Positions 1-64,000 of a stretch of 64,000 nt of DNA are shown in pieces. A program made the translations under genes and the position numbers. Origin of the DNA: Micromonospora carbonacea (GTDB lineage: Bacteria > Actinomycetota > Actinomycetes > Mycobacteriales > Micromonosporaceae); assembly GCF_014205165.1 (NCBI RefSeq), contig NZ_JACHMZ010000001.1:620001-684000 (forward strand). Reading direction: 5' to 3'. How positions within the stretch are numbered: the stretch's first letter is position 1; every line of letters begins with the position of its first letter. Below the pieces are notes generated by a model. That model worked only from the letters and a program-made list of their open reading frames with translations. It did not search any database and was not told the DNA's origin.

Positions 1-1
1 G

Positions 2-676
2 GAGCAGGTGGCGCTGGTCGCCGACGCCGACCAGATCCCCTCCGACGACCCCGACCACCAGGGCGTGGTCACCCTGATGACCCTGCACACCGCCAAGGGG
101 CTGGAGTTCCCGGTGGTGTTCCTGACCGGGCTGGAGGACGGCGTCTTCCCGCACCTGCGCGCGCTGGGCGACACCCGGGAGCTGGAGGAGGAGCGGCGGC
201 TGGCCTACGTGGGGATCACCCGCGCGCGGCAGCGCCTCTACCTGTCCCGGGCGGTGACCCGCTCGGCGTGGGGACAGCCGGCCTACAACCCGCCGTCGCG
301 GTTCCTGGAGGAGCTGCCGCCGGAGCTGGTCCGCTGGGAGCGCACCGAAGGGACGTACACCTCGTGGGGCGGCGGTGGCGGCGGCGTCGGCGGGCGCGCG
401 GACCGCGCGCCGCGCGGCGGCGGCTTCACCGGGGGCACCCCGAAGGCCGCGCAGCTCGCCAAGCGGCTCGGCGTCGACGGCAGCCGGCTGGCCACGGCCA
501 GCGAGCTGCCCCAGGGCCCGAAGGTCGCCGCCGGGGACCGGGTCAACCACCAGCGGTACGGCCTGGGTCGGGTGCTCGCCGTGGAGGGCCACGGCCCGGG
601 GGCGCGGGCGCAGATCGACTTCGGCGACCAGACGATGTGGCTGGTGCTGCGGCACGCCCCGATCGACAAGCTCTGA
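2..676 (+). CDS. pcrA: ATP-dependent DNA helicase PcrA/UvrD, C-terminal part
   Basis: This is the C-terminal end of a superfamily 1A 3'-5' DNA helicase; the gene begins before the window. Motif V is visible as LHTAKGLEFPVVFL and motif VI as EEERRLAYVGITRAR, which is diagnostic of UvrD/PcrA. After a Gly/Arg-rich linker, the last 50 or so residues (from VAAGDRVNHQRYGLGRV) form the Tudor-like tail typical of PcrA, which contacts RNA polymerase in known homologues. PcrA acts in nucleotide excision repair and in removing proteins from DNA. The stop is TGA at 674-676. The N-terminal ATPase motifs lie outside the window. Confidence 0.93.
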   Translation, partial: EQVALVADADQIPSDDPDHQGVVTLMTLHTAKGLEFPVVFLTGLEDGVFPHLRALGDTRELEEERRLAYVGITRARQRLYLSRAVTRSAWGQPAYNPPSRFLEELPPELVRWERTEGTYTSWGGGGGGVGGRADRAPRGGGFTGGTPKAAQLAKRLGVDGSRLATASELPQGPKVAAGDRVNHQRYGLGRVLAVEGHGPGARAQIDFGDQTMWLVLRHAPIDKL

Positions 677-690
677 GCCGGCCGACGACC

Positions 691-1140
691 ATGGACGAGA
701 CGCTCACCCGGATCAACGAGGGCGTGCAGCTGCACCACCAGCAGGGTCGGCGCGAGGCGGCCCGCGACCTGTTCGCCCAGCTCTGGGCCGAGATCGGCGG
801 GGAGCGGGGCGATCCGCTGCACGTGTGCGTCCTCGCGCACTCGATGGCCGACGTGCAGGACGACGTCCACGAGGAGCTGCGCTGGGACCAGCGGGCCCTG
901 GCGGCGGCCGACCTGCTCACCGACGATCGCGTGGCGCAGGCCGGGGTGCCGATGTCGGTGGCCGCCCTCTATCCGTCGCTGCACCTCAACCTCGGTGAGT
1001 GCTACCGCCGGCTCGGCGACCTCGACCGGGCCCGCGAGTGCCTCCGGCAGGCGCGGGCGGGCATCGGCGCGCTCGGCGACGACGCCTACGGGGAGCTGAT
1101 CCGGGGCGGCCTGGACACGCTGGCGCAGCAACTGGGCTGA
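691..1140 (+). CDS. TPR-like hypothetical protein
   Basis: A 149-residue protein starting at ATG 691, only 14 nt after pcrA, so probably co-transcribed. It is mostly helical. The C-terminal half contains LHLNLGECYRRLGDLDRARE followed by LRQARAGI, a good tetratricopeptide repeat, so a protein-binding role is likely. No catalytic motif is seen. A strong hairpin follows the stop. The function is not recognised; linkage to pcrA is only positional. Confidence 0.75.
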   Translation: MDETLTRINEGVQLHHQQGRREAARDLFAQLWAEIGGERGDPLHVCVLAHSMADVQDDVHEELRWDQRALAAADLLTDDRVAQAGVPMSVAALYPSLHLNLGECYRRLGDLDRARECLRQARAGIGALGDDAYGELIRGGLDTLAQQLG

Positions 1141-1147
1141 CCGGTGG

Positions 1148-1184
1148 GCGCCGGCCGCCGGTGGTTCCCTCCGGCGGCCGGCGC
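1148..1184. terminator. Bidirectional hairpin terminator between converging genes
   Basis: A perfect 14-bp stem (GCGCCGGCCGCCGG and its complement) encloses a 9-nt loop. It lies between the end of the TPR gene and the end of the minus-strand M23 peptidase gene, so it can serve both. There is no U tract, which is common in GC-rich actinobacteria. Confidence 0.7.
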
Positions 1185-1196
1185 GTCGCCGGGTCG

Positions 1197-1982
1197 TCAG
1201 CAGGCGACGTCGATGCCCCGGGCCCGCAGGAACGGCGCGGGGTCGATCTGGTTCCACATCTGGCCCTGGTGCACCTCGAAGTGCAGGTGCGGGCCGGTGG
1301 AGTCGCCGGTGGAGCCCTCGTAGCCGATGACCTGGCCCGCCGTGACCTTGTCGCCGACGCCGACGGCGGTGCGGCTCTGGTGGGCGTAGTGGGTCAGGTA
1401 GCCGTTGCCGTGGTCGACGAAGACGGAGATGCCGTAGCCGTCGCCGACGTCGCCGGCCTTCACGACCGTGCCCGCGGCGGCGGCGTGGATCGGGGTGCCG
1501 GCGGGCAGGGCGAAGTCGATGCCGGCGTGCAGGGCGCCTCCGCGCGGGCCGTAGCAGGAGGTGATCGTCGCCCCCGCCATCGGGATGACCCAGGCGGGGG
1601 CGGGCTTGCTGGTCTTCTTCGGCGCGGGCTTCGGGGTCGGCCTGGGCTTGGGCTTGGCGGTGGCCTTCTTCGCCGTCGGGCTGGGGCTGGCGCTCGACGG
1701 GCTCGGCGAGACGGTGCTGGGGCTGGCGGCGGGGCTGGCCGACCCGCGGGCGGCGCGGTCGGCCCGGTCGGCGGCCTCGGCGCGGGCCGGTGCGTCGACC
1801 GCCACGGTGGCGGGGGCCGGGTCGTCGTCGCCGGCGGTCGTGGCGACGGCGGCACCGGCGAGACCGAGCCCGACCAGGGCGACCGCGCCGACGACCAGGG
1901 CCCGGGTGCCGGGCCGGGGACGCATCCGGTGGCGGGCCGGCGCGTCGGGGGTGCTGCTGTCGCGGATGTTCTCTTCGTGCAC
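1197..1982 (-). CDS. Secreted/membrane-anchored M23 family metallopeptidase
   Basis: A 261-residue LytM/M23 peptidase likely to cut cross-link peptides in peptidoglycan outside the cell. One hydrophobic segment (about residues 27-47, ALVVGAVALVGLGLAGAAVA) is a signal or anchor sequence. A Ser/Pro/Lys/Thr-rich linker follows to about residue 130. The catalytic domain carries the zinc ligands HAGID (HxxxD) and HLHFEVH (HxH). The start is GTG at 1982 with a weak AGGT ribosome site; ATG at 1925 is an alternative that would still keep the hydrophobic segment. A second M23 gene lies upstream on the same strand with its own terminator, so the two are separate units. Confidence 0.88.
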   Translation of the reverse strand: MHEENIRDSSTPDAPARHRMRPRPGTRALVVGAVALVGLGLAGAAVATTAGDDDPAPATVAVDAPARAEAADRADRAARGSASPAASPSTVSPSPSSASPSPTAKKATAKPKPRPTPKPAPKKTSKPAPAWVIPMAGATITSCYGPRGGALHAGIDFALPAGTPIHAAAAGTVVKAGDVGDGYGISVFVDHGNGYLTHYAHQSRTAVGVGDKVTAGQVIGYEGSTGDSTGPHLHFEVHQGQMWNQIDPAPFLRARGIDVAC

Positions 1983-2208
1983 GGCGGACCTACACCTTCG
2001 AGGGGACGTGGACCTCGAAATACTGGTGTTCGCGCTGGTGAGGAGGCGGGCAGGGGGACGGGTGGGGCGACGTGGACCGGGAGGGACGGTGTCCGCGGCG
2101 TCCCGTGCCGGACCCCCATGTCCGGATAATTGATCATTGGCGATGTGCGGCTGGTCACATCAGCGGCTGTGACGCAGCAGACATTGGTGTGCGGGCGGCG
2201 CACGAAGA

Positions 2209-2236
2209 ACCGCCCGGATCAGTCGATCCGGGCGGT
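2209..2236 (-). terminator. Hairpin terminator after the second M23 gene
   Basis: A perfect 12-bp stem (ACCGCCCGGATC with its complement) and an AGTC tetraloop lie just past the stop of the M23 gene ending at 2256. Confidence 0.75.
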
Positions 2237-2255
2237 CAACGGTCGATGCGCAGCG

Positions 2256-2969
2256 TCAGGAAGCGGCTACGTCGCTGTAGTACAGCTCGATTTGCATCTT
2301 GATGTCCACTCCGCGCTCCTGGAGCCACGGCACCGGGTCCAGCGGGTCACCGTTGACATGGATCTCCAGGTGCAGGTGGGAGCCGTAGGAGTGGCCGGTA
2401 TTGCCAACCAGGCCGAGCTGGTCGCCGGCCTTGACCTGCTGCCCCTCCTTGACGCTCACGGCGGAGGAGTGGCCGTAGATGGCCTCGCTGCCGTCGGCGT
2501 GCTTGACGATCACCGCGTAGCCGTAGCCGCCGAACCAGCCGGCCTTCGTGACGGTGCCCTCGTGGATGGCGACGTAGGGGGTGCCCTCGGGGGCCACCAG
2601 GTCGATCCCGGTGTGCAGCTTGCCCCAGCGCATGCCGTAGGGGGAGTTGAAGTCGTAGCCCTGCAACGGCAGGAGCCAGGCCTCCTGCTCGCCGGCCGCC
2701 TTCGTCTCGACCCGGCTGTCGCGGGAGGCCCGGTCGGCGGAGTCCGCGCGGGCCGCCGCGTCCTGGCTGGTGATGGAGGCCTGCTTGAGCTCGTCGAGGA
2801 CCGACGGGCTGACGCTCTTGGCGTCCGGCAGTGCTCCCGCGCCGATCGCGACGATGCCGGCCCCGACGAACGCGGTGGTGACGACGGCGGCGTAGCGGCT
2901 ACGCGGCGGGGTGGGTACGCGGCGGCGACCGCGATATCGATCGGGCTCAGACGACAGGCGCTGGCGCAC
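2256..2969 (-). CDS. M23 family metallopeptidase with signal anchor
   Basis: A 237-residue LytM-type peptidoglycan endopeptidase. The catalytic half has LHTGIDLVAPEGTPYVA (HxxxD) and SHLHLEIH (HxH), the zinc ligands of family M23. Near the N terminus an Arg-rich stretch precedes a hydrophobic segment (AAVVTTAFVGAGIVAIGAGA), a signal or membrane anchor, then a short helical linker. The start GTG at 2969 is preferred over upstream in-frame codons because GGAGG lies 6 nt before it. It is a paralogue of the neighbouring M23 gene but without the Pro/Lys linker. Confidence 0.9.
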   Translation of the reverse strand: MRQRLSSEPDRYRGRRRVPTPPRSRYAAVVTTAFVGAGIVAIGAGALPDAKSVSPSVLDELKQASITSQDAAARADSADRASRDSRVETKAAGEQEAWLLPLQGYDFNSPYGMRWGKLHTGIDLVAPEGTPYVAIHEGTVTKAGWFGGYGYAVIVKHADGSEAIYGHSSAVSVKEGQQVKAGDQLGLVGNTGHSYGSHLHLEIHVNGDPLDPVPWLQERGVDIKMQIELYYSDVAAS

Positions 2970-3361
2970 GCACACCCTCCGTTGTCGGGGATCCGATGCG
3001 GTCGGCCGGCGCTCGTGAAGCGGTGGTGAACGTCGGCTGGCCGCGTCGTCACCCGTCCGTGGACCTGATGACAACCGTGGACACGGTAGCCAACCGCCAC
3101 GCCCGTCACAAGCCAGACGGGGTAATTGGCGTGTCGATCTGTCCGTTTACGTCCTCTATTGTCACGCCTCGTCACTTGGTCATACGTGCCCTCACCTGCC
3201 CGTTCGTCGCGCACCGTGACCACTGTCGCCCGAATGTCCGACCCCCTGCCCCGGCCCCCTAGGCTCTGCCCTCGGAGCGCAGGTCGGATTCCCTGCCGGC
3301 GACCCGCCGGGTTACCGTTCGTTCAGGTGACAGTCGTAGCGCCCTCGAAAGGTGTCCGCTG
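2970..3361. other. Intergenic region between divergent M23 and B12-binding genes
   Basis: About 390 bases without a convincing gene. It must hold the promoters of the minus-strand M23 gene and the plus-strand mutase subunit gene. I searched by eye for a ydaO (c-di-AMP) riboswitch, which often precedes cell-wall hydrolase genes in actinobacteria, and saw no convincing match. Confidence 0.5.
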
Positions 3362-3766
3362 ATGAGCTCTCGTATCCGGGTCGTCGTCGCGAAGCCGGGC
3401 CTCGACGGCCACGACCGGGGGGCCAAGGTCGTCGCCCGCGCCCTCCGCGACGCCGGCATGGAGGTCATCTACACCGGCCTGCACCAGACCCCGGAGCAGA
3501 TCGTCGAGACGGCCATCCAGGAGGACGCCGACGCGGTCGGGCTCTCGGTGCTCTCGGGCGCGCACATGACCCTGTTCCGGCGGGTCGTCGAGCTGCTGGG
3601 CGAGCGGGACGCGCAGGACATCGTCGTCTTCGGCGGCGGCATCGTCCCCGACGCCGACATCCCCGAGCTGGAGCAGCTCGGCGTCAAGAAGATCTTCACC
3701 CCGGGCGCGACCACGCAGTCGATCGTCGAGTGGGTGCGGGCCAACGTGGCCCAGCCGGTCGCCTGA
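3362..3766 (+). CDS. Cobalamin B12-binding domain protein, methylmalonyl-CoA mutase small-subunit type
   Basis: A 134-residue stand-alone B12-binding domain like the C-terminal domain of methylmalonyl-CoA/isobutyryl-CoA mutases. The lower-ligand motif is seen as LDGHDRGAK (DxHxxG), followed by SVLSGAH and GGGIVPDAD, the usual SxL and GG elements of the Rossmann-like fold. No substrate-binding mutase domain is fused to it, so it should pair with a separately encoded large subunit elsewhere. ATG 3362 follows an AAAGGTG site. A strong terminator closes the unit, so it is monocistronic. Confidence 0.88.
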
Positions 3767-3798
3767 CCCGCGCCCCTCCGCCCTGCGGCGGGCAGGGT

Positions 3799-3835
3799 GA
3801 GGGGCCGGACGCACCCCTCACACGTCCGGCCCCTC
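3799..3835 (+). terminator. Hairpin terminator after the B12-binding gene
   Basis: A 13-bp perfect stem (GAGGGGCCGGACG and its complement) with an 11-nt loop, 30 nt after the stop codon. Confidence 0.72.
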
Positions 3836-4189
3836 TATGCACGATGCCCCGCCGCCACCCCTCGACCGACAGGGCATCGGCCGTCTCCGTCCTCGCGCCT
3901 CGGCAGCGCTCCGACACCTGACTCAACGACGCCCTGACCAGGGGGTTACGCGGAGCTGGGAACATCCCCCGCGGAATTCCCACGCGCGCTGTTGCGCGCC
4001 CCGCCGACGACCGCGATCCCGCTGGTTGTGGAGTAGGGCACACCGCGCACCCGCTCGGTTGCCGCCGGTGCCGACCTCGCTAGGCTGCGCCCAATGGCCT
4101 GTTTCAACTGATGACAGGCGTCAAACTGATTCCACAACGCTGGCGGCGGCGCGACGGCGCGCCGCGGAGACGGGACGGGACGCGCAATC
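3836..4189. other. Intergenic region upstream of sucCD
   Basis: Roughly 350 bases with no credible gene. It holds the proposed sucCD promoter near 4059-4086 and a leader of about 100 nt. No other structure was recognised. Confidence 0.5.
4059..4086 (+). promoter_or_regulatory. Probable sigma-70-type promoter of sucCD
   Basis: TTGCCG at 4059-4064 and TAGGCT at 4081-4086 are separated by 16 nt, close to the actinobacterial vegetative consensus. Transcription would start about 95 nt before the sucC GTG. Confidence 0.5.
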
Positions 4190-5368
4190 GTGGACCTGTA
4201 CGAGTACCAGGGGCGGGACCTGTTCGAGCGGCACGGCTTGCCCGTGCTGGCCGGCGGCGTCGCCAACACCCCGGAGGAGGCCCGCGCGATCGCCGAACGC
4301 CTCGGCGGCCGGGTGGTCGTCAAGGCACAGGTGAAGGTCGGCGGCCGTGGCAAGGCCGGCGGCGTGAAGCTGGCCGAGGGCACGGATGAGACGGTGGCCC
4401 GCGCCACCGACATCCTCGGCATGGACATCAAGGGTCACACGGTCCACAAGGTCATGATCACCGTGACGGCGGACGTGGCCGAGGAGTACTACTTCTCCTA
4501 CCTGCTCGACCGGGCGAACCGCACCTTCCTCTGCATCGCCAGCGTCGCCGGCGGAATGGACATCGAGCAGGTCGCCGCCGAGACCCCGGACAAGGTCGTC
4601 AAGGCCCCGATCGACGCGGTCGCGGGCGTCGACGAGGCGAAGGCCCGCGAGATCGTCACCGCCGCCGGCTTCCCGGCCGACGTCGCCGACCAGGTCGTCG
4701 AGGTCGCCGTGGGCCTGTGGCAGGCCTTCGTCGCCGAGGACGCCACGCTGGTCGAGGTGAACCCGCTGGCCAAGACCGGTGACGGCAAGCTGCTGCTGCT
4801 CGACGCGAAGGTCACCCTGGACGAGAACGCCGGGTTCCGGCACCCGGACCACGAGGCGCTCGTCGACCAGGCCGCCGTGGACCCGCTGGAGCAGGCCGCC
4901 AAAGAGAAGGACCTCAACTACGTCAAGCTCGACGGTGAGGTCGGCATCATCGGCAACGGCGCGGGCCTGGTCATGTCGACCCTCGACGTCGTGGCCTACG
5001 CGGGCGAGCGGCACGGCAACGTCAAGCCGGCCAACTTCCTCGACATCGGCGGCGGCGCGAGCGCCGCGGTGATGGCCAACGGGCTGGAGATCGTCCTGTC
5101 CGACCCGTCGGTGCGCAGCGTCTTCGTCAACGTCTTCGGCGGCATCACCGCCTGCGACGAGGTCGCCAACGGCATCGTGCAGGCGCTGGCCCTGCTGGAG
5201 CAGCGCGGCGAGAAGGTCACCAAGCCGCTCGTCGTCCGGCTGGACGGCAACAACGCCGAGGCCGGTCGGGCGATCCTCGACGGCGCGAACAACCCGCTGG
5301 TGCAGCGGGTCGACACCATGGACGGCGCGGCCGAGCGGGCCGCCGAGCTGGCGGCTGCGGGGGTCTGA
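4190..5368 (+). CDS. sucC: Succinyl-CoA synthetase (ADP-forming), beta subunit
   Basis: The beta subunit of the TCA-cycle enzyme that interconverts succinyl-CoA and succinate with nucleotide phosphorylation. It is 392 residues, the usual family length. The N-terminal ATP-grasp domain has [18 protein letters not shown] and the nucleotide loop [10 protein letters not shown] (51-60). The C-terminal ligase domain has [27 protein letters not shown] and [19 protein letters not shown]. The start GTG 4190 gives the conserved MDLYEYQ N terminus. The gene ends 2 nt before sucD, so the subunits are translated from one mRNA. Confidence 0.97.
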
Positions 5369-5370
5369 CA

Positions 5371-6258
5371 ATGGCTATCTGGCTGACCAAGGACTCGAAG
5401 GTCATCGTGCAGGGGATGACCGGATCCGAGGGTTCCAAGCACACCCGGCGGATGCTCGCCGCGGGCACGAACGTCGTCGGCGGCACCAACCCGCGCAAGG
5501 CGGGCCAGAGCGTCGACTTCGACGGCACCGCGCTGCCGGTCTTCGCGACCGTCGCCGACGCGATGGCCGAGACCGGGGCCGACGTGACGGTCATCTTCGT
5601 CCCGCCGCAGTTCACCAAGGCCGCCGTGATCGAGGCGATCGACGCGGAGATCCCGCTGGCCGTGGTCATCACCGAGGGCGTGCCGGTGCACGACACCGCC
5701 GCCTTCTGGGCGTACAACGTGGCCAAGGGCGAGCGCACCCGGATCATCGGGCCCAACTGCCCCGGCATCGCCTCGCCGGGCGCGTCGAACGCCGGCATCA
5801 TCCCGGCCGACATCACCGGCTCCGGCCGGATCGGCCTGGTCAGCAAGAGCGGCACCCTGACCTACCAGATGATGTACGAGCTGCGCGACATCGGCTTCTC
5901 GACCTGCGTCGGCATCGGCGGCGACCCGATCATCGGGACCACCCACATCGACGCCCTCGCCGCGTTCGAGGCCGACCCCGACACCGACGCCATCGTGATG
6001 ATCGGCGAGATCGGCGGCGACGCCGAGGAGCGGGCCGCCGAGTTCATCAAGTCGCACGTCACCAAGCCGGTGGTCGGCTACATCGCCGGCTTCACCGCGC
6101 CCCCCGGCAAGACCATGGGCCACGCCGGCGCGATCATCTCCGGCTCGGCGGGCACCGCCGAGGCGAAGAAGGAGGCGCTGGAGGCCGTCGGCGTGAAGGT
6201 CGGCAAGACCCCGACCGAGACCGCCAAGCTCATGCGGGAGATCATGTCGGCCGGCTGA
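5371..6258 (+). CDS. sucD: Succinyl-CoA synthetase, alpha subunit
   Basis: The alpha subunit (295 residues) carries the CoA-binding Rossmann domain and the phosphohistidine. Seen are [15 protein letters not shown] at the N terminus, [18 protein letters not shown], and [19 protein letters not shown] with the active-site His near residue 250. It follows sucC by 2 nt. A hairpin terminator lies downstream, so sucCD is a two-gene operon. Confidence 0.97.
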
Positions 6259-6266
6259 CCGCCGCG

Positions 6267-6312
6267 CGACGCGCCGAGGGGGTCGACCGAGCCGGTCGGC
6301 CCCCTCGCGTCG
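6267..6312. terminator. Hairpin terminator between converging sucD and DUF4190 gene
   Basis: An imperfect stem pairs CGACGCG...AGGGGGTCGACC with its complement GGTCGGCCCCCTCGCGTCG around a short GAGCC loop, with a small bulge. Confidence 0.6.
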
Positions 6313-6342
6313 TCACGTCGGCCCGGCGTCCGGCCGCAGCGG

Positions 6343-6606
6343 TCAGTTGTTGTTCCAGAACGGGTAGTTGCCGCTCGCCCGCAGGATCGCGCTGCCGATG
6401 ATGTTGATCACGCCGAAGGCGATGGCGAGGTAACCCAGCACCGGCGACTGGCCGTACCGTTTGGCGTCCCGGATCGACAGGTACCCGAAGATGATCCCCA
6501 GGATGCCGCAGCAGAGCAGGCCCAGGATGATGCCGAGCACGCCCCACAACGTGGTGCGGTCCCGGCCCCCGGCCTGCGCGGGGGGCGGTGGATACGGAGC
6601 GTTCAC
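6343..6606 (-). CDS. Small DUF4190-type membrane protein
   Basis: An 87-residue protein with a Pro-rich N terminus (NAPYPPPPAQAGG) and two membrane helices, LWGVLGIILGLLCCGILGII and VLGYLAIAFGVINIIGSAIL, joined by a loop with IRDAKRYG. This fits DUF4190/SHOCT-less small membrane proteins. GTG 6606 has GGAGG at the right distance. It resembles the protein at 8173-8712, and both sit around the DUF6350 gene. The function is not known. Confidence 0.78.
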   Translation of the reverse strand: MNAPYPPPPAQAGGRDRTTLWGVLGIILGLLCCGILGIIFGYLSIRDAKRYGQSPVLGYLAIAFGVINIIGSAILRASGNYPFWNNN

Positions 6607-6752
6607 GGCTTCCTCCGAGCGGTCCGCGGCCGCGACAGGAATTCGCGTCCTGGGGCCGAGGCTAGACCGGATCGGGGGTGCCAGGTCGGTGGATCACCGA
6701 ACTTCCGGCCGGTCGGGGGCGGTATCGGACTGCCCACGACGGCGCGACATGC

Positions 6753-6758
6753 CAGAGT
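6753..6758 (+). promoter_or_regulatory. -10-like hexamer of a probable leaderless gene
   Basis: CAGAGT ends 7 nt before ATG 6766, which would place the transcription start at or near the start codon. Confidence 0.3.
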
Positions 6759-6765
6759 AGAGCCG

Positions 6766-8046
6766 ATGTCCTCCGTCACCCCTGACCAGCCCCGTCGTCC
6801 GGCCGCCAGGGTCGGCGCCGACGCCCGGCCCGCCGGCCGCGTCCCGGGTCCCCGGGGGCCCGCGCCCCGGCCCGGGGAGCCCACCCGCGGTCGGGCCCCC
6901 CTCGTGGTGGCCGCCGGGGTCGCCGCCGCCTGGGCCGCGCTCACGTCCTACCTCCCGGTCGCCCTCGTGCTCGGGCTCGCCCAGCTCACCGAGGACGCCG
7001 GCTCCGTCACCGGCGCGCTGCGCGCCGGGCTCGCCGGCTGGCTGCTCGGCCACGGCGTCCCGCTCGCCACCGATGCCGGCCCACTCGGCCTGACCCCGCT
7101 CGCGCTGACCGCGCTGGCCGTCTGGCGGCTCACCCGCGCCGGGGTGCACGCCAGCCGGGCCATCGGGGCGCGGGGCGGGCGCTCCCCGCGCCAGGCGCTC
7201 ACCGCCGCCGGCGCGGTCGGCGTCGGGTACGCGCTGCTCGGCGCGCTCGCCGCCGTGCCGACCGGCACCGCCCCGGCCCGCGCCGGGGCGACGTTCGCCC
7301 TTGTCGGCACGCTCGCCGCGCTGGCCGGGGCGCTCCGGACCACCGCGGTGGCCCGCCTGCTCGCCGCCCGGGCCCCCACCCAGCTTCGGGACGGGGTGCG
7401 CACCGGCCTCGTCGCCGGGCTGCTGCTGCTCGGCGCGGGGGCCGGAGCAGCGGGGCTCGCGGTGGCCACCGGGGGCGGCGACGCCGCCGACATGATCGGC
7501 GCCTACCGCACCGGGGTGGCCGGGCAGGCCGGGATCACCCTGGTCAGCCTCGCCTACGCGCCGAACGCGACGATCTGGTCGGCCAGCTACCTGCTCGGCC
7601 CCGGGTTCGCCGTCGGCGTCGACACCGCCGTCCGCACCAGCGAGGTCTCCGTCGGCGCGCTCCCGGCGGTGCCGCTGCTGGCGGGGCTGCCCAGCGGGCC
7701 CGTCGACGGCTACGGCGCGGGCCTGCTCGCCGTGCCCGTGCTGGCCGGCATGGCCGCCGGGTGGCTGCTCGCCCGCCGGCTGCTGCGGATCGCCGCCGAG
7801 GACCGCGCCGAGCTGGCCTGGCCGGCGCTGCTCGTCCCGGCGGCGCTGGCCGGACCGGTCGCCGGGCTGCTGCTCGGCGTGCTCGCGGCGGTCTCCGGCG
7901 GCCCGCTCGGCGGCGGCCGGCTGGCCGACATCGGCCCGGTCGGCTGGCAGGTGGCCGGGGCGGCCACCGCCGTGATCGCGGCCGGCGCCCTGCTCGGCGC
8001 CGCCGCCACCCGCGCGCTGCGGGTGAAAGGAAGGGCCCCCTCCTAA
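6766..8046 (+). CDS. DUF6350 family integral membrane protein
   Basis: A 426-residue membrane protein with about nine hydrophobic segments after a Pro/Arg-rich cytoplasmic N terminus. Position between sucCD and the purN-purH locus matches the actinobacterial DUF6350 family, sometimes annotated as PerM-like cell-division protein. NATIWSASYLLGPGFAVG and PSGPVDGYGAGLLAVPVL are the most conserved-looking stretches. The final residues KGRAPS and the TAA stop lie inside repeat copy 1 (8026-8080), so the natural C terminus has been replaced or extended by the repeat. No ribosome site is seen; a leaderless start is likely. Its biochemical role is unknown. Confidence 0.82.
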   Translation: MSSVTPDQPRRPAARVGADARPAGRVPGPRGPAPRPGEPTRGRAPLVVAAGVAAAWAALTSYLPVALVLGLAQLTEDAGSVTGALRAGLAGWLLGHGVPLATDAGPLGLTPLALTALAVWRLTRAGVHASRAIGARGGRSPRQALTAAGAVGVGYALLGALAAVPTGTAPARAGATFALVGTLAALAGALRTTAVARLLAARAPTQLRDGVRTGLVAGLLLLGAGAGAAGLAVATGGGDAADMIGAYRTGVAGQAGITLVSLAYAPNATIWSASYLLGPGFAVGVDTAVRTSEVSVGALPAVPLLAGLPSGPVDGYGAGLLAVPVLAGMAAGWLLARRLLRIAAEDRAELAWPALLVPAALAGPVAGLLLGVLAAVSGGPLGGGRLADIGPVGWQVAGAATAVIAAGALLGAAATRALRVKGRAPS

Positions 8047-8080
8047 CGCATCCGGTAGAGAGGGGCGCCCCGCTCACACC
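8026..8080 (+). repeat. GGGGCCCC/GTTAAC repeat family, copy 1
   Basis: Two imperfect direct units, GGAAGGGCCCCCTCCTAACG and AGAGAGGGGCGCCCCGCTCA, are separated by a CATCCGGT spacer. This is the most diverged of four copies (others at 16163, 24931 and 33558). It provides the last six codons and stop of the DUF6350 gene. Confidence 0.7.
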
Positions 8081-8102
8081 TGAGCGCGGCGGGCGGGACA
8101 CG

Positions 8103-8140
8103 GCGAGGGGCGCCCCGGAAATCTCCGGAGCGCCCCTCGC
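8103..8140. terminator. Strong hairpin terminator
   Basis: A 17-bp stem with one mismatch (GCGAGGGGCGCCCCGGA against its near-complement) and an AATC loop, between the converging DUF6350 and DUF4190 genes. Confidence 0.75.
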
Positions 8141-8172
8141 GTCGGTGCGCGACCAGGTGGTCTGGGCCCGCC

Positions 8173-8712
8173 TCAGGTGGTGGGCAGGGTCACGTTGCCC
8201 ACCACCCCGAGGATGAACAGCAGGACGCCGAGCCCGGCGCCGACCGCACCGCAGATCAGGCCGGCCTTGGCCTGACCGTCGTTGCTGGCCAGCCCCTGCG
8301 CCGCCTTCTGCCGGCCCAGGTAGCCGGTGACCACGGCGGCGATGCCGACCGGGATGCCCAGGTACAGGCAGCAGACCAGCGGGATCGACGCGATGCCGAG
8401 GATCATCGACACCAGGCCGAGGGTGTTGTTCTGCCCCTGCGGGTGGGGGTAGCCGGCGTTCGGGTAGCCCGGCGCGGCCCCGTAGGGCGGCGGCTGCTGG
8501 GCGTACGGGTCCTGCCCGTAGGGCTGGCCCGAGGTGGGCGGCTGCCCGTACGGCGGCGGGGCCTGCTGGGCGTACGGGTCCTGCCCGTAGGGCTGGCCCG
8601 ATGTCGGCTGCTGCCCGTACGGCGCCGCGGGCGGCGGGGCGTACGGGTCGTGGTACTGCGGCTGGTTCGGGTCGTGTGGCTGCTGGCCGTACGGGTCCTG
8701 ACCGGGCTGCAT
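8173..8712 (-). CDS. DUF4190 membrane protein with Pro/Gln/Tyr-rich repeats
   Basis: A 179-residue protein. The first 85 residues are low complexity, with repeated QPTSGQPYGQDPYAQQ-like units; two membrane helices follow (LGLVSMILGIASIPLVCCLY and LICGAVGAGLGVLLFILGVV) separated by GYLGRQKAAQGLASND, the DUF4190 pattern. ATG 8712 follows AAGGAG. The repetitive cytoplasmic tail may bind partners or promote clustering (inference). It lies 29 nt downstream of the dispanin-like gene on the same strand, so the two are probably one unit. Confidence 0.82.
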   Translation of the reverse strand: MQPGQDPYGQQPHDPNQPQYHDPYAPPPAAPYGQQPTSGQPYGQDPYAQQAPPPYGQPPTSGQPYGQDPYAQQPPPYGAAPGYPNAGYPHPQGQNNTLGLVSMILGIASIPLVCCLYLGIPVGIAAVVTGYLGRQKAAQGLASNDGQAKAGLICGAVGAGLGVLLFILGVVGNVTLPTT

Positions 8713-8741
8713 GCGTCGGTGCTCCTTGCTTCGGGCTGCTG

Positions 8742-9044
8742 TCAGTAGCTGCTGGTGCTGCTGGCTCCACCCATGATCCCGGCAAGACCGCCCAGCGCGC
8801 AGCACACGAGGACGATCACGAGCCAGACGATGCCGACGATCAGGGCCCACTTGGACCACTTCTTCGACTCGGCCGCCGCCGCCTGGGCCCCGGCGTAGTC
8901 ACCCTGCTGGATCAGCGGGTTGACCTTCGACGCGTTGATGATGGCGGGGATGGCCAGCGGCCAGAACAGGAAGATGGCCACGATGGACATCGTCATGTTG
9001 TTATTGATCTGTTGCGGTTGGGGGGACTGGTAACCGGGCTGCAT
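8742..9044 (-). CDS. CD225/dispanin family small membrane protein
   Basis: A 100-residue protein with two membrane helices. The first contains the dispanin pattern SIVAIFLFWPLAIPAIINAS followed by KVNPLIQQGDYAGAQAAAAE and SKKWSKWALIVGIVWLVIVL. The family is related to eukaryotic interferon-induced transmembrane proteins; its bacterial role is not established. ATG 9044 is preceded by a GAGGAGCACC site. It is followed by the DUF4190 gene on the same strand. Confidence 0.85.
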   Translation of the reverse strand: MQPGYQSPQPQQINNNMTMSIVAIFLFWPLAIPAIINASKVNPLIQQGDYAGAQAAAAESKKWSKWALIVGIVWLVIVLVCCALGGLAGIMGGASSTSSY

Positions 9045-9289
9045 CCTGGGTGCTCCTCATTCCGTCGACACACCGCGCGTGTCGCGTCACTGACAGGTGC
9101 GGGACCCGGCGTGCGCCGGGCACCGAGCGACCGGCAGCGTACAGGGTCCGGGCGACAGGAAGGGGCACCGAATTCCGGCCCGGACCTGGACGCCCCGCGC
9201 GTCGCTGTGCGGCCCCGGGCCGTCTGCCCGCGCGCTGCTGTGCGGCCCCGACCTGGACGCCCGCCCGGGAGCGGGCCCGACCTGCCCGA

Positions 9290-9295
9290 TAGGGT
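9290..9295 (+). promoter_or_regulatory. -10 element of probable leaderless purNH transcript
   Basis: TAGGGT ends 6 nt before GTG 9302, so the mRNA should begin at the start codon. No ribosome site precedes the GTG. Confidence 0.45.
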
Positions 9296-9301
9296 GGCCG
9301 C

Positions 9302-11491
9302 GTGACCGAGCCCGCGTCCGTCGCCCGCATAGTCGTCCTCGTCTCCGGCTCCGGGAGCAACCTCCAGGCGCTGCTCGACGCCGCCGTCGACCCCGCGTAC
9401 GGCGCCCGGGTCGTCGCCGTGGGCGCGGACCGCGCCGGGATCGCGGGCCTGGACCGGGCCGCCGCCGCCGGGGTGTCGACCTTCGTCGAGCGGGTCGCCG
9501 ACCATCCGACCCGGGCGGACTGGGACGCCGCGCTGACCAGGCAGGTCGCCGCGCACCGCCCCGACCTGGTGGTCTCCGCCGGCTTCCTGAAGCTGGTCGG
9601 CCCGGAGTTCCTCGCCGCCTTCGGCGACCGCTACCTCAACACCCACAACACGCTGCTGCCGGCGTTCCCCGGCATCCACGGCCCCCGGGACGCCCTCGCC
9701 TACGGGGTGAAGATCACCGGGGCCACCCTCTTCTTCGTCGACGCCGGCATGGACACCGGGCCGATCGTGGCCCAGGTCGCCGTGCCCGTGTGCGACGACG
9801 ACGACGAGGAGACGCTCACCGAGCGCATCAAGTCCGCCGAGCGGCGTCAGCTCGTGGAGCAGGTCGGTCGGCTGGTCCGCGAAGGTTGGACGATCACCGG
9901 AAGAAAGGTCACGGTCGGAGTGAGTTCCAGTCAGGGCGAGCGCCGCCCCATCCGACGGGCGCTGGTCAGCGTCTACGACAAGAGCGGCCTGGTCGAGCTG
10001 GCCCAGGCCCTGCACGCGGCGGGCGTGGAGATCGTCTCGACCGGCAGCACCGCGTCGACCGTCGCCGCCGCCGGGGTGCCGGTGACCCCGGTGGAGTCGG
10101 TGACCGGCTTCCCCGAGATCCTCGACGGCCGGGTCAAGACCCTGCACCCGGCGATCCACGGTGGGCTCCTGGCCGACCTGCGCAAGCCCGCGCACGCGGC
10201 CCAGCTCGACGAGCACGGCATCGCCGGCGTCGACCTGCTGGTGTCGAACCTCTACCCGTTCCAGGACACGGTGGCCTCCGGCGCCGGCGTCGAGGAGTGC
10301 GTGGAGCAGATCGACATCGGCGGGCCGGCGATGGTGCGCGCCGCCGCCAAGAACCACGCGTCCGTCGCGGTGGTCACCGACCCGGCCGCGTACCCGGAGC
10401 TGGTGGCCGCCCTCGGCGCGGGCGGGTTCACCCTGGCCCAGCGCCGGGTGCTGGCGGCCCGCGCGTTCGCCGCCATCGCCGAGTACGACGTGGCCGTGGC
10501 GCAGTGGTGCGCGACCACGCTCGCCCCCGACGCCGCCGGCTGGCCGGAGTCCGCCGGGGTGTCGCTGCGCCGCTCGGCGGTGCTGCGCTACGGCGAGAAC
10601 CCGCACCAGGCCGCCGCCCTCTACACCGACCCGGCCAGCCCCGCCGGCCTGGCCCAGGCGGAACAGCTGCACGGCAAGGAGATGTCCTACAACAACTACG
10701 TCGACGCGGACGCCGCCTGGCGGGCGGCGAACGACTTCGCCGACCGGCCGGCCGTGGCGATCATCAAGCACGCCAACCCGTGCGGGATCGCGGTCGGCGC
10801 CGACGTCGCCGAGGCGCACCGCAAGGCGCACGCCTGCGACCCGGTGTCGGCGTACGGCGGGGTGATCGCCGTGAACCGCCAGGTCACCGCCGAGCTGGCC
10901 CGGCAGGTCGCCGAGGTGTTCACCGAGGTGCTGGTGGCCCCGGGCTTCGACGCGGACGCGCTGGAGCTGCTGCGGGCGAAGAAGAACCTGCGGCTGCTGC
11001 GCGCCCCGGCGTACGCCCCGCTGCCGGCGGAGTGGCGGCAGGTCACCGGCGGCATGCTGGTGCAGACCCGTGACGCCGTGGACGCCGAGGGCGACGACCC
11101 GGCCAACTGGCGGCTCGCCACCGGCGAGGCGGCCGACGAGGCCACCCTGCGTGACCTGGCGTTCGCCTGGCGGGCGGTGCGCGCGGTGAAGAGCAACGCG
11201 ATCCTGCTGGCCAAGGACGGGGCGACCGTCGGCGTCGGCATGGGCCAGGTCAACCGGGTCGACTCGGCGCAGCTCGCGGTCACCCGGGCCGGCGCGGAGC
11301 GGGCCGCCGGCTCGGTCTGCGCCTCCGACGCGTTCTTCCCGTTCGCCGACGGCCCGAAGGTCCTCATCGGGGCCGGGGTGAAGGCGATCGTCCAGCCGGG
11401 CGGCTCGATCCGCGACGAGGAGGTCGCCACCGCCTGCAAGGAGGCCGGCGTCACGCTCTACCTCACCGGCACCCGCCACTTCTTCCACTGA
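9302..11491 (+). CDS. purN-purH: PurN-PurH fusion: GAR formyltransferase and AICAR formyltransferase/IMP cyclohydrolase
   Basis: One 729-residue frame covers two purine enzymes. Residues 1 to about 203 are PurN, with [32 protein letters not shown] (catalytic Asn and His) and [12 protein letters not shown] (catalytic Asp). After a linker of about 13 residues comes Pur[37 protein letters not shown] and NLYPFQ for IMP cyclohydrolase, then [21 protein letters not shown] and [10 protein letters not shown] for AICAR transformylase. Both reactions use 10-formyl-THF. In most bacteria the genes are separate. GTG at about 9920 could be the ancestral purH start, but no stop separates the domains, so PurN cannot be made alone. 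folD follows, supplying the cofactor. Confidence 0.93.
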
Positions 11492-11497
11492 CCCCGC

Positions 11498-11531
11498 CGG
11501 CTCGACCCGCCGATCCTGGCGAGTCGAGCCG
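11498..11531 (+). terminator. Possible terminator after purNH
   Basis: A 9-bp perfect stem (CGGCTCGAC and its complement) with a 16-nt loop, shortly after the stop. The long loop makes it weaker than the others in the window. Confidence 0.4.
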
Positions 11532-11606
11532 CTGATGCCGCCGCCGCGCCCCGCTGCCTCGACCGACCTGCACCGGGTCCGCAGTCAGCGGGGCGGGCGG
11601 ACGTGA

Positions 11607-11612
11607 GACGAT
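11607..11612 (+). promoter_or_regulatory. -10-like hexamer of probable leaderless folD transcript
   Basis: GACGAT ends 6 nt before GTG 11619, as at several other genes in the window. Confidence 0.35.
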
Positions 11613-11618
11613 CTGGGC

Positions 11619-12479
11619 GTGACGGCGACGATCCTGGACGGCAAGGCGACCGCGGCGGAGATCAAGGACGAGCTGCGGGCGCGGGTGAAGGCACTGGCGG
11701 AGCGGGGCGTCGTCCCCGGGCTGGGCACGGTCCTGGTCGGGGCGGACCCGGGCTCCCAGGCGTACGTCAACGGCAAGCACCGTGACTGCGCCGAGGTGGG
11801 GATCGCCTCGATCCGCCGCGAGCTGCCCGCCGACGCCACCCAACAGCAGGTCGACGACGTCCTCGCCGAGCTGAACGCCGACCCGGCCTGCCACGGCTAC
11901 ATCGTCCAGCTCCCGCTGCCCGGTCACCTGGACACCCAGCGGGCGCTGGAGATGATCGACCCCGACAAGGACGCCGACGGCCTGCACCCGGTCAACCTCG
12001 GCCGGCTGGTCCTCGGCTACGACGGCCCGCTGCCGTGCACCCCGCGCGGCATCGTCGAGCTGCTCCGCCGGCACGACGTGCCGCTGCGCGGCGCGAACGT
12101 CGCCGTGGTGGGCCGGGGCAACACCGTCGGCCGCCCGCTGGGCCTGCTGCTGACCCGGCGCAGCGAGAACGCCACGGTCACCCTCTGCCACACCGGCACG
12201 CTCGACCTCGCCGGGCACACCCGCGCGGCCGAGATCGTGATCGTCGCGGCCGGGGTGCCGGGCCTGCTCACCGCCGACATGGTCACCCCCGGCGCGACGG
12301 TGGTCGACGTCGGCATCACCCGGGTGATTGGGGCGGACGGCAAGGGCCGCTACACCGGCGACGTCGATCCCGAGGTGGCCGAGGTGGCCGGCAAGGTGGT
12401 CCCGATGCCCGGCGGCGTCGGCCCGATGACCCGGGCGATGCTGCTGACCAACGTCGTCGAGCGGGCCGAGCGCGGCTGA
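11619..12479 (+). CDS. folD: Methylenetetrahydrofolate dehydrogenase/methenyl-THF cyclohydrolase FolD
   Basis: A 286-residue bifunctional enzyme that converts methylene-THF to 10-formyl-THF with NADP. The catalytic Tyr-Lys pair is in [12 protein letters not shown] (YxxxK). Other family signatures are [43 protein letters not shown] (NADP Rossmann loop) and [13 protein letters not shown]. It lies directly after purNH, whose two transferases consume its product. The start GTG 11619 gives the usual short N terminus; no ribosome site is seen. Confidence 0.97.
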
Positions 12480-12491
12480 GCCGCGACCGCC

Positions 12492-12512
12492 CGGCCCGGA
12501 GCGGCCGGGCCG
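12492..12512 (+). terminator. Short GC hairpin after folD
   Basis: An 8-bp perfect stem (CGGCCCGG and its complement) with a 5-nt loop, 12 nt after the stop. Confidence 0.45.
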
Positions 12513-12662
12513 GCGTCGGGCCGACTCCGGGGCGACCTCGGGCCGAACCCGGCGACGGTGACGTTCGCCCCATCCCGCCGATGGCCGCCGCCCCTGGCCG
12601 GTGGGCTGCCAGGATGACTGATACGGTCCGGAAAACGACTGGTAACAGGGAGTGGGACGACC

Positions 12663-13613
12663 ATGGGTAAGAAGGTCACTGTCGTCGGGGCCGGCTTCTA
12701 CGGCTCCACCACCGCGCAGCGCCTGGCCGAGTACGACGTCTTCGACACCGTCGTGATCACCGACATCGTGGAGGGCAAGCCCGCCGGCCTGGCCCTGGAC
12801 CTCAACCAGTCGCGGGCCATCGAGGGCTTCGAGACCAAGGTCGTCGGCGTCACCACCGGCGGAAACGGCGAGGGCTACGAGGCCATCGAGGGCTCGGACG
12901 TCGTGGTGATCACCGCCGGCCTCCCGCGCAAGCCGGGCATGAGCCGGATGGACCTGCTGGAGACGAACGCCAAGATCGTCCGTCAGGTCTCCGAGAACGT
13001 CGCCAAGTACGCCCCGAACGCCGTCGTCATCGTCGTGTCGAACCCGCTCGACGAGATGACCGCGCTGGCCCAGCTCGCCACCCAGTTCCCCAAGAACCGG
13101 GTGCTCGGCCAGGCCGGCATGCTCGACACCGCCCGGTTCACCAACTTCGTCGCCGAGGCGCTCGGCGTGCCGGTGCGCTCGGTGAAGACGCTGACCCTGG
13201 GCTCGCACGGCGACACCATGGTCCCGGTGCCGTCGCAGAGCACCGTCGACGGCAAGCCGCTGCGCGAGGCCATGCCGGCCGAGCAGATCGAGGAGCTGGT
13301 CGTCAAGACCCGCAACGGCGGCGCCGAGGTGGTCGCGCTGCTGAAGACCGGCTCGGCCTACTACGCCCCGTCGGCCGCCGCCGCCCGGATGGCCAAGGCC
13401 GTCGCGGAGGACTCCGGCGAGGTCATGCCGGTCTGCGCCTGGGTCGACGGCGAGTACGGCATCTCCGGCGTCTACCTGGGCGTCGAGGCCCAGATCGGCG
13501 CCGAGGGGATCAAGCGGGTCGTCGAGACCGACCTCGACGCCGACGAGCTGGCCAGCCTCAAGGAGGCCGCCGAGGCCGTCCGCGCGAAGCAGGCCGACGT
13601 CGCCAGCATGTGA
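12663..13613 (+). CDS. mdh: Malate dehydrogenase, LDH-like type
   Basis: A 316-residue NAD-dependent malate dehydrogenase of the LDH-like family, TCA cycle. The NAD loop is VTVVGAGFYGSTTAQRLAE. The specificity loop GLPRKPGMSRMDLLE has Arg where lactate dehydrogenases have Gln, indicating malate/oxaloacetate. The catalytic His is in TLGSHGDTMVPVPSQ, and VSNPLDEMT and GQAGMLDTARF are as in the family. This type differs from the MDH usual in Streptomyces. A GGGAG site precedes ATG 12663, and a terminator follows, so it is its own unit. Confidence 0.95.
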   Translation: MGKKVTVVGAGFYGSTTAQRLAEYDVFDTVVITDIVEGKPAGLALDLNQSRAIEGFETKVVGVTTGGNGEGYEAIEGSDVVVITAGLPRKPGMSRMDLLETNAKIVRQVSENVAKYAPNAVVIVVSNPLDEMTALAQLATQFPKNRVLGQAGMLDTARFTNFVAEALGVPVRSVKTLTLGSHGDTMVPVPSQSTVDGKPLREAMPAEQIEELVVKTRNGGAEVVALLKTGSAYYAPSAAAARMAKAVAEDSGEVMPVCAWVDGEYGISGVYLGVEAQIGAEGIKRVVETDLDADELASLKEAAEAVRAKQADVASM

Positions 13614-13622
13614 GCCACGCGG

Positions 13623-13657
13623 AAGGGGCGGGCCGGCCGACGCCGGACCCGCCCCTT
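13623..13657. terminator. Hairpin terminator between mdh and the MBL-fold gene
   Basis: A 14-bp near-perfect stem (AAGGGGCGGGCCGG against CCGGACCCGCCCCTT) and a 6-nt loop between converging genes. Confidence 0.7.
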
Positions 13658-13726
13658 CGCCGTTTCCGCCGCCCCCGTCCGAGCGGCCGGGACCGGCGCG
13701 CCGGGTGCGTGAAGTCCCGTCGGCGC

Positions 13727-14524
13727 TCAGAGCGCCACGAACGGCTCGCCCAGGTGCGGGGTGGCCAGGGCCGCCGGGCCCCGCGCGGCCAGGTGGCGCA
13801 GCAGCGTCGCCCGCGAGACGCGCGCCGTCTCCGGCTGCTCCTCGTGGGCGTACGCCACGTCGGGGTCAACGAGCTGGACGGTGTGCACCAGCAGGTCGCC
13901 GGTGACCAGCAGCCGCTCGTCGCCGGAGTCCACCAGCACCGACTGGTGGCCGGGGGTGTGCCCGGGGGTGCTCAGCACGCGTACCCCCGGGGTGAGCGGG
14001 GTGTCGCCGTCGAGGACCCGGAGCTGGCCGGCGGCGCGCAACGGCGCGACCAGGCCGGCCTCCAGGGCGGGGTTGACCGAGGCCAGGGCGGCCAGCTCGG
14101 CCCGCTGGACGAGGTAGTCGGCGTTGGGGAACCAGGGGGTGCCGACGACCGCCCAGCCGACGTGGTCGGTGTGCAGGTGGGTCAGCACGACCGTGCGGAC
14201 GTCGGCCGGGTCGATGCCGGCGGCGGCCAGCTCGGCGGGGAGCCGGCCGGGCACCGGGGCCCAGCTCGCGGCGGGCGCGTCGGCCGGGCCGATGCCGGCG
14301 TCGACCAGGGTGACCGGGCCGTCCGCGGCGCGCAGGGCGAAGCAGCGGAACGGCAGCCACCAGCGGCCGTCGCCGGTGACCGCGCCCGGGTCGCGCCGGT
14401 CGGCGGCGGCCCACTGCTCGGCGGTGGCGGCCGGGAACGTTTCCTCGCGCGGCTGGAAGAACGGCCCCTCGCCGTCGGTCAGGGCGGTGACCGTGATAGA
14501 CCCGAGGGTGCGGCGCGGCGGCAT
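13727..14524 (-). CDS. MBL-fold metallo-hydrolase
   Basis: A 265-residue metallo-beta-lactamase-fold hydrolase. The metal motif VVLTHLHTDHVG (HxHxDH) is in the middle, followed by STPGHTPGHQSVLVD and a second ligand Asp in LLVTGDLLVH; a late His is in ATPHLGEP. The layout resembles the AiiA/quorum-quenching lactonase and glyoxalase II-like branch, but the substrate cannot be read from the sequence. ATG 14524. Divergent from icd, with about 135 bp between starts. Confidence 0.85.
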   Translation of the reverse strand: MPPRRTLGSITVTALTDGEGPFFQPREETFPAATAEQWAAADRRDPGAVTGDGRWWLPFRCFALRAADGPVTLVDAGIGPADAPAASWAPVPGRLPAELAAAGIDPADVRTVVLTHLHTDHVGWAVVGTPWFPNADYLVQRAELAALASVNPALEAGLVAPLRAAGQLRVLDGDTPLTPGVRVLSTPGHTPGHQSVLVDSGDERLLVTGDLLVHTVQLVDPDVAYAHEEQPETARVSRATLLRHLAARGPAALATPHLGEPFVAL

Positions 14525-14610
14525 CCGGTGATCGTGTCAGCCGTCGGCTGTGCCGTGTATCCCGTTTTCCCCGGTCGGCGCGGGCCGGCTGGGGACTGCG
14601 AGTCGGTTTC

Positions 14611-14626
14611 CAGTACGCTCGTACTG
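14611..14626. promoter_or_regulatory. Palindrome upstream of icd, possible operator
   Basis: CAGTACG-CT-CGTACTG is a perfect 7-bp inverted repeat with a 2-nt spacer, 34 nt before the icd start. TACGCT inside it could serve as a -10 element, so a bound regulator would block transcription. Which protein binds is unknown. Confidence 0.45.
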
Positions 14627-14660
14627 TTGAGCACGTGTCCCCCGAGAGGAGCGCCGGTCG

Positions 14661-15878
14661 ATGGCGAAGATCAAGGTAAACAACCCGGTCGTTGAGCTCG
14701 ACGGCGACGAGATGACCCGGATCATCTGGAAGCAGATCCGGGAGCAGCTGATCCTGCCCTACCTCGACGTCGACCTGCACTACTACGACCTCTCGATCCA
14801 GTACCGCGACTCCACCGACGACCAGGTCACCATCGACGCCGCCAACGCGATCAAGGAGCACGGCGTCGGCGTCAAGTGCGCCACCATCACCCCGGACGAG
14901 GCGCGGGTGGAGGAGTTCGGCCTGAAGAAGATGTGGCGGTCGCCGAACGGCACCATCCGCAACATCCTCGGCGGCGTCGTCTTCCGCGAGCCGATCATCA
15001 TGTCGAACGTGCCGCGCCTGGTCCCCGGCTGGACCAAGCCGATCATCATCGGCCGGCACGCCCACGGCGACCAGTACAAGGCCACCGACTTCGTCGTCCC
15101 CGGCCCGGGCACGGTGACCATCACCTACACCCCGGCCGACGGCTCCGCCCCGGTCGAGATGGAGGTCGCCAACTTCCCCGGCGGCGGCGTCACCATGGGC
15201 ATGTACAACTTCGACGACTCGATCCGGGACTTCGCCCGCGCCTCGATGCGCTACGGCCTGGACCGCGGCTACCCGGTCTACCTGTCGACGAAGAACACCA
15301 TCCTCAAGGCGTACGACGGCCGGTTCAAGGACATCTTCGCCGAGGTGTTCGAGAACGAGTTCAAGGCCGAGTTCGAGGCCGCCGGCATCACCTACGAGCA
15401 CCGGCTCATCGACGACATGGTGGCCGCCGCGCTGAAGTGGGAGGGCGGCTTCGTCTGGGCCTGCAAGAACTACGACGGCGACGTGCAGTCGGACACCGTG
15501 GCGCAGGGCTTCGGCTCGCTGGGCCTGATGACCTCGGTCCTGATGACCCCGGACGGCCGCACCGTCGAGGCGGAGGCCGCGCACGGCACGGTGACCCGGC
15601 ACTACCGGCAGTACCAGAAGGGCGAGAAGACCTCGACCAACCCGATCGCCTCGATCTACGCCTGGACCCGCGGCCTGGCCCACCGGGGCAAGCTGGACGG
15701 CACCCCCGCCGTCACCGAGTTCGCCGACACGCTGGAGCAGGTCATCATCGACACCGTCGAGGGCGGCCAGATGACCAAGGACCTCGCGCTGCTCATCTCG
15801 CGCGACGCCCCGTGGCTGACCACCGACGAGTTCATGAACGCGCTGGACGAGAACCTGGCGCGTCGGCTCGCCGCCTGA
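14661..15878 (+). CDS. icd: NADP-dependent isocitrate dehydrogenase
   Basis: A 405-residue dimeric NADP-type isocitrate dehydrogenase of the kind also found in eukaryotes (subfamily II), converting isocitrate to 2-oxoglutarate. Seen are [17 protein letters not shown] at the N terminus, [15 protein letters not shown] (substrate Ser/Asn loop), [13 protein letters not shown], the metal Asp cluster [34 protein letters not shown] and [12 protein letters not shown] (NADP loop). AGAGGAG precedes ATG 14661. It is transcribed alone and ends in a strong terminator. Confidence 0.97.
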
Positions 15879-15897
15879 CCGTACCGTCACACCTTCC

Positions 15898-15928
15898 GAA
15901 GCCCGCCGGCCGCCCGCCGGCGGGCTTC
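15898..15928 (+). terminator. Terminator of icd
   Basis: A perfect 12-bp stem (GAAGCCCGCCGG and its complement) with a 7-nt loop, 20 nt after the icd stop. Confidence 0.78.
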
Positions 15929-16197
15929 GGCGCGCCTGCGGCCGTCCCGCCGTCACTCGGGGTGAGGTGGCTCGTTGTGCAGGATGGACGTGGTGCCAGT
16001 CGCGTCCAAGGGGGGTTGACCGCGGTCGCCGCGCGGCACGAGTGCCGACGAAACCAGCCTCCCCGGCTGTCGCACACAGCCAGCCGTCCCTTCCCTGCGG
16101 GGGGCCCGTCCCGGGCCCCCCGCGCCCTGCTGCGCTGCGCCTGGCTGTCCCGCCTGTCCCGCCCTGTTAGCAGGGGGCCCCTGCTATACAGAAAGCG
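15929..16197. other. Gene-free stretch between icd and galT
   Basis: Together with the icd terminator this is about 320 bases without a credible gene. It holds a GGGGGGCCC hairpin (16097-16123) and most of repeat copy 2. No promoter is needed because the flanking genes converge. Confidence 0.5.
16097..16123. terminator. GC-rich terminator downstream of galT
   Basis: A perfect 12-bp stem (GCGGGGGGCCCG and its complement) with a 3-nt loop, about 75 nt beyond the end of the minus-strand galT. Confidence 0.65.

Positions 16198-16219
<22 letters not shown>
16163..16219 (-). repeat. GGGGCCCC/GTTAAC repeat family, copy 2
   Basis: Read on the minus strand, two similar units (GCAGGGGCCCCTCGTTAACG and AGCAGGGGCCCCCTGCTAAC) flank CTTTCTGTAT. 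The first unit supplies the galT C-terminal residues KAGAPR and its TAA stop. Confidence 0.8.
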
Positions 16220-17279
<1,060 letters not shown>

Positions 17280-17283
<4 letters not shown>

Positions 17284-18152
17284 TCCGCCGTTCCCTCCCT
17301 CGTCGCCGCGGCCACGCGGCCGGGGCCGCGATCCGCCGGGGCCGGCGTCCGACCCGGCGTCGGTCTGCTCGTCGTCCCCGCCCCCGCGACCAGGACCAGC
17401 TCGCCGACCCGCTCGTCGAGCACCTGCCGGGCCTGCGGGTCGAGCCGGTCGTCGGTGACCAGCACGTCGGCGGCGGAGAGCTCGACGATCGAGGAGATGC
17501 CGACGGTGCCCCACTTGGTGTGGTCCGCGAGCACGACCAGCCGGTCGGCGGCGGCCACCAGGGCCCGGTCGGTCTCGGCCTCCATCAGGTTGGGGGTGGT
17601 GAAGCCGGCCCGCTCGCTGATCCCGTGCACGCCGAGGAAGAGCAGGTCCAGGTGCAGCGACCGGATCGCCGCGACCGCGAGCGGCCCGACCAGCGCGTCG
17701 GACGGCGTCCGCACCCCGCCGGTGAGCACCACGGTCTGATCGGTGCGGCCCCCGGCGTGCAGGATCTCGGCGACCGGCAGGGAGTTGGTCACCACGGTCA
17801 GCCCCGGCACGTCGACCAGCCGGCGGGCCAGCTCGGCGGTGGTGGTGCCGGCGGAGAGGGCGACCGCCGCGCCGGGGCGCACCAGCTCGGCGGCGCGGGC
17901 GGCGATGGCCGCCTTCTCCGGCAGCTGGCGCACCGACTTCGCGTGGAAGCCCGGCTCGTCGGTGGAGCCGGGGCCGGTCGTGGTGGCGCCGCCGTGCACC
18001 TTGGCCAGCACGCCCTGCTCGTGCAGCGTGTCCAGGTCGCGCCGGATCGTCATGTCGGAGACGCCGAACTCGGCGGCCAGCTCGGTCACCCGGACGCCGC
18101 CGGTGGCCCGGACGCGGTCCAGGATGGCCGCCTGCCGTTGCCGCGCGAGCAT
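17280..18152 (-). CDS. DeoR/GlpR family transcriptional regulator
   Basis: A 290-residue sugar-responsive regulator. The N-terminal DeoR helix-turn-helix reads RQAAILDRVRATGGVRVTEL followed by FGVSDMTIRRDLDTLHEQG. The C-terminal sensor domain of the sugar-phosphate isomerase-like fold shows LSAGTTTAELARRL, VVTNSLPVA, LTGGV and VLADHTKWG. It ends in a Pro/Thr-rich tail. ATG 18152 follows a perfect GGAGG. Its stop overlaps the galT start, so it likely controls galactose use and its own operon. Confidence 0.93.
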
Positions 18153-18288
18153 TCCGCACCTCCGACTCCCGCGCCCACTTCTCACGTGGTCGCACGCGTT
18201 CCAACAAAGCTGAACACTAGCGCGGCGGGTGGCCGTTGCGGAAGCGGAGCCGTAGGGGCGGTGGGCGCCGACACGTGCCCGGCACACA

Positions 18289-18335
18289 CCGCCGCCCGGC
18301 CCCCCGGCGAAGGACGGAGGAGGACCGGGCGGCGG
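18289..18335 (-). terminator. Possible terminator between deoR and cysC-like gene regions
   Basis: An 11-bp perfect stem (CCGCCGCCCGG and its complement) around a 25-nt loop, just beyond the stop of the minus-strand APS kinase gene. Confidence 0.45.
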
Positions 18336-18357
18336 CGACGCGGCGGAGGAGCGGCGG

Positions 18358-19887
18358 TCAGGTGGACTGGAGGCGTGGCTCGACCCAGCCCGTCTCGGTC
18401 AGGTGATGCATCACCGCCTGCACCGCCTCGTCGATCGACATGCCGGTGGTGTCGACCACGACGTCGGCGTCCGTCGGCACCTCGTACGGGTCGTCGATGC
18501 CGGTCATGCCCGTGAGCAGGCCGGCGCGGGCCCGCGCGTAGAGGCCCTTGCGGTCGCGCTGCTCGCACACCTCGATCGGGGTCGCGACGTGCACCAGCAC
18601 GAAACCGGCCCCGGCCGCGTGCGCCATCTCCCGCGCGGTGGTCCGCGCCGCCGCGTACGGGGCGATCGGGCAGCAGATGCCGACCCCCCGGTGCCGGGCG
18701 ATCTCGGCCGCCACCCAGCCGATCCGCCGGACGTTCAGGTCCCGGTCGGCCTTGCTGAAGGTCAGCCCGGCGGAGAGCTCCCGGCGCACCACGTCGCCGT
18801 CGAGCAGGGTCACCGTGCGGTCGCCGCCCTCGCGCAGCACGTCCGCCAGGCCCCGGGCGATCGTCGACTTGCCGGAGCCGGAGAAGCCGGTGAGGAACAG
18901 CACCAGCCCCCGGTGCCGCCGGGGCGGCCGGGCCCGCACCAGCTCCTTCGCCACGGCCGGCGGGGTGTGCCACTCCGGCAGCGGGAAGCCCCGGTCGAGC
19001 AGGTCGTCGATCTCCGCCTGGCTGAGCGCCAGCCGCCGGTTGCGCGGCGGGATGTCCTCCCGCCAGCGCCACTGCCCGTCCCGGTTGTCGTAGGCCAGCT
19101 CGCGGGGGACCAGCACCCGCAGCCCCGCGCCGGAGAGCATCTCGCCGGTGGAGAGCAGGTGGGTCACCCCGTACGCGGCGGCCACCCGGGCCTGGAGCAG
19201 CGCGTCGCTGATCTCGTCCCGGCGGCGGGCCAGTGGCACCGCGACCAGCGTCGCCGGGGGCATCCGGTCCCGGGCGGCGAAGACCGCCCGCACCAGCGCC
19301 TCGGAGGGCAACCCGTTGATCGTCCCCTCGGCGACCGGGATCATCACCAGCAGGTGCGCGCCCAGGGTGCGCGCCGCGTGGGCGATCTGCGCGAGCTGCG
19401 GCCGGTGCAGCGGCCGGTCGGCGACCACCCCCAGCACCCGGCCCGGGGGCAGCAGCGCCCGGATCTCCTCCGGGCTGCGGCGCAGCCGCTGGAACGGGCC
19501 GTGGCCGCCGTCGCCGAGCCGGCGCACCGTGCCGCCGACCCCGGCGACGCCCTCGCGGGCCGACCACACGTCGGTGACCTCCAGCGAGGCCACCGGGGCG
19601 CCCTCGCCGTCGGAGAGCACCAGCACCCGGCGGGCCGGATCGGCCGGATCCAGGTCGCCGGCGAGCGACGCCGGGATCTGGAGGGCCACCGGCACCTGCC
19701 ACGGCGCGCCGTCCGCGAGCCGGCCCCGCCGACTCACCGAGGCCAGATCCGCCCGGGTCATGAAGCCGGTCAGGGGCGCGTACGCCCCGGAGACCAGCAA
19801 CTCCAGATCGGCCAGTTCCCCGGGCCGCGGCGTGTACGCCGGCGCGTCCCGAAGCACCTCGTCGGGCAGCACCCACCCGTTGCTCAT
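18358..19887 (-). CDS. cysC: APS kinase fused to an ATP-sulfurylase-like domain
   Basis: A 509-residue two-domain protein of sulfate activation. Residues 1 to about 315 look like ATP sulfurylase, but the family motif QxRNPxHxxH is replaced by VADRPLHRPQ (155-164), losing the Gln, Arg, Asn and second His. The C-terminal APS kinase looks intact: P-loop GFSGSGKST (334-342), DGDVVRRELSAGLTFSKADR, and IAPYAAARTTAR. So phosphorylation of APS to PAPS is likely, while ATP-sulfurylase activity is doubtful. The start ATG 19887 follows GGGGG; an in-frame upstream ATG lacks a site. No cysD/cysN neighbours are seen. Confidence 0.87.
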   Translation of the reverse strand: MSNGWVLPDEVLRDAPAYTPRPGELADLELLVSGAYAPLTGFMTRADLASVSRRGRLADGAPWQVPVALQIPASLAGDLDPADPARRVLVLSDGEGAPVASLEVTDVWSAREGVAGVGGTVRRLGDGGHGPFQRLRRSPEEIRALLPPGRVLGVVADRPLHRPQLAQIAHAARTLGAHLLVMIPVAEGTINGLPSEALVRAVFAARDRMPPATLVAVPLARRRDEISDALLQARVAAAYGVTHLLSTGEMLSGAGLRVLVPRELAYDNRDGQWRWREDIPPRNRRLALSQAEIDDLLDRGFPLPEWHTPPAVAKELVRARPPRRHRGLVLFLTGFSGSGKSTIARGLADVLREGGDRTVTLLDGDVVRRELSAGLTFSKADRDLNVRRIGWVAAEIARHRGVGICCPIAPYAAARTTAREMAHAAGAGFVLVHVATPIEVCEQRDRKGLYARARAGLLTGMTGIDDPYEVPTDADVVVDTTGMSIDEAVQAVMHHLTETGWVEPRLQST

Positions 19888-19985
19888 CGCACCCCCACTT
19901 TCCGGCCGGCTCACAGTTTCTCAGCCCGTCGCCGATCGGTCGAGAGTGCCATTCCCATCACTAGGGGTTGATCCTCGCCGCGGGA

Positions 19986-20582
19986 TCAGGTGGCGGCCCG
20001 CAGCGGGGCCGCGCCGAACGAGACCGAGAACCGCTTGCACCAGATCGAGACGCTGGTCAGGGCCGTCAGGTCGGTGCCCGCCGGGATGTCGTACGCCTGG
20101 TCGCCCCGGTTTCCCTTCAGCCGGCCCAACTCCACCCGGCGACCGTCGTCGAAGACCCGCCAGCCGGCGACCCCCTCGCGCACCGGCTGGTCGGTGAGCC
20201 AGACCCGGAGGTCCGGCCCGTTGCTGGTGTCCAGCCCGACGAGTTCCAGGCGGTGCCGCCCGTCGGCGGTCCGGACGATCCGGGCGCTGCCCGACGTGTC
20301 GTGCTCGTGGGTGACGAAGTCACCCCGGCTCACCAGCGTCGGCCCGGTCGGTCCGGTCGCGGCGGCCGGGCCGGTGGCGGAACCCGGGCCGGTCGCGGGC
20401 GGGCCGGCGGGACCCGCCGTCGCCGGGGCGGAGGTGGTCGCCACGGCCGACAGCGTCTCGTCGACCTCGGTGTCGGTGACCAGCTTCCAGGGCTGGAACC
20501 AGGCCAGGCCGACGGCGGCCCCGGCGGCGACCACGGCGGCCGCGACCCAGGCCAGCGGCTTGCGCAGCAGGCGGGTGATCAT
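19986..20582 (-). CDS. Membrane-anchored DM13 domain protein
   Basis: A 198-residue protein with an N-terminal anchor (LLRKPLAWVAAAVVAAGAAV), a Gly/Pro/Thr-rich linker, and a DM13-like domain from about residue 92: RGDFVTHEHDTSGSARIVR, HRLELVGLDTSNGPDLRVWL, AYDIPAGTDLTALTSVSIWC with the domain's conserved Cys and FSVSFG. DM13 is a predicted extracellular redox or electron-transfer domain. ATG 20582. It is divergent from the VTC-DUF4956-CotH operon (210 bp between starts), so shared regulation is possible but not shown. Confidence 0.85.
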   Translation of the reverse strand: MITRLLRKPLAWVAAAVVAAGAAVGLAWFQPWKLVTDTEVDETLSAVATTSAPATAGPAGPPATGPGSATGPAAATGPTGPTLVSRGDFVTHEHDTSGSARIVRTADGRHRLELVGLDTSNGPDLRVWLTDQPVREGVAGWRVFDDGRRVELGRLKGNRGDQAYDIPAGTDLTALTSVSIWCKRFSVSFGAAPLRAAT

Positions 20583-20791
20583 GCGTCCAGTCTCGTCCGG
20601 CCCGCGCCCGGCGGCACCGGTCGCGCCGGTTACGGAACCCTTACCGGCGCGTCGGACGCCCGTCACCTGCCGTCCATAGCCCATCCACAGGTCGTTCATA
20701 TGCCGTTCGCATACCCGACCGGTTGGCTGCCCTTCGACCGATCCGCGCCGCCACGGAGCGTCCGCGCCGCCAGACCGGAGGAAGTGCGTCC

Positions 20792-21736
20792 ATGCGTCTA
20801 CGGTTCCCCCGCCGAGCCCGAACCCCGGAGCCGGCCGCCGACGGCCGGGGTGGACCGGCCCCGGCCGTCCCGCCCGACGGCGATCCGGCCCCCGCCGCGG
20901 GCCCACCCCCCGCCGGCGCGGACCGGGCGGGGCACGCGCTGCGCGCGCCGAGCAAGCTGCACGCCTTCAACCGGTACGAGATCAAGTACCTCGTGGACGC
21001 CGCGAAGGTGCCGGGGCTGCGGCGGGAGCTGGCCGCCCGGCTGGCCCCGGACAGCTTCGCCGGCACCAGCGGGTACGGCGTGTGGAGCGTCTACTACGAC
21101 ACCGCCGACCTGCGGTTCTACTGGGAGAAGATCGAGGGGCTCAGGTTCCGCCGCAAGCTGCGCGTGCGCCACTACGGCGACCGGTCCACGATCGACGACG
21201 ACACCACCGTCTACGTCGAGATCAAGCAGCGGGTCAACCGGGTCACCCAGAAGCGGCGGATCGCCCTGCCGTACCGGGTGGCGAGGCGGCTGCTCGACGG
21301 GCGGGAACTGGTCGAGCACGACCCGTCCCAGCGGGGGTTCGTCGAGGAGGTCCTCGAACTCGTCTCCGGGCTCGACCTGCGGCCGGTGGCGATGACGGGC
21401 TACCACCGCGAGGCGTACGTCGGCCAGGACGCCGACCTCGGCCTGCGGGTCACCCTCGACCACCGGGTCCGGGGCCGGGACCGCGACTTCCACCTCGGCG
21501 CGGACGCCGAGAACCGGCTCATCGTGCCGGCCCGGCTCGCGGTCGTCGAGGTCAAGGCCAACGAGCGGGTGCCGTACTGGCTCACCGACCTCGCGGCCCG
21601 CGCCGAACTGTCGGTGGTGCGGGTCTCCAAGTACTGCCAGAGCGTCGAGGCGTTCGGCCGCGCCCCGCGCTCGGTCTTCCACGTCCAGGACACCGACCCC
21701 GCCGCCGATCTGGCGGCGGCCTACTTCGAGAAGTGA
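20792..21736 (+). CDS. VTC-domain (polyphosphate polymerase-like) protein
   Basis: A 314-residue protein starting at ATG 20792 with GGAGGAAG upstream. After a Pro-rich N terminus comes a VTC domain: FNRYEIKYLVDA, WSVYYDTADLRFYWEKIEG, RRKLRVRHYGD, VYVEIKQRVNRVTQKRR and VVEVKANERVPYWLTD. Alternating basic residues line the tunnel in eukaryotic VTC polyphosphate polymerase, and a CYTH-like triphosphate tunnel is expected here. First gene of an operon with DUF4956 and CotH genes. Polyphosphate synthesis is inference from the fold; bacterial activity is not assumed. Confidence 0.88.
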   Translation: MRLRFPRRARTPEPAADGRGGPAPAVPPDGDPAPAAGPPPAGADRAGHALRAPSKLHAFNRYEIKYLVDAAKVPGLRRELAARLAPDSFAGTSGYGVWSVYYDTADLRFYWEKIEGLRFRRKLRVRHYGDRSTIDDDTTVYVEIKQRVNRVTQKRRIALPYRVARRLLDGRELVEHDPSQRGFVEEVLELVSGLDLRPVAMTGYHREAYVGQDADLGLRVTLDHRVRGRDRDFHLGADAENRLIVPARLAVVEVKANERVPYWLTDLAARAELSVVRVSKYCQSVEAFGRAPRSVFHVQDTDPAADLAAAYFEK

Positions 21737-21749
21737 GGCCCGAACCCCG

Positions 21750-22427
21750 ATGGACATCACGTTCCAGGATCTGTCCGGCACGTTCAGTGTGGGCGACATC
21801 GCCATCGCGCTGTCGCTGTCGTTCCTGCTCAGCGCCATGATCGGCTGGGTCTACCGGGCCACCCACCGCAACGTGTCCTACAGCCAGTCGTACGTCCAGA
21901 CGCTGATCATCCTCGGTATGCTGATCTCGCTGATCATGCTGGTGGTGGGCTCCAACATCGCGCGGGCGTTCGCCCTGGTCGGCGCGCTGTCGGTGGTACG
22001 GTTCCGCAACGCGATCAAGGAGACCCGGGACGTCGGGTTCATCTTCCTGGTGATGGGCGTCGGGATGGCCTGCGGCACCCGCTTCTACACCCTGGCGGTC
22101 GTCGCGGCCGTCGCGATCAGCCTGATCATCGTGGTGATGTACCGGTTCAACTGGTTCGCGCTGAACGTGCAGCGGCAGGTGGTCAAGGTCCAGCTCCCGG
22201 CCGGCGGCAACCACACCGCCGACATCCAGGACGTGCTGGTCCGCTACACCACCGAGTTCGAGCTGGTCAGCCTGGAGTCGATCCGGGCCGGCGCGCTCAC
22301 CGAGCTGATGTACACCGTCCGGCTCAAGAAGGGCACCGAGCCGGGCGACCTGATCTCGGCGCTGAGCGAGCGGACCTCCGGCCAGCGGGTGACCGTGCTC
22401 ACCGGCTACGACCAGACGGACCTGTGA
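21750..22427 (+). CDS. DUF4956 integral membrane protein
   Basis: A 225-residue protein with four membrane segments in the first 140 residues (for example IAIALSLSFLLSAMIGWVY, TLIILGMLISLIMLVVG, VGFIFLVMGVGMACG, LAVVAAVAISLIIVVMY) and the family stretch ARAFALVGALSVVRFRNAIK. The C-terminal 85 residues are soluble, alpha-beta like. It lies 13 nt after the VTC gene, and its stop overlaps the CotH start. The family commonly neighbours VTC and CotH genes; its role is unknown. Confidence 0.88.
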   Translation: MDITFQDLSGTFSVGDIAIALSLSFLLSAMIGWVYRATHRNVSYSQSYVQTLIILGMLISLIMLVVGSNIARAFALVGALSVVRFRNAIKETRDVGFIFLVMGVGMACGTRFYTLAVVAAVAISLIIVVMYRFNWFALNVQRQVVKVQLPAGGNHTADIQDVLVRYTTEFELVSLESIRAGALTELMYTVRLKKGTEPGDLISALSERTSGQRVTVLTGYDQTDL

Positions 22428-24127
22428 TGGCCGAGCCACCTCGGGCCAGGTCCCCGCTGCCCCGGGCGCTGCGCCGCCGGCTGCCCGCCCGGGTGCGGCA
22501 GAACTGGAAGCTGCTCACCACCTGCGCGGCGTTCCTCGCCGTCCTCACCCTGGTGCTCGGCACCGAGCGGATCCGCCCGTACGTGACCAGCACCGGCGAC
22601 GTCGGATCGGACACGGTCACTGTGAACATCGCCGGCACGACGGACCTGTTCGACGCGACCGTCGCCCACTCGATCTCGCTGACCTTCAAGGACACGGACT
22701 ACCAGCAGATGCTGGAGACCTACTGGAAGGAGGGGGAGAAGGGGTACGTCGAGGCGGACCTGACCGTCGACGGCACCACGCTCCCCAGCGTGGGCATCCG
22801 GCTCAAGGGCAACTCGACCCTGCAGGGCCTGACCTGGAAGGGCGAGTCCCGGCCGCGCGGGAACGGCGGTGGCCCGCCCGGTGGCGGCCAGCGGCCCCCC
22901 GCCGGTGCCGGTCAACAGCAGGGCGGCCAGCAGCAGGGTGGTCAACAGCAGGGTGGTCAACAGCAGGGCGGTGGCGGGTTCCCTGGTGGCGGGTTTCCCG
23001 GTGGCGGGATGACCCGTACCAGCCTGAAGGCCGAGGAGCCCGAGGCGCTGCCCTGGCTGATCAGCTTCGACGAGTTCGTCGACGGTCGCCGCTACCAGGG
23101 GCACCGCGAGGTGGCCGTCCGGGTCGCCGGCATGGGCGGCGGCTCCACCGTGCTCAACGAGGCGCTGGCGCTGTCCCTGCTCGACAGCACCGGCGAGGCC
23201 GCCCAGCGGTACGCGTACTCGTCGTTCACGGTCAACGACCGGCCCACCACGGCCCGGCTGCTGGTCGAGCACCCGGACGAGCACTTCGCCGACCAGATGG
23301 GCGGCACCGGCGTGCTCTACAAGTCCCTGGCCAGCAGCAGCTTCACCGACCAGGGCGACGACCAGACCGACTACGCCGACGACTTCAAGCAGATCACGAT
23401 GAAGGGCAGCCAGGACCTCCAGCCCGTGATCAACCTGATCAAGTGGGTCAACTCGGCCAGCGACGAGGAGTTCGACGCACAGCTCGCCGACCGGGTCGAC
23501 GTGGAGTCGTTCGCCCGCTACGTGGCCCTACAGAATCTGCTGCTCAACTTCGACGACATGTCCGGGCCGGGGAAGAACTACTACCTCTGGTACGACCTGG
23601 AGACGAAGAAGTTCAGCGTGATCAGCTGGGACCACAACCTGACCTTCAGCGGCAACGCCGCGCAGGGGCCGCACGAGAGCGGCGGCTTCGGCATGCGGGG
23701 CGGTATGCAGCTCCCGGAGGGCATGCAGCTCCCCGAGGGCATGCAGCTCCCGGAGGGCATGGAACTGCCCGAGGGCATGCAGCTCCCGGAGGGCATGCAA
23801 CCGCCGGGCGGCGGAGCGAGGGAGCAGGAGGGCGGCAATGCCGAGCGGGGCCGCGTCGGCGGCATGATGATGGGCAACAAGCTCAAGGAGCGGTTCCTGG
23901 CCAGCGAGGCGTTCAAGGAGGTCTACGAGAACGCGTACCGCCAGCTCTACCAGGAGGTCTACGCCAGCGGCCGGGCGACCGGGGCGCTCGACGCGATCAC
24001 CGGTGTGCTGAAGACCGTGGACGGGGTCGACGCGGCGGCGGTGGACTCCGACGCCGAGCGGCTGCGCAGCCTCGTCAAACAGCGGACGGAGAGCCTCAAG
24101 GGCAACGAGGTGATCAACCGGAGCTGA
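22427..24127 (+). CDS. CotH kinase family protein with tandem-repeat inserts
   Basis: A 566-residue protein with one N-terminal membrane anchor (LLTTCAAFLAVLTLVLG), so the domain is probably outside the membrane. CotH kinase features are VGIRLKGNSTLQG, LVEHPDEHFADQ, LLLNFDDMSGPGKNYYLWYD and FSVISWDHNLTF (metal and catalytic Asp). Two low-complexity inserts interrupt it: QQQGG repeats at about 160-185 and GMQLPE repeats at about 425-460. CotH in Bacillus phosphorylates spore-coat proteins. The ATG overlaps the DUF4956 stop (TGATG); GTG 22424 is an alternative. Confidence 0.88.
   Translation: MAEPPRARSPLPRALRRRLPARVRQNWKLLTTCAAFLAVLTLVLGTERIRPYVTSTGDVGSDTVTVNIAGTTDLFDATVAHSISLTFKDTDYQQMLETYWKEGEKGYVEADLTVDGTTLPSVGIRLKGNSTLQGLTWKGESRPRGNGGGPPGGGQRPPAGAGQQQGGQQQGGQQQGGQQQGGGGFPGGGFPGGGMTRTSLKAEEPEALPWLISFDEFVDGRRYQGHREVAVRVAGMGGGSTVLNEALALSLLDSTGEAAQRYAYSSFTVNDRPTTARLLVEHPDEHFADQMGGTGVLYKSLASSSFTDQGDDQTDYADDFKQITMKGSQDLQPVINLIKWVNSASDEEFDAQLADRVDVESFARYVALQNLLLNFDDMSGPGKNYYLWYDLETKKFSVISWDHNLTFSGNAAQGPHESGGFGMRGGMQLPEGMQLPEGMQLPEGMELPEGMQLPEGMQPPGGGAREQEGGNAERGRVGGMMMGNKLKERFLASEAFKEVYENAYRQLYQEVYASGRATGALDAITGVLKTVDGVDAAAVDSDAERLRSLVKQRTESLKGNEVINRS
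22914..22977 (+). repeat. 15-bp tandem repeat inside the CotH gene
   Basis: Four units close to CAACAGCAGGGTGGT encode QQQGG repeats. It keeps frame, so copy number can vary without breaking the gene. Confidence 0.8.
23701..23808 (+). repeat. 18-bp tandem repeat inside the CotH gene
   Basis: About six units close to GGCATGCAGCTCCCGGAG encode GMQLPE hexapeptides, one unit changed to GMELPE. It directly follows the conserved WDHN catalytic segment. Confidence 0.82.
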
Positions 24128-24150
24128 GCCCGGGGGAGCCGGGGGAGCCA

Positions 24151-24186
24151 GGGAGCCGGCACGGCGGACGCGTCGCGCCGGCTCCC
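24151..24186 (+). terminator. Terminator of the VTC-DUF4956-CotH operon
   Basis: A perfect 10-bp stem (GGGAGCCGGC and its complement) with a 16-nt loop, 23 nt after the CotH stop. Confidence 0.55.
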
Positions 24187-24260
24187 CACCCGGCTGCCGG
24201 AACGGACAAGGTAGGGCCTGCCGGATGGTCCCCGCTCGCGCCGCCCGGCAGGCTGGGGGC

Positions 24261-24908
24261 ATGGTGGCCGACACGGGCCGGGCGGCGCCCCGGCGGACGT
24301 ACCCGAAGCACGCCCGGCACTGGGCGACCAGCCTGGCGGCCGCCGGCGTGGCCGTGGCGGCGACCACCTCGGTCGCCCAGACGATCGACCGGTTCCACTG
24401 GTGGGCGGGCTTCGTGCTGATCCCCGGCGCGCTGATCGGCGCGGCCGGCGGGGCGCTGCTGACGCGCGGCGGTGGCCGGGCCTTCGCCGGATACGTCGTC
24501 GGCTGCGTCGGGCTGCTGGTCTTCACGGTCGGCGCGCTGCTGATGACCGGCACGATGGGCGGGGGCTGGCCCGTCCTGGTCATGCTGCCCTGCCTCGCGG
24601 GCGTCGGCACCTACCTGTGGCGGCCCGCCGACCCGCTGGCGCGCGGGCTGCACCGCACGGTCGCCCTGCTCGCCCTGGCCGGCGCGGGGGTCGGCGTGGC
24701 CCTGATGCTGATCCGGCACCGCCTGGTCGACCCGGGGCAGACGCACTGGTGGGGCGGCTTCGTGCTGGCCGCCGGCCTGCTCGTCGGCGCGAACGCCGTC
24801 GAGGTGGCCCGGCACCGGATGCCGTACCGGCTCCAGGCGGTCACCCTGCTGCTCGGGCCGGCGGTGGTCGCCGCCCTGCTCGGCGTGCGCATGCTGCGCG
24901 GCTGGTGA
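24261..24908 (+). CDS. Membrane protein with an internal repeat
   Basis: A 215-residue protein with about seven hydrophobic segments. Two similar stretches, HWWAGFVLIPGALIGA and HWWGGFVLAAGLLVGA, lie about 120 residues apart and suggest an internal duplication. The start ATG 24261 has GGGGG upstream; an in-frame ATG at 24225 is possible. No known family is recognised. Repeat copy 3 lies just downstream. Confidence 0.7.
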   Translation: MVADTGRAAPRRTYPKHARHWATSLAAAGVAVAATTSVAQTIDRFHWWAGFVLIPGALIGAAGGALLTRGGGRAFAGYVVGCVGLLVFTVGALLMTGTMGGGWPVLVMLPCLAGVGTYLWRPADPLARGLHRTVALLALAGAGVGVALMLIRHRLVDPGQTHWWGGFVLAAGLLVGANAVEVARHRMPYRLQAVTLLLGPAVVAALLGVRMLRGW

Positions 24909-24930
24909 CCCGGCCGTCGCCCCGCCGCCG

Positions 24931-24987
24931 GTGTGAGGAGGGGGGCCCCTGCTATGCAGAATGCGTTAACAGGGGGCCCCTCCTTGC
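24931..24987 (-). repeat. GGGGCCCC/GTTAAC repeat family, copy 3
   Basis: On the minus strand the units GCAAGGAGGGGCCCCCTG (followed by TTAACGC) and AGCAGGGGCCCCCCTCCT flank ATTCTGCAT. It begins directly at the TAG stop of valS and ends near the converging membrane-protein gene. Confidence 0.8.
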
Positions 24988-27605
24988 TACACGGCGCAGG
25001 CGATCACCAGTTCCGGGGTGCGGCCCGGCAGCAGGTCGAGCCGGCCGATCCGCCCCGCCGCCCGCACGTCGTCGACCACCAGCGTCAGCCGGTCGAGCAG
25101 GTCGGCCGGGCCGAGCGCCTCGGCCAGCGGCACCTCCGCCTTCATCGACAGCTTCCGCTCCGACTTGGCGCGGCGCACCTGACCCAGCGCGTCGGACGCC
25201 AGCCGCAGCAGCCCCGCGTCGGCCGCGCCGCCGATCGCCCGGTCCACCTCGTAGGTGGTGGGCCACGGCGCGCGGTGCACCGAACCGTAGCGCCACCACG
25301 ACCACACCTCCTCGGTGACGAACGGCAGCACCGGGGCGAACAGCCGTAGCTGCACCGACAGGGCGGTGGTCAGCGCCGCCCGCGCCGAGTCGGCCCCCGG
25401 CCCGGTGCCGTAGGCGCGCTCCTTCACCAGCTCGATGTAGTCGTCGCAGAACCGCCAGAAGAACGACTCGGTCGCCTGCAACGCGGCCGTGTGGTCGTAG
25501 GCGTCGAAGGCCGCCGTGGCGGCGGCGACCACGCCGGACAGCTCGGCGAGCAGCGCGGTGTCCAGCGGCTGTGTCGCCGACAGCTCCAGGTCGCGGCGCG
25601 GAGTCGGACGCGCCGAGCTGGAGCTGTCGTACGGGGCGCGCAGGGCGTCCGCCGCGCCCAGCCCAAGGGCGAACCGCGACGCGTTGAGCAGCTTGGTGGC
25701 CAGCCGCCGGCCCACCCGGATCTGCGCCGGGTCGAACGCCAGGTCCATCCCCGGCCGTCCGCTGGCGGCCCAGTAGCGGACCGCGTCGGAGCCGTACTGC
25801 TCCAGCAGCGCCATCGGGGTCACCACGTTCCCCTTGGACTTGGCCATCTTCTTGCGGTCCGGGTCGAGGATCCAGCCGGACAGCACCGCGTCCCGCCAGG
25901 GCAGCACCCCGTGCTCGGCGTGGGCGCGGGCCACGGTGGCGAACAGCCAGGTGCGGATGATCTCCTGCCCCTGTGGGCGCAGGTCCATCGGGAAGACCCG
26001 CCCGAACAGGTCCGGGTCGGTCTCCCAGCCGCCCACGATCTGCGGGGTCAGCGACGACGTGGCCCAGGTGTCCAGCACGTCCGGGTCGCCGACGAAACCG
26101 CCCGGCCGCCCGCGCAGCGACTCGTCGTAGCCGGGCGGCGGCTCGCCGGACGGGTCGACCGGCAGCGCCGACTCGTCCGGTGTGAGAGGGTGGGTGAAGT
26201 CCGGCTCGCCAGTGTCGTCGAGCCGGTACCACACCGGCACCGGCACCCCGAAGAAGCGCTGCCGGCTGACCAGCCAGTCGCCGGTCAGCCCGCCCACCCA
26301 GTGCTCGTAACGGCTGCGCATGTGCCCCGGCACCCAGTGCAGCTCCCCGCCCCGGGCCAGCAGCTCCGCGCGCAGGCCGGCGTCGCGGCCCCCGTTGCGC
26401 AGATACCACTGCCGGGTCGAGACGATCTCCAGCGGCCGGTCGCCCTTCTCGTAGAACTTCACCGGGTGCACCACCGGGCGCGGCTCGCCCACCAGGTCGC
26501 CCGCGTCGGCGAGCAGCCCCACCACGGCCCGCCGGGCCCCGGCCACGGTCTGCCCGGCCAGCGCCGCGTACGGCCCCGCCGGCACCCCGGCCGGCGGCTC
26601 CGGCAGCAGCCGGCCGTCGCGGCCGACCACCACCCGCGTGTCGAGCTGAAGCTCCCGCCACCAGGTCACGTCGGTCAGGTCGCCGAACGTGCACACCATC
26701 GCGACGCCCGTGCCCTTGGCCGGGTCCGCCAGCGGGTGCGCGCGCACCGGCACCGCCACCCCGAACACGGGGGTACGCACGACCGCGCCCACCAGCCCGG
26801 CGTAGCGCTCGTCGTCGGGGTGGCAGACCAGCGCCACGCACGCCGGCAGCAGCTCCGGCCGGGTGGTGTCGATCAGCACCTCCCGCCCGTCCGGCCCGGC
26901 GAACCGCAGCCGGTGGTACGCCCCCGGCCGCTCCCGGTCCTCCAGCTCGGCCTGCGCCACTGCGGTGGCGAACCCGACGTCCCACAGCGTCGGGGCCTCC
27001 GCCTGGTACGCCTCGCCCCGGGCCAGGTTGCGCAGGAACGCCCGCTGCGAGGCGACCCGGGCCGCCCGGCCGATCGTCGTGTACGTCAGCGACCAGTCCA
27101 CGCTCAGCCCGAGCCGCCGCCACAACGCCTCGAACGCCTCCTCGTCGACGGCGGTCAGCGTCTCGCACAGCTCCACGAAGTTGCGCCGGGAGACCGGGGT
27201 CGGGTTCTTCCGGGCGGCGTCGTCCACGGGCGCGTCCGGCGGCCGCCAGTGCGGGTCGTAGGGCAACGTCGGCTCGCAGCGCACCCCGTAGACGTTCTGC
27301 ACCCGCCGCTCGGTGGGCAGGCCGTTGTCGTCCCAGCCCATCGGGTAGAAGACCGTCCGGCCGCGCATCCGCTGGAACCGGGCCACGGTGTCGGTGTGCG
27401 TGTAGGAGAAGACGTGGCCCATGTGCAGCTCGCCCGATACGGTCGGCGGCGGGGTGTCGATGGAGTACACGTCGGCCCGCGTCCTGGTGCGGTCGAACGC
27501 GTACGTGCCGTCGTCCTGCCAGCGGCGCGCCCAGGTGTCCTCGATCCCGTCGAGCGCGGGACGCTCGGGGACACCGGCGCGGGCCGACCTGCCCGGTTCA
27601 GTCAT
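24987..27605 (-). CDS. valS: Valyl-tRNA synthetase
   Basis: A class Ia aminoacyl-tRNA synthetase of 872 residues that charges tRNA-Val. The HIGH motif is SGELHMGHVFSYTHTD; the KMSKS loop is KKMAKSKGNVVTP with Ala at the third position. The editing (CP1) domain includes LIDTTRPELLPACVALV, and the anticodon domain follows WAASGRPGMDLAFD. The start ATG 27605 is chosen because it gives the typical TEPG-like short N terminus; no clear ribosome site is seen. No T-box leader was found upstream. The gene stands alone and ends at repeat copy 3. Confidence 0.95.
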   Translation of the reverse strand: MTEPGRSARAGVPERPALDGIEDTWARRWQDDGTYAFDRTRTRADVYSIDTPPPTVSGELHMGHVFSYTHTDTVARFQRMRGRTVFYPMGWDDNGLPTERRVQNVYGVRCEPTLPYDPHWRPPDAPVDDAARKNPTPVSRRNFVELCETLTAVDEEAFEALWRRLGLSVDWSLTYTTIGRAARVASQRAFLRNLARGEAYQAEAPTLWDVGFATAVAQAELEDRERPGAYHRLRFAGPDGREVLIDTTRPELLPACVALVCHPDDERYAGLVGAVVRTPVFGVAVPVRAHPLADPAKGTGVAMVCTFGDLTDVTWWRELQLDTRVVVGRDGRLLPEPPAGVPAGPYAALAGQTVAGARRAVVGLLADAGDLVGEPRPVVHPVKFYEKGDRPLEIVSTRQWYLRNGGRDAGLRAELLARGGELHWVPGHMRSRYEHWVGGLTGDWLVSRQRFFGVPVPVWYRLDDTGEPDFTHPLTPDESALPVDPSGEPPPGYDESLRGRPGGFVGDPDVLDTWATSSLTPQIVGGWETDPDLFGRVFPMDLRPQGQEIIRTWLFATVARAHAEHGVLPWRDAVLSGWILDPDRKKMAKSKGNVVTPMALLEQYGSDAVRYWAASGRPGMDLAFDPAQIRVGRRLATKLLNASRFALGLGAADALRAPYDSSSSARPTPRRDLELSATQPLDTALLAELSGVVAAATAAFDAYDHTAALQATESFFWRFCDDYIELVKERAYGTGPGADSARAALTTALSVQLRLFAPVLPFVTEEVWSWWRYGSVHRAPWPTTYEVDRAIGGAADAGLLRLASDALGQVRRAKSERKLSMKAEVPLAEALGPADLLDRLTLVVDDVRAAGRIGRLDLLPGRTPELVIACAV

Positions 27606-27667
27606 CCGCCGATGGTAGGCACCGCCGACCGCGCCGGCCACGGCATATCGGCTCGCCGGGCGCCCGT

Positions 27668-27742
27668 CAGCCCACATCGGCGGGCACCCGGTCAGCCCAG
27701 ATCGGCGGGCGTCCGGTCAGCCCAGATCGGCGGGCACCCGGT
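27668..27742. repeat. Three tandem 25-bp repeats
   Basis: Three units of CAGCCCACATCGGCGGGCAC plus CCGGT follow each other with at most three changes, then break off in the ABC exporter stop codon. They fill most of the gap between valS and the exporter gene. No hairpin long enough for a terminator was recognised. Confidence 0.85.
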
Positions 27743-29631
27743 CAGACCAGGGAGTCGCGCCACTGGCGGCGCAGCGCCGCGTACCGGCCGCCGCAGGCGG
27801 TGAGCCGCTCCGGCGGGCCGTCCTCCACGACCCGGCCGCCGTCGAGGACGAGCACCCGGTCGGCCGTCTCGACGGTGGAGAGCCGGTGCGCGATCACCAG
27901 CGCCGTGCGGTCCCGCAGCACGGTGGCGAGCGCCCGCTGCACCAGCCGTTCCGTGGGCACGTCGAGCGACGACGTCGCCTCGTCGAGGATCAGCACGCGG
28001 GGGTCGGCGAGGAACGCGCGGGCGAACGCCACGAGCTGCCGCTGCCCGGCGGAGAGCCGGCCGCCCCGGCGGCGCACCTCGGTGGCGTACCCGTCGGGGA
28101 GGGCGGCGATGAAGTCGTGCGCGCCGATGGCGCGGGCCACCGCCTGCACCGCCGCGTCGTCCGCGCCCGGCCGGCCGAACCGGATGTTCTCCGCCACCGA
28201 GCCGCTGAACAGGTGGTTCTCCTGGGTCACCAGCACCACCGCCCGGCGCAGCTCGGCGTCGGCCAGGTCCCGCAGGTCGACCCCGTCCAGGGCGACCGCG
28301 CCGGCGTCCGGGTCGTGGAACCGGGCCAGCAGCTTGGCGATGGTGGACTTGCCCGCCCCGGTGGCCCCGACCAGCGCGACGGTCTGCCCGGCCGGCACCG
28401 TCAGGTCCAGGCCCGACAGGATCGGGGCGCCGGCCCGGTAGCCGAAGGAGACCGACCGGAACTCCACCGCGCCGCGCGCGTCGCCGCCGGGCAACGGCGT
28501 CGGGTGCGCCGGCTCGGCGACCGCCGGCCGCTCGTCGAGCACCCCGGCGAGCTTCTCCAGTGCCGCCGTCGCCGACTGGAGCGAGTTGTAGAACTGGCTC
28601 AGCTCCTGCATCGGCTCGAAGAAGCGGCGCAGGTAGAGCAGGAACGCGGCGAGCACCCCCACCTCCATCGCGCCGCCGAGCACCCGGGCCCCGCCGTAGC
28701 CGAGCACCACCGCCACGGTCACGTTCCCGATCACCTTGATCCCCGGGGAGTACGTGGCGATCAGCCGGAACGCGTGCAGGCTGGCCTGCCGGTAGTCGTC
28801 GTTGACGGCCGCGAAGATCCGCTGGTTGCGCGGCTCCCGCCGGTACGCCTGCACCGCCCGGATGCCGCGCAGCGACTCGACGAAGTGCACGATGACCAGC
28901 GACACCGCCTCCCTGGTCCGCCGGTACGCGCCGGCCGAGGCGCGGGCGAACCAGCGGGACAGCCAGAACAGGAACGGGAACGCCAGCAGCGTCACCGCCG
29001 CCAGCGGCAGGTCCAGCCAGAGCAGGATGCCGGCCACCGACAGGATCGACAGCGCGGCGAGGACCAGGTTGTCGACGCCCCCGTCGAGCAGCTCGGCGAT
29101 GGAGTCCAGGTCGCTGGTGAGGCGGGAGATCATCCGGCCCGACGTGTAGCGCTCGTGGAAGCCGACGGACAGCCGCAGGAAGTGGCCGTACACCCGCTGG
29201 CGCAGCTCCAGCAGCACGGCCTGGCCGATCCGGGCGGAGAGGGTGAGGAAGCCGCGCCGGGCCGCGTACTCGACGACGGTGGCGGCGGCGAACGCGCCGG
29301 CGATGGCGGCCAGGGGCCCGCTGTCGCCGGCCCGCAGCGGCCCGATGGCCCGGTCGATGCCGAGCATCACCAGGTACGGCCCGGACATGGCGGCGGCGTT
29401 CTGGGCCAGCAGCAGCCCCACGGCCAGCCCCAGCCGGCCCCGGTGCGGGCGCAGCAGGTCGCGCAGCAGGGCCCGGCTGCGCACCCGCAGCCGCGCGATC
29501 GCCTCGGGGGTGGCCTCCTCGGCCCGGCTCCGGTCGGCCTCCGGGTCGATGGCCCGCCCCCGCCACCGCTGGAGGTCCAGGTGCGTCGCCGGCTCGGGAC
29601 TGTCGGCGTCGTCGGCGGCGCTGGTGGTCAC
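27742..29631 (-). CDS. ABC exporter half-transporter, catalytic-site partner
   Basis: A 629-residue fused membrane and ATPase half-transporter. About six helices occupy residues 60-350, for example LGLAVGLLLAQNAAAMSGPY and LSILSVAGILLWLDLPLAAV. The ATPase domain has Walker A VGATGAGKST, Walker B VLILDEATSSLD with the catalytic Glu, the H-loop in VIAHRLSTVE, and a non-standard signature LSAGQRQL. GTG 29631 overlaps the partner's stop (GTGA), so the two halves are translated together as a heterodimer exporting an unknown compound. The stop lies in a 25-bp repeat array. Confidence 0.93.
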   Translation of the reverse strand: MTTSAADDADSPEPATHLDLQRWRGRAIDPEADRSRAEEATPEAIARLRVRSRALLRDLLRPHRGRLGLAVGLLLAQNAAAMSGPYLVMLGIDRAIGPLRAGDSGPLAAIAGAFAAATVVEYAARRGFLTLSARIGQAVLLELRQRVYGHFLRLSVGFHERYTSGRMISRLTSDLDSIAELLDGGVDNLVLAALSILSVAGILLWLDLPLAAVTLLAFPFLFWLSRWFARASAGAYRRTREAVSLVIVHFVESLRGIRAVQAYRREPRNQRIFAAVNDDYRQASLHAFRLIATYSPGIKVIGNVTVAVVLGYGGARVLGGAMEVGVLAAFLLYLRRFFEPMQELSQFYNSLQSATAALEKLAGVLDERPAVAEPAHPTPLPGGDARGAVEFRSVSFGYRAGAPILSGLDLTVPAGQTVALVGATGAGKSTIAKLLARFHDPDAGAVALDGVDLRDLADAELRRAVVLVTQENHLFSGSVAENIRFGRPGADDAAVQAVARAIGAHDFIAALPDGYATEVRRRGGRLSAGQRQLVAFARAFLADPRVLILDEATSSLDVPTERLVQRALATVLRDRTALVIAHRLSTVETADRVLVLDGGRVVEDGPPERLTACGGRYAALRRQWRDSLV

Positions 29632-31496
29632 GACCGCACCAGCCCCCGTCCGTCCGGCCCGGCCAGCGCCGCTCCCGTCCGCGGCACCGTGTCTGTCGGT
29701 GGGGCCGCGGCTGTCGGTGGGGCCGGGTCGGCGGAGAGGACCGCCCGGTACGCCGGCACCGTGGCCAGCAGCCGCGAGTGGGTGCCGACCGCCGTGATCC
29801 GGCCCCGTTCCAGCAGCGCCACCCGGTCGGCCAGCGCGATGGTCGACGGCCGGTGCACCACGAGCAGGGCGGTGGTGTCCCGCAGCACCCGCCGCAGCGC
29901 CGCCTCGACCAGCGCCTCGGTGTGCACGTCGAGGGCGGACAGCGGGTCGTCCAGCACCAGCACCGCCGGCCGGCCGAGGACGGCCCGGGCCAGCGCCAGC
30001 CGCTGCCGCTGCCCGCCGGAGAGGGTGAGCCCCTGCTCGCCGACCCGGGTGGCCAGCCCCCACGGCAGCTCGTACGCGAAGTCCGCCTGGGCCAGCGCCA
30101 GCGCCGCGCGGACCTCGTCCTCGTCGGCGTCCGGGCGGCCCAGCGTGAGGTTCTCCCAGACCGACATGGAGAACAGCGTCGGCTCCTCGAAGGCCACCCC
30201 GACCAGCCGGCGCAGCGAGGACAGCCGCAGGTCCCGCACGTCGTGGCCGTCGAGGGTGATCCGGCCGGCGGTCACGTCGTGTAGCCGGGGCACCAGCGAG
30301 AGCAGGGTGCTCTTGCCGACCCCGGTGGCGCCCACCAGGGCCAGCGTCTCGCCCGGCTCCACGGTCAGGTCGATGCCGCGCAGCACCGGCGCGGGCGTGC
30401 CGGGGTAGCGGAACGACACGCCCTCGAACGCCAGCCGGCCCCGGACCCCCGCCCGGGCCAGGCCGACGGCGTGCGGGGCGTCCACGATCGCCGGCTCGGT
30501 GTCCAGCACCTCCTGGATGCGGTCGGCGGCCGTCGCCGCCTCCTGGCCGTTGGCGATGATCCAGCCCAGCGACTGCACCGGCCAGACCAGCATCAGTTGC
30601 AGGCTGACGAACGCGACCAGCTCGCCGATGGTCAGCGCGCCCCGGGCGGCGGCGACCGCCCCGGCGACCAGCACCACGCCGAGGGTCAGGTTGGGCACCA
30701 GGTCGAACAGCGCGGAGGTGCGGGCCAGCAGCCGGCTCTTGGCCACGCCGGTGTCGTGCAGCGCCCGCGCGCCGTCGGCGAACCGGGTGGCCAGCTCCGG
30801 CCCCCGGCCGTACGCCTTCATCGTGCGCAGGCCCTGCGCGGTCTCCTCGACGAGGGTGGCCACGTCGCCCTGCTGGTCCTGCATCCGCCGCGACGCCGCG
30901 TGGTAATAGCGGCCGAACCGGCGGCTGATCAGGAACAGCGGCACGGCGCTGGCCGCCACCAGCAGCCCCAGCGCCGGGTGCAGCCGGACGAGCAGCACCA
31001 CCACGGCGACGTACGTGACCAGGTTGAGCACCAGGAACAGCAGGCCGAAGGAGAGGAACCGGCGGATCACCGACAGGTCGCTGGTGACCCGCGACAGCAG
31101 TTGCCCGGTCTGCCACCGGTCGTGGAAGCTGGCCGGCAGCCGTTGCAGGTGGGCGTAGATGTCGGCCCGGATCGTCGCCTCCATGCCCACCGAGGACGAG
31201 GTCTGGGCCCACCGCCGGATGAAGATCAGCAGGGCCTCGGCCAGGCCGAGTAGCAGGGCCAGCCCGCCGAGCCGGACCAGGCCGCCCGGGTCGTGCCGGG
31301 CGACCGGGCCGTCGACCACCCTCTGTATCACCAGCGGCACGGCCAGGCTCGCCCCAGTGGCCGCGAGCGCCGCCGCGAGCAGCCAGCAGAACGCGACGGC
31401 GTGCGGGCGGAGGTAGTGGCGCAGCCGCCACAGGTTGCGCAGCGGGCGAGCGGGGCCGCCACGGTGGGTCGGTAGGCCGTCGCTCTCCGCAGGCAT
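29628..31496 (-). CDS. ABC exporter half-transporter, degenerate-site partner
   Basis: A 622-residue half-transporter with six helices (from AVAFCWLLAAALAATGASLA) and a C-terminal ATPase: Walker A VGATGVGKST, signature LSGGQRQRLALARA, Walker B VLVLDDPLSALD, H-loop VVHRPSTI. The usual catalytic Glu after Walker B is Asp here, while its partner's signature is LSAGQ; together they form one degenerate ATP site, as in known heterodimeric exporters. ATG 31496. A Pro/Thr/Ala-rich tail follows. First gene of the pair; substrate unknown. Confidence 0.93.
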   Translation of the reverse strand: MPAESDGLPTHRGGPARPLRNLWRLRHYLRPHAVAFCWLLAAALAATGASLAVPLVIQRVVDGPVARHDPGGLVRLGGLALLLGLAEALLIFIRRWAQTSSSVGMEATIRADIYAHLQRLPASFHDRWQTGQLLSRVTSDLSVIRRFLSFGLLFLVLNLVTYVAVVVLLVRLHPALGLLVAASAVPLFLISRRFGRYYHAASRRMQDQQGDVATLVEETAQGLRTMKAYGRGPELATRFADGARALHDTGVAKSRLLARTSALFDLVPNLTLGVVLVAGAVAAARGALTIGELVAFVSLQLMLVWPVQSLGWIIANGQEAATAADRIQEVLDTEPAIVDAPHAVGLARAGVRGRLAFEGVSFRYPGTPAPVLRGIDLTVEPGETLALVGATGVGKSTLLSLVPRLHDVTAGRITLDGHDVRDLRLSSLRRLVGVAFEEPTLFSMSVWENLTLGRPDADEDEVRAALALAQADFAYELPWGLATRVGEQGLTLSGGQRQRLALARAVLGRPAVLVLDDPLSALDVHTEALVEAALRRVLRDTTALLVVHRPSTIALADRVALLERGRITAVGTHSRLLATVPAYRAVLSADPAPPTAAAPPTDTVPRTGAALAGPDGRGLVRS

Positions 31497-31513
31497 CAAC
31501 CGACGGTAGCGCC

Positions 31514-32080
31514 TCAGTGGATGGTTGATGCTGTCAGCTTTCGGCAGTTCTCTTTGTCCGCAACGGCTTCCGCCGCCGTCCGGGCCTCGTGGGCGAGCAG
31601 CCAGCGCTTCACGTCCAGCCCCCAGCGGTAGCCGCCGAGGCTCCCGTCGGTGCGCAGCACCCGGTGGCACGGGACGAACAGGGCGGCGGCGTTGCGGGCG
31701 CAGGCCGCCGCCGCGGCGCGCACCGCCGCCGGCCGCCCGGCCAGCGCCGCGTACGCCGTGTAGGTGACCGGGTGACCGGGCCCCACCTCGCGCAGCACCC
31801 GCCACGCGTGCGCCTGGAACGCCCCGCCGGTGTGCTGCTGCACGGGCACCGGGTCGATGGCCGTCAGGTCGCCGTCGAGGTACGCGGCGACGGCGGCGGT
31901 CACCGGCCCGAGGTCGCCGCGCCGCCGCACCGGGCCACGCAGCCCGGGGTGCACCAGCGGCAGCAGCGAATCCGGTTCGGCGGTGAACCCGGCCGCCCGG
32001 ACCGCCCCGTCGGGGCCGGTCACGATGCTCAGCGGGCCGGCGGGGGTGCCGACGACCGCGCCGTCGAGGGTGGTGGTCAT
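31514..32080 (-). CDS. ogt: Methylated-DNA-protein-cysteine methyltransferase
   Basis: A 188-residue suicide repair protein that takes O6-alkyl groups from guanine. The acceptor Cys lies in ALFVPCHRVLRTDGSLGGYRW; the helix-turn-helix AFQAHAWRVLREVGPGHPVTY precedes it. ATG 32080 overlaps the stop of the ada-alkA gene (ATGA), so both are made from one mRNA in response to alkylation. A short Lys/Glu-rich tail follows the domain. Confidence 0.95.
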   Translation of the reverse strand: MTTTLDGAVVGTPAGPLSIVTGPDGAVRAAGFTAEPDSLLPLVHPGLRGPVRRRGDLGPVTAAVAAYLDGDLTAIDPVPVQQHTGGAFQAHAWRVLREVGPGHPVTYTAYAALAGRPAAVRAAAAACARNAAALFVPCHRVLRTDGSLGGYRWGLDVKRWLLAHEARTAAEAVADKENCRKLTASTIH

Positions 32081-33501
32081 GCTGCTCTCCAGAGTCGGAT
32101 CACCGCGTACGAGCGCCAGGGGCGCCAGCGCCCGGCGTACGCGTCGAGGGTCGATGGGTCGTCGGGCAGGCCGAGCGCGGCGGCGCCGCGCCGCACGGCC
32201 AGGTCGGTGGTGAGGCCGACGTCCGGGTCGCCGAGGGCGCGCATGGCCACGTAGCCGGCCGTCCAGGCGCCGATCCCGGGGATCGCCAGGAGCCGCCGCA
32301 CGGCCTCCTCCCGGTCCCCGCCGGGGTCGAGGTCGAGCGTGCCGTCGGCGACGGCCCGCGCGGCGGCGCGGATCGTCTCCCGCCGGGCCGCCGGCATCCG
32401 GAACGCCCCGTCGGCCGCCGCCAGCAGCTCCTCCGCGTCGGGGAAGCCCCGCAACCCGCCGTCGGCGGTGGCGGGCGGCAGCAGCCGGGTGAGGGTGGTG
32501 CGGGCCGAGGCCACCGAGACCTGCTGGGTGGCGACGGCGCGGACGAGGATCTCCAGGCCGTCGACGGCGCGGGGCAGGCGCACGCCCGGTTCGGCCGCCA
32601 CCGCCGGGGCCAGCGCGGGATCCGCGGCGAGGGTGCCGTCGACGGCCACCGGGTCGGCGTCGAGGTCGAACAGCCGGCGGCAGCGGGCCACCGCCGGGGC
32701 CAGGTCGCGCAGGTCGGCCAGCCGCAGCGTCGCCGAGACGTGGCCGTCCGCCGGGGTCAGCGCCACCTCCGCCGCGCCGTGCGGCAGCCGCAACCCCCGG
32801 TGGTACGTCCCGTCGCGCACCTCCTCCACGCCGGGCAGCGCCCGCAGCGCGAGGAAGTCCAGCAGCGCCGCCGCGTGCAACGGCGGCCGGTACGCCAGCC
32901 GCAGCGTGATCGTGCCCGCCCCGCCCGGCGTCGGCCGGCCACCCCGGGCGGCCCGTAGCTGCGACGGGGCGAGGGCGTAGACCTCCCGCACCGTGTCGTT
33001 GAACTGCCGGACGCTGCCGAACCCGGCCGCGAACGCGATCTCGGCCATCCCGAGCCCGGTCGTCTCGATCAGGATGCGGGCGGTCTGGGCGCGCTGCGCC
33101 CGGGCGAGCGCCAGGGGCCCGGCCCCCAGCTCGGCGCGGAGCATCCGGTGCAGGTGCCGCTCGGTGTAGCCGAGCCGGGTGGCCAGCCCGGGCACGCCGT
33201 CCCGGTCGACGACCCCGTCGGCGATGAGCCGCATGGCCCGGCCCACCACGTCCGCCCGGACGTCCCACTCGGGCGAGCCTGGGGCGGCGTCGGGGCGGCA
33301 CCGCCGGCAGGCCCGCAGCCCGGCCGACTGGGCGGCGGCGGCCGACGGAAAGAACCGGACGTTTCGCCGCTTCGGCGTCGTCGCCGGGCAGGACGGCCGG
33401 CAGTAGATCCCGGTCGACGTCACGCCCGTGTAGAACCAGCCGTCGAACCGCTGGTCGCGGCTGTCGACGGCCCGGTAGCAGCGCTCGAACTCCAACTCCA
33501 C
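32077..33501 (-). CDS. alkA: Ada-AlkA bifunctional regulator and DNA-3-methyladenine glycosylase
   Basis: A 474-residue three-domain protein. The N-terminal Ada metal-binding domain has FYTGVTSTGIYCRPSCPA and LRACRRCRP (four Cys; the first is the methyl-phosphotriester acceptor). An AraC-type DNA-binding domain follows (LATRLGYTERHLHRMLRAEL, IAFAAGFGSVRQFNDTVREV). The AlkA glycosylase has helix-hairpin-helix LAIPGIGAWTAGYVAMRALGDPD with catalytic Asp. It senses methyl damage, activates the operon and excises bases. The GTG 33501 start has GGGGG upstream and is the first gene of the operon with ogt. Confidence 0.95.
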   Translation of the reverse strand: MELEFERCYRAVDSRDQRFDGWFYTGVTSTGIYCRPSCPATTPKRRNVRFFPSAAAAQSAGLRACRRCRPDAAPGSPEWDVRADVVGRAMRLIADGVVDRDGVPGLATRLGYTERHLHRMLRAELGAGPLALARAQRAQTARILIETTGLGMAEIAFAAGFGSVRQFNDTVREVYALAPSQLRAARGGRPTPGGAGTITLRLAYRPPLHAAALLDFLALRALPGVEEVRDGTYHRGLRLPHGAAEVALTPADGHVSATLRLADLRDLAPAVARCRRLFDLDADPVAVDGTLAADPALAPAVAAEPGVRLPRAVDGLEILVRAVATQQVSVASARTTLTRLLPPATADGGLRGFPDAEELLAAADGAFRMPAARRETIRAAARAVADGTLDLDPGGDREEAVRRLLAIPGIGAWTAGYVAMRALGDPDVGLTTDLAVRRGAAALGLPDDPSTLDAYAGRWRPWRSYAVIRLWRAA

Positions 33502-33557
33502 GCCCCCGATACTGCCCCGCCCTCCTGGCGCCCGGCTCGCGGAATTCGGACCTGGTT

Positions 33558-33613
33558 GCAAGGAAGGGCCCCTTGTTAACGCCTTCTGTAGAGGAAGGGC
33601 CCCCTGTTAACAA
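33558..33613 (+). repeat. GGGGCCCC/GTTAAC repeat family, copy 4
   Basis: Two near-identical direct units, CAAGGAAGGGCCCCTTGTTA and AGAGGAAGGGCCCCCTGTTA, each end in AC and are separated by GCCTTCTGT. This is the best-preserved copy and lies in the gap upstream of the divergent ada-alkA and hypothetical genes. Confidence 0.85.
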
Positions 33614-33723
33614 CGGCGCTCCAGGTCAGCCCGCCCGCGAGTGCCGGGGCGGGCGAAACCGGGCGGGAAAGTGTCGGTCGTGGCCGGTACCGTCCCGCCA
33701 CCAACTCAAGAAGGGGTGCGGCG

Positions 33724-33756
33724 ATGGCGAGCCTGGTCGGGCGGGAGGTCCGCTGA
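33724..33756 (+). CDS. Possible 10-residue leader peptide
   Basis: ATG 33724 opens MASLVGREVR and stops in TGATG, overlapping the next gene's start. GGGG and AAGGGG sites lie 5-12 nt upstream, so both could be translated in succession. It could be chance or an attenuating leader. Confidence 0.25.
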   Translation: MASLVGREVR

Positions 33757-34214
33757 TGCGGTCGGGGCGGGCGCGGCTCGACCGCACGGTGGTCCAGGGC
33801 TTCTACGACCGGATGCGGGCGGTCGCCCCGGCGGCGTACGGGGCGATGGAGCGGGACCGGGCCGGTGACCCGGGGCGGGCGTTCCCGGACACGGCCTGCG
33901 GCCGGCTCGTCGCCTCGCTCGACGCCCCCGGCCTGCGCGCGCTCGGCATGTGGGCGCACCACTGGTGCATGCGGTTCTATGACGACGACACCCGGGTGGG
34001 GCTGCGCCTGGTGCGGGAGATCGCCGGTCGCCCCGGGCTGGGCTGGACGGTCGACGAGGTGCGCTGGATGCTCGGGGAGTCGGAGGCGGCCGGCCCGTCG
34101 GCCGCGCACCGGTTCACGCTGCCGGGCGCGGCGGCCCGGGGCCTGCCGCCGACGGCCCGCCGGGAGTTCGCCGCCGCCGTGCTCTCCGGGGTCGGCAGCC
34201 GCGAGCCCGGATAG
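33756..34214 (+). CDS. Hypothetical protein
   Basis: A 152-residue protein starting at ATG 33756 with GGGAGG 7 nt upstream. It is rich in aromatic and acidic residues (MWAHHWCMRFYDDDTRVGLR), with mostly G/C third positions, so it looks like a true gene. No family is recognised. Its last 238 nt overlap the antisense C-terminal tail of the EamA gene; the two frames share third codon positions, so one of the overlapping parts is probably not functional, and I favour the EamA tail as the artefact. Confidence 0.65.
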   Translation: MRSGRARLDRTVVQGFYDRMRAVAPAAYGAMERDRAGDPGRAFPDTACGRLVASLDAPGLRALGMWAHHWCMRFYDDDTRVGLRLVREIAGRPGLGWTVDEVRWMLGESEAAGPSAAHRFTLPGAAARGLPPTARREFAAAVLSGVGSREPG

Positions 34215-35221
34215 CCGACGGGCGGTGACGCGCCTGCGGAGGTCGTCGTGCGCGGAGGTGGTGCCGCGCCTGCGGAGGTCGTCGTGCGCGCGGGCGGCGA
34301 AGCGCCTGCGGGCGGCGTCGTGCGGGGCCGCTGGTGGCCGGCGGCGCGTCGTCCGGGCCGGATGCCCGGCAGCGCCGGGAGCTGCCCGACGACGGTGGCG
34401 GCGATCGCCCGGGCGAAGCCCGCGAGCTGCGTCGCGCTCAACGCCTGGCCCAGCGCCAGCCAGCCGAGCGCGGCGGCGGTCAGCGGGCTCAGCGCGCCGA
34501 GCACGGAGACCTGGGTCAGGGGCAGCCGCGCCGCGCCGCGGAACCACAGGGCGTACGCGGCGGCGGTGCCGACCAGCCCGAGCCAGGCGTACCCGAGCAG
34601 GGCCGGGCCGTCGACGGGCGGCGGCGGTCCTTCGACCGCGACGGCGAGCGGCGCGATCAGCAGGCCTCCGGCGGTGAGCTGCCAGCTCGTCGCGGCGAGG
34701 GTGCCGACGCCGGCCGGACGGCCCCAGCGGCGGGTCAGCACCAGCCCGGCCGCCATCGCGGCGGTGCCGGTGAGCCCGGCGGCGACGCCCAGCGGGTCGG
34801 TGCCGGCGTCGGGGCGGAGCACGACCAGCGTCACGCCCAGCGGGGCGACGAGCGCGGCGAGCACGGCCGGCGGCCGGGGGCGTTCGCCGAGGGCGCCCAC
34901 GGCCAGCGCGGCGACCAGCAGCGGCTGTGCCGCGCCGAGCACGGCGGCGGTGCCGCCGGGCAGCCGGTACGCGGCGTAGAAGAGCAGCGGGAAGAACGCG
35001 CCGATGTTGAGCGCGCCGAGCGCGGCGGCCCGCCACCACCACGCGCCGTGGGGGCGGCGTCGGGTCAGGGCGAGCAGCAGCAGCCCGGCCGGGAGGGCCC
35101 GCACCACCCCGGACCAGAGCGGCCGGTCGGGCGGCAGCAGCTCGGAGGTGACCAGATAGGTGGTGCCCCAGGCGGCGGGCGCGGCGGCGGTGGCCAGCAG
35201 GTCGGCGGTGCGGTGGGACAT
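33977..35221 (-). CDS. EamA/DMT family transporter with abnormal C-terminal tail
   Basis: A drug/metabolite-transporter membrane protein with about ten hydrophobic helices in residues 1-290, including GTTYLVTSELLPPDRPLW and AVLGAAQPLLVAALAVGALG, the EamA pattern of two five-helix repeats. ATG 35221. After helix ten, about 120 residues of low complexity follow, read through 36-bp DNA repeats (34230-34324), with RTTTSAG units, and then antisense over a plus-strand gene. The usual family length is about 300 residues, so the original stop has probably been lost. Divergent from a MarR regulator, which likely represses it. Confidence 0.86.
   Translation of the reverse strand: MSHRTADLLATAAAPAAWGTTYLVTSELLPPDRPLWSGVVRALPAGLLLLALTRRRPHGAWWWRAAALGALNIGAFFPLLFYAAYRLPGGTAAVLGAAQPLLVAALAVGALGERPRPPAVLAALVAPLGVTLVVLRPDAGTDPLGVAAGLTGTAAMAAGLVLTRRWGRPAGVGTLAATSWQLTAGGLLIAPLAVAVEGPPPPVDGPALLGYAWLGLVGTAAAYALWFRGAARLPLTQVSVLGALSPLTAAALGWLALGQALSATQLAGFARAIAATVVGQLPALPGIRPGRRAAGHQRPRTTPPAGASPPARTTTSAGAAPPPRTTTSAGASPPVGYPGSRLPTPESTAAANSRRAVGGRPRAAAPGSVNRCAADGPAASDSPSIQRTSSTVQPSPGRPAISRTRRSPTRVSSS
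34230..34324. repeat. 36-bp period tandem repeat
   Basis: GCGCCTGCGGAGGTCGTCGT plus GCGCG recurs at 34230, 34266 and, degraded, 34302, exactly 36 bp apart. On the minus strand it encodes 12-residue repeats (PARTTTSAGAAP, PPRTTTSAGASP) in the EamA tail. Confidence 0.85.
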
Positions 35222-35240
35222 GGGACACCAATCGTTATCA

Positions 35241-35264
35241 ACTAAGTAGCTTGCCACTAAGCTA
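35241..35264. promoter_or_regulatory. Probable MarR operator in the EamA-marR gap
   Basis: TAGCTT-GCCACT-AAGCTA is a perfect 6-bp inverted repeat (35247-35264), and ACTAAG occurs twice (35241-35246 and 35256-35261). It overlaps the region where the minus-strand EamA promoter should lie, including the AT-rich GATAAC. It stands out in a GC-rich sequence. Confidence 0.6.
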
Positions 35265-35301
35265 ATCACGACCGAGCAGACAGAGCCAATGCGAGGTGCG
35301 G

Positions 35302-35307
35302 CACAAT
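35302..35307 (+). promoter_or_regulatory. -10-like hexamer of probable leaderless marR transcript
   Basis: CACAAT ends 6 nt before GTG 35314, and no ribosome site is seen. A GACAGA lies about 17 nt further upstream as a possible -35. Confidence 0.4.
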
Positions 35308-35313
35308 GCCGGG

Positions 35314-35835
35314 GTGACCGAGCGGGACGACGTCGACGCCATCGTCGAGCAGTGGCGGCGCGAACGCGCCGGGATGCGGCCCGAGCCGATGGCCGTCTTC
35401 GGCCGGATCTACCGCCTGGCCCGGCTGGTCGGCGACGAGCAGGAGCGGGTGTACGCGGCCTGGGGGATCAGCCGGGGCGAGTTCGACGTGCTGGCCGCCC
35501 TGCGCCGGGCCGGGGCCCCGTACACGCTCGCACCCAAGGCCCTGGCCGCCGGGCTGATGCTCACCTCGGGTGGGATGACCGGCCGCCTCGACCGCCTGGA
35601 GCGCGCCGGCCTCGTGCGCCGCGCTCCGGATCCGGCCGACCGGCGGGGCCTCCAGGTGACCCTGACCGACACCGGCCGGCGGGTCGCCGAGGAGGCCGCC
35701 GACGCCGGGCTGGCGACCCAGCAGCGGCTGCTCGACGTCCTCCCGCAACGGGACCAGGAGCGGCTGGCGGAGCTGCTGCGCGAGCTGCTCGCCGCTGCCG
35801 CCCCCGACCCCACCAGCCGCCGCCCCCGCCCCTGA
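35314..35835 (+). CDS. MarR family transcriptional regulator
   Basis: A 173-residue winged-helix regulator. The core reads FDVLAALRRAGAPYTLAPKALAAGLML, MTGRLDRLERAGLVRR and ADRRGLQVTLTDTGRR, the typical MarR wing. GTG 35314 is chosen because of the -10 hexamer directly upstream; GTG 35296 is an alternative. The C-terminal tail is Pro-rich. Divergent from the EamA exporter, with a palindrome between, so it probably senses an exported compound and represses the exporter. Confidence 0.9.
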   Translation: MTERDDVDAIVEQWRRERAGMRPEPMAVFGRIYRLARLVGDEQERVYAAWGISRGEFDVLAALRRAGAPYTLAPKALAAGLMLTSGGMTGRLDRLERAGLVRRAPDPADRRGLQVTLTDTGRRVAEEAADAGLATQQRLLDVLPQRDQERLAELLRELLAAAAPDPTSRRPRP

Positions 35836-35953
35836 CCCGCGCCCTCGACCCCATCCCACCCCTGACACCCCGCCCCGACCCCACCCCGCCCTGAGGCCGT
35901 GCCGCGCGCCCGCCGCGCGTCGCGGCGGCCCGCCGAGGAGAGGACCGACCGCC

Positions 35954-36691
35954 GTGCCCGCCAGCGAACCGACCATCGTCGCCACCAGCATGGGCTTCCT
36001 CAGCCGCCGGCTCGGCCCGAACGACCTGCGCCCCGGGCCGGTCTTCGAGCTGGCCGCCGAGCTGGCCGAGGCCGGTCCCGAGCCCCGGCTGTGCTACCTC
36101 GGCCAGGCCGTCGGCGACCGGGACGCCTCCATCGCCGCCGTCCACGCGGCCTTCGCCGGCACCCGGTTCCGGGCGTCGCACCTGGCGTTGTTCCCGATGC
36201 CGAACGTCGACGACGTCCGGGCGCACCTGCTCGCCCAGGACGTGCTCTGGGTCGGCGGCGGCAGCGTCGCCAACCTGTGCGCGGTGTGGCGGGTGCACGG
36301 CCTCGACGAGATCCTGCACGAGTGCTGGCAGGCCGGGGTGGTGCTGGCCGGGGTCTCCGCCGGCTCGATCTGCTGGCACCTCGGCGGCGCCACCGACAGC
36401 TTCGGCCCCCGGCTGCGCGGCTTCACCGACGGCCTGGGCTGGCTGCCGTACGGCAACGGGGTGCACTACGACAGCGAGGAGCAGCGGCGACCCCTGATGC
36501 ACGCGCTGGTCGCCGACGGCACGCTGCCGACGAGCCACTGCACCGACGACGGCGTCGGGCTGGTCTACCGGGGCACCCGCCTGGTCGAGGCGGTCGCCGA
36601 CCGGCCGGGCGTCGCCGCGTACGAGGTCACCCGCGCCGCCGACGGCGAGGTCCGGGAGACCCGGATCGAGCCGCGCCTGTTGGCCGGGTGA
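35954..36691 (+). CDS. pepE: Peptidase E family protein
   Basis: A 245-residue S51 peptidase/cyanophycinase-like protein of the class I amidotransferase fold. The nucleophile Ser is in LAGVSAGSICWHLGG, preceded by LWVGGGSVANLCAVWR; a His is in LPTSHCTDDGVGLVY. The family cleaves Asp-X dipeptides, but residues deciding specificity cannot be judged. GTG 35954 follows GAGGAG. Together with ychF, it is part of a plus-strand run. Confidence 0.88.
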   Translation: MPASEPTIVATSMGFLSRRLGPNDLRPGPVFELAAELAEAGPEPRLCYLGQAVGDRDASIAAVHAAFAGTRFRASHLALFPMPNVDDVRAHLLAQDVLWVGGGSVANLCAVWRVHGLDEILHECWQAGVVLAGVSAGSICWHLGGATDSFGPRLRGFTDGLGWLPYGNGVHYDSEEQRRPLMHALVADGTLPTSHCTDDGVGLVYRGTRLVEAVADRPGVAAYEVTRAADGEVRETRIEPRLLAG

Positions 36692-36761
36692 GGTGAGCCG
36701 ACCGGAGGCGGCCGGTGACCCGGTGGGGCGAGCTGACCGGAGCCGACGGGGGTCGGCCGCG

Positions 36762-36767
36762 TAGACT
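36762..36767 (+). promoter_or_regulatory. -10 element of probable leaderless ychF transcript
   Basis: TAGACT ends 8 nt before GTG 36776; no ribosome site is present. Confidence 0.4.
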
Positions 36768-36775
36768 GGCCGGCC

Positions 36776-37861
<1,086 letters not shown>

Positions 37862-37904
37862 GGCCGGTCAGGTCATGCGCGCGGCTCGGATCGGTTCCGC
37901 TCAG

Positions 37905-37927
37905 CGGTGGTAACACCGTGGTATGGT
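37905..37927 (+). promoter_or_regulatory. Operator and -10 element of the toxin-antitoxin pair
   Basis: CGGTG-GTAA-CACCG (37905-37918) is a perfect 5-bp inverted repeat. TATGGT at 37922-37927 ends 6 nt before ATG 37934. The antitoxin probably binds here and represses its own leaderless transcript. Confidence 0.5.
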
Positions 37928-37933
37928 CGGTGA

Positions 37934-38173
37934 ATGGCGAGGACGAAGAAGGTCACCATCACGCTGCCGGCAGAGCTGCTGGAGAGCATGAAGACCCACA
38001 CCGACAACGTCTCCGGCTACCTCACCGAGCTGGCCGAGCGGGCCGAGCGGCGCAGACTTCTCCGGGAGGAGTTGGACCGCTACCAAGACGAGCTCGGGGC
38101 GTTCACTGACGAGGAGATGGCCGAGGCTCGGGCGCTGTTGCACGGAACCGAGGAGATCGGGCGCGCGGCGTGA
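37934..38173 (+). CDS. vapB: Ribbon-helix-helix antitoxin
   Basis: A 79-residue protein with an N-terminal ribbon-helix-helix pattern (KKVTITLPAELLESMKTHTD and VSGYLTELAER) and an acidic C-terminal helix (DEEMAEARALLHG) likely to bind the toxin. It overlaps the toxin gene by 4 nt (GTGA). The name VapB is inferred from the neighbouring PIN-domain toxin. Confidence 0.82.
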   Translation: MARTKKVTITLPAELLESMKTHTDNVSGYLTELAERAERRRLLREELDRYQDELGAFTDEEMAEARALLHGTEEIGRAA

Positions 38174-38565
38174 GCCTTGAGTCGCTGGTGCTCGACTCGC
38201 AGGGTTTCTCAAGGTGGATCGACCAGGATCGAAAGGTGATGCGCCTGTTCGAGCAGGCGGAGCGTGATGGGGTCGACCTCGCCATGTCGGCGGCCACCAT
38301 CATCGAGGTCTCCCACTCCGGTCTGGACATCGCGCGGCTGAACTGGTTGCTGTCCCGAATCCGAGTCGAGGCGGTGACGAAGGAGAGTGCCCGTCGCAGT
38401 GCCGGGCTGCTGAAGGCGGCCGGGCTACACGGGCACAAGTACGCCATCGACGCCATGGTCGCCGAGGTGGCGCTACGGCTACCCGCACCGGTGGCGGTCC
38501 TGACCTCCGATGTCGACGACATGGTCAAGCTGTGCGGGAGGCGGGTGCGGACCATAGCGCTGTAG
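38170..38565 (+). CDS. vapC: PIN-domain toxin, VapC-like
   Basis: A 131-residue PIN-domain ribonuclease toxin. Acidic metal ligands are in LVLDSQGFS, TIIEVSHSGLDIARL, HKYAIDAMVAEVALRL and TSDVDDMVKLC, the four-acid pattern of VapC. GTG 38170 overlaps the antitoxin stop. The target RNA is unknown. Codon use is less GC-biased than in nearby genes, fitting acquisition by transfer. Confidence 0.87.
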   Translation: MSLESLVLDSQGFSRWIDQDRKVMRLFEQAERDGVDLAMSAATIIEVSHSGLDIARLNWLLSRIRVEAVTKESARRSAGLLKAAGLHGHKYAIDAMVAEVALRLPAPVAVLTSDVDDMVKLCGRRVRTIAL

Positions 38566-38622
38566 GTGGGTTCTCCGACGGCCGCGACGGTGCGTCAAGC
38601 TGTTGATCGGCGACGCAACCCG

Positions 38623-38651
38623 GTGGAGTTCCGCTTCAACGTCTGAGGCCG
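38623..38651 (+). repeat. 29-bp direct repeat, right copy
   Basis: Identical to 37838-37866; here it is not part of a reading frame of a recognised gene, so it is a relic of the ychF end. Confidence 0.9.
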
Positions 38652-38715
38652 CTCCGCCGATGAGTCCGCCGGCCGGCGGCGGTCCACCCGACCGACCACC
38701 GACGAACGGAGCACC

Positions 38716-39243
38716 ATGGCCAAGCTGCTGTACTCGGCGACGGCGTCGCTCGACGGCTACATCGCCGGCCCCGGCGGCGACATGTCCTGGCTGACCGAGC
38801 ACCTGACGGGCGAGAACCCGACGGCGGAGCGCCTGCTGGCCGGGGTCGGCGCGATCCTCGCCGGCAACGGCACCTTCGGCGGCGGCGACCCCAACCGGGG
38901 CACCGACAAGGAGGGCGCGTTCGGCGGGCAGTACCACGGGCCGGTGTTCGTGCTCACCCACCGGCCGCCGGCCGAGCCGCACCCGGGGATCACGTTCGTC
39001 GGCGACCTGCCCAGCGCCGTGGCGCAGGCCGGGGAGGCCGCCGGCGACCGCTACGTCAACGTCCTCGGCGCGGACGTCGCCCGCCAGTGCGTCCGCGCCG
39101 GGCTGCTCGACGAAGTTCTGATCTTCTTCGCTCCGGTGCTGCTCGGCGCGGGGGTGCGCATCTTCGACGACCCGGGCGGGCCTGCCGTTCGACTGACGCC
39201 GATCCCCGGCGAGACGGCCCACTGGTACCGCGTCGCGTACTGA
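38716..39243 (+). CDS. Dihydrofolate reductase-like (RibD C-terminal domain) protein
   Basis: A 175-residue protein of the RibD-C/DHFR fold: MAKLLYSATASLDGYIAGPG at the N terminus, ILAGNGTFGGG and VLGADVARQCVRAGLLDEVL with FFAPVLLGAG at the C terminus. The family reduces pterins or flavin precursors with NADPH, but the substrate is not known. ACGGAGC lies 4 nt before ATG 38716. It is the first gene after the islet. Confidence 0.87.
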   Translation: MAKLLYSATASLDGYIAGPGGDMSWLTEHLTGENPTAERLLAGVGAILAGNGTFGGGDPNRGTDKEGAFGGQYHGPVFVLTHRPPAEPHPGITFVGDLPSAVAQAGEAAGDRYVNVLGADVARQCVRAGLLDEVLIFFAPVLLGAGVRIFDDPGGPAVRLTPIPGETAHWYRVAY

Positions 39244-39260
39244 ACGTTGCCGCTGCTTGA

Positions 39261-39295
39261 TCGACAGGGTGCCCCGGGGCAGGACATGATGTCCT
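39261..39295 (+). promoter_or_regulatory. Promoter with overlapping palindrome
   Basis: TCGACA (39261-39266) and CATGAT (39285-39290) are spaced by 18 nt, and the -10 ends 6 nt before ATG 39297. A perfect palindrome, AGGACAT-G-ATGTCCT (39281-39295), covers the -10 and start site, so a repressor there would block transcription. Confidence 0.5.
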
Positions 39296-39296
39296 G

Positions 39297-39923
39297 ATGC
39301 GAACTCGGCTCCTCTTCGTCCGGCACGGCGAGTCGGTGCACAAGGTCGAGGATGTCGTGGGCGGCCCCGGTGGCTGCCGGGGACTGACCGACTCTGGCCA
39401 TCAGCAGGCGCGCCGGCTGGCCGACCGGCTCCGCGACGAACTCGCCGTCGCCGGGCCGGTGGCGGTCTACTCCTCGGTGCTGCGCCGGACCGTCGAGACC
39501 GCGTGGCCCATCGCCGAGGCGCTGGGCGTCAGCCCGGTGCCCGACTGCGGGCTCTGCGCCTGGCACACCCCGCCGTACGCCGACGGGCTGCCCACCGCCC
39601 AGTTCCAGACCGAGCACGCCGTCGAGGGCGGCGGGGTGTTCCGGCCGTTCGAGGAGGGCAACGAGAGCTGGGCCGAGCTGGTCGTCCGCGTCAGTCGCGC
39701 GATCATGGACATCGCGCACCGGCACTGGGGCGGCACGGCCGTGCTGGTCGGGCACACCGAGACGGTCGAGGCGTCCTTCCACGCGCTCGCCGCCCAGCCG
39801 CTGTTCCGGGCGTTCGACATGGAGGTGGCGCCGGCCTCGATCACCGAGTGGACCACCGACGGCGATCCGACGGGCTGGCCGCCGCCCCGCTGGACCCTGC
39901 GGCGCTTCAGCGACGTCTCCTGA
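39297..39923 (+). CDS. Histidine phosphatase family protein
   Basis: A 208-residue phosphoglycerate-mutase-like phosphatase. The phospho-His motif is LLFVRHGESVHK; the second His is in AVLVGHTETVEASFH; Arg residues are in YSSVLRRTVETAWPIAE. The substrate is unknown. No ribosome site is visible; the mRNA is probably leaderless. Confidence 0.88.
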   Translation: MRTRLLFVRHGESVHKVEDVVGGPGGCRGLTDSGHQQARRLADRLRDELAVAGPVAVYSSVLRRTVETAWPIAEALGVSPVPDCGLCAWHTPPYADGLPTAQFQTEHAVEGGGVFRPFEEGNESWAELVVRVSRAIMDIAHRHWGGTAVLVGHTETVEASFHALAAQPLFRAFDMEVAPASITEWTTDGDPTGWPPPRWTLRRFSDVS

Positions 39924-39951
39924 AGCCCTCGGGGGTGTCGGTCCTGACGTG

Positions 39952-39957
39952 CACACT
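39952..39957 (+). promoter_or_regulatory. -10-like hexamer of probable leaderless glyoxalase transcript
   Basis: CACACT ends 6 nt before ATG 39964. Confidence 0.35.
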
Positions 39958-39963
39958 GTGCGG

Positions 39964-40299
39964 ATGACGGAACGACTGGCACCCGTGTTGCGGGTCGCGG
40001 ACGCGGAGGCGACCGCCGGGTGGTATGCCCGGCTCGGCTTCCGCAAGCAGTGGGAGCACCGGTTCGCGCCGGAGCTGCCGCGATACGTGAGCATCGCGCG
40101 CGGCGGCATCGAGGTGCACCTGTCGGAGCACGCGGGGGACGCCCGGCCGGGCACCTCGCTCTACCTGTACGTCGACGACGTCGACGCGGTCGCGGCGGAC
40201 TGCGGCGGCGTCGAGATCGCCGAGCGGGACTGGGGCCGGGAGTTCCACCTGACCGACCCCGACGGCAACCGCATCCGGGTCGGCACCGTCCCCGCCTGA
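39964..40299 (+). CDS. Glyoxalase/bleomycin resistance family protein
   Basis: A 111-residue vicinal-oxygen-chelate protein: LAPVLRVADAEATAGWYARL, GGIEVHLSEHAGD and EFHLTDPDGNRIRVG, with a His and Glu as likely metal or ligand residues. The length and the WYARLGF pattern match bleomycin-resistance-like proteins. ATG 39964 is chosen because of the -10 hexamer; GTG 39949 is also in frame. Confidence 0.85.
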   Translation: MTERLAPVLRVADAEATAGWYARLGFRKQWEHRFAPELPRYVSIARGGIEVHLSEHAGDARPGTSLYLYVDDVDAVAADCGGVEIAERDWGREFHLTDPDGNRIRVGTVPA

Positions 40300-40427
40300 T
40301 CCCGCCCGCGTTCCTGGACAATCGGCGTCACCGGCCGACGACGACTGTCCAGGGTCGGGAGACGCCGGCGTGCCGGGGCGGGGCACCGGTTGTGCTTCCG
40401 CGCCGAACACCCGGCCCGGCCGTCCGG

Positions 40428-40459
40428 CGGTCGGCGGGACGAGCGGTCGGCGGGACGAG
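40428..40459. repeat. Tandem duplicate of 16 bp
   Basis: CGGTCGGCGGGACGAG occurs twice in direct succession just outside the SanA-like gene end. Confidence 0.6.
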
Positions 40460-40465
40460 CCCGGC

Positions 40466-41185
40466 TCAGGCGCCGCGCAGGGCGTCGTCGACGCCGGTCT
40501 CGCGGCGGCCGAGGTGCGCGGGGTCGCGGCCGGAGAGCAGGTCGACGGCGGCCTTCACGCAGGCCCCGTACTCCCGGGTGGAGCTGACCTGCCACGTCCT
40601 GGCGTACGCGCGGGCGGTGTCGTCGCCCACCCCGCTGGCATCGACGCCGAGCCGCCGACACACCGCCACGGCGCGGGGCAGGTGGAAGGACTGCGTCACC
40701 ACCGTGGCCCGCTCCACCCCGAAGATCCGCTTCGCGCGGGCGCACGAGTCGTACGTGTCGAAGCCCGCGTAGTCCAGCACGATCCTCTCTGCCGGCACCC
40801 CGTTGTCGAGCAGCCAGCGCCGCATCGCGGTCGGCTCGTCGTAGTCGGCGTTCATGTTGTCGCCGGAGAGCAGGATGGCGCGCACCTTCCCGGCGACGAA
40901 CAGCCGCCGGGCGATCTCCAGCCGGGCGGTGAGGAACGGCGACGGCGTCCCGTCCGGATGCACCTTCGTGCCGAGCACCAGGGCGACGGGGGCCTCCGGG
41001 ACGTCCGCCTCGGCGAAGACGTGCCCCTGCGCGCCTGCGCGGATCCACGTCACGCTGGCCACGGTGCCGCCGGTCAGCAGCGCCGCCCCGACGACGCCCG
41101 CGACGAGGGCGCGGCGCAGCCAGCGCCAGCGCGCGCCCCCGGCCGTGCGCAGCCTGCCGATCAGGGTGGACAGTCGACGCCGCAT
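40466..41185 (-). CDS. SanA/YdcF-like membrane protein (DUF218)
   Basis: A 239-residue protein with an N-terminal helix (ALVAGVVGAALLTGGTVASV) and a DUF218 domain outside or at the membrane: ALVLGTKVHPDGTPSPFLTA, AILLSGDNMNADYDEPTAMR, AERIVLDYAGFDTYDSCARA and ATVVTQSFHLPRAVAVCRRL. SanA of enteric bacteria is involved in envelope barrier function. ATG 41185. Downstream of a REP-like hairpin. Confidence 0.87.
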   Translation of the reverse strand: MRRRLSTLIGRLRTAGGARWRWLRRALVAGVVGAALLTGGTVASVTWIRAGAQGHVFAEADVPEAPVALVLGTKVHPDGTPSPFLTARLEIARRLFVAGKVRAILLSGDNMNADYDEPTAMRRWLLDNGVPAERIVLDYAGFDTYDSCARAKRIFGVERATVVTQSFHLPRAVAVCRRLGVDASGVGDDTARAYARTWQVSSTREYGACVKAAVDLLSGRDPAHLGRRETGVDDALRGA

Positions 41186-41221
41186 GGGTACGAGTATTCC
41201 CGATCATCCGCGCGACTGAGC

Positions 41222-41302
41222 GTTGATCAACTCCATGTCGGGGACATCGCGGTATCAACCGGCCCCCGACCGGACCATGTCCCCGACATGGTGTGGATCA
41301 AG
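41222..41302. repeat. REP-like long inverted repeat
   Basis: CCATGTCGGGGACAT (41233-41247) pairs perfectly with ATGTCCCCGACATGG (41277-41291); the outer arms (TTGATCAACT... / ...GTGTGGATCAAG) also pair imperfectly. The loop is about 29 nt. It sits between the SanA-like and GntR genes and looks like a genomic repeat, not a simple terminator. Confidence 0.7.
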
Positions 41303-41316
41303 CGCGTTCGGGGTCC

Positions 41317-41727
41317 TCAGGCCGGGCGGGTCAGCTCGACCTCGTCGCCGGGCAGGACCTCCACGCCGCCGTCCGGGCCGCGTACCTCCAGGACCGGCAC
41401 GCCCTCGTCGAGCTGCATGGCCCGGCGCTCGGTGCCGCTGGGCATCCGCGCGACGACCGTGGCCCCCGGCGCCAACTCCACCCGCCGCCGCGGAGGCGCT
41501 TCCCGGACGAGGCTGCCCCGGCCGCGGTTGGTGGTGACCAGCCCCTCCGAGCGCAGGGTCGAGATCGCCATCCGGACCGCGTCCCGCCCGATGCCGTACT
41601 CCTGCATCAGTTGCGTCTCGCTGCCGATCGCCGAGCCCGCCGGGAGATCGCCAGCCTCGATCCGCTCGCGCAGCAGGTCGGCGAGCTGCACGTAGACGGG
41701 CGTGTGGGAGCGCGGATCGATGGTCAT
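41317..41727 (-). CDS. GntR family transcriptional regulator
   Basis: A 136-residue regulator. The winged-helix domain reads PVYVQLADLLRERIEAGDLP, SETQLMQEYGIGRDAVRMAI and LRSEGLVTTNRGRGSLV, the classical GntR motif. The C-terminal domain is only about 50 residues (ending EVLPGDEVELTRPA), smaller than the usual effector domains. ATG 41727. A near-perfect 26-bp palindrome lies about 45 nt upstream, between this gene and the divergent DivIVA-like gene. Confidence 0.9.
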   Translation of the reverse strand: MTIDPRSHTPVYVQLADLLRERIEAGDLPAGSAIGSETQLMQEYGIGRDAVRMAISTLRSEGLVTTNRGRGSLVREAPPRRRVELAPGATVVARMPSGTERRAMQLDEGVPVLEVRGPDGGVEVLPGDEVELTRPA

Positions 41728-41770
41728 GGCATCAGCGTGGTGGCCTCGTGGGCGAGACTCCTCTTGGCTA

Positions 41771-41796
41771 TATGGCAACAAGGCCTTGTGGCCATA
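41771..41796. promoter_or_regulatory. Strong palindromic operator between gntR and DivIVA-like gene
   Basis: TATGGCAACAAGG and CCTTGTGGCCATA are inverted with one mismatch in 13. It is AT-rich for this genome and lies in the divergent promoter region, so the GntR protein is the likely binder. Confidence 0.65.
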
Positions 41797-41873
41797 AGGC
41801 TCCATGGCTATGGTTTCAGTTGCTCCCCCAGTTGGGACGGAAACCCGGAGCAGTCAGGCGAAGGAGCGGGGCG

Positions 41874-42194
41874 ATGGTGGGTGGGTTCTTCAGGTGGGAC
41901 GGTGGTGCCGGGTGGGCGTCGCGGAGGTTCGGGGCCGCGCCCGGCCCGCGCCCCTCGGCGTACGTGCCGTTGCAGCCCTGGCAGGTGCGCACCCAGCGGT
42001 TCCGGGCGGCCCGGTTCGGGCGACGCGGCCTGGACCCGGGGGAGGTGCGGGCGTTCCTGGACCGGCTGGCCACCGAGCTGACCGCCCAACACGAGGCGCT
42101 GCGGGCGGCCCGGCTGGAGGCGGTGCGGCTCGGCGGCGAGGTGCGCCGCCTGCGGGCCGAGCGCGCCCGCCAACCCCACGCGGGCCGACGCTGA
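41874..42194 (+). CDS. DivIVA-domain-like protein
   Basis: A 106-residue protein whose C-terminal half reads ARFGRRGLDPGEVRAFLDRL and ATELTAQHEALRAARLEAVR, the short helix and coiled coil of the DivIVA N-terminal domain. AAGGAG precedes ATG 41874. The N terminus is aromatic and Gly-rich. Role in polar growth is possible but not shown. Its stop overlaps the next start (TGATG). Confidence 0.75.
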   Translation: MVGGFFRWDGGAGWASRRFGAAPGPRPSAYVPLQPWQVRTQRFRAARFGRRGLDPGEVRAFLDRLATELTAQHEALRAARLEAVRLGGEVRRLRAERARQPHAGRR

Positions 42195-42451
42195 TGGCGG
42201 ACCGGGGGCGGTACGTCATCCACCTGCCCGTGCTCGCCGTCGACCTGGCCGGCGCGGTGCGCCTCGCCCGGGTGGTGGCCCGCTGGGTGGGCGTGCTCTC
42301 CTGCGCGGACCCGGGGGAGACCACCGTGTCGGCGGAGGACGAGCAGGGCGTACGGCATCGGGTCTTCTGCGACCTGCGGCTGCCCGGCGGCCGGCGCTGC
42401 CTGCTCCGCGCCGACCACGACGGCCCCTGCGCCCGCCGTCCGGCTCGCTGA
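42194..42451 (+). CDS. Small hypothetical protein
   Basis: An 85-residue protein starting in a TGATG overlap with the DivIVA-like gene. The sequence has HLPVLAVDLAGAVRLARVVA and CDLRLPGGRRCLLRADHDGP with a His-Asp pair and Cys. No family is recognised. It may be regulated with its neighbour by the GntR operator. Confidence 0.55.
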   Translation: MADRGRYVIHLPVLAVDLAGAVRLARVVARWVGVLSCADPGETTVSAEDEQGVRHRVFCDLRLPGGRRCLLRADHDGPCARRPAR

Positions 42452-42764
42452 GGCAGGCGACCGCCGCTCGGATTGCCGGCATTCGGGGAATTCGACTACG
42501 AAGCTCCCGGTGGTCGGCCGGTGCCTTTGGGTGGCTGACAAGAGCGGTCGCCGACGGTACGCTATGGGCGCTCGAAATCGGAGCAAGCTATCCACCAGAG
42601 CCGCTGTGTCGAATCGCCACCAAGATGCATTGCGGGCAATGCTCGTGCGCCGATTGCTGTCACTGGCGACCACGCCTCCGTCCCCGTGGTGGCTGCGGCT
42701 TTCGATGATCGATGCCATTGCCGTGCATTACTACTAATGGGCTTCGTTTGAGGAGAGGTTAGCG
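42452..42764. other. Intergenic region upstream of the secreted protein gene
   Basis: Some 310 bases with unusually low GC for the window. A 75-codon frame (42510-42737) is open but has no ribosome site and unusual codons, so I do not call it. The region ends in GAGGAGAGGTTAGCG before ATG 42765. Confidence 0.5.
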
Positions 42765-44645
42765 ATGCATCGGCCCAGAATGTCTCGATGGCGTCTACTG
42801 TCCGCCGTGTTGCTCGGCGTCCTGCCGGTTCTCGCCGCCGTCCCGTCCGCAGCGGGTGCCGGGCGCGGCGTGCTGCTGCCGGACTCGACGCCGACCTTCC
42901 GGCACCAACTGCTGGCCAAGGCCACTGCCGACGAGTGCTTCGCCGGGGTCGGGGTGCCCTATCCGGCCGGGCCGCCCTGCGCGCAGGGTCAGGCCAAGGT
43001 CAACCAGGCGTACGTGTGGTCGCTCGCCCAGGCGAACGGCCGGCTGTGGTTCGGCACCGGGGCGAATGTGAACTGCATCGTCGCCGGCACCACTCTCGCC
43101 CAGCCGACGCCCCGGCTGTACGACGACTACGTGTGCGAATACGCGAGCAGTCAGATCGTGGTGCAGAATCCGACCATGCCGACAAATGTCGGCGATCACC
43201 GGCAACCCCGGGTCTACGTCCAAGATCTCGCCTCCGGCGTGCTCACCGAGAAGACGGACGTCATCAAGAACCGGTCGACCGACGACCTGAACCGGTTGAA
43301 GCGGACGCTGGGACTGCGGGCCGGCGGGACCAACCAGGGAGTCGTCTTCCTTGCCGGGCCGGCCCTCGGCGCGACCGTCAACATGTTCGCTTTCGACACC
43401 GTCACCGGCGACTATCTCGGCTCGGCCAACTTCACCAAATACGGCAACATCCGCCACTTCCTCGTGGCCGACGGCGTCCTCTACGCGGGCGTCGGGGTGG
43501 GTGCCAACGGCAAGGACGGCGGATACCTGCTGCGCTGGGCCGGCGACCGGACCAACCCGTTCAACTTCGTCGAGGTCGGCAAGCTCCCGGCCCAGATCGC
43601 CGACCTGACGGAGCACGACGGCCGGATCTTCGTCAGCACCTGGTCGGCGTGGAGCGGCGGCGGCTCGCTGGCGGGCGGCTCAGCGGGTGGGTCGGCGGGC
43701 GGAAACCCGCCGCACACCGTCCTCGACCCGCTGCTCGAACGCCTCGGCGTCCGGCCGATCCAGGACGTCGACCCCACCATCGCCGGGGTGTGGATGAGCC
43801 CGCCGCTGAAGAACGGCGCGCCCGGCCTGACCACGGACGACGTCACCGGCTGGGAGCAGGTCTGGAGCGTCCAGCAGTACGAGCCGGATCCGCTGATCGC
43901 CACCACCTACGGGCTCGGCGCGCTGGTCTCCTACGGCGGCTACCTCTACTGGGGCACGATGCACGTGCCGATGAAGTCGACGAGCGTGGTCGCCGCCATG
44001 TACCCGCCGGCCGACGAGTACGCGGCCCGGGACACGCTGGAGAACACCCAGCGGGCGGTCAGCATCTTCCGGGGCCGGGGGTTCGGCCCGCTCCTCGGCG
44101 GGATCGACCTGATCGAGGACGTGGACCTGCTCTACGGCGAGCCGCAACTGCCCGTCTACAACGCGCAGGCGAACGCCGGCGCGGGCGGCTGGGAGAACAT
44201 GTCCACCGGCTACAGCGCGCAGTTCGGGCGGATGGGGTTCGGCAACATCTACACGAACTACACCTGGACCATGGCCGTCACCGACGGCCGGCTCTTCGTC
44301 GGCACGATGGACTGGAGCTATCTCGCCAAGGACCTGCTGCCACAGACGGCGGCGCAGATGGGCTTCAGCGGCGCGGTCGAGGGGCTGAGCGACGGGCTGG
44401 ACCCGATCACGATCGACCCGGAGCTCTACGGCGGCGACCTGTTCATGTTCGACTCGAACCTGCACCCGGCGACGGCGGTGGACACGAAGGGGCTGGGCAA
44501 CCAGCTCAACTACGGCTTCCGCACCATGATCACTGACGGGAAGACCCTCTACCTCGGCATGGGCAACCCGATGAACCTGCGTACGGACCCGACCGACGAC
44601 ATCCCGGAAGGCGGCTGGGAACTGCTCAAGCTGACCTGGAGCTGA
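42765..44645 (+). CDS. Large secreted protein, propeller-like, function unknown
   Basis: A 626-residue protein with a signal peptide (LLSAVLLGVLPVLAAVPSAA ending near residue 31). The mature part has repeated beta-rich segments: NGRLWFGTGANVNC, GVVFLAGPALGATVNMFAFD, DGVLYAGVGVGANG, GYLYWGTMHVP, DGRLFVGTMDWSYLA and DGKTLYLGMGNP. The recurring [NDG]-G-x-[LI]-[FWY]-x-G pattern suggests a beta-propeller. A Gly/Ser insert interrupts it near residue 305. GAGGAG precedes ATG 42765. A very strong terminator follows; it is monocistronic. No enzyme motif was recognised. Confidence 0.78.
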   Translation: MHRPRMSRWRLLSAVLLGVLPVLAAVPSAAGAGRGVLLPDSTPTFRHQLLAKATADECFAGVGVPYPAGPPCAQGQAKVNQAYVWSLAQANGRLWFGTGANVNCIVAGTTLAQPTPRLYDDYVCEYASSQIVVQNPTMPTNVGDHRQPRVYVQDLASGVLTEKTDVIKNRSTDDLNRLKRTLGLRAGGTNQGVVFLAGPALGATVNMFAFDTVTGDYLGSANFTKYGNIRHFLVADGVLYAGVGVGANGKDGGYLLRWAGDRTNPFNFVEVGKLPAQIADLTEHDGRIFVSTWSAWSGGGSLAGGSAGGSAGGNPPHTVLDPLLERLGVRPIQDVDPTIAGVWMSPPLKNGAPGLTTDDVTGWEQVWSVQQYEPDPLIATTYGLGALVSYGGYLYWGTMHVPMKSTSVVAAMYPPADEYAARDTLENTQRAVSIFRGRGFGPLLGGIDLIEDVDLLYGEPQLPVYNAQANAGAGGWENMSTGYSAQFGRMGFGNIYTNYTWTMAVTDGRLFVGTMDWSYLAKDLLPQTAAQMGFSGAVEGLSDGLDPITIDPELYGGDLFMFDSNLHPATAVDTKGLGNQLNYGFRTMITDGKTLYLGMGNPMNLRTDPTDDIPEGGWELLKLTWS

Positions 44646-44651
44646 CCCTGA

Positions 44652-44691
44652 CCCCGGTGGGTCGCCCGGCTTGCCGGGCGACCCACCGGGG
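44652..44691. terminator. Very strong bidirectional terminator
   Basis: A perfect 18-bp stem (CCCCGGTGGGTCGCCCGG and its complement) with a CTTG loop between converging genes. Confidence 0.85.
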
Positions 44692-44738
44692 CGGGCTCGG
44701 GGCGGCGGGGCGGGGGCCGGAGTCGGCCTCGGGCCCGC

Positions 44739-45101
44739 TCAGGAGATGTAGTGCAGGATCACGTTGTGCACGTGGTGGCTCTTCTGCGCGCCCCGGAACT
44801 CGACCTCGTACGTGTGCGTGCCGACGTGGATGGCGATCGAGCCGGTGGAGAAGAACTCCCCGCCCCACGACTTGTTGCTCACCACGCTCACGCTGGTGAT
44901 CTTCGAGTAGGGGATGCTGGTGATCGCGTACCGCTTGCCGACGAAGGAGCGGTCCTGGATGATCACCCGCCGGTCGGTGAGGCCGATGAACCCGGTGCCG
45001 GTGCCGACGGCGTCGTAGACGGCGATGATCTGCTCACCCGTGAGCAGGCCGCTCTGGATCTGTTGGAACTGCTCCTTGCGGTCGTATGTCGCATTCGCCA
45101 T
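44739..45101 (-). CDS. PH-domain-like protein
   Basis: A 120-residue protein matching bacterial PH-like domains (as in YvbH/DUF1696): ERKEQ-like start FQQIQSGLLTGEQIIAVYDA, FIGLTDRRVIIQDRSFVGKR, ITSIPYSKITSVSVVSNKSW and GSIAIHVGTHTYEVEF. ATG 45101 is preceded by a TACCGT hexamer 6 nt upstream, so the mRNA is probably leaderless. Function unknown; it may sit under a membrane. Confidence 0.84.
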   Translation of the reverse strand: MANATYDRKEQFQQIQSGLLTGEQIIAVYDAVGTGTGFIGLTDRRVIIQDRSFVGKRYAITSIPYSKITSVSVVSNKSWGGEFFSTGSIAIHVGTHTYEVEFRGAQKSHHVHNVILHYIS

Positions 45102-45107
45102 GACCCC

Positions 45108-45113
45108 ACGGTA
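45108..45113 (-). promoter_or_regulatory. -10 element of probable leaderless PH-domain transcript
   Basis: TACCGT on the minus strand ends 6 nt before ATG 45101. Confidence 0.4.
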
Positions 45114-45139
45114 GGCGGGCTCGCCAAACAGGCGACCGC

Positions 45140-45448
45140 TCAGGAGCCGGTGACGGTGCGGTACGCGTCCTCGATGCGGGCCGCCAGCAGGACCTCGCCC
45201 TCGCTCAGCGGCGCGCCGTCGCCGTGTCCGACCCGGATCTGCGTCCGGTCCTCGCGGCGGCTGATCTCGGGGCGCAGGCGCAGGGCGTCGGCGACCACCT
45301 TCACCCGTTCGGTCAGCGCGGCGTGCTGGGTGTCGTCGATCACCAGCGTGCGCCGGATCTGCTCGCCCTCGCGGGTCCACCCGGTCAGCAGGGTGAGTGC
45401 GTCGCTCAGGTAGTCGTGCTTCGCCCGGCTCCTGAACAGCACCCGCAT
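45140..45448 (-). CDS. Pterin-4a-carbinolamine dehydratase-like protein
   Basis: A 102-residue protein similar in layout to PhhB: LLTGWTREGEQIRRTLVIDD, AALTERVKVVADALRL and LSEGEVLLAARIEDAYRTV. The catalytic HHP motif after the ADAL helix is replaced by LRPEI, so enzyme activity is doubtful; it may be a relic that binds pterins or proteins. GGAGGTGCGGTG before ATG 45448 is a good ribosome site. Divergent from MutT. Confidence 0.6.
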   Translation of the reverse strand: MRVLFRSRAKHDYLSDALTLLTGWTREGEQIRRTLVIDDTQHAALTERVKVVADALRLRPEISRREDRTQIRVGHGDGAPLSEGEVLLAARIEDAYRTVTGS

Positions 45449-45631
45449 CACCGCACCTCCCAGGCGTCGTTGCCGGCTTGTGGCCAAATCGTCGCCGTCC
45501 CGTGTCTAAGTCGGTAACCCCAGTCTGTCGTCCGACGGAGGGTGTGTCCACGCCCACACTTCCCACTTCTACTGGCCTAGCGGACGGCCACGGTACCCAA
45601 ACCGCCTATTGATCTGGCACGCTGGGAGCCC

Positions 45632-46072
45632 GTGCGGACCGAACGGGCTAACGAAAGCGGACAGACCGAGCGACGCGACCCGAAGGTGGTCGTCGGCGCG
45701 GCGATCATCGCCGACGGGCGGGTGCTGGCCTGCGCCCGGTCGGCCCCGCCCGAGGTGGCCGGCATGTGGGAGTTCCCCGGCGGCAAGGTCGAGCCGGGCG
45801 AGAGCGAGACCGCCGCCCTGGTCCGCGAGTGCGCCGAGGAGCTGGCCGTACGCGTGGAGATCGGCGACCGGGTCGGCCGCAACGTGCGGATGGCCCACGG
45901 CCGTTCGGTGCTGAAGGTGTACGCGGCCCGCCTGCTGCACGGCGACCGGCCGAAGGCCCTGGAGCACTCGGCGCTGCGCTGGCTCTCCGCGGCCGAGCTG
46001 GACACGGTGACCTGGCTGCCCGCCGACGCCCCCATCGTCGCCGCCCTGCGCCCCCTGCTCGCCGCCGACTGA
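45632..46072 (+). CDS. mutT: MutT-type NUDIX hydrolase
   Basis: A 146-residue NUDIX protein. The NUDIX box reads GGKVEPGESETAALVRECAE ELAV, matching Gx5Ex7REUXEEXGU. RSAPPEVAGMWEFPGG before it fits the 8-oxo-dGTP group, so removal of oxidised nucleotides is likely. GTG 45632 has CACGCT 8 nt upstream, so may be leaderless. A terminator follows, shared with sdhB. Confidence 0.88.
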   Translation: MRTERANESGQTERRDPKVVVGAAIIADGRVLACARSAPPEVAGMWEFPGGKVEPGESETAALVRECAEELAVRVEIGDRVGRNVRMAHGRSVLKVYAARLLHGDRPKALEHSALRWLSAAELDTVTWLPADAPIVAALRPLLAAD

Positions 46073-46149
46073 AGCCGCCGGGCAGCAGGGAAGCGGGGAC
46101 AGCCGGGCAGCAGGGGCGGCAGGACCAGGCGGGCGACCCCGGAAACGCC

Positions 46150-46185
46150 GGCGGGGGCCGGCGGCCTGCGCCGCCAGCCCCCGCC
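46150..46185. terminator. Bidirectional terminator of mutT and sdh operon
   Basis: A stem of 9 plus 5 bp with a one-base mismatch (GGCGGGGGC..GGCGG against CCGCC..GCCCCCGCC), with a 6-nt loop, between converging genes. Confidence 0.6.
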
Positions 46186-46197
46186 GTCTCGCCGTGG

Positions 46198-47262
46198 TCA
46201 GTGCTTGTCCTGCTCCGGGTGGGCGAAGTTGAGGTGCTCCGGGGGCAGCGGGAACTGCACGTCGTCGCCGAACGGCGACGGCGCGGCGGCCCGGTCGAAG
46301 GTGAGCTCCGTCAGCGGCAGCTTGCCGTTGTCGTCCACGGCCGGGGCGGTCGGCTTCGGCACCTCGCGGTGCCAGTTGACGCCGGCCTGGGCCTGCGCCT
46401 CGGCGGCCTGGTCGTGGGAGCCACCCGCGTGCGAGTGGACCCCGCCGGCGGCGGCGTGGGAGTGCACGGCGCCGCTGTGCGAGGCGCTGGTCACGCTGGT
46501 CTGAGGCACCTGACCCCTCCGGAAGATCTTGCTACCGAGCCATACCAGGGGATCGTACCTGCGGTCGACCACGCGCTCCTTCATGGGGATGATCGCGTTG
46601 TCAGTGATCTTGATGTGCTCGGGGCAGACCTCGGTGCAGCACTTGGTGATGTTGCAGAAGCCGAGGCCCTGCTCCGCCTGCGCGTACTCCTTGCGGTCGG
46701 TCTTCGCGTCGAGCGGGTGCATGTCCAGCTCGGCGGCCCGGATGAAGAACCGGGGACCCGAGAACGCCTGCTTGTTCTCCTCGTGGTCGCGGACCACGTG
46801 GCAGACGTTCTGGCACAGGAAGCACTCGATGCACTTGCGGAACTCCTGCGAGCGCTCGACGTCGACCTGCTGCATCCGGTATTCGCCCGGGGCCACGCCG
46901 GCCGGCGGCGCGAACGCCGGGGTCTCCCGCGCCTTCTCGTAGTTGAACGAGACGTCGGTGACCAGGTCCCGAATGATCGGGAACGTGCGCAGCGGGGTGA
47001 CCGTGACGGTCTCGGCCTCCTCGAAGGTCGACATCCGGGTCATGCAGCCCAGCTTGGGCATCCCGTTGATCTCCATCGAGCAGGAGCCGCACTTGCCGGC
47101 CTTGCAGTTCCACCGGCAGGCCAGGTCCGGCGCGTCGGTGGCCTGGAGCCGGTGGATGACGTCGAGGACCACCTCGCCCTCGTTGACCTCGACCTGGTAG
47201 TCCTGCAGGTCGCCGCCGCTCTCGTCGCCCCGCCAGATCCTGAAGTGACGCTTGGTTCCCAT
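46198..47262 (-). CDS. sdhB: Succinate dehydrogenase iron-sulfur subunit with His-rich tail
   Basis: A 354-residue subunit. The [2Fe-2S] cluster Cys residues are in CRWNCKAGKCGSCSMEINGM; the [4Fe-4S] and [3Fe-4S] sites are in CIECFLCQNVCHV and KCCTEVCPEHI. The usual length is about 250; the extra 100 or so residues include SHSGAVHSHAAAGGVHSHAG, with seven His, then a Pro-rich end. It links SdhA to the quinone site. ATG 47262 overlaps the sdhA stop by one base (TAATG). Last gene of sdhCAB. Confidence 0.96.
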   Translation of the reverse strand: MGTKRHFRIWRGDESGGDLQDYQVEVNEGEVVLDVIHRLQATDAPDLACRWNCKAGKCGSCSMEINGMPKLGCMTRMSTFEEAETVTVTPLRTFPIIRDLVTDVSFNYEKARETPAFAPPAGVAPGEYRMQQVDVERSQEFRKCIECFLCQNVCHVVRDHEENKQAFSGPRFFIRAAELDMHPLDAKTDRKEYAQAEQGLGFCNITKCCTEVCPEHIKITDNAIIPMKERVVDRRYDPLVWLGSKIFRRGQVPQTSVTSASHSGAVHSHAAAGGVHSHAGGSHDQAAEAQAQAGVNWHREVPKPTAPAVDDNGKLPLTELTFDRAAAPSPFGDDVQFPLPPEHLNFAHPEQDKH

Positions 47263-49178
47263 TACTTGCCCGCCTCCTCAGCGAGGGCGTCGAAGTCCGC
47301 GAGCTCCTCGTCGGTCAGGTACTTGGCCAGTTCGGCCCGGTCGAACAGGGCGACCAGCTCGGCGCGCATCTTCGGCAGCGGCTTGTGGGTCAGCCGCACC
47401 GTGTCGCCGTCCAGGGCGCAGACCAGGTTCACCATGCGCCACTTCGGGTCCATCGCCGGGAAGTCCTCCCGGGTGTGGCCGCCGCGCGACTCCTGCCGCT
47501 CCAGCGCCGCCTTCGCGGTGCACTCCGAGACCACCAGCATGTTGCGCAGGTCCAGCGCGAGGTGCCAGCCCGGGTTGTAGCGCCGCCCGCCGGCCGCGCT
47601 GACCTTCGCCACCCGCTCGCGCAGCTCGGTCAGCCTGACCAGCGCGTCGGCCAGCTCGCCCTCCCGGCGGATGATCCCGACCAGATCCCCCATGACCGCC
47701 TGGAGGTCCTGCTGGAGGTGGTACGGGTTCTCCCCGGTGTCGCGCTGCAACGGCGCGAGCGCCGTCTCCACGGCCGCCTCGACCGCGCCGATCGACACCT
47801 TCGGGCGCGAGGTCAACTGATCGGCGTACGACGCCGCGTGGCCGCCCGCCCGCTTGCCGAAGACCAGCAGGTCCGACAGCGAGTTGCCGCCGAGCCGGTT
47901 GGAGCCGTGCATGCCGCCGGACACCTCACCGGCGGCGAACAGCCCGCGCACCGTGCCGTAGGCGGCGCCCGAGTCCGGGTCCACCTCGACGCCGCCCATC
48001 ACGTAGTGACAGGTCGGCCCGACCTCCATCGGCTCCTTGGTGATGTCGACGTCGGCCAGCTCCTTGAACTGGTGGTACATCGACGGCAGGCGACGACGGA
48101 TCTCCTCGGCCGGCAGCCGGGACGCGATGTCGAGGTAGACGCCGCCGGCCGGCGTGCCCCGACCGGCCTTGACCTCGCTGTTGATCGCCCGGGCCACCTC
48201 GTCGCGGGGCAGCAGCTCCGGCGGACGCCGGTTGTTGTCCGGGTCCTTGTACCAGCGGTCCGCCTCGGCCTCGTTGTCCGCGTACTGCTTGCGGAACACG
48301 TCCGGGACATAGTCGAACATGAACCGCTTGCCGTCGGAGTTCTTCAGGATGCCGCCGTCGCCGCGCACCGACTCGGTGACCAGGATGCCCTTCACCGAGG
48401 GCGGCCACACCATGCCGGTCGGGTGGAACTGGAGGAACTCCATGTTGATCAGCGTCGCCCCGGCGCGCAGGGCCAGCGCGTGCCCGTCGCCGGTGTATTC
48501 CCAGGAGTTCGACGTGACCTTGTACGACCGGCCGACGCCGCCCGTTGCCAGCACCACGGCCGGGGCCTCGAACAGGATGAACTCGCCGGACTCCCGGTAG
48601 TAGCCGAACGCCCCGGCGACCTTGTCGCCGTCGAGCAGCAGCTCGGTGATCGTCGTCTCGGCGAACACCTTGATCCGGGCGTCGTACGAGCCGAACTCGG
48701 CCTTGTCCTCCTGCTGGAGGGAGACGATCTTCTGCTGGAGGGTGCGGATCAGCTCCAGGCCCGTCCGGTCGCCGACGTGCGCCAGCCGGGGGTACTCGTG
48801 GCCACCGAAGTTGCGCTGCGAGATCTTCCCGTCCTTGGTGCGGTCGAACAGCGCGCCGTACGTCTCCAGCTCCCAGATGCGCTGCGGCGACTCCTTCGCG
48901 TGCAGTTCGGCCATCCGGAAGTTGTTGAGGAACTTGCCGCCGCGCATGGTGTCGCGGAAGTGCACCTGCCAGTTGTCCCGGCTGTTCACGTTGCCCATGG
49001 CGGCGGCCGCGCCGCCCTCGGCCATCACGGTGTGGGCCTTGCCGAACAGCGACTTCGAGATGATCGCCGTCTTCTTGCCCGCGAGCCGGGCCTCGATCGC
49101 CGCGCGCAGGCCGGCGCCGCCGGCCCCGATCACGACGACGTCGTAGTGGTGTCGTTCGATGCGATTCGTGGTCGTCAT
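47262..49178 (-). CDS. sdhA: Succinate dehydrogenase flavoprotein subunit
   Basis: A 638-residue FAD subunit that oxidises succinate. The FAD loop is VVIGAGGAGLRAAIEARLAG; the covalent-FAD His lies in SLFGKAHTVMAEGGAAAAMG (SGGxxA-like); catalytic residues are in RGDGGILKNSDGKRFM and GGVEVDPDSGA; LGGNSLSDLLVFGKRAGGHA follows. The Arg-rich tail contributes to substrate binding. ATG 49178 sits 10 nt after the sdhC stop. Middle gene of the operon. Confidence 0.97.
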   Translation of the reverse strand: MTTTNRIERHHYDVVVIGAGGAGLRAAIEARLAGKKTAIISKSLFGKAHTVMAEGGAAAAMGNVNSRDNWQVHFRDTMRGGKFLNNFRMAELHAKESPQRIWELETYGALFDRTKDGKISQRNFGGHEYPRLAHVGDRTGLELIRTLQQKIVSLQQEDKAEFGSYDARIKVFAETTITELLLDGDKVAGAFGYYRESGEFILFEAPAVVLATGGVGRSYKVTSNSWEYTGDGHALALRAGATLINMEFLQFHPTGMVWPPSVKGILVTESVRGDGGILKNSDGKRFMFDYVPDVFRKQYADNEAEADRWYKDPDNNRRPPELLPRDEVARAINSEVKAGRGTPAGGVYLDIASRLPAEEIRRRLPSMYHQFKELADVDITKEPMEVGPTCHYVMGGVEVDPDSGAAYGTVRGLFAAGEVSGGMHGSNRLGGNSLSDLLVFGKRAGGHAASYADQLTSRPKVSIGAVEAAVETALAPLQRDTGENPYHLQQDLQAVMGDLVGIIRREGELADALVRLTELRERVAKVSAAGGRRYNPGWHLALDLRNMLVVSECTAKAALERQESRGGHTREDFPAMDPKWRMVNLVCALDGDTVRLTHKPLPKMRAELVALFDRAELAKYLTDEELADFDALAEEAGK

Positions 49179-49188
49179 GTCAGGCCCT

Positions 49189-49995
49189 CTAGTTGATGAA
49201 CCGCAGGTCGTTGAACCAGCCGGCCGCGACCGCCATGACGTAGAAGTCGGTCAGCGCCAGGGTGCCGAGGGTGATCCACGCGAGCTGCATGTGCCGGACG
49301 TTCAGCCAGGACACGCCGGTCCAGGCCTTGTATCGCACCGGGTGCTTGGAGAAGTGCTTGAGCCGCCCGCCGATGATGTGCCGGCAGGAGTGGCAGGAGA
49401 TCGTGTACGCCCACAGCATGACCACGTTGACCAGCAGGACGACGTTGCCCAGCCCGAAGCCGAAGCCCTCCGGCGAGTGGAAGGCCAGCACCGCGTCCCA
49501 GGTGTTGATCAGCGAGATGATCGCGGCGGCGTAGAAGAAGTAGCGGTGCAGGTTCTGGCCCAGCAGCGGGAACCGGGTCTCGCCCGAGTAGCTGTCGTGC
49601 TTGTCCGGCACGGCGCAGGCCGGCGGCGACAGCCAGAACGACCGGTAGTAGGCCTTGCGGTAGTAGTAGCAGGTGAGCCGGAACAGCAGCAGGAACGGCA
49701 GGGTCAGCGCCGCGTCCGGGATGATCCACCAGCCGGGCAGGAACCTGCCGAAGTGGGAGGCCCCCTCGACACACCGGTCCGTGACGCACGGGGAGTAGAA
49801 CGGGGTCAGGTAGTGGTACTGCTCGACCCAGTACCACTTGTGCATGAAGACCCGGACCGTCGCGTACGCCACCCAGGCGCTGAGCCCGATGACGGTGATC
49901 AGCGGAGCGAACCACCACCGGTCCGTCCGCAACGTCTTCGCCGCTATGGCGGCGCGCGCTCGCGCTCCCCGCGGCCTCGTTGCCGTTGAAGTCAT
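49189..49995 (-). CDS. sdhC: Succinate dehydrogenase membrane anchor subunit (SdhC/SdhCD type)
   Basis: A 268-residue membrane subunit with five helices, for example PLITVIGLSAWVAYATVRVF, AALTLPFLLLFRLTCYYYR, YFFYAAAIISLINTWDAVLA and NVVLLVNVVMLWAYTISC. His residues (QYHYLTPFY, NLHRYFFY, CHSCRHIIGG and VRHMQL) are candidates for binding heme b, as in the single-subunit anchors of actinobacteria. It delivers electrons to menaquinone. ATG 49995. First gene of sdhC-sdhA-sdhB. Confidence 0.93.
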   Translation of the reverse strand: MTSTATRPRGARARAAIAAKTLRTDRWWFAPLITVIGLSAWVAYATVRVFMHKWYWVEQYHYLTPFYSPCVTDRCVEGASHFGRFLPGWWIIPDAALTLPFLLLFRLTCYYYRKAYYRSFWLSPPACAVPDKHDSYSGETRFPLLGQNLHRYFFYAAAIISLINTWDAVLAFHSPEGFGFGLGNVVLLVNVVMLWAYTISCHSCRHIIGGRLKHFSKHPVRYKAWTGVSWLNVRHMQLAWITLGTLALTDFYVMAVAAGWFNDLRFIN

Positions 49996-50281
49996 TCGGT
50001 CGTCTCCCTGACGGGGCCCTCACGGGCGGCAGTTGTTCCGGTCGGCACGCGGACCGGCGACCCCGTACCCGCTGCCACCTCACCGCGCACACCAACGACC
50101 ACACCGGCCGTACCGGCGCAGCTAGTTGACACACGTTACGCCGATCTCCGTGGGCCGTCCGCGCAAGGGAGTGTCCCGTGTGTCCGGCCTGCGGAAAAGT
50201 CCCCGCAACACGATCGATGTCGGATGTTAAGAACCTCACTCCCCGGCCGCCGCCAGAACCGGCGAGGATCATCCGCGCGGG

Positions 50282-51769
50282 TCAGCCGGACGCGCCCCCG
50301 GTGAAGTTCCAGGACGCCAGCCGCAGCGCCGGCGCGTCCCACCAGACGCCGTCGAACCGGTCCGGCTGCCGGACCGCCCGGCGGCCGATCCCGAGCACGG
50401 CCCCCGGGCCCAGCGCCCGGGGGTAGGACTCGGTGAACCGGAAGTTCTGCACCGCCCGCACTGGCACCCCGCCCTCCACGAGCCACACCCCGTTGCGGGT
50501 CAGCCCCGTGATCACCAGGCTCTTCGTGTCCAGCACCCGGGTGTACCACAGGTCGCTGACCAGCAGGCCCCGTTCCATCCCGGCGACCAGGTCGGCCGTG
50601 GCGTCGTCGACCAGCGGCCCCGCCGGCGCCGGCGACCCGTGCCCTGCCCCGTCGCCGTGCCCCGCCCCGGCGGCGTGCCCCGCCCCGGCGGCGTGCTGAG
50701 CCCGGTAGCCGCCGGCCGGCGCGTGCGCCGGAGCACCGGCGTCGCCCGCCGGGGCGGGGCCCGACAGCCGCAGATTGACCGGCATCGGGCCGAAGGTGGC
50801 TGCCTCCGGCGACGCGTGCCCGGTGGAGCCCACCCCGGCCGCCGCGCCGCTGCGCCGGTCGTGCGCCACGGCGACCGTGGTGCCGGCGTCGACCAGCGTC
50901 AGTGCCCGCCGGCCCGTGCCCTCCACGTCGAACGGCAGCCCCGACCCGGCGAGCGGGTCGTCGACCAGCGTGACCGCCGGATCGAACTGGGCCACGCCCG
51001 GCTCGGCGAAGGACTGCCGCTCGGCGTGCCGCTTGCCGTTGAAGCCCCACATGGCGAAGTTGTGCAGCAGGTCGGCGACGGCGGCCGGCTCCAGCACCAC
51101 CTCGTAGCGGCCCGGGGGCAGCTCGACCGGGTCAACGGCCGCCCGCGCCTTCGCGGCGGCCCGGGCCCCCAGCGCCGCCCCGTCGAGGTCGGCCAGCCGG
51201 TCGACGTGCAGCCGGGCCACGCCGTCCGCGCCGCCGGTGCGGGCGATGCCGTCCATCGCCGCCGCGGCGGCGACGCCCTGCGCCGAGTGCCCGGTGGAGT
51301 TGGCGAACGCCGCCGCCCGGTAGCCGGTGCGGCAGTAGCCGGCGGCTTCCAGCCCGCCCACGGCGTCGACGAAGGCGCGCACCCGCTCGGCGCGCTCGCC
51401 CGGCTCGGCGAAGGCCGTGGCCTCGTCCCAGGCCGGGGCGGCGGGCACCGGCGAGCGCGGGGTCAGCCCCGGCCAGGCCGGATCCGGCGGGCAGAGGCGG
51501 GCCGCCGCGAGGACCCGCTCGACCAGGGCGGCCAGCCCCTCCGGGGTGACCACGCTGCCGCCGCCGGCCGCCGTGCGCCCGTCGGCGTGCACGCGCAGCC
51601 GCACGGAGACGCCCGACTCGGCGACGTTCTGGTGCACGAAGGAGTTGGCGAACCGGGTCAGCGCCAGGTCGGCGCGGGTGACCACCACCTCCGCCTCGGC
51701 CTGCGGCCCGGCCAGCCGGCGGACCAGGTCGACCACCTGGTCGGCGAGCCCCAGCACGTCCTCGCTCAT
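50282..51769 (-). CDS. tldE: TldE/PmbA-family metalloprotease subunit
   Basis: A 495-residue partner of TldD. The N-terminal half resembles TldD, but the HExxxH zinc motif is absent, as in TldE. Conserved-looking parts are FANSFVHQNVAESGVSVRLR, GTGRRALTLVDAGTT and NGVWLVEGGVPVRAVQNFRF. A Gly/Ala/His-rich insert (AAGAGHAAGAGHGDGAGHG) lies near residue 365. TldD/TldE forms a chamber that degrades unfolded peptides and matures some peptide natural products. ATG 51769. Confidence 0.93.
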   Translation of the reverse strand: MSEDVLGLADQVVDLVRRLAGPQAEAEVVVTRADLALTRFANSFVHQNVAESGVSVRLRVHADGRTAAGGGSVVTPEGLAALVERVLAAARLCPPDPAWPGLTPRSPVPAAPAWDEATAFAEPGERAERVRAFVDAVGGLEAAGYCRTGYRAAAFANSTGHSAQGVAAAAAMDGIARTGGADGVARLHVDRLADLDGAALGARAAAKARAAVDPVELPPGRYEVVLEPAAVADLLHNFAMWGFNGKRHAERQSFAEPGVAQFDPAVTLVDDPLAGSGLPFDVEGTGRRALTLVDAGTTVAVAHDRRSGAAAGVGSTGHASPEAATFGPMPVNLRLSGPAPAGDAGAPAHAPAGGYRAQHAAGAGHAAGAGHGDGAGHGSPAPAGPLVDDATADLVAGMERGLLVSDLWYTRVLDTKSLVITGLTRNGVWLVEGGVPVRAVQNFRFTESYPRALGPGAVLGIGRRAVRQPDRFDGVWWDAPALRLASWNFTGGASG

Positions 51770-51836
51770 GCGACCACCCCGCTGCGCTCGGCGGCCGTAG
51801 GAGACCTCATGGCACCGAGCCTGCTGCTTTGCTCGC

Positions 51837-53273
51837 TCACGCGCGCACCCCCACTCGGACGTTGCGGAACCGGGCCGGCGCGGCCGGGTGACCCGTGTGG
51901 CCGACCTGGCCGGGCTGGCCCTTGCCGCAGTTGGGCGTGCCCCAGGCGACGGTCTCGGCGGAGAGCATGTCCATCGAGCGCCAGAACAGCGGGCCGATGC
52001 CCGTGTAGGTCGGGTTGCGCAGCATCCGCCCCCGCCGGCCCCGCTTCACCTCCCAGCCGATCTCGCAGCCGAACTGGAAGTTGAGCCGCTTGTCGTCGAT
52101 CGACCAGGAGCGGTTGACGTCCATCAGCACCCCGTCGTCGGTGGCGGCGACGATCTCGTCGAGGGTGTGCGGGCCGGGCTCCAGCCCGACGTTCGTCATC
52201 CGCACCATCGGCAGCCGCGCCCAGCCGTCGGCGCGTACGCTGCCGCCGTAGTCCAGGCCGGCGACGGCGGCCGAGTCACGGCCGGCGAGCACCCCCACCC
52301 ACCGGCCCTCGCGCACCGCGTCCCGCCGCACCGCCGGGGAGCCCTCGTCGTCGAAGCCGAAGCTGCCCAGCGCGCCCGGGATGGTCGGGTCGATGGTGAC
52401 GTTCATCAGCTCGGAGCCGTAGCGCAGCGAGCCGAGCTGCGCCAGGTCCAGCCAGGACGTGCCGGCGAAGGCGGCCTCCCAGCCGAGGATGCGGTCCAAC
52501 TCGATGGCGTGCCCGACGGACTCGTGGATCTGCAACGCGAGCTGCTCGCCGCCGAGGATCAGGTCGGTCTCGCCCGCCGGGCACTCGGGCGCGGTGAGCA
52601 GCGCGCGGCTCTCCTCGGCGACCCGGGCGGCGTGCGCGGCCAGGTCGAGCCGGGTGACCAGCTCCCAGCCGGTCGTGCCGTACTGGCCGCGGTAGCTCGG
52701 GTAGGACCGGCGCTGGGTCTCGCCGTCGCCGATCGAGGTGGCCGAGATGCCGCCGCCGCACTCGCGGATGCGCTGGTCGATGCGGTGGCCCTCGCTGGAG
52801 ACGAACCACTTCGTCGTGTCCCACACCTGGTAGAGGCCCTCGGCCAGGTCGGCGCCGTGCTCCCGCATCGTCGCGGTCGCGCCGACCAGCAGGTCGCCCT
52901 TGGCGGACAGGGCCACCCCGAGCGGGTCCACCTCGCACGCCGAGGACCAGCTTGCGACGACCGGCTCGGCCGGCACCAGGTCGACCTGCGGGCCGGGGAC
53001 CCGGGCGCTCGCGGCGGCGATCAGCGCGGCCCGCCGGCCGGCGTCGCGGGCGGCGGCGTCCGACAGCTCCGGTACGGCGTGGAAGCCCCAGCCCGACCCC
53101 ACCAGCGCCCGGACGCCCAGCCCGAGGCTCTCGTCCTGGGTCAGCTCCTCGACGTCGCCGTTGCGGGCCGACATCGACTCGTAGCGGCGGTGCATCACCC
53201 GGGCGTCGGCGTAGCGCGCGCCCGCGTCGAGGGCGGCCTGCACGGCGGCGGACGCCGCATCGAATCCGGTCAT
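51837..53273 (-). CDS. tldD: TldD-family metalloprotease
   Basis: A 478-residue zinc protease subunit. The catalytic motif LQIHESVGHAIELDR (HExxxH) and the C-terminal Cys in WGTPNCGKGQP are as in TldD. N-terminal conserved parts are GLGVRALVGSGWGFHA and RESYPSYRGQ-like SYPSYRGQYGTTGWE. It lies directly upstream of tldE on the same strand with a 67-bp gap. It forms a heterodimer with TldE. No RiPP precursor was seen nearby. ATG 53273. Confidence 0.94.
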   Translation of the reverse strand: MTGFDAASAAVQAALDAGARYADARVMHRRYESMSARNGDVEELTQDESLGLGVRALVGSGWGFHAVPELSDAAARDAGRRAALIAAASARVPGPQVDLVPAEPVVASWSSACEVDPLGVALSAKGDLLVGATATMREHGADLAEGLYQVWDTTKWFVSSEGHRIDQRIRECGGGISATSIGDGETQRRSYPSYRGQYGTTGWELVTRLDLAAHAARVAEESRALLTAPECPAGETDLILGGEQLALQIHESVGHAIELDRILGWEAAFAGTSWLDLAQLGSLRYGSELMNVTIDPTIPGALGSFGFDDEGSPAVRRDAVREGRWVGVLAGRDSAAVAGLDYGGSVRADGWARLPMVRMTNVGLEPGPHTLDEIVAATDDGVLMDVNRSWSIDDKRLNFQFGCEIGWEVKRGRRGRMLRNPTYTGIGPLFWRSMDMLSAETVAWGTPNCGKGQPGQVGHTGHPAAPARFRNVRVGVRA

Positions 53274-53383
53274 GACGACGCTCCGCCGCGCTGCGCGCCG
53301 CCCTGAGACACCGGGCCAGATGGATGGTTCGCTCGCTGGCGCTCGCTCATGCGCCCGACCCTAGGGGACGGGACCGACATCCG

Positions 53384-53932
53384 TCAGGGGACGAGATCCT
53401 CGGGCCGGATCTTCGCCCGGACGGGCTCGACCAACTCCAGAATCTCGCCCCGCTGGGCGGCGGAGTGCTCCACGTAGTGGGCGTGCCGACGCCGGTGCAG
53501 GCGCAGCGCGCCGGTCTCCTGCTCGACCAGCAGGTGCCAGTCGATGTGGGCGGCGGCGTAGTAGTGCATCTTCAGCACCTTGTCGGTGGACGCGTTTCCC
53601 GGCGAGATGATCTCGCAGACCAGCCGGACGTCGGCCGCCGCCACGTAGACGTCGTCGAGGTCGACCGGGTCCGTGACGACGAGGTCGGGAACGGGCACCC
53701 GCCCGGGCCGGAGCCGGACGTTCACCGCCTCCAGCAGCTCCAGTCCGGCCGCCTCGGCGGCCGGTTCGAGGATGTTGCCCAGCTTGCGGGAGATCCGTTG
53801 GTGGCGTGGGGTGGGGGCCGAGGTCAGGTGGAGGCTCCCGTCGAAGAGTTCGACCCGTTGCGATGTCTCGCCGAGGGCGAGCTGCTCCTCCTCGGTCCAC
53901 GGTCCGTCGTGGTCGAACACCGCCGCGGTCAT
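53384..53932 (-). CDS. Uma2 family endonuclease-like protein
   Basis: A 182-residue protein of the Uma2/DUF820 PD-(D/E)xK-like family. The motif PVPDLVVTDPVDLDDVYVAA and LVCEIISPGNASTDKVLKMH hold the acidic residues (PD and E) and a later Lys; YYAAAHIDWHLLVEQ follows. These proteins are common in actinobacteria and their roles are unknown. ATG 53932 follows a perfect GGAGGTGACC site. Upstream of tldD on the same strand but transcribed separately. Confidence 0.87.
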   Translation of the reverse strand: MTAAVFDHDGPWTEEEQLALGETSQRVELFDGSLHLTSAPTPRHQRISRKLGNILEPAAEAAGLELLEAVNVRLRPGRVPVPDLVVTDPVDLDDVYVAAADVRLVCEIISPGNASTDKVLKMHYYAAAHIDWHLLVEQETGALRLHRRRHAHYVEHSAAQRGEILELVEPVRAKIRPEDLVP

Positions 53933-54158
53933 GGTCACCTCCACCTCGATCGATCGGGCCCGGATCCTCTCCCGGCCGCCCCCACCGCAGTCGCACCCGA
54001 CGTGCGACCTGTGCGCTGCGCCGGTCTCGCGATCAGGGGTGTCGGAGGGAGTTGCCGAGTCGTTACGCTCAGCACCGCTGACAGCCCTCGATCTGTAGCT
54101 TATTTTCAGCCTCAGTGATCTGTTGTAGTTTCTCTTCTTCGTCACTGGGGAGGTGGTC

Positions 54159-55214
54159 GTGGGCGAGCCGGCACCGGCGTCCGACCCGTACCTGCGGGTC
54201 GACGACCTGCGGGTGCGCTTCGACACCGCCGACGGCACCGTCCGCGCGGTCGACGGGGTCTCCTTCGCCGTCGAGCGGGGCCGCACCCTCGCCGTCGTCG
54301 GCGAGTCGGGCTCCGGCAAGAGCGTCACCTCGCTGGCGATCCTCGGGCTGCACGACCCGAGGCGCACCACCGTCACCGGCGGGATCTCCGTCGGCGGCCG
54401 GCAGCTCGTCGGCCTGCCCGAAGAGGACGTCCGCCGGCTGCGCGGCCGGGACGTCGCGATGATCTTCCAGGACCCGCTGTCGGCGCTGCACCCCTACTAC
54501 ACCGTCGGCCGGCAGATCGCCGAGGCGTACCGGGTGCACCACCGCCGGGCCGGGCGGCGGGAGGCCCGGCGGCGGGCCGTCGACATGCTCGGCCGGGTCG
54601 GCATCCCCCAGCCGGAGCGGCGCTACGACCAGTACCCGCACGAGTTCTCCGGCGGCATGCGGCAGCGGGCGATGATCGCCATGGCCCTGGTCAACGACCC
54701 GGCCCTGCTGATCGCCGACGAGCCGACCACCGCCCTCGACGTCACCGTGCAGGCGCAGATCCTCGACCTGCTCGCCGACCTCCAGGCCGAGTTCCGCTCG
54801 GCGATCATCCTGATCACCCACGACCTCGGCGTGGTCGGCCAGGTCGCCGACGAGGTGCTGGTGATGTACGCCGGCCGGGCCGTCGAGCACGGCAGCGCCG
54901 AGCAGGTGCTGCGCCGGCCCCGGCACCCGTACACCTGGGGTCTGCTCTCCAGCGTGCCGTCGCTGCACGGTGACGCCGACGCGGACCTGGTGCCCATCCC
55001 CGGCAACCCGCCCAGCCTGATCGACCTGCCGCCGGGCTGCGCCTTCCACCCCCGCTGCCGGTACGCCGACCGCACCGGCGGCCGCTCGCGCGTCGAGGTC
55101 CCGGCGCTGGCCCCGGCCGGCGAGCCCGGCCACCTGGCGGCCTGCCACCTGCCGGCCGACGAGCGCGCCCGGCTGCACGCCGCGGGCGTCGCGCCCACGG
55201 GGGCGGCCCGATGA
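54159..55214 (+). CDS. oppD: Peptide ABC importer ATPase, OppD-like
   Basis: A 351-residue ATPase. Walker A is [12 protein letters not shown], the signature [15 protein letters not shown], Walker [14 protein letters not shown], and the C-terminal oligopeptide-transport motif [10 protein letters not shown] has Cys ligands. It energises import with OppF. GTG 54159 has GGGGAGG upstream; GTG 54153 overlaps that site. First gene of a five-gene operon. The upstream 54080-54150 stretch is AT/TC-rich, a likely promoter. Confidence 0.93.
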
Positions 55215-56287
55215 GCGAGCCGCTGCTGCGGGTCAGCGGGCTGACCAAGCACTTCCCGGTGCGCACCGGGTTCCGCGCCAGCGGCCTGGTGCGGGCCGTC
55301 GACGGCCTCGACTTCGCGGTGCGCCCCGCCGAGACGCTCGGCCTGGTGGGGGAGTCCGGCTGCGGCAAGAGCACCACCGGCCGGCTGCTGGTGCGGCTGC
55401 TGGAGCCGACCGCCGGGCGCATCGAGTTCGCCGGCCGCGACATCACCCACGCCGGGCGGCGGGAGCTGCGCCCGCTGCGCCAGGACCTCCAGATCATCTT
55501 CCAGGACCCGTACGCGTCGCTGAACCCCCGGCACACCGTGGGCCGGATCGTGGCGATGCCGCTGCGGGTCAACGGGATCGACCCGCCGGGCGGGGTGCGC
55601 CGCCGGGTGCAGGAGCTGCTGGAACTGGTCGGGCTCAACCCCGAGCACTACAACCGCTACCCGCACGAGTTCTCCGGCGGGCAGCGCCAGCGCGTCGGCA
55701 TCGCCCGGGCCCTCGCGCTGCGGCCGAAGCTGATCGTCGCCGACGAGCCCGTCTCCGCCCTCGACGTGTCGATCCAGGCGCAGGTCGTCAACCTGCTGCG
55801 CGACCTGCAACGCGACCTCGGGCTGGCGTTCGTGTTCATCGCCCACGACCTCGCGGTGGTGCGGCACTTCTGCCAGCGGGTCGCCGTCATGTACCTGGGG
55901 CGGATCGTGGAGATCGGCGACCGGGCGGACATCTACGAGCGGCCCCGGCACCCGTACACGCGGGCCCTGCTGTCGGCGGTCCCGGACCCGACGCGGCTCG
56001 GCCCCGGCGGGCGGATCCGGCTCACCGGCGACGTGCCGACGCCGCTGGACCCGCCGTCGGGCTGCCGGTTCCGCACCCGCTGCCCCAAGGCCCGCGACGT
56101 CTGCGCCACCGAGGAGCCGGCCCTGGTGCCCCGCGACGGCAGCGGGCAGTCGGTCGCCTGCCACTTCCCGGAGCCGGACGGTGCTGGCGACCTCCCGGGG
56201 CACGACGGTGCTGGCGACCTCCCGGAGCCGGACGGGCGCGGCGCGACCGGCGCGAGCGGCGTGAGCGGTACGGAGGTGACGGCGTGA
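55211..56287 (+). CDS. oppF: Peptide ABC importer ATPase, OppF-like
   Basis: A 358-residue partner of OppD with Walker [13 protein letters not shown], signature [15 protein letters not shown], Walker [13 protein letters not shown] and [12 protein letters not shown] at the C terminus. A repeat ([12 protein letters not shown]) sits near the end. ATG 55211 overlaps the oppD stop (ATGA). The pair should form the ATPase heterodimer. Confidence 0.93.
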
Positions 56288-57285
56288 GCCTGTCCCCGGT
56301 CGAGGGCGTGGCCCTCGCGGAGATCGAGTCGACCGGCGACGGCCCCGGGGGCTCCCGCGTCGTCGGCCGGTCGCCCGGCCAGCTCGCCTGGGCCCGGCTG
56401 CGCCGGGACCGCACGGCCGTCGTCAGCGCCGCGGTGCTCGCCTTCTTCCTGCTGGTCGCGCTCGCCGTGCCGCTGATCGAGGCGCTGTACGGCATCGGCC
56501 CCCGCGAGCAGTTCCAGGGCCGGCTGGACGGCTTCGGCATGCCGCTCGGCTATGCCGGCGGCGTCACCGGGGAGCACTGGTTCGGGCTGGAGCCGGGCCT
56601 GGGCCGGGACATCTTCATCCGGATGGTGCACGGGCTGCGCACGTCGCTGTTCATCGCGATCGCCGCCGCCGTGATCACCGCCGCGATCGGCGTCGTGCTC
56701 GGCACCCTCGCCGGCTATCTCGGCGGCTGGCTCGACGCGGTGGTCAACTGGATCACCGACCTGACCCTGGCCATGCCGTTCCTGATCATCGCGCTGGCGC
56801 TGACCCCGACCATCGCGCTGCGCTTCTACGGCCAGCGCGAGGAGGTGCCGCCCGCGTTCCAGATCGGCGTGCTCATCGCCATCTTCGCCCTGTTCGGCTG
56901 GACCAGCACCGCCCGCCTCGTGCGCGGGCAGGTCATCGCGCTGCGCGAGCGGGAGTTCGTGGAGGCCGCCCGGGCCAGCGGGGCCGGGCTGGGGCACATG
57001 CTGTTCCGCCAGCTCCTGCCGAACCTCTGGGCGCCCATCCTGGTGTCGTTCTCGCTGGCCGTGCCGTCGTACGTCACCGGCGAGGCGGCGCTGTCGTTCA
57101 TCGGGGTCGGGCTCACCGACGCCACGCCGAGCTTCGGCCGGATGATCTACCGCAGCCTCGACTACCTCCAGACCGACCCGGCGTACGTCTTCTTCCCCGG
57201 CGTGACGATCTTCGCGCTGGTCTTCGCCTTCAACCTCTTCGGGGACGCGCTGCGCGACGCGCTCGACCCGAAGTCGTCCCGGTAG
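56284..57285 (+). CDS. oppC: Peptide ABC importer permease, OppC-like
   Basis: A 333-residue membrane protein with six helices, for example [20 protein letters not shown] and [20 protein letters not shown]. The EAA loop [20 protein letters not shown] contacts the ATPase. A domain between the first helices is outside. GTG 56284 overlaps the oppF stop (GTGA). It pairs with OppB to form the channel. Confidence 0.93.
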
Positions 57286-57297
57286 GAGGGCTGCACC

Positions 57298-58284
57298 GTG
57301 GCGCGGTTCCTGGTCAAGCGGCTGCTCTCGGCGACGCTCACCCTGTTCGCGGTGAGCGTGCTCAGCTTCCTGATGTTCTTCGCCCTGCCCCGCGACCCGG
57401 TCAGCGGCATGTGCCCCAAGAACTGCAACCCGGAGCGCCTGGAGCGGGTCCGCCAGGAGTTGGGCCTGCGCGACCCGCTGGTCAGCCAGTACGCCGGCTA
57501 CATGAAGGGCATCGTCGCCGGGCGGGACCTCGGCAGCGCCCAGGGCGGCCGGTGCGACGCGCCCTGCCTGGGCTGGTCGTACGTCACCAACGAGGCGGTC
57601 AGCGACACCATCGCCCGGGTGCTGCCGGTGACCCTGAGCATCGTCATCCCGGCGGCGGTGCTGTGGCTGCTGCTCGGCGTCGGCCTGGGCATGGTCTCGG
57701 CGCTGCGCCGGGGCACCTGGCTGGACCGGCTGGCCATCGGCTTCTCGCTGACCGGCGCGTCGTTGCAGCTCTACTTCGTCGGCGCGGTGCTGCTGCTGGT
57801 CTTCGTCTACCACCTGCGGCTGCTGCCGGTGCCCGGCTACACCCCGCTGTTCGACGACCCGCTCAAGTGGGCCGGCGGCCTCGTGCTGGCGTGGGTCTCG
57901 CTGGCGTTCCTCTTCTCCGCGATCTACGCCCGGCTGTCGCGGGCGCAGATGCTGGAGACGCTGTCGGAGGACTTCGTCCGCACGGCCCGCGCCAAGGGCC
58001 TGACCAAACCCCGGGTGTACGGGCGGCACGCGCTGCGCGCGGCGATCACCCCGGTGGTGACCATCGCGGGGCTGGACGTGGGCGGGGCGCTGGGCGGCAC
58101 CGTCATCACGGAGACCACGTTCGGCATCCAGGGGCTCGGGCGTACGGCCGTCGACGCCGTCCGCGCCGGCGACCTGCCCACCATCATGGCGACCGTGCTC
58201 ATCGCCGCGGTGTTCGTGGTGCTGGCCAACGTCGTGGTGGACCTGCTCTACGCGGCGATCGACCCCCGGGTGCGGCTGCGCTGA
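57298..58284 (+). CDS. oppB: Peptide ABC importer permease, OppB-like
   Basis: A 328-residue membrane protein with six helices, for example LTLFAVSVLSFLMFFALPRD at the N terminus and the EAA loop VRTARAKGLTKPRVYGRHAL. A Cys pair in CPKNCNPERL and RCDAPC suggests an outside disulfide loop. TAGGAGG precedes GTG 57298. It is the second channel subunit. Confidence 0.93.
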   Translation: MARFLVKRLLSATLTLFAVSVLSFLMFFALPRDPVSGMCPKNCNPERLERVRQELGLRDPLVSQYAGYMKGIVAGRDLGSAQGGRCDAPCLGWSYVTNEAVSDTIARVLPVTLSIVIPAAVLWLLLGVGLGMVSALRRGTWLDRLAIGFSLTGASLQLYFVGAVLLLVFVYHLRLLPVPGYTPLFDDPLKWAGGLVLAWVSLAFLFSAIYARLSRAQMLETLSEDFVRTARAKGLTKPRVYGRHALRAAITPVVTIAGLDVGGALGGTVITETTFGIQGLGRTAVDAVRAGDLPTIMATVLIAAVFVVLANVVVDLLYAAIDPRVRLR

Positions 58285-58322
58285 ACGTTTCGACGGGATT
58301 CATCCGACAGAGGAGGTAGGAG

Positions 58323-60065
58323 ATGCGACCACGCGCAGCGGCCGGCGTCGGCGGCGCCATCGCACTGGTGGTGGCGCTGGGGGCGTGCTCGGAGAACACG
58401 GGCGAGGGCACCACGGTCGACACCGGCCGGCAGCAGACCGGCGTCATCGCCACCGACCCGAAGGACTCGCAGGGCCCGGCGGCCGAGGTGAGCGGGGCGC
58501 GCAGGGGCGGCACGTTCACCATCATCCGGGAGACCCCGATCTCCCACCTGGACCCGCAGCGGACGTACTCGTTCGCGGGCCTGATGGCCAACCCGCTCTT
58601 CGCCCGCTACCTGACGACCTGGAAGGACGACGGCAAGGGCGGCCTCGTGCTCGTCGGCGACCTGGCCGAGACCCCGGGGACCAACGTCGACAACGACTGC
58701 AAGGTCTGGCAGTTCACGATCAAGCAGGGCGTGAAGTTCGAGGACGGCAGCCCGATCACGTCGAAGGAGATCGCGTACGGCATCGCCCGGTCCTTCGACC
58801 CGGACCTCGCCGGCGGCCCCACCTACCTCCAGGAGTGGCTGGCCGACACCCCGCAGTTCGACACGAAGTGGGACTTCACGAAGAACAAGGGCGCGCTGCC
58901 GCCCGGCCTGACCACCCCGGACGAGCGGACCCTGCGCTTCGAGTTCGCCAAGCCCCGCTGCGACCTGCCGTTCGCGGTGTCGCTGCCGACCACCGCGCCG
59001 CTGCGGCCCGACAAGGACACCGGGGTCAACCTGGACCAGCGGCCGTTCTCGTCCGGGCCCTACAAGATCGCCAACAACCAGGTCGGCGTGCAGCTCACCC
59101 TCGACCGCAACCCGAACTGGGACCCGGCCACCGACCCGGTGCGCCACCAGTACCCGGACCAGTTCGTGTGGAGCTTCGGCCCCACCGCCGACGCCGCCAA
59201 CAACCGGGTGATCGCCGACAACGGCCCCGACCAGAGCGCGCTCGCCTTCAACTCCGTGCCGCCCTCGCTGGTCGCCCGGGTGGCCCAGGACGCGGCGCTG
59301 AAGTCGCGCACCATCCTCTCGCCGACGCCGAGCGCCAACCAGCTCGTCATCAACAACCAGCGGGTGACCGACCTGAAGGTCCGCCAGGCGCTGAACTACG
59401 CCATCGACCGGGAGGGCCTGGTCAAGGCGCTCGGTGGGCAGACCGTCGCCCAGCCGCTGACCACCCTGATGCCGCCGGCCACGATCGGCTTCCAGGCGTA
59501 CGAGGCGTACCCGGCCGGGGCGAACGGCGACGTCGACAAGGCCAAGGAGCTGCTCGGCGGCAAGACGCCCGAGCTGGTCCTCGGCGTGGCCGACAACACC
59601 GACGAGCAGGTGCAGGCGACCCAGCTCAAGGGCAACCTGGAGCGGGCCGGCTTCAAGATCACCGTGCGGAACATCCCGGACGACGCCAAGCTCGACGAGG
59701 TCAAGAAGAAGAACAACCCCTGGGACCTCTACATCGGCAACTGGGCGGCGGACTGGCCCAGCGGCGCGTCGATCCTGCCGGTGCTCTACGACGGCCGCAC
59801 CATCAAGGCCGAGGGCAACAGCAACCAGTCGTACTTCAACGACCCGGCGATCAACGCCGAGTTCGACCGGATCCTCGCCCTGGAGCCGGCGAAGCAGGGC
59901 CCGGAGTGGGCCAAGCTCGACCAGCGGATCATGACCGAGCACGCCCCCGTGGTGCCGCTCTACGTCGACGTGGCCTACAACGTGCACGGCTCCAAGGCCG
60001 GCGGCGTCTTCATCTCCAGCGTCTTCGGCTACCCGTCCTTCGTCAACGCGTACGTGAAGCAGTGA
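58323..60065 (+). CDS. oppA: Peptide-binding lipoprotein of the ABC importer
   Basis: A 580-residue extracellular solute-binding lipoprotein of family 5. The lipobox is VVALGACSEN (Cys near 22). The mature part includes ISHLDPQRTYSFAG, VWQFTIKQGVKFEDGSPITS and VRQALNYAIDREGLVKALGG. GAGGAGG precedes ATG 58323. It delivers peptides to OppBC. Unusually it is the last gene of the operon; the terminator follows. Confidence 0.94.
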   Translation: MRPRAAAGVGGAIALVVALGACSENTGEGTTVDTGRQQTGVIATDPKDSQGPAAEVSGARRGGTFTIIRETPISHLDPQRTYSFAGLMANPLFARYLTTWKDDGKGGLVLVGDLAETPGTNVDNDCKVWQFTIKQGVKFEDGSPITSKEIAYGIARSFDPDLAGGPTYLQEWLADTPQFDTKWDFTKNKGALPPGLTTPDERTLRFEFAKPRCDLPFAVSLPTTAPLRPDKDTGVNLDQRPFSSGPYKIANNQVGVQLTLDRNPNWDPATDPVRHQYPDQFVWSFGPTADAANNRVIADNGPDQSALAFNSVPPSLVARVAQDAALKSRTILSPTPSANQLVINNQRVTDLKVRQALNYAIDREGLVKALGGQTVAQPLTTLMPPATIGFQAYEAYPAGANGDVDKAKELLGGKTPELVLGVADNTDEQVQATQLKGNLERAGFKITVRNIPDDAKLDEVKKKNNPWDLYIGNWAADWPSGASILPVLYDGRTIKAEGNSNQSYFNDPAINAEFDRILALEPAKQGPEWAKLDQRIMTEHAPVVPLYVDVAYNVHGSKAGGVFISSVFGYPSFVNAYVKQ

Positions 60066-60400
60066 ACCACCGCTGACTACTCGTCCGGCCCGGCCACCTC
60101 AACCACCTGAGAGGGCACATCCGATCTACGGATGTGTCCTCTCAGGCTTTCCGGGCGACCGACTGGGTGACCTGTGTCCCGCCATGCAGCCTTGAACGGG
60201 TGATCCGGGCGGCGGATCTCGGAGTCGGAGTTCGAAGACGGGGCACTAGCTGATCGACATGTCCGCCGCTATCACCAGACGACCACGGGGGGAGCAGTTT
60301 GGGGAGGTGAGGGAAAAATTGCAGGTATGGATTGAACTCTATGCGAGCCCCTGTGTGCGTGGTGTTATCGAGATGGGAGAAGGACAGGGGTGATTCGAGC
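60066..60400. other. Gap between the peptide importer and the P450 cluster
   Basis: About 335 bases with a terminator (60107-60145) and then a region of lower GC likely to hold the cluster promoter; TTGCAG near 60318 and an A/T-rich stretch before 60345 are possible elements but not convincing. No gene is seen. Confidence 0.5.
60107..60145 (+). terminator. Terminator of the opp operon
   Basis: A 17-bp stem with one G-U-type mismatch (CTGAGAGGGCACATCCG and its near-complement) with an ATCTA loop, followed by GCTTT. Confidence 0.78.
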
Positions 60401-61738
60401 ATGGCAGCCAAACCGCACTTCGCTGCGTCGGCTTCCAGCACCAGTCGGGACTGGCGGACGGTGCTGGCCTCGTCGGACGTGTACGCCGTGCTGTCCGACC
60501 CGGCGGTGATGGCGGATCCGCTGCCCCTGGCTGCCTGGCTGCGGGAGAACGCCCCCGTGTACCGGAGAGCGAACGGCGAGTACCTGGTCAGCCGCTACGA
60601 GGACGTCTCCCGTCTCTTCCGGGCCCCGCCGGATCACATCCGGGTGCAGGCGGCCGGCATCCTCCGGTCCGGGGCCATGGAACAGCACCCGAGCGTTCGT
60701 CGGCTGGCGGACACCATCGGGCTCCGGAATCCGCCCGAGCACACCCGCCTCAACCGGGTCTACCTGCGGTACTTCACTGCCGCACGGGTGTCCGCGCTCC
60801 GAGAGCGGACCCGGGTGATCGTGGCGGACAGCGTCCGAGACCTCACGGCGAGATTGACCGCCGGACAGCAGGCGGACCTGCACGAACTGGCGACGGCTCT
60901 GCCCACGCACATGATGAGCCTGCTGCTGGACCTGCCCCCGGCGGACATCTCCTGGCTGAACACGTGCGTGTGGCGCATCGAGCAGCCATTCGATCCGACG
61001 CTCACCGACGCCCGCCTGTCCGACGCGGATCGCAGCAGTGCGGAACTGGACGCCTTCGTGACGGATCTGGTGGCCCGTCGGCGCGGCAGCGGAGGCAGCG
61101 ATCTGATCACGGCACTGGCCGACACGAGAGATGACGAGGGTGGCCTTTCGCAGAACGACATCATCGCCATGGTGTTCACCATCCTCGCGGGCGGAGGGCC
61201 CACCATGGCCTGGGTCATCGCCTTGGCGCTGTGGCGCACGCTGGTCCGTCGTGAGCACGTCGACCGCCTCGACGGACCCCCCGGCGGGGCTGCGGCGTAC
61301 GTCGAGGAGTTGCTGCGGTTCGAATCGCCGGCGATGTACAGCCCGATCCCGCGAGTCGCCGTACGCGACATCGAACTGGGGGGTGAGGTTCTCCCTGCGG
61401 GCTCGCGGATCTACGGGCTGATCACCGGCGCCAACCACGACCCCCGGGCGTTCCAGGATCCTGGAGTGTTCGATCCGTCGCGCTTCGATCCCTCGTCACG
61501 GCGGCGTGTCGCTGCCCCCGTGCTGGCCTACGGCACGGGGATCCACCGCTGCGTCGGGGCGCACCTGGCCTCGATGGAGCTTGAGGTGGTCTTCGAGGAG
61601 ATCCACGCGCTCCTGCCGGACCTGCACCTGGAGGGGCCGGTGACGTGGGGACGCACCTCGTACAGCCGCAGTGTCACCGCGCTCCCGGTCCGGCTGGGCA
61701 CGCCGGCTCCGGCGCGGTCGGAGCACGAGCGGCCATGA
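60401..61738 (+). CDS. Cytochrome P450
   Basis: A 445-residue class I P450. The I helix has TILAGGGPTMAW with the oxygen-activating Thr; the K helix ExxR is EELLRFESPA; the heme loop is AYGTGIHRCVGAHLASME with the ligand Cys. ATG 60401 is chosen for the good fit of the domain and an AGGGG site upstream. No ferredoxin or reductase is next to it. It overlaps the next P450 (ATGA), so the two act in one pathway. Confidence 0.93.
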   Translation: MAAKPHFAASASSTSRDWRTVLASSDVYAVLSDPAVMADPLPLAAWLRENAPVYRRANGEYLVSRYEDVSRLFRAPPDHIRVQAAGILRSGAMEQHPSVRRLADTIGLRNPPEHTRLNRVYLRYFTAARVSALRERTRVIVADSVRDLTARLTAGQQADLHELATALPTHMMSLLLDLPPADISWLNTCVWRIEQPFDPTLTDARLSDADRSSAELDAFVTDLVARRRGSGGSDLITALADTRDDEGGLSQNDIIAMVFTILAGGGPTMAWVIALALWRTLVRREHVDRLDGPPGGAAAYVEELLRFESPAMYSPIPRVAVRDIELGGEVLPAGSRIYGLITGANHDPRAFQDPGVFDPSRFDPSSRRRVAAPVLAYGTGIHRCVGAHLASMELEVVFEEIHALLPDLHLEGPVTWGRTSYSRSVTALPVRLGTPAPARSEHERP

Positions 61739-63165
61739 GGCGAATTCAAGTTCCCCGGCAGGGCGGAGAGAAGTCCGTGTCGACGGCAGTCCCGCACCGC
61801 GTGCCGAAGGCCATGCGTTCGCGTGTTCCGCTGATCGGCAGCGCCGTTCGCATCCGCCGCGATCCGCTGGGGTTCGTGCAGCAGATCCGCCGCTACGGCG
61901 ATGTGGCCACGTTCAAACTGGGCCCGCGGACGGCGTACGTGGTGAACCACCCCGATCTGATCCGTCAGATGCTGGTGACGGATGCCGAGAAGTTCCACAA
62001 GGGGGTGATGTTCCAGAAGGCACAGGTCCTGGCCCGCAACGGCCTGTTCACGTCGGAGGGGGAGTTCCACGCCCGGCAGCGCCGACTCATCCAGCCGGCA
62101 GTCCACGCCTCCGAGATCGCCGGCTACACCCGGACCATGGGGGACCACGTCCAGGGGCTGGTGACCGCATGGGCCGACGGGGAAGTCGTCCGGATGGACG
62201 AGGTCACCTTCCCGCTGGCGCTCGGCATCGTCGCCCGGGTCCTGTTCTCCACGGACCTCGACCCGGAGGCCGCGGCCGAGGTCCAGGAGACCCTCCCCGT
62301 GCTGCTGCGGGGTCTCGGCCAGCGCGCCCTGGCGCCGTTCGACTTCCTGGACCGGTTGCCGACGCCGACCAACCGGGCGTTCGAGCGCGCGCTGCCGCGG
62401 TTCCAGGCCGTGGTCTACCGGATGATCCGTCAGCACCGGCTAGACCTCGGGCAACACCCGGACCTGCTGACCTCGCTGCTGCGGGCCGTGGACGCGGACA
62501 CCGGTGCGGCCATGACGGACGACCAGGTCTACGACGAGGTCACCAGCATGATCATCGCCGGCAGCGAGACGACGGCGGCTGCGATGTCCTGGGCGGCCTA
62601 CCTGCTCGCCGCCCACCCGGCTGCGCAACGCGCCGTGCAGGACGAGGTCGACGACGTCCTACAGGGCCGTCCGGTGCGGTACGAGGACCTGGGGCGACTG
62701 CAGTACACCCATCGCGTCGTCAAGGAGACCCTGCGCCTCTACCCGACCACCTGGATGCTGATGCGCCGTCCCCTCGTCGACGTCGACCTCGGCGGCTACC
62801 GGCTCCCGGCCGATGCGATGGTGCTGTTCTCCATCTTCGCCCTGCACCGCGACCCGGCCCTCTTCCCGGATCCGGAGCACTTCGACCCGGACCGCTGGCT
62901 GCCGGCCCGTGCCGAGACGATTCCGCCCCACGCCTACCTGCCCTTCGGCGCCGGCCCGCGAGGGTGCATCGGGGGCCCGTTCTCCCACACCGAGGCGTCG
63001 GTGTTCCTCGCCACCCTGGCCCAACGGCACACCCTGGTTCCGGTGTCCGACGAACCGGCCCGGATCGTCACCACGCTCATCCCGATGCCGGGGCCCATTC
63101 CGCTGGCCGTGCGTCCCCGCAAGGAGCCACCCGTGTCGACCTCACCGGAGGCGGTGACCCGATGA
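61735..63165 (+). CDS. Cytochrome P450
   Basis: A 476-residue P450. The I helix is IIAGSETTAAAMSW, the K helix VVKETLRLYPTTW with ExxR, and the heme loop PFGAGPRGCIGGPFSHTEAS with the ligand Cys. FTSEGEFHARQRRLIQPAVH matches the group often found near terpene synthases in actinobacteria. ATG 61735 overlaps the first P450 stop; GTG 61777 with GGAGAG upstream is an alternative start. A third gene overlaps its stop. Confidence 0.93.
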   Translation: MRRIQVPRQGGEKSVSTAVPHRVPKAMRSRVPLIGSAVRIRRDPLGFVQQIRRYGDVATFKLGPRTAYVVNHPDLIRQMLVTDAEKFHKGVMFQKAQVLARNGLFTSEGEFHARQRRLIQPAVHASEIAGYTRTMGDHVQGLVTAWADGEVVRMDEVTFPLALGIVARVLFSTDLDPEAAAEVQETLPVLLRGLGQRALAPFDFLDRLPTPTNRAFERALPRFQAVVYRMIRQHRLDLGQHPDLLTSLLRAVDADTGAAMTDDQVYDEVTSMIIAGSETTAAAMSWAAYLLAAHPAAQRAVQDEVDDVLQGRPVRYEDLGRLQYTHRVVKETLRLYPTTWMLMRRPLVDVDLGGYRLPADAMVLFSIFALHRDPALFPDPEHFDPDRWLPARAETIPPHAYLPFGAGPRGCIGGPFSHTEASVFLATLAQRHTLVPVSDEPARIVTTLIPMPGPIPLAVRPRKEPPVSTSPEAVTR

Positions 63166-64000
63166 CACCCCCGACCGTCGACGCCGCCGTCGAACGGGCA
63201 CTGGAGTACCTGGCAGGACAGCACGACCTGTCCTACCCGGACGCGGCACACGTCATGGGCTCCTACTCCACCGCGCAGTTCGTCAAGCTTGACCAGCAGC
63301 ACCAGCCCCTGCCAAAGGCGGGAGAAGAGGCAGGGAGGTTCGCCGAGTTCCGCTGCGTGGGCGCCATCTACCACGTTGCCACCATCACCGATGCGCTCCT
63401 GGACGCCGCAGAGGCCGGCCACCAGGAATGCCGGCGGCTCGCCGACGAGAACACCGCCTGGCTGTTCTCCCAACGCGACGGCGTCTCCTGGCGGTACTTC
63501 CCCGGCTTCGAACCCCTACCGCACGACGCCGACACCCTCGCCCAGGTCCTGCGGATCCTCATCCGCACAGGCCACGCCGACAACGCCGTCGTACGAGCCG
63601 CCACAGCTCTCGCCGCGCGCAGCGCCTGGGACGACGGCGTCGTCAACACCTGGCTGCTCGACACACCCGGCGAACGCGACACGGCCAACCGGGTCTGGGG
63701 CCGGGGCCGGAACGACACCGGCCGCGATCCCGAGGTGGTCGCGAACCTCGCACACGCCACCCACCTGTACGAGCAGCACATCGGGCCCCTACCGCTGAGC
63801 CCGCTCGTCGGCCCGGCGACCCGCTGGCTGATCGACCAGCAACAGCCCATGGGCTTCTGGCGAGCCTCCTGGTATGTGGGAACCTGCTACAGCACCTACG
63901 TCGCCGTACGTCACCTCGCTGCCCTGGACGGACATCAACAAGAGATCGCCCGGGCCGCACGCTTCCTCGCACAGGCACCCGCACCCGATCCCCTCAACCG
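63162..64000 (+). CDS. Prenyltransferase/squalene-oxidase-repeat-like protein, partial
   Basis: Open to the window edge with at least 279 residues, starting at ATG 63162 (ATGA overlap, GGAGGCGG upstream). Three QW-like repeats can be seen: QRDGVSWRYFPGF, AWDDGVVNTWLLD and QQQPMGFWRASWYVG. LPHDADTLAQVLRIL follows the first. This resembles the alpha-alpha barrel of class II terpene cyclases and squalene-oxidase-repeat proteins. Whether it is a cyclase depends on the missing C-terminal part and on a DxDD motif, not seen so far. It has looser GC in third positions than its neighbours. Confidence 0.72.
   Translation, partial: MTPPTVDAAVERALEYLAGQHDLSYPDAAHVMGSYSTAQFVKLDQQHQPLPKAGEEAGRFAEFRCVGAIYHVATITDALLDAAEAGHQECRRLADENTAWLFSQRDGVSWRYFPGFEPLPHDADTLAQVLRILIRTGHADNAVVRAATALAARSAWDDGVVNTWLLDTPGERDTANRVWGRGRNDTGRDPEVVANLAHATHLYEQHIGPLPLSPLVGPATRWLIDQQQPMGFWRASWYVGTCYSTYVAVRHLAALDGHQQEIARAARFLAQAPAPDPLN

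Follow-up and report, generated by a model that had tools for sequence, protein, structure and literature searches.

How did a toxin–antitoxin-like gene pair in Micromonospora carbonacea come to lie between two copies of the 3' end of ychF? The window analysed here, a stretch of 64,000 nucleotides from a genome assembled as a single contig of 7.53 Mb, contains a direct repeat in which 31 of 32 nucleotides (97%) are identical at a spacing of 785, and 29 bp of it are exact (Table 1), as a preliminary description of this DNA had stated. The first exact copy comprises the final seven sense codons of ychF, the stop codon and 5 further nucleotides; the description had correctly seen the gene end with its stop and a few bases, while counting eight codons. 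Its idea of an att-like site proved largely right. In related genomes, elements with different integrases use the same DNA site as the vapBC pair next to ychF, and the pair accordingly resembles a mobile islet that has been pared down and lacks its own integrase.

Table 1. Features at the 3' end of ychF, in positions of the window
Feature	Position	Strand	Basis
ychF, redox-regulated ATPase YchF; host gene, with the integration site at its 3' end	36776..37861	+	TIGR00092, 434.8 (cut-off 279.2)
attB-like imperfect palindrome within ychF, GACGT-7-TTC-7-ACGTC (B-B')	37832..37858	+	exact in window
In-gene copy of the exact 29-bp repeat	37838..37866	+	repeat comparison
Islet left end; where other islets have the left-end motif TTCCGGTTCAACGTCTGCCGCC, degenerate in window	37862..37883	+	motif elsewhere
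Antitoxin-like ORF, 79 aa, RHH-like, in VapB position	37934..38173	+	weak matches
VapC-like PIN-domain toxin ORF, 131 aa	38170..38565	+	PF01850, E 1.9e-5
Putative P-type half-site, islet right end, GTTGATCGGCGACGCAACCCGGTGGAG	38602..38628	+	LSR P half-site model; 12-nt spacing
Second exact 29-bp copy; with the P half, a predicted attR-type P-B' site	38623..38651	+	repeat, spacing rule
RibD_C-domain protein, first gene past the islet	38716..39243	+	PF01872, E 3.1e-19

Only the vapBC-like pair was found between the two copies, an RHH-like ORF followed by a PIN-domain ORF, in agreement with the preliminary description. The smaller ORF matches CcdA (E 0.02) and a MazE-family antitoxin (E 0.0011), in both cases under the curated cut-offs. 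The larger ORF scores 25.7 bits against PF01850, above the Pfam cut-off of 23.6, and its residues D9, E46, D94 and D117, which we take to be residues with a role in PIN domains, are invariant in eight aligned homologues. A small RHH-like ORF followed by a PIN-domain toxin whose four acidic residues are invariant is the arrangement of VapBC type II systems; in contrast to these, the predicted VapC of the window stays well under the NCBIfam VapC equivalog cut-off (14.9 bits, cut-off 80). The A/T-richer codons that had been remarked on are borne out by GC3 values of 0.91 and 0.85 for the islet ORFs, whereas the values are 1.00 in ychF and 0.97 in the next gene. Among the islet ORFs, the ORF list and Pfam searches revealed no integrase, as the description had noted, and no transfer gene, transposase or large serine recombinase (LSR) gene. 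Integrase and transfer genes are thus absent as in a CIME, a cis-mobilizable element as defined in the available text of PMC5704250, and with neither Int nor RepSA-type Rep nor FtsK-type Tra among its ORFs the islet is not an AICE. The best listed LSR match of the window genome, with at most four candidates scored per genome, is 36% identical and lies 4.5 Mb off.

Could the repeat have arisen by chance? A 1121-bp piece (37600-38720) has a match in 160 of 160 genomes of the genus, and among the matches listed its vapBC part is also closely matched in seven, the window's own included. From 154 further genomes and the window we gathered the DNA 3' of ychF over up to about 12 kb (155 genomes, 1.75 Mb), with shorter stretches at contig ends, several of only 526 to 5100 bases; this census omits G143, G149, G151, G153 and G154, for which the place of ychF was not listed, and G143 was examined separately. 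Searched as a degenerate pattern with at most 2 mismatches, the 20-bp core AGTTCCGCTTCAACGTCTGA occurs 37 times on the ychF strand, in 35 of the 155 genomes, and in the same 1.75 Mb it has no copy on the other strand, nor does the reversed pattern on either strand. When the search was relaxed to a 24-mer with 5 mismatches, noise increased: 24 matches lay on the forward strand and 28 on the opposite one, while the reversed pattern gave 1 and 7. For 26 of 150 ychF ends the last 20 nucleotides recur on the same strand within 8 kb (at most 2 mismatches), versus 3 of 468 control gene ends (Fisher 3e-14), and two of the latter three are local repeats of 24-27 bp. The strand, reversed-pattern and gene-end controls together exclude a chance origin. 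Across the whole window genome, a 24-mer of the repeat with up to three mismatches finds both copies and one other place, with three mismatches. Core copies remote from ychF were seen elsewhere (G048:C1:2602354 and 2604496; G043:C17:17461 and 18759; G008:C1:636906); some of this set are paired 1-2 kb apart and may be secondary att sites or relics.

Insertion signatures at the end of ychF, counted as an integrase remnant, a core copy, a TA gene or the left-end motif described below, are present in 59 of the 155 genomes (38%). Of the 155, 33 have a tyrosine integrase gene, or what remains of one, convergent with ychF and no more than 400 bp from its stop, and in three of these the integrase match spans at least 359 residues. 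G008 holds a complete 12.28-kb element at ychF, with its far att copy at +12281 and genes for Int (PF00589), an HTH_17 Xis-like protein, RepSA (PF20199, E 6e-142) and an FtsK-family protein (PF01580). By this predicted gene content, with Int, Rep and Tra all represented, the element is an AICE resembling pSAM2-like ones (available text of PMC3218068 and PMC3364876). An 11-kb element at ychF in G002 (L047) carries a tyrosine integrase that differs from that of G008; it also encodes a 547-aa protein that by eye resembles a phage tape-measure protein and has no Pfam match.

Elements can also be stacked at this site, as seen in G012, G064, G090, G101 and G176. G101 has a distal att copy followed by a vapB-like ORF, and in G172 and G196 att cores lie ahead of vapBC, with ychF absent from the 1.5-kb flank. 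Att copies in series (L135 in G090, L158/L207 in G113, L182/L212 in G137) would fit an accretion of elements in tandem at ychF.

A second class of integrase emerged from the right end of the islets. A 35-nt right-end pattern, compared with 354 genomes of the family, matched at 7 places (control 0), six of which are islets and the seventh of which, in G215, adjoins an LSR gene. In three genera, represented by G215, G143 and G238, an LSR gene begins about 35 bp from a copy of the ychF end, with LSR identities of 90% for G143 and 58% for G238; in this family search, which scored at most four candidates per genome, such a copy was present at 3 of the 30 LSR loci fetched and at none of the other 27 at up to 4 mismatches. 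The G215 protein, on which the domains were examined, has the Resolvase and Recombinase domains of Pfam. ychF lies about 12.5 kb from the LSR-side copy in G215 and about 14 kb in G143, and is on a separate contig in G238. In phage records, all 914 of 914 LSR matches are below 60% identity.

The geometry of these sites is informative. The ychF end is centred on the TTC of Val-Glu-Phe with 7-nt arms, and reads B-B' at the genome's own ychF end in 155 of 155 genomes of the genus. At all three LSR elements (G215, G143, G238) attL reads B(7)-P'(12) and attR reads P(12)-B'(7), so that the attP arms are 5 nt longer than the attB arms of ychF. In the structure of a Listeria phage integrase, the zinc-ribbon motif is shifted by 5 bp between attB and attP (available text of PMC3783163). 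Because the arms show this shift, there is strong evidence, at the level of sequence, that the predicted sites of G215, G143 and G238 are true att sites. Insertion of the LSR elements alters the in-gene tail of YchF from VVEFRFNV to VVEFRHGGTSKSKS and similar sequences (G215 L270, G143 L382, G238 L383), and a C-terminus rewritten in this way may possibly affect YchF function. The conserved C-terminus is thus rewritten by LSR insertion and preserved by the islets. Elements have repeatedly integrated at the 3' end of ychF in Micromonospora and related genera, where it is a predicted attB of several integrases; the proposal of an att-like site at which the gene end is kept is supported.

The right end of the window islet (38602-38646) reads P(12)-B'(7) and is thus predicted to be of the attR type, as would be expected of a CIME. 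Its P half has p 1.6e-5 against 498,670 background positions in a P-half model built from the three LSR sequences. At p<=0.01 this model recognises 15 of 20 islet copies versus 0 of 27 other distal copies, in lists sorted by hand that place the copies of G079 and G098 outside both, with not every one of the 27 carrying an integrase remnant, and with islet counts that are not independent because several islets are related. By spacing, the left arms of the 20 islet distal copies divide into 11 P-B', 2 ties and 7 B, under a crude rule that also assigns P to 2 of 7 copies of the integrase type. Upstream of the distal copy, the islets have a common sequence like GTTGATCGGCGACGCAACCCG-GTGGAG despite their differing cargo. 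The preliminary description had also entertained a target-site copy; since the attB is shared with integrase-bearing elements and the right end is of attR type, the repeat does not look like a target-site duplication, and one made by a transposase is further dismissed by the lack of a transposase gene in the islet.

The fit is not uniform, and the P-B' model accounts only partly or not at all for the copies of G012, G176, G268, G071, G206 and G209. The right ends of the HigBA islets (G012, G176) fall outside the P model, and those of G268 and G071 reach p 0.007-0.01 in it yet are B-type by spacing. At one locus outside the P-B' model (L221 in G176), HigBA is followed by a 164-nt duplicate of the ychF 3' end with 94% identity, 708-871 past the ychF stop, then by vapBC and a third short copy.

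Might the islet instead be what is left of a tyrosine-integrase element that entered ychF and then lost all but vapBC? The G008 AICE, with its Int, Xis-like, RepSA and FtsK genes, does occupy the site, as do the integrases or remnants of the 33 genomes. However, repeat copies of the integrase type start at -18 to -22 and have a right flank unlike that of the islets, whose copies start at -23 to -35 (one, past HigBA in G176, at -162). None of the 16 genomes with TA genes or the left-end motif has an integrase remnant, and none of the 27 other distal copies fits the P model. We consider such a relic distinctly unlikely.

At the other end, 3' of the ychF stop, many islets have in common the motif TTCCGGTTCAACGTCTGCCGCC. 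At 15 or more of 22 positions it is found at 19 of 193 ychF ends, with VapBC-I, VapBC-II, GNAT and unknown-protein cargo, a score that is partly circular because the consensus was drawn by eye from the islets first seen, and in a sample in which 38 ends are family loci picked for a VapC match or core copy. The motif also picks G017 and G035, whose next genes are no known islet cargo, and the window genome, with its degenerate motif, is outside the best 45 listed. Recoding of the ychF tail itself, with AGR, TTT or AAT as R-F-N codons, marks 6 of the 16 genomes that carry a TA gene or the motif versus 1 of 139 others (p 3e-6), as listed by hand and with G096 and G104, which have TTT one codon earlier, uncounted. 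This would indicate that the islet brought the coding tail with it; the window's own tail is ordinary and shows no recoding.

The in-gene ends of the islet carriers read B-B' in 18 of 18 cases, the window included, where a CIME attL would read B-P'. They are therefore not the attL of the known LSRs, and the islet is no ordinary product of attP and attB. This B-B' reading would be explained if DNA carrying a ychF 3' end and vapBC had recombined one-sidedly with the resident ychF and left the old end downstream. Campbell-type and homology-facilitated illegitimate recombination are candidate routes for such an event, with which the variable left boundaries of the islet repeats and the ychF duplicate past HigBA in G176 also agree. 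If the joins were random, however, islets of different cargo would not be expected to have a P-type right end and its 12-nt spacing in common, and no donor-like ychF appears in the ychF tree (region -600 to -27), so that we regard this route as unlikely.

We favour, with a probability of roughly 0.6, the reading that the window islet is a CIME-like, integrase-less element with a right end of the serine-recombinase type, a putative relic or satellite of LSR elements; it is CIME-like rather than a CIME because of its in-gene end. In this reading, the ychF 3' end would serve as attB for several integrases in the family, and a minimal islet of about 785 bp with one vapBC-like pair and no integrase would have settled there. 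Its right boundary would be a serine-recombinase attR (P-B'), in which an LSR-type P half is joined to the displaced ychF 3' end. An LSR presumably made this junction, whether it acted in trans or belonged to an ancestor from which the LSR gene has since disappeared, and ychF would have stayed intact because its coding end was supplied on the islet side. A B-B' in place of a B-P' at the in-gene end requires a second step, which might be repair of ychF, or the action of an LSR, as yet unseen, with a P' arm that resembles the end of ychF. More tentatively, the islets could be one family of mobile cassettes at ychF, with a left end and, at the right, a serine-type P half in common and with exchangeable cargo (either VapBC type, GNAT or an unknown protein), mobilised in trans by LSRs from resident elements and bringing a recoded ychF tail that keeps YchF intact, in an integron-like capture at a gene 3' end; this we find possible, if rather doubtful.

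How mobile are the islets? Their cargo includes VapBC of types I and II, GNAT and an unknown protein of 203-208 aa, and with the HigBA islets this answers the suggestion to look for the same repeat beside other cargo. The VapC proteins at ychF are of two types, about 50-56% identical. VapC is present in 11 of 160 genomes of the genus, with one copy at ychF in eight of the 11, and it lies 275-2245 bp 3' of ychF at 38 of 46 loci examined, drawn from 68 genomes with a match. In a tree of ychF 3' DNA (24 rows; the region given above) the genera group cleanly and the Micromonospora clade is kept. In contrast, a VapC tree (28 rows) rejects a single clade of the seven Micromonospora VapC (AU p 0.0025) and joins G156 to three Actinoplanes-like genomes with support 100/99. 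The conflict between the trees, with VapC at the same site, indicates that the islet moved between genera. On these sequence comparisons we conclude that the islet is genuine and related to att sites, and that it has been mobile over evolutionary time. A new route for the spread of TA pairs, as had been proposed, is only partly supported: the VapC tree shows transfer between genera into the same site, but att-flanked, integrase-less CIMEs are already known.

Relatives without vapBC, which the preliminary description had asked for, are G097 and G102, so that relatives do not all carry both repeats and the pair. In these two, the window's phosphoglycerate-mutase-like gene (named by eye) follows ychF after 259 bp and 62 bp, respectively, and G097 retains a fragment of the RibD_C gene after ychF; a base-precise empty site was not found in either, as the DNA after ychF has diverged or been partly lost. 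The nearest carrier is G042.

An old, vertically inherited neighbourhood of ychF and vapBC, with a functional second copy and an immobile islet, would account for the closeness of the two at 38 of 46 loci and for the right flank common to vapBC-I islets of several genera. Among the best 80 of at least 575 named VapC loci, 11 bear genus names that we take to belong to the family of the window; ychF lies within 3 kb in 10 of these 11 but in none of the remaining 69, most of them from Streptomyces, which makes the link to ychF a trait of the family rather than of VapC in general and could likewise reflect such inheritance. Set against this are the presence of VapC in just 11 of 160 genus genomes, the conflicting trees, the two VapC types and other cargo at one site, and the absence of vapBC from close relatives; a vertical origin is accordingly very improbable. 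One Streptomyces VapC (S. durbertensis, L312) is 82% identical to that of the window and has no ychF within 3 kb. In plasmid records, VapC has 6 matches, the best at 61%.

The exact 19-bp core also occurs in thirteen IMG/VR viral contigs. In L388 and L391 an LSR gene begins within about 80 bp of the core and the site scores as P-B'; in L386, L392 and L395 a tyrosine integrase gene ends within about 160 bp, its product 28-32% identical to those at ychF here; and integrase matches near the core of L387 and L397 are partial or weak. L385 and L389 contain, of ychF, only the last 22 codons, and L397 seems by eye, from translation, to hold the very end of the gene, as if another integrase restored a longer gene end in these three contigs. 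In the open-access literature searched we found no report of the ychF 3' end as an integration site. As described in the available parts of the respective reports, a pneumococcal satellite prophage sits upstream of ychF and another prophage has its attB between a DUF951 gene and ychF, both different sites.

How does the islet compare with known systems, as far as the available texts describe them? It has in common with CIMEs (PMC5704250) that integrase-less DNA occupies an att site at a gene end with other elements stacked alongside, but at about 0.6-0.9 kb it is far smaller, carries just one TA or other cargo, and combines a B-B' end without a proper attL on the ychF side with a serine-type right end. 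AICEs may use the same gene end, as in G008, whereas the vapBC islet has none of their genes and different ends, and AICEs of the tyrosine type are reported to occupy mostly tRNA 3' ends, with the exception of the pSLS subfamily (PMC3218068). With LSR elements and prophages (PMC3783163), which have an LSR gene beside the att site, it shares the 5-bp arm shift between attB and attP and the P-B' junction, but lacks the LSR and the P' arm.

In conclusion, an odd repeat at the end of ychF becomes a testable case of how TA pairs may settle in chromosomes, in the form of a minimal, apparently att-flanked islet at a conserved protein-coding gene whose 3' end also hosts AICE, phage-like and serine-integrase elements. 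The LSRs of this site, for which both attB and attP can be predicted, are candidate genetic tools for Micromonospora and Actinoplanes.
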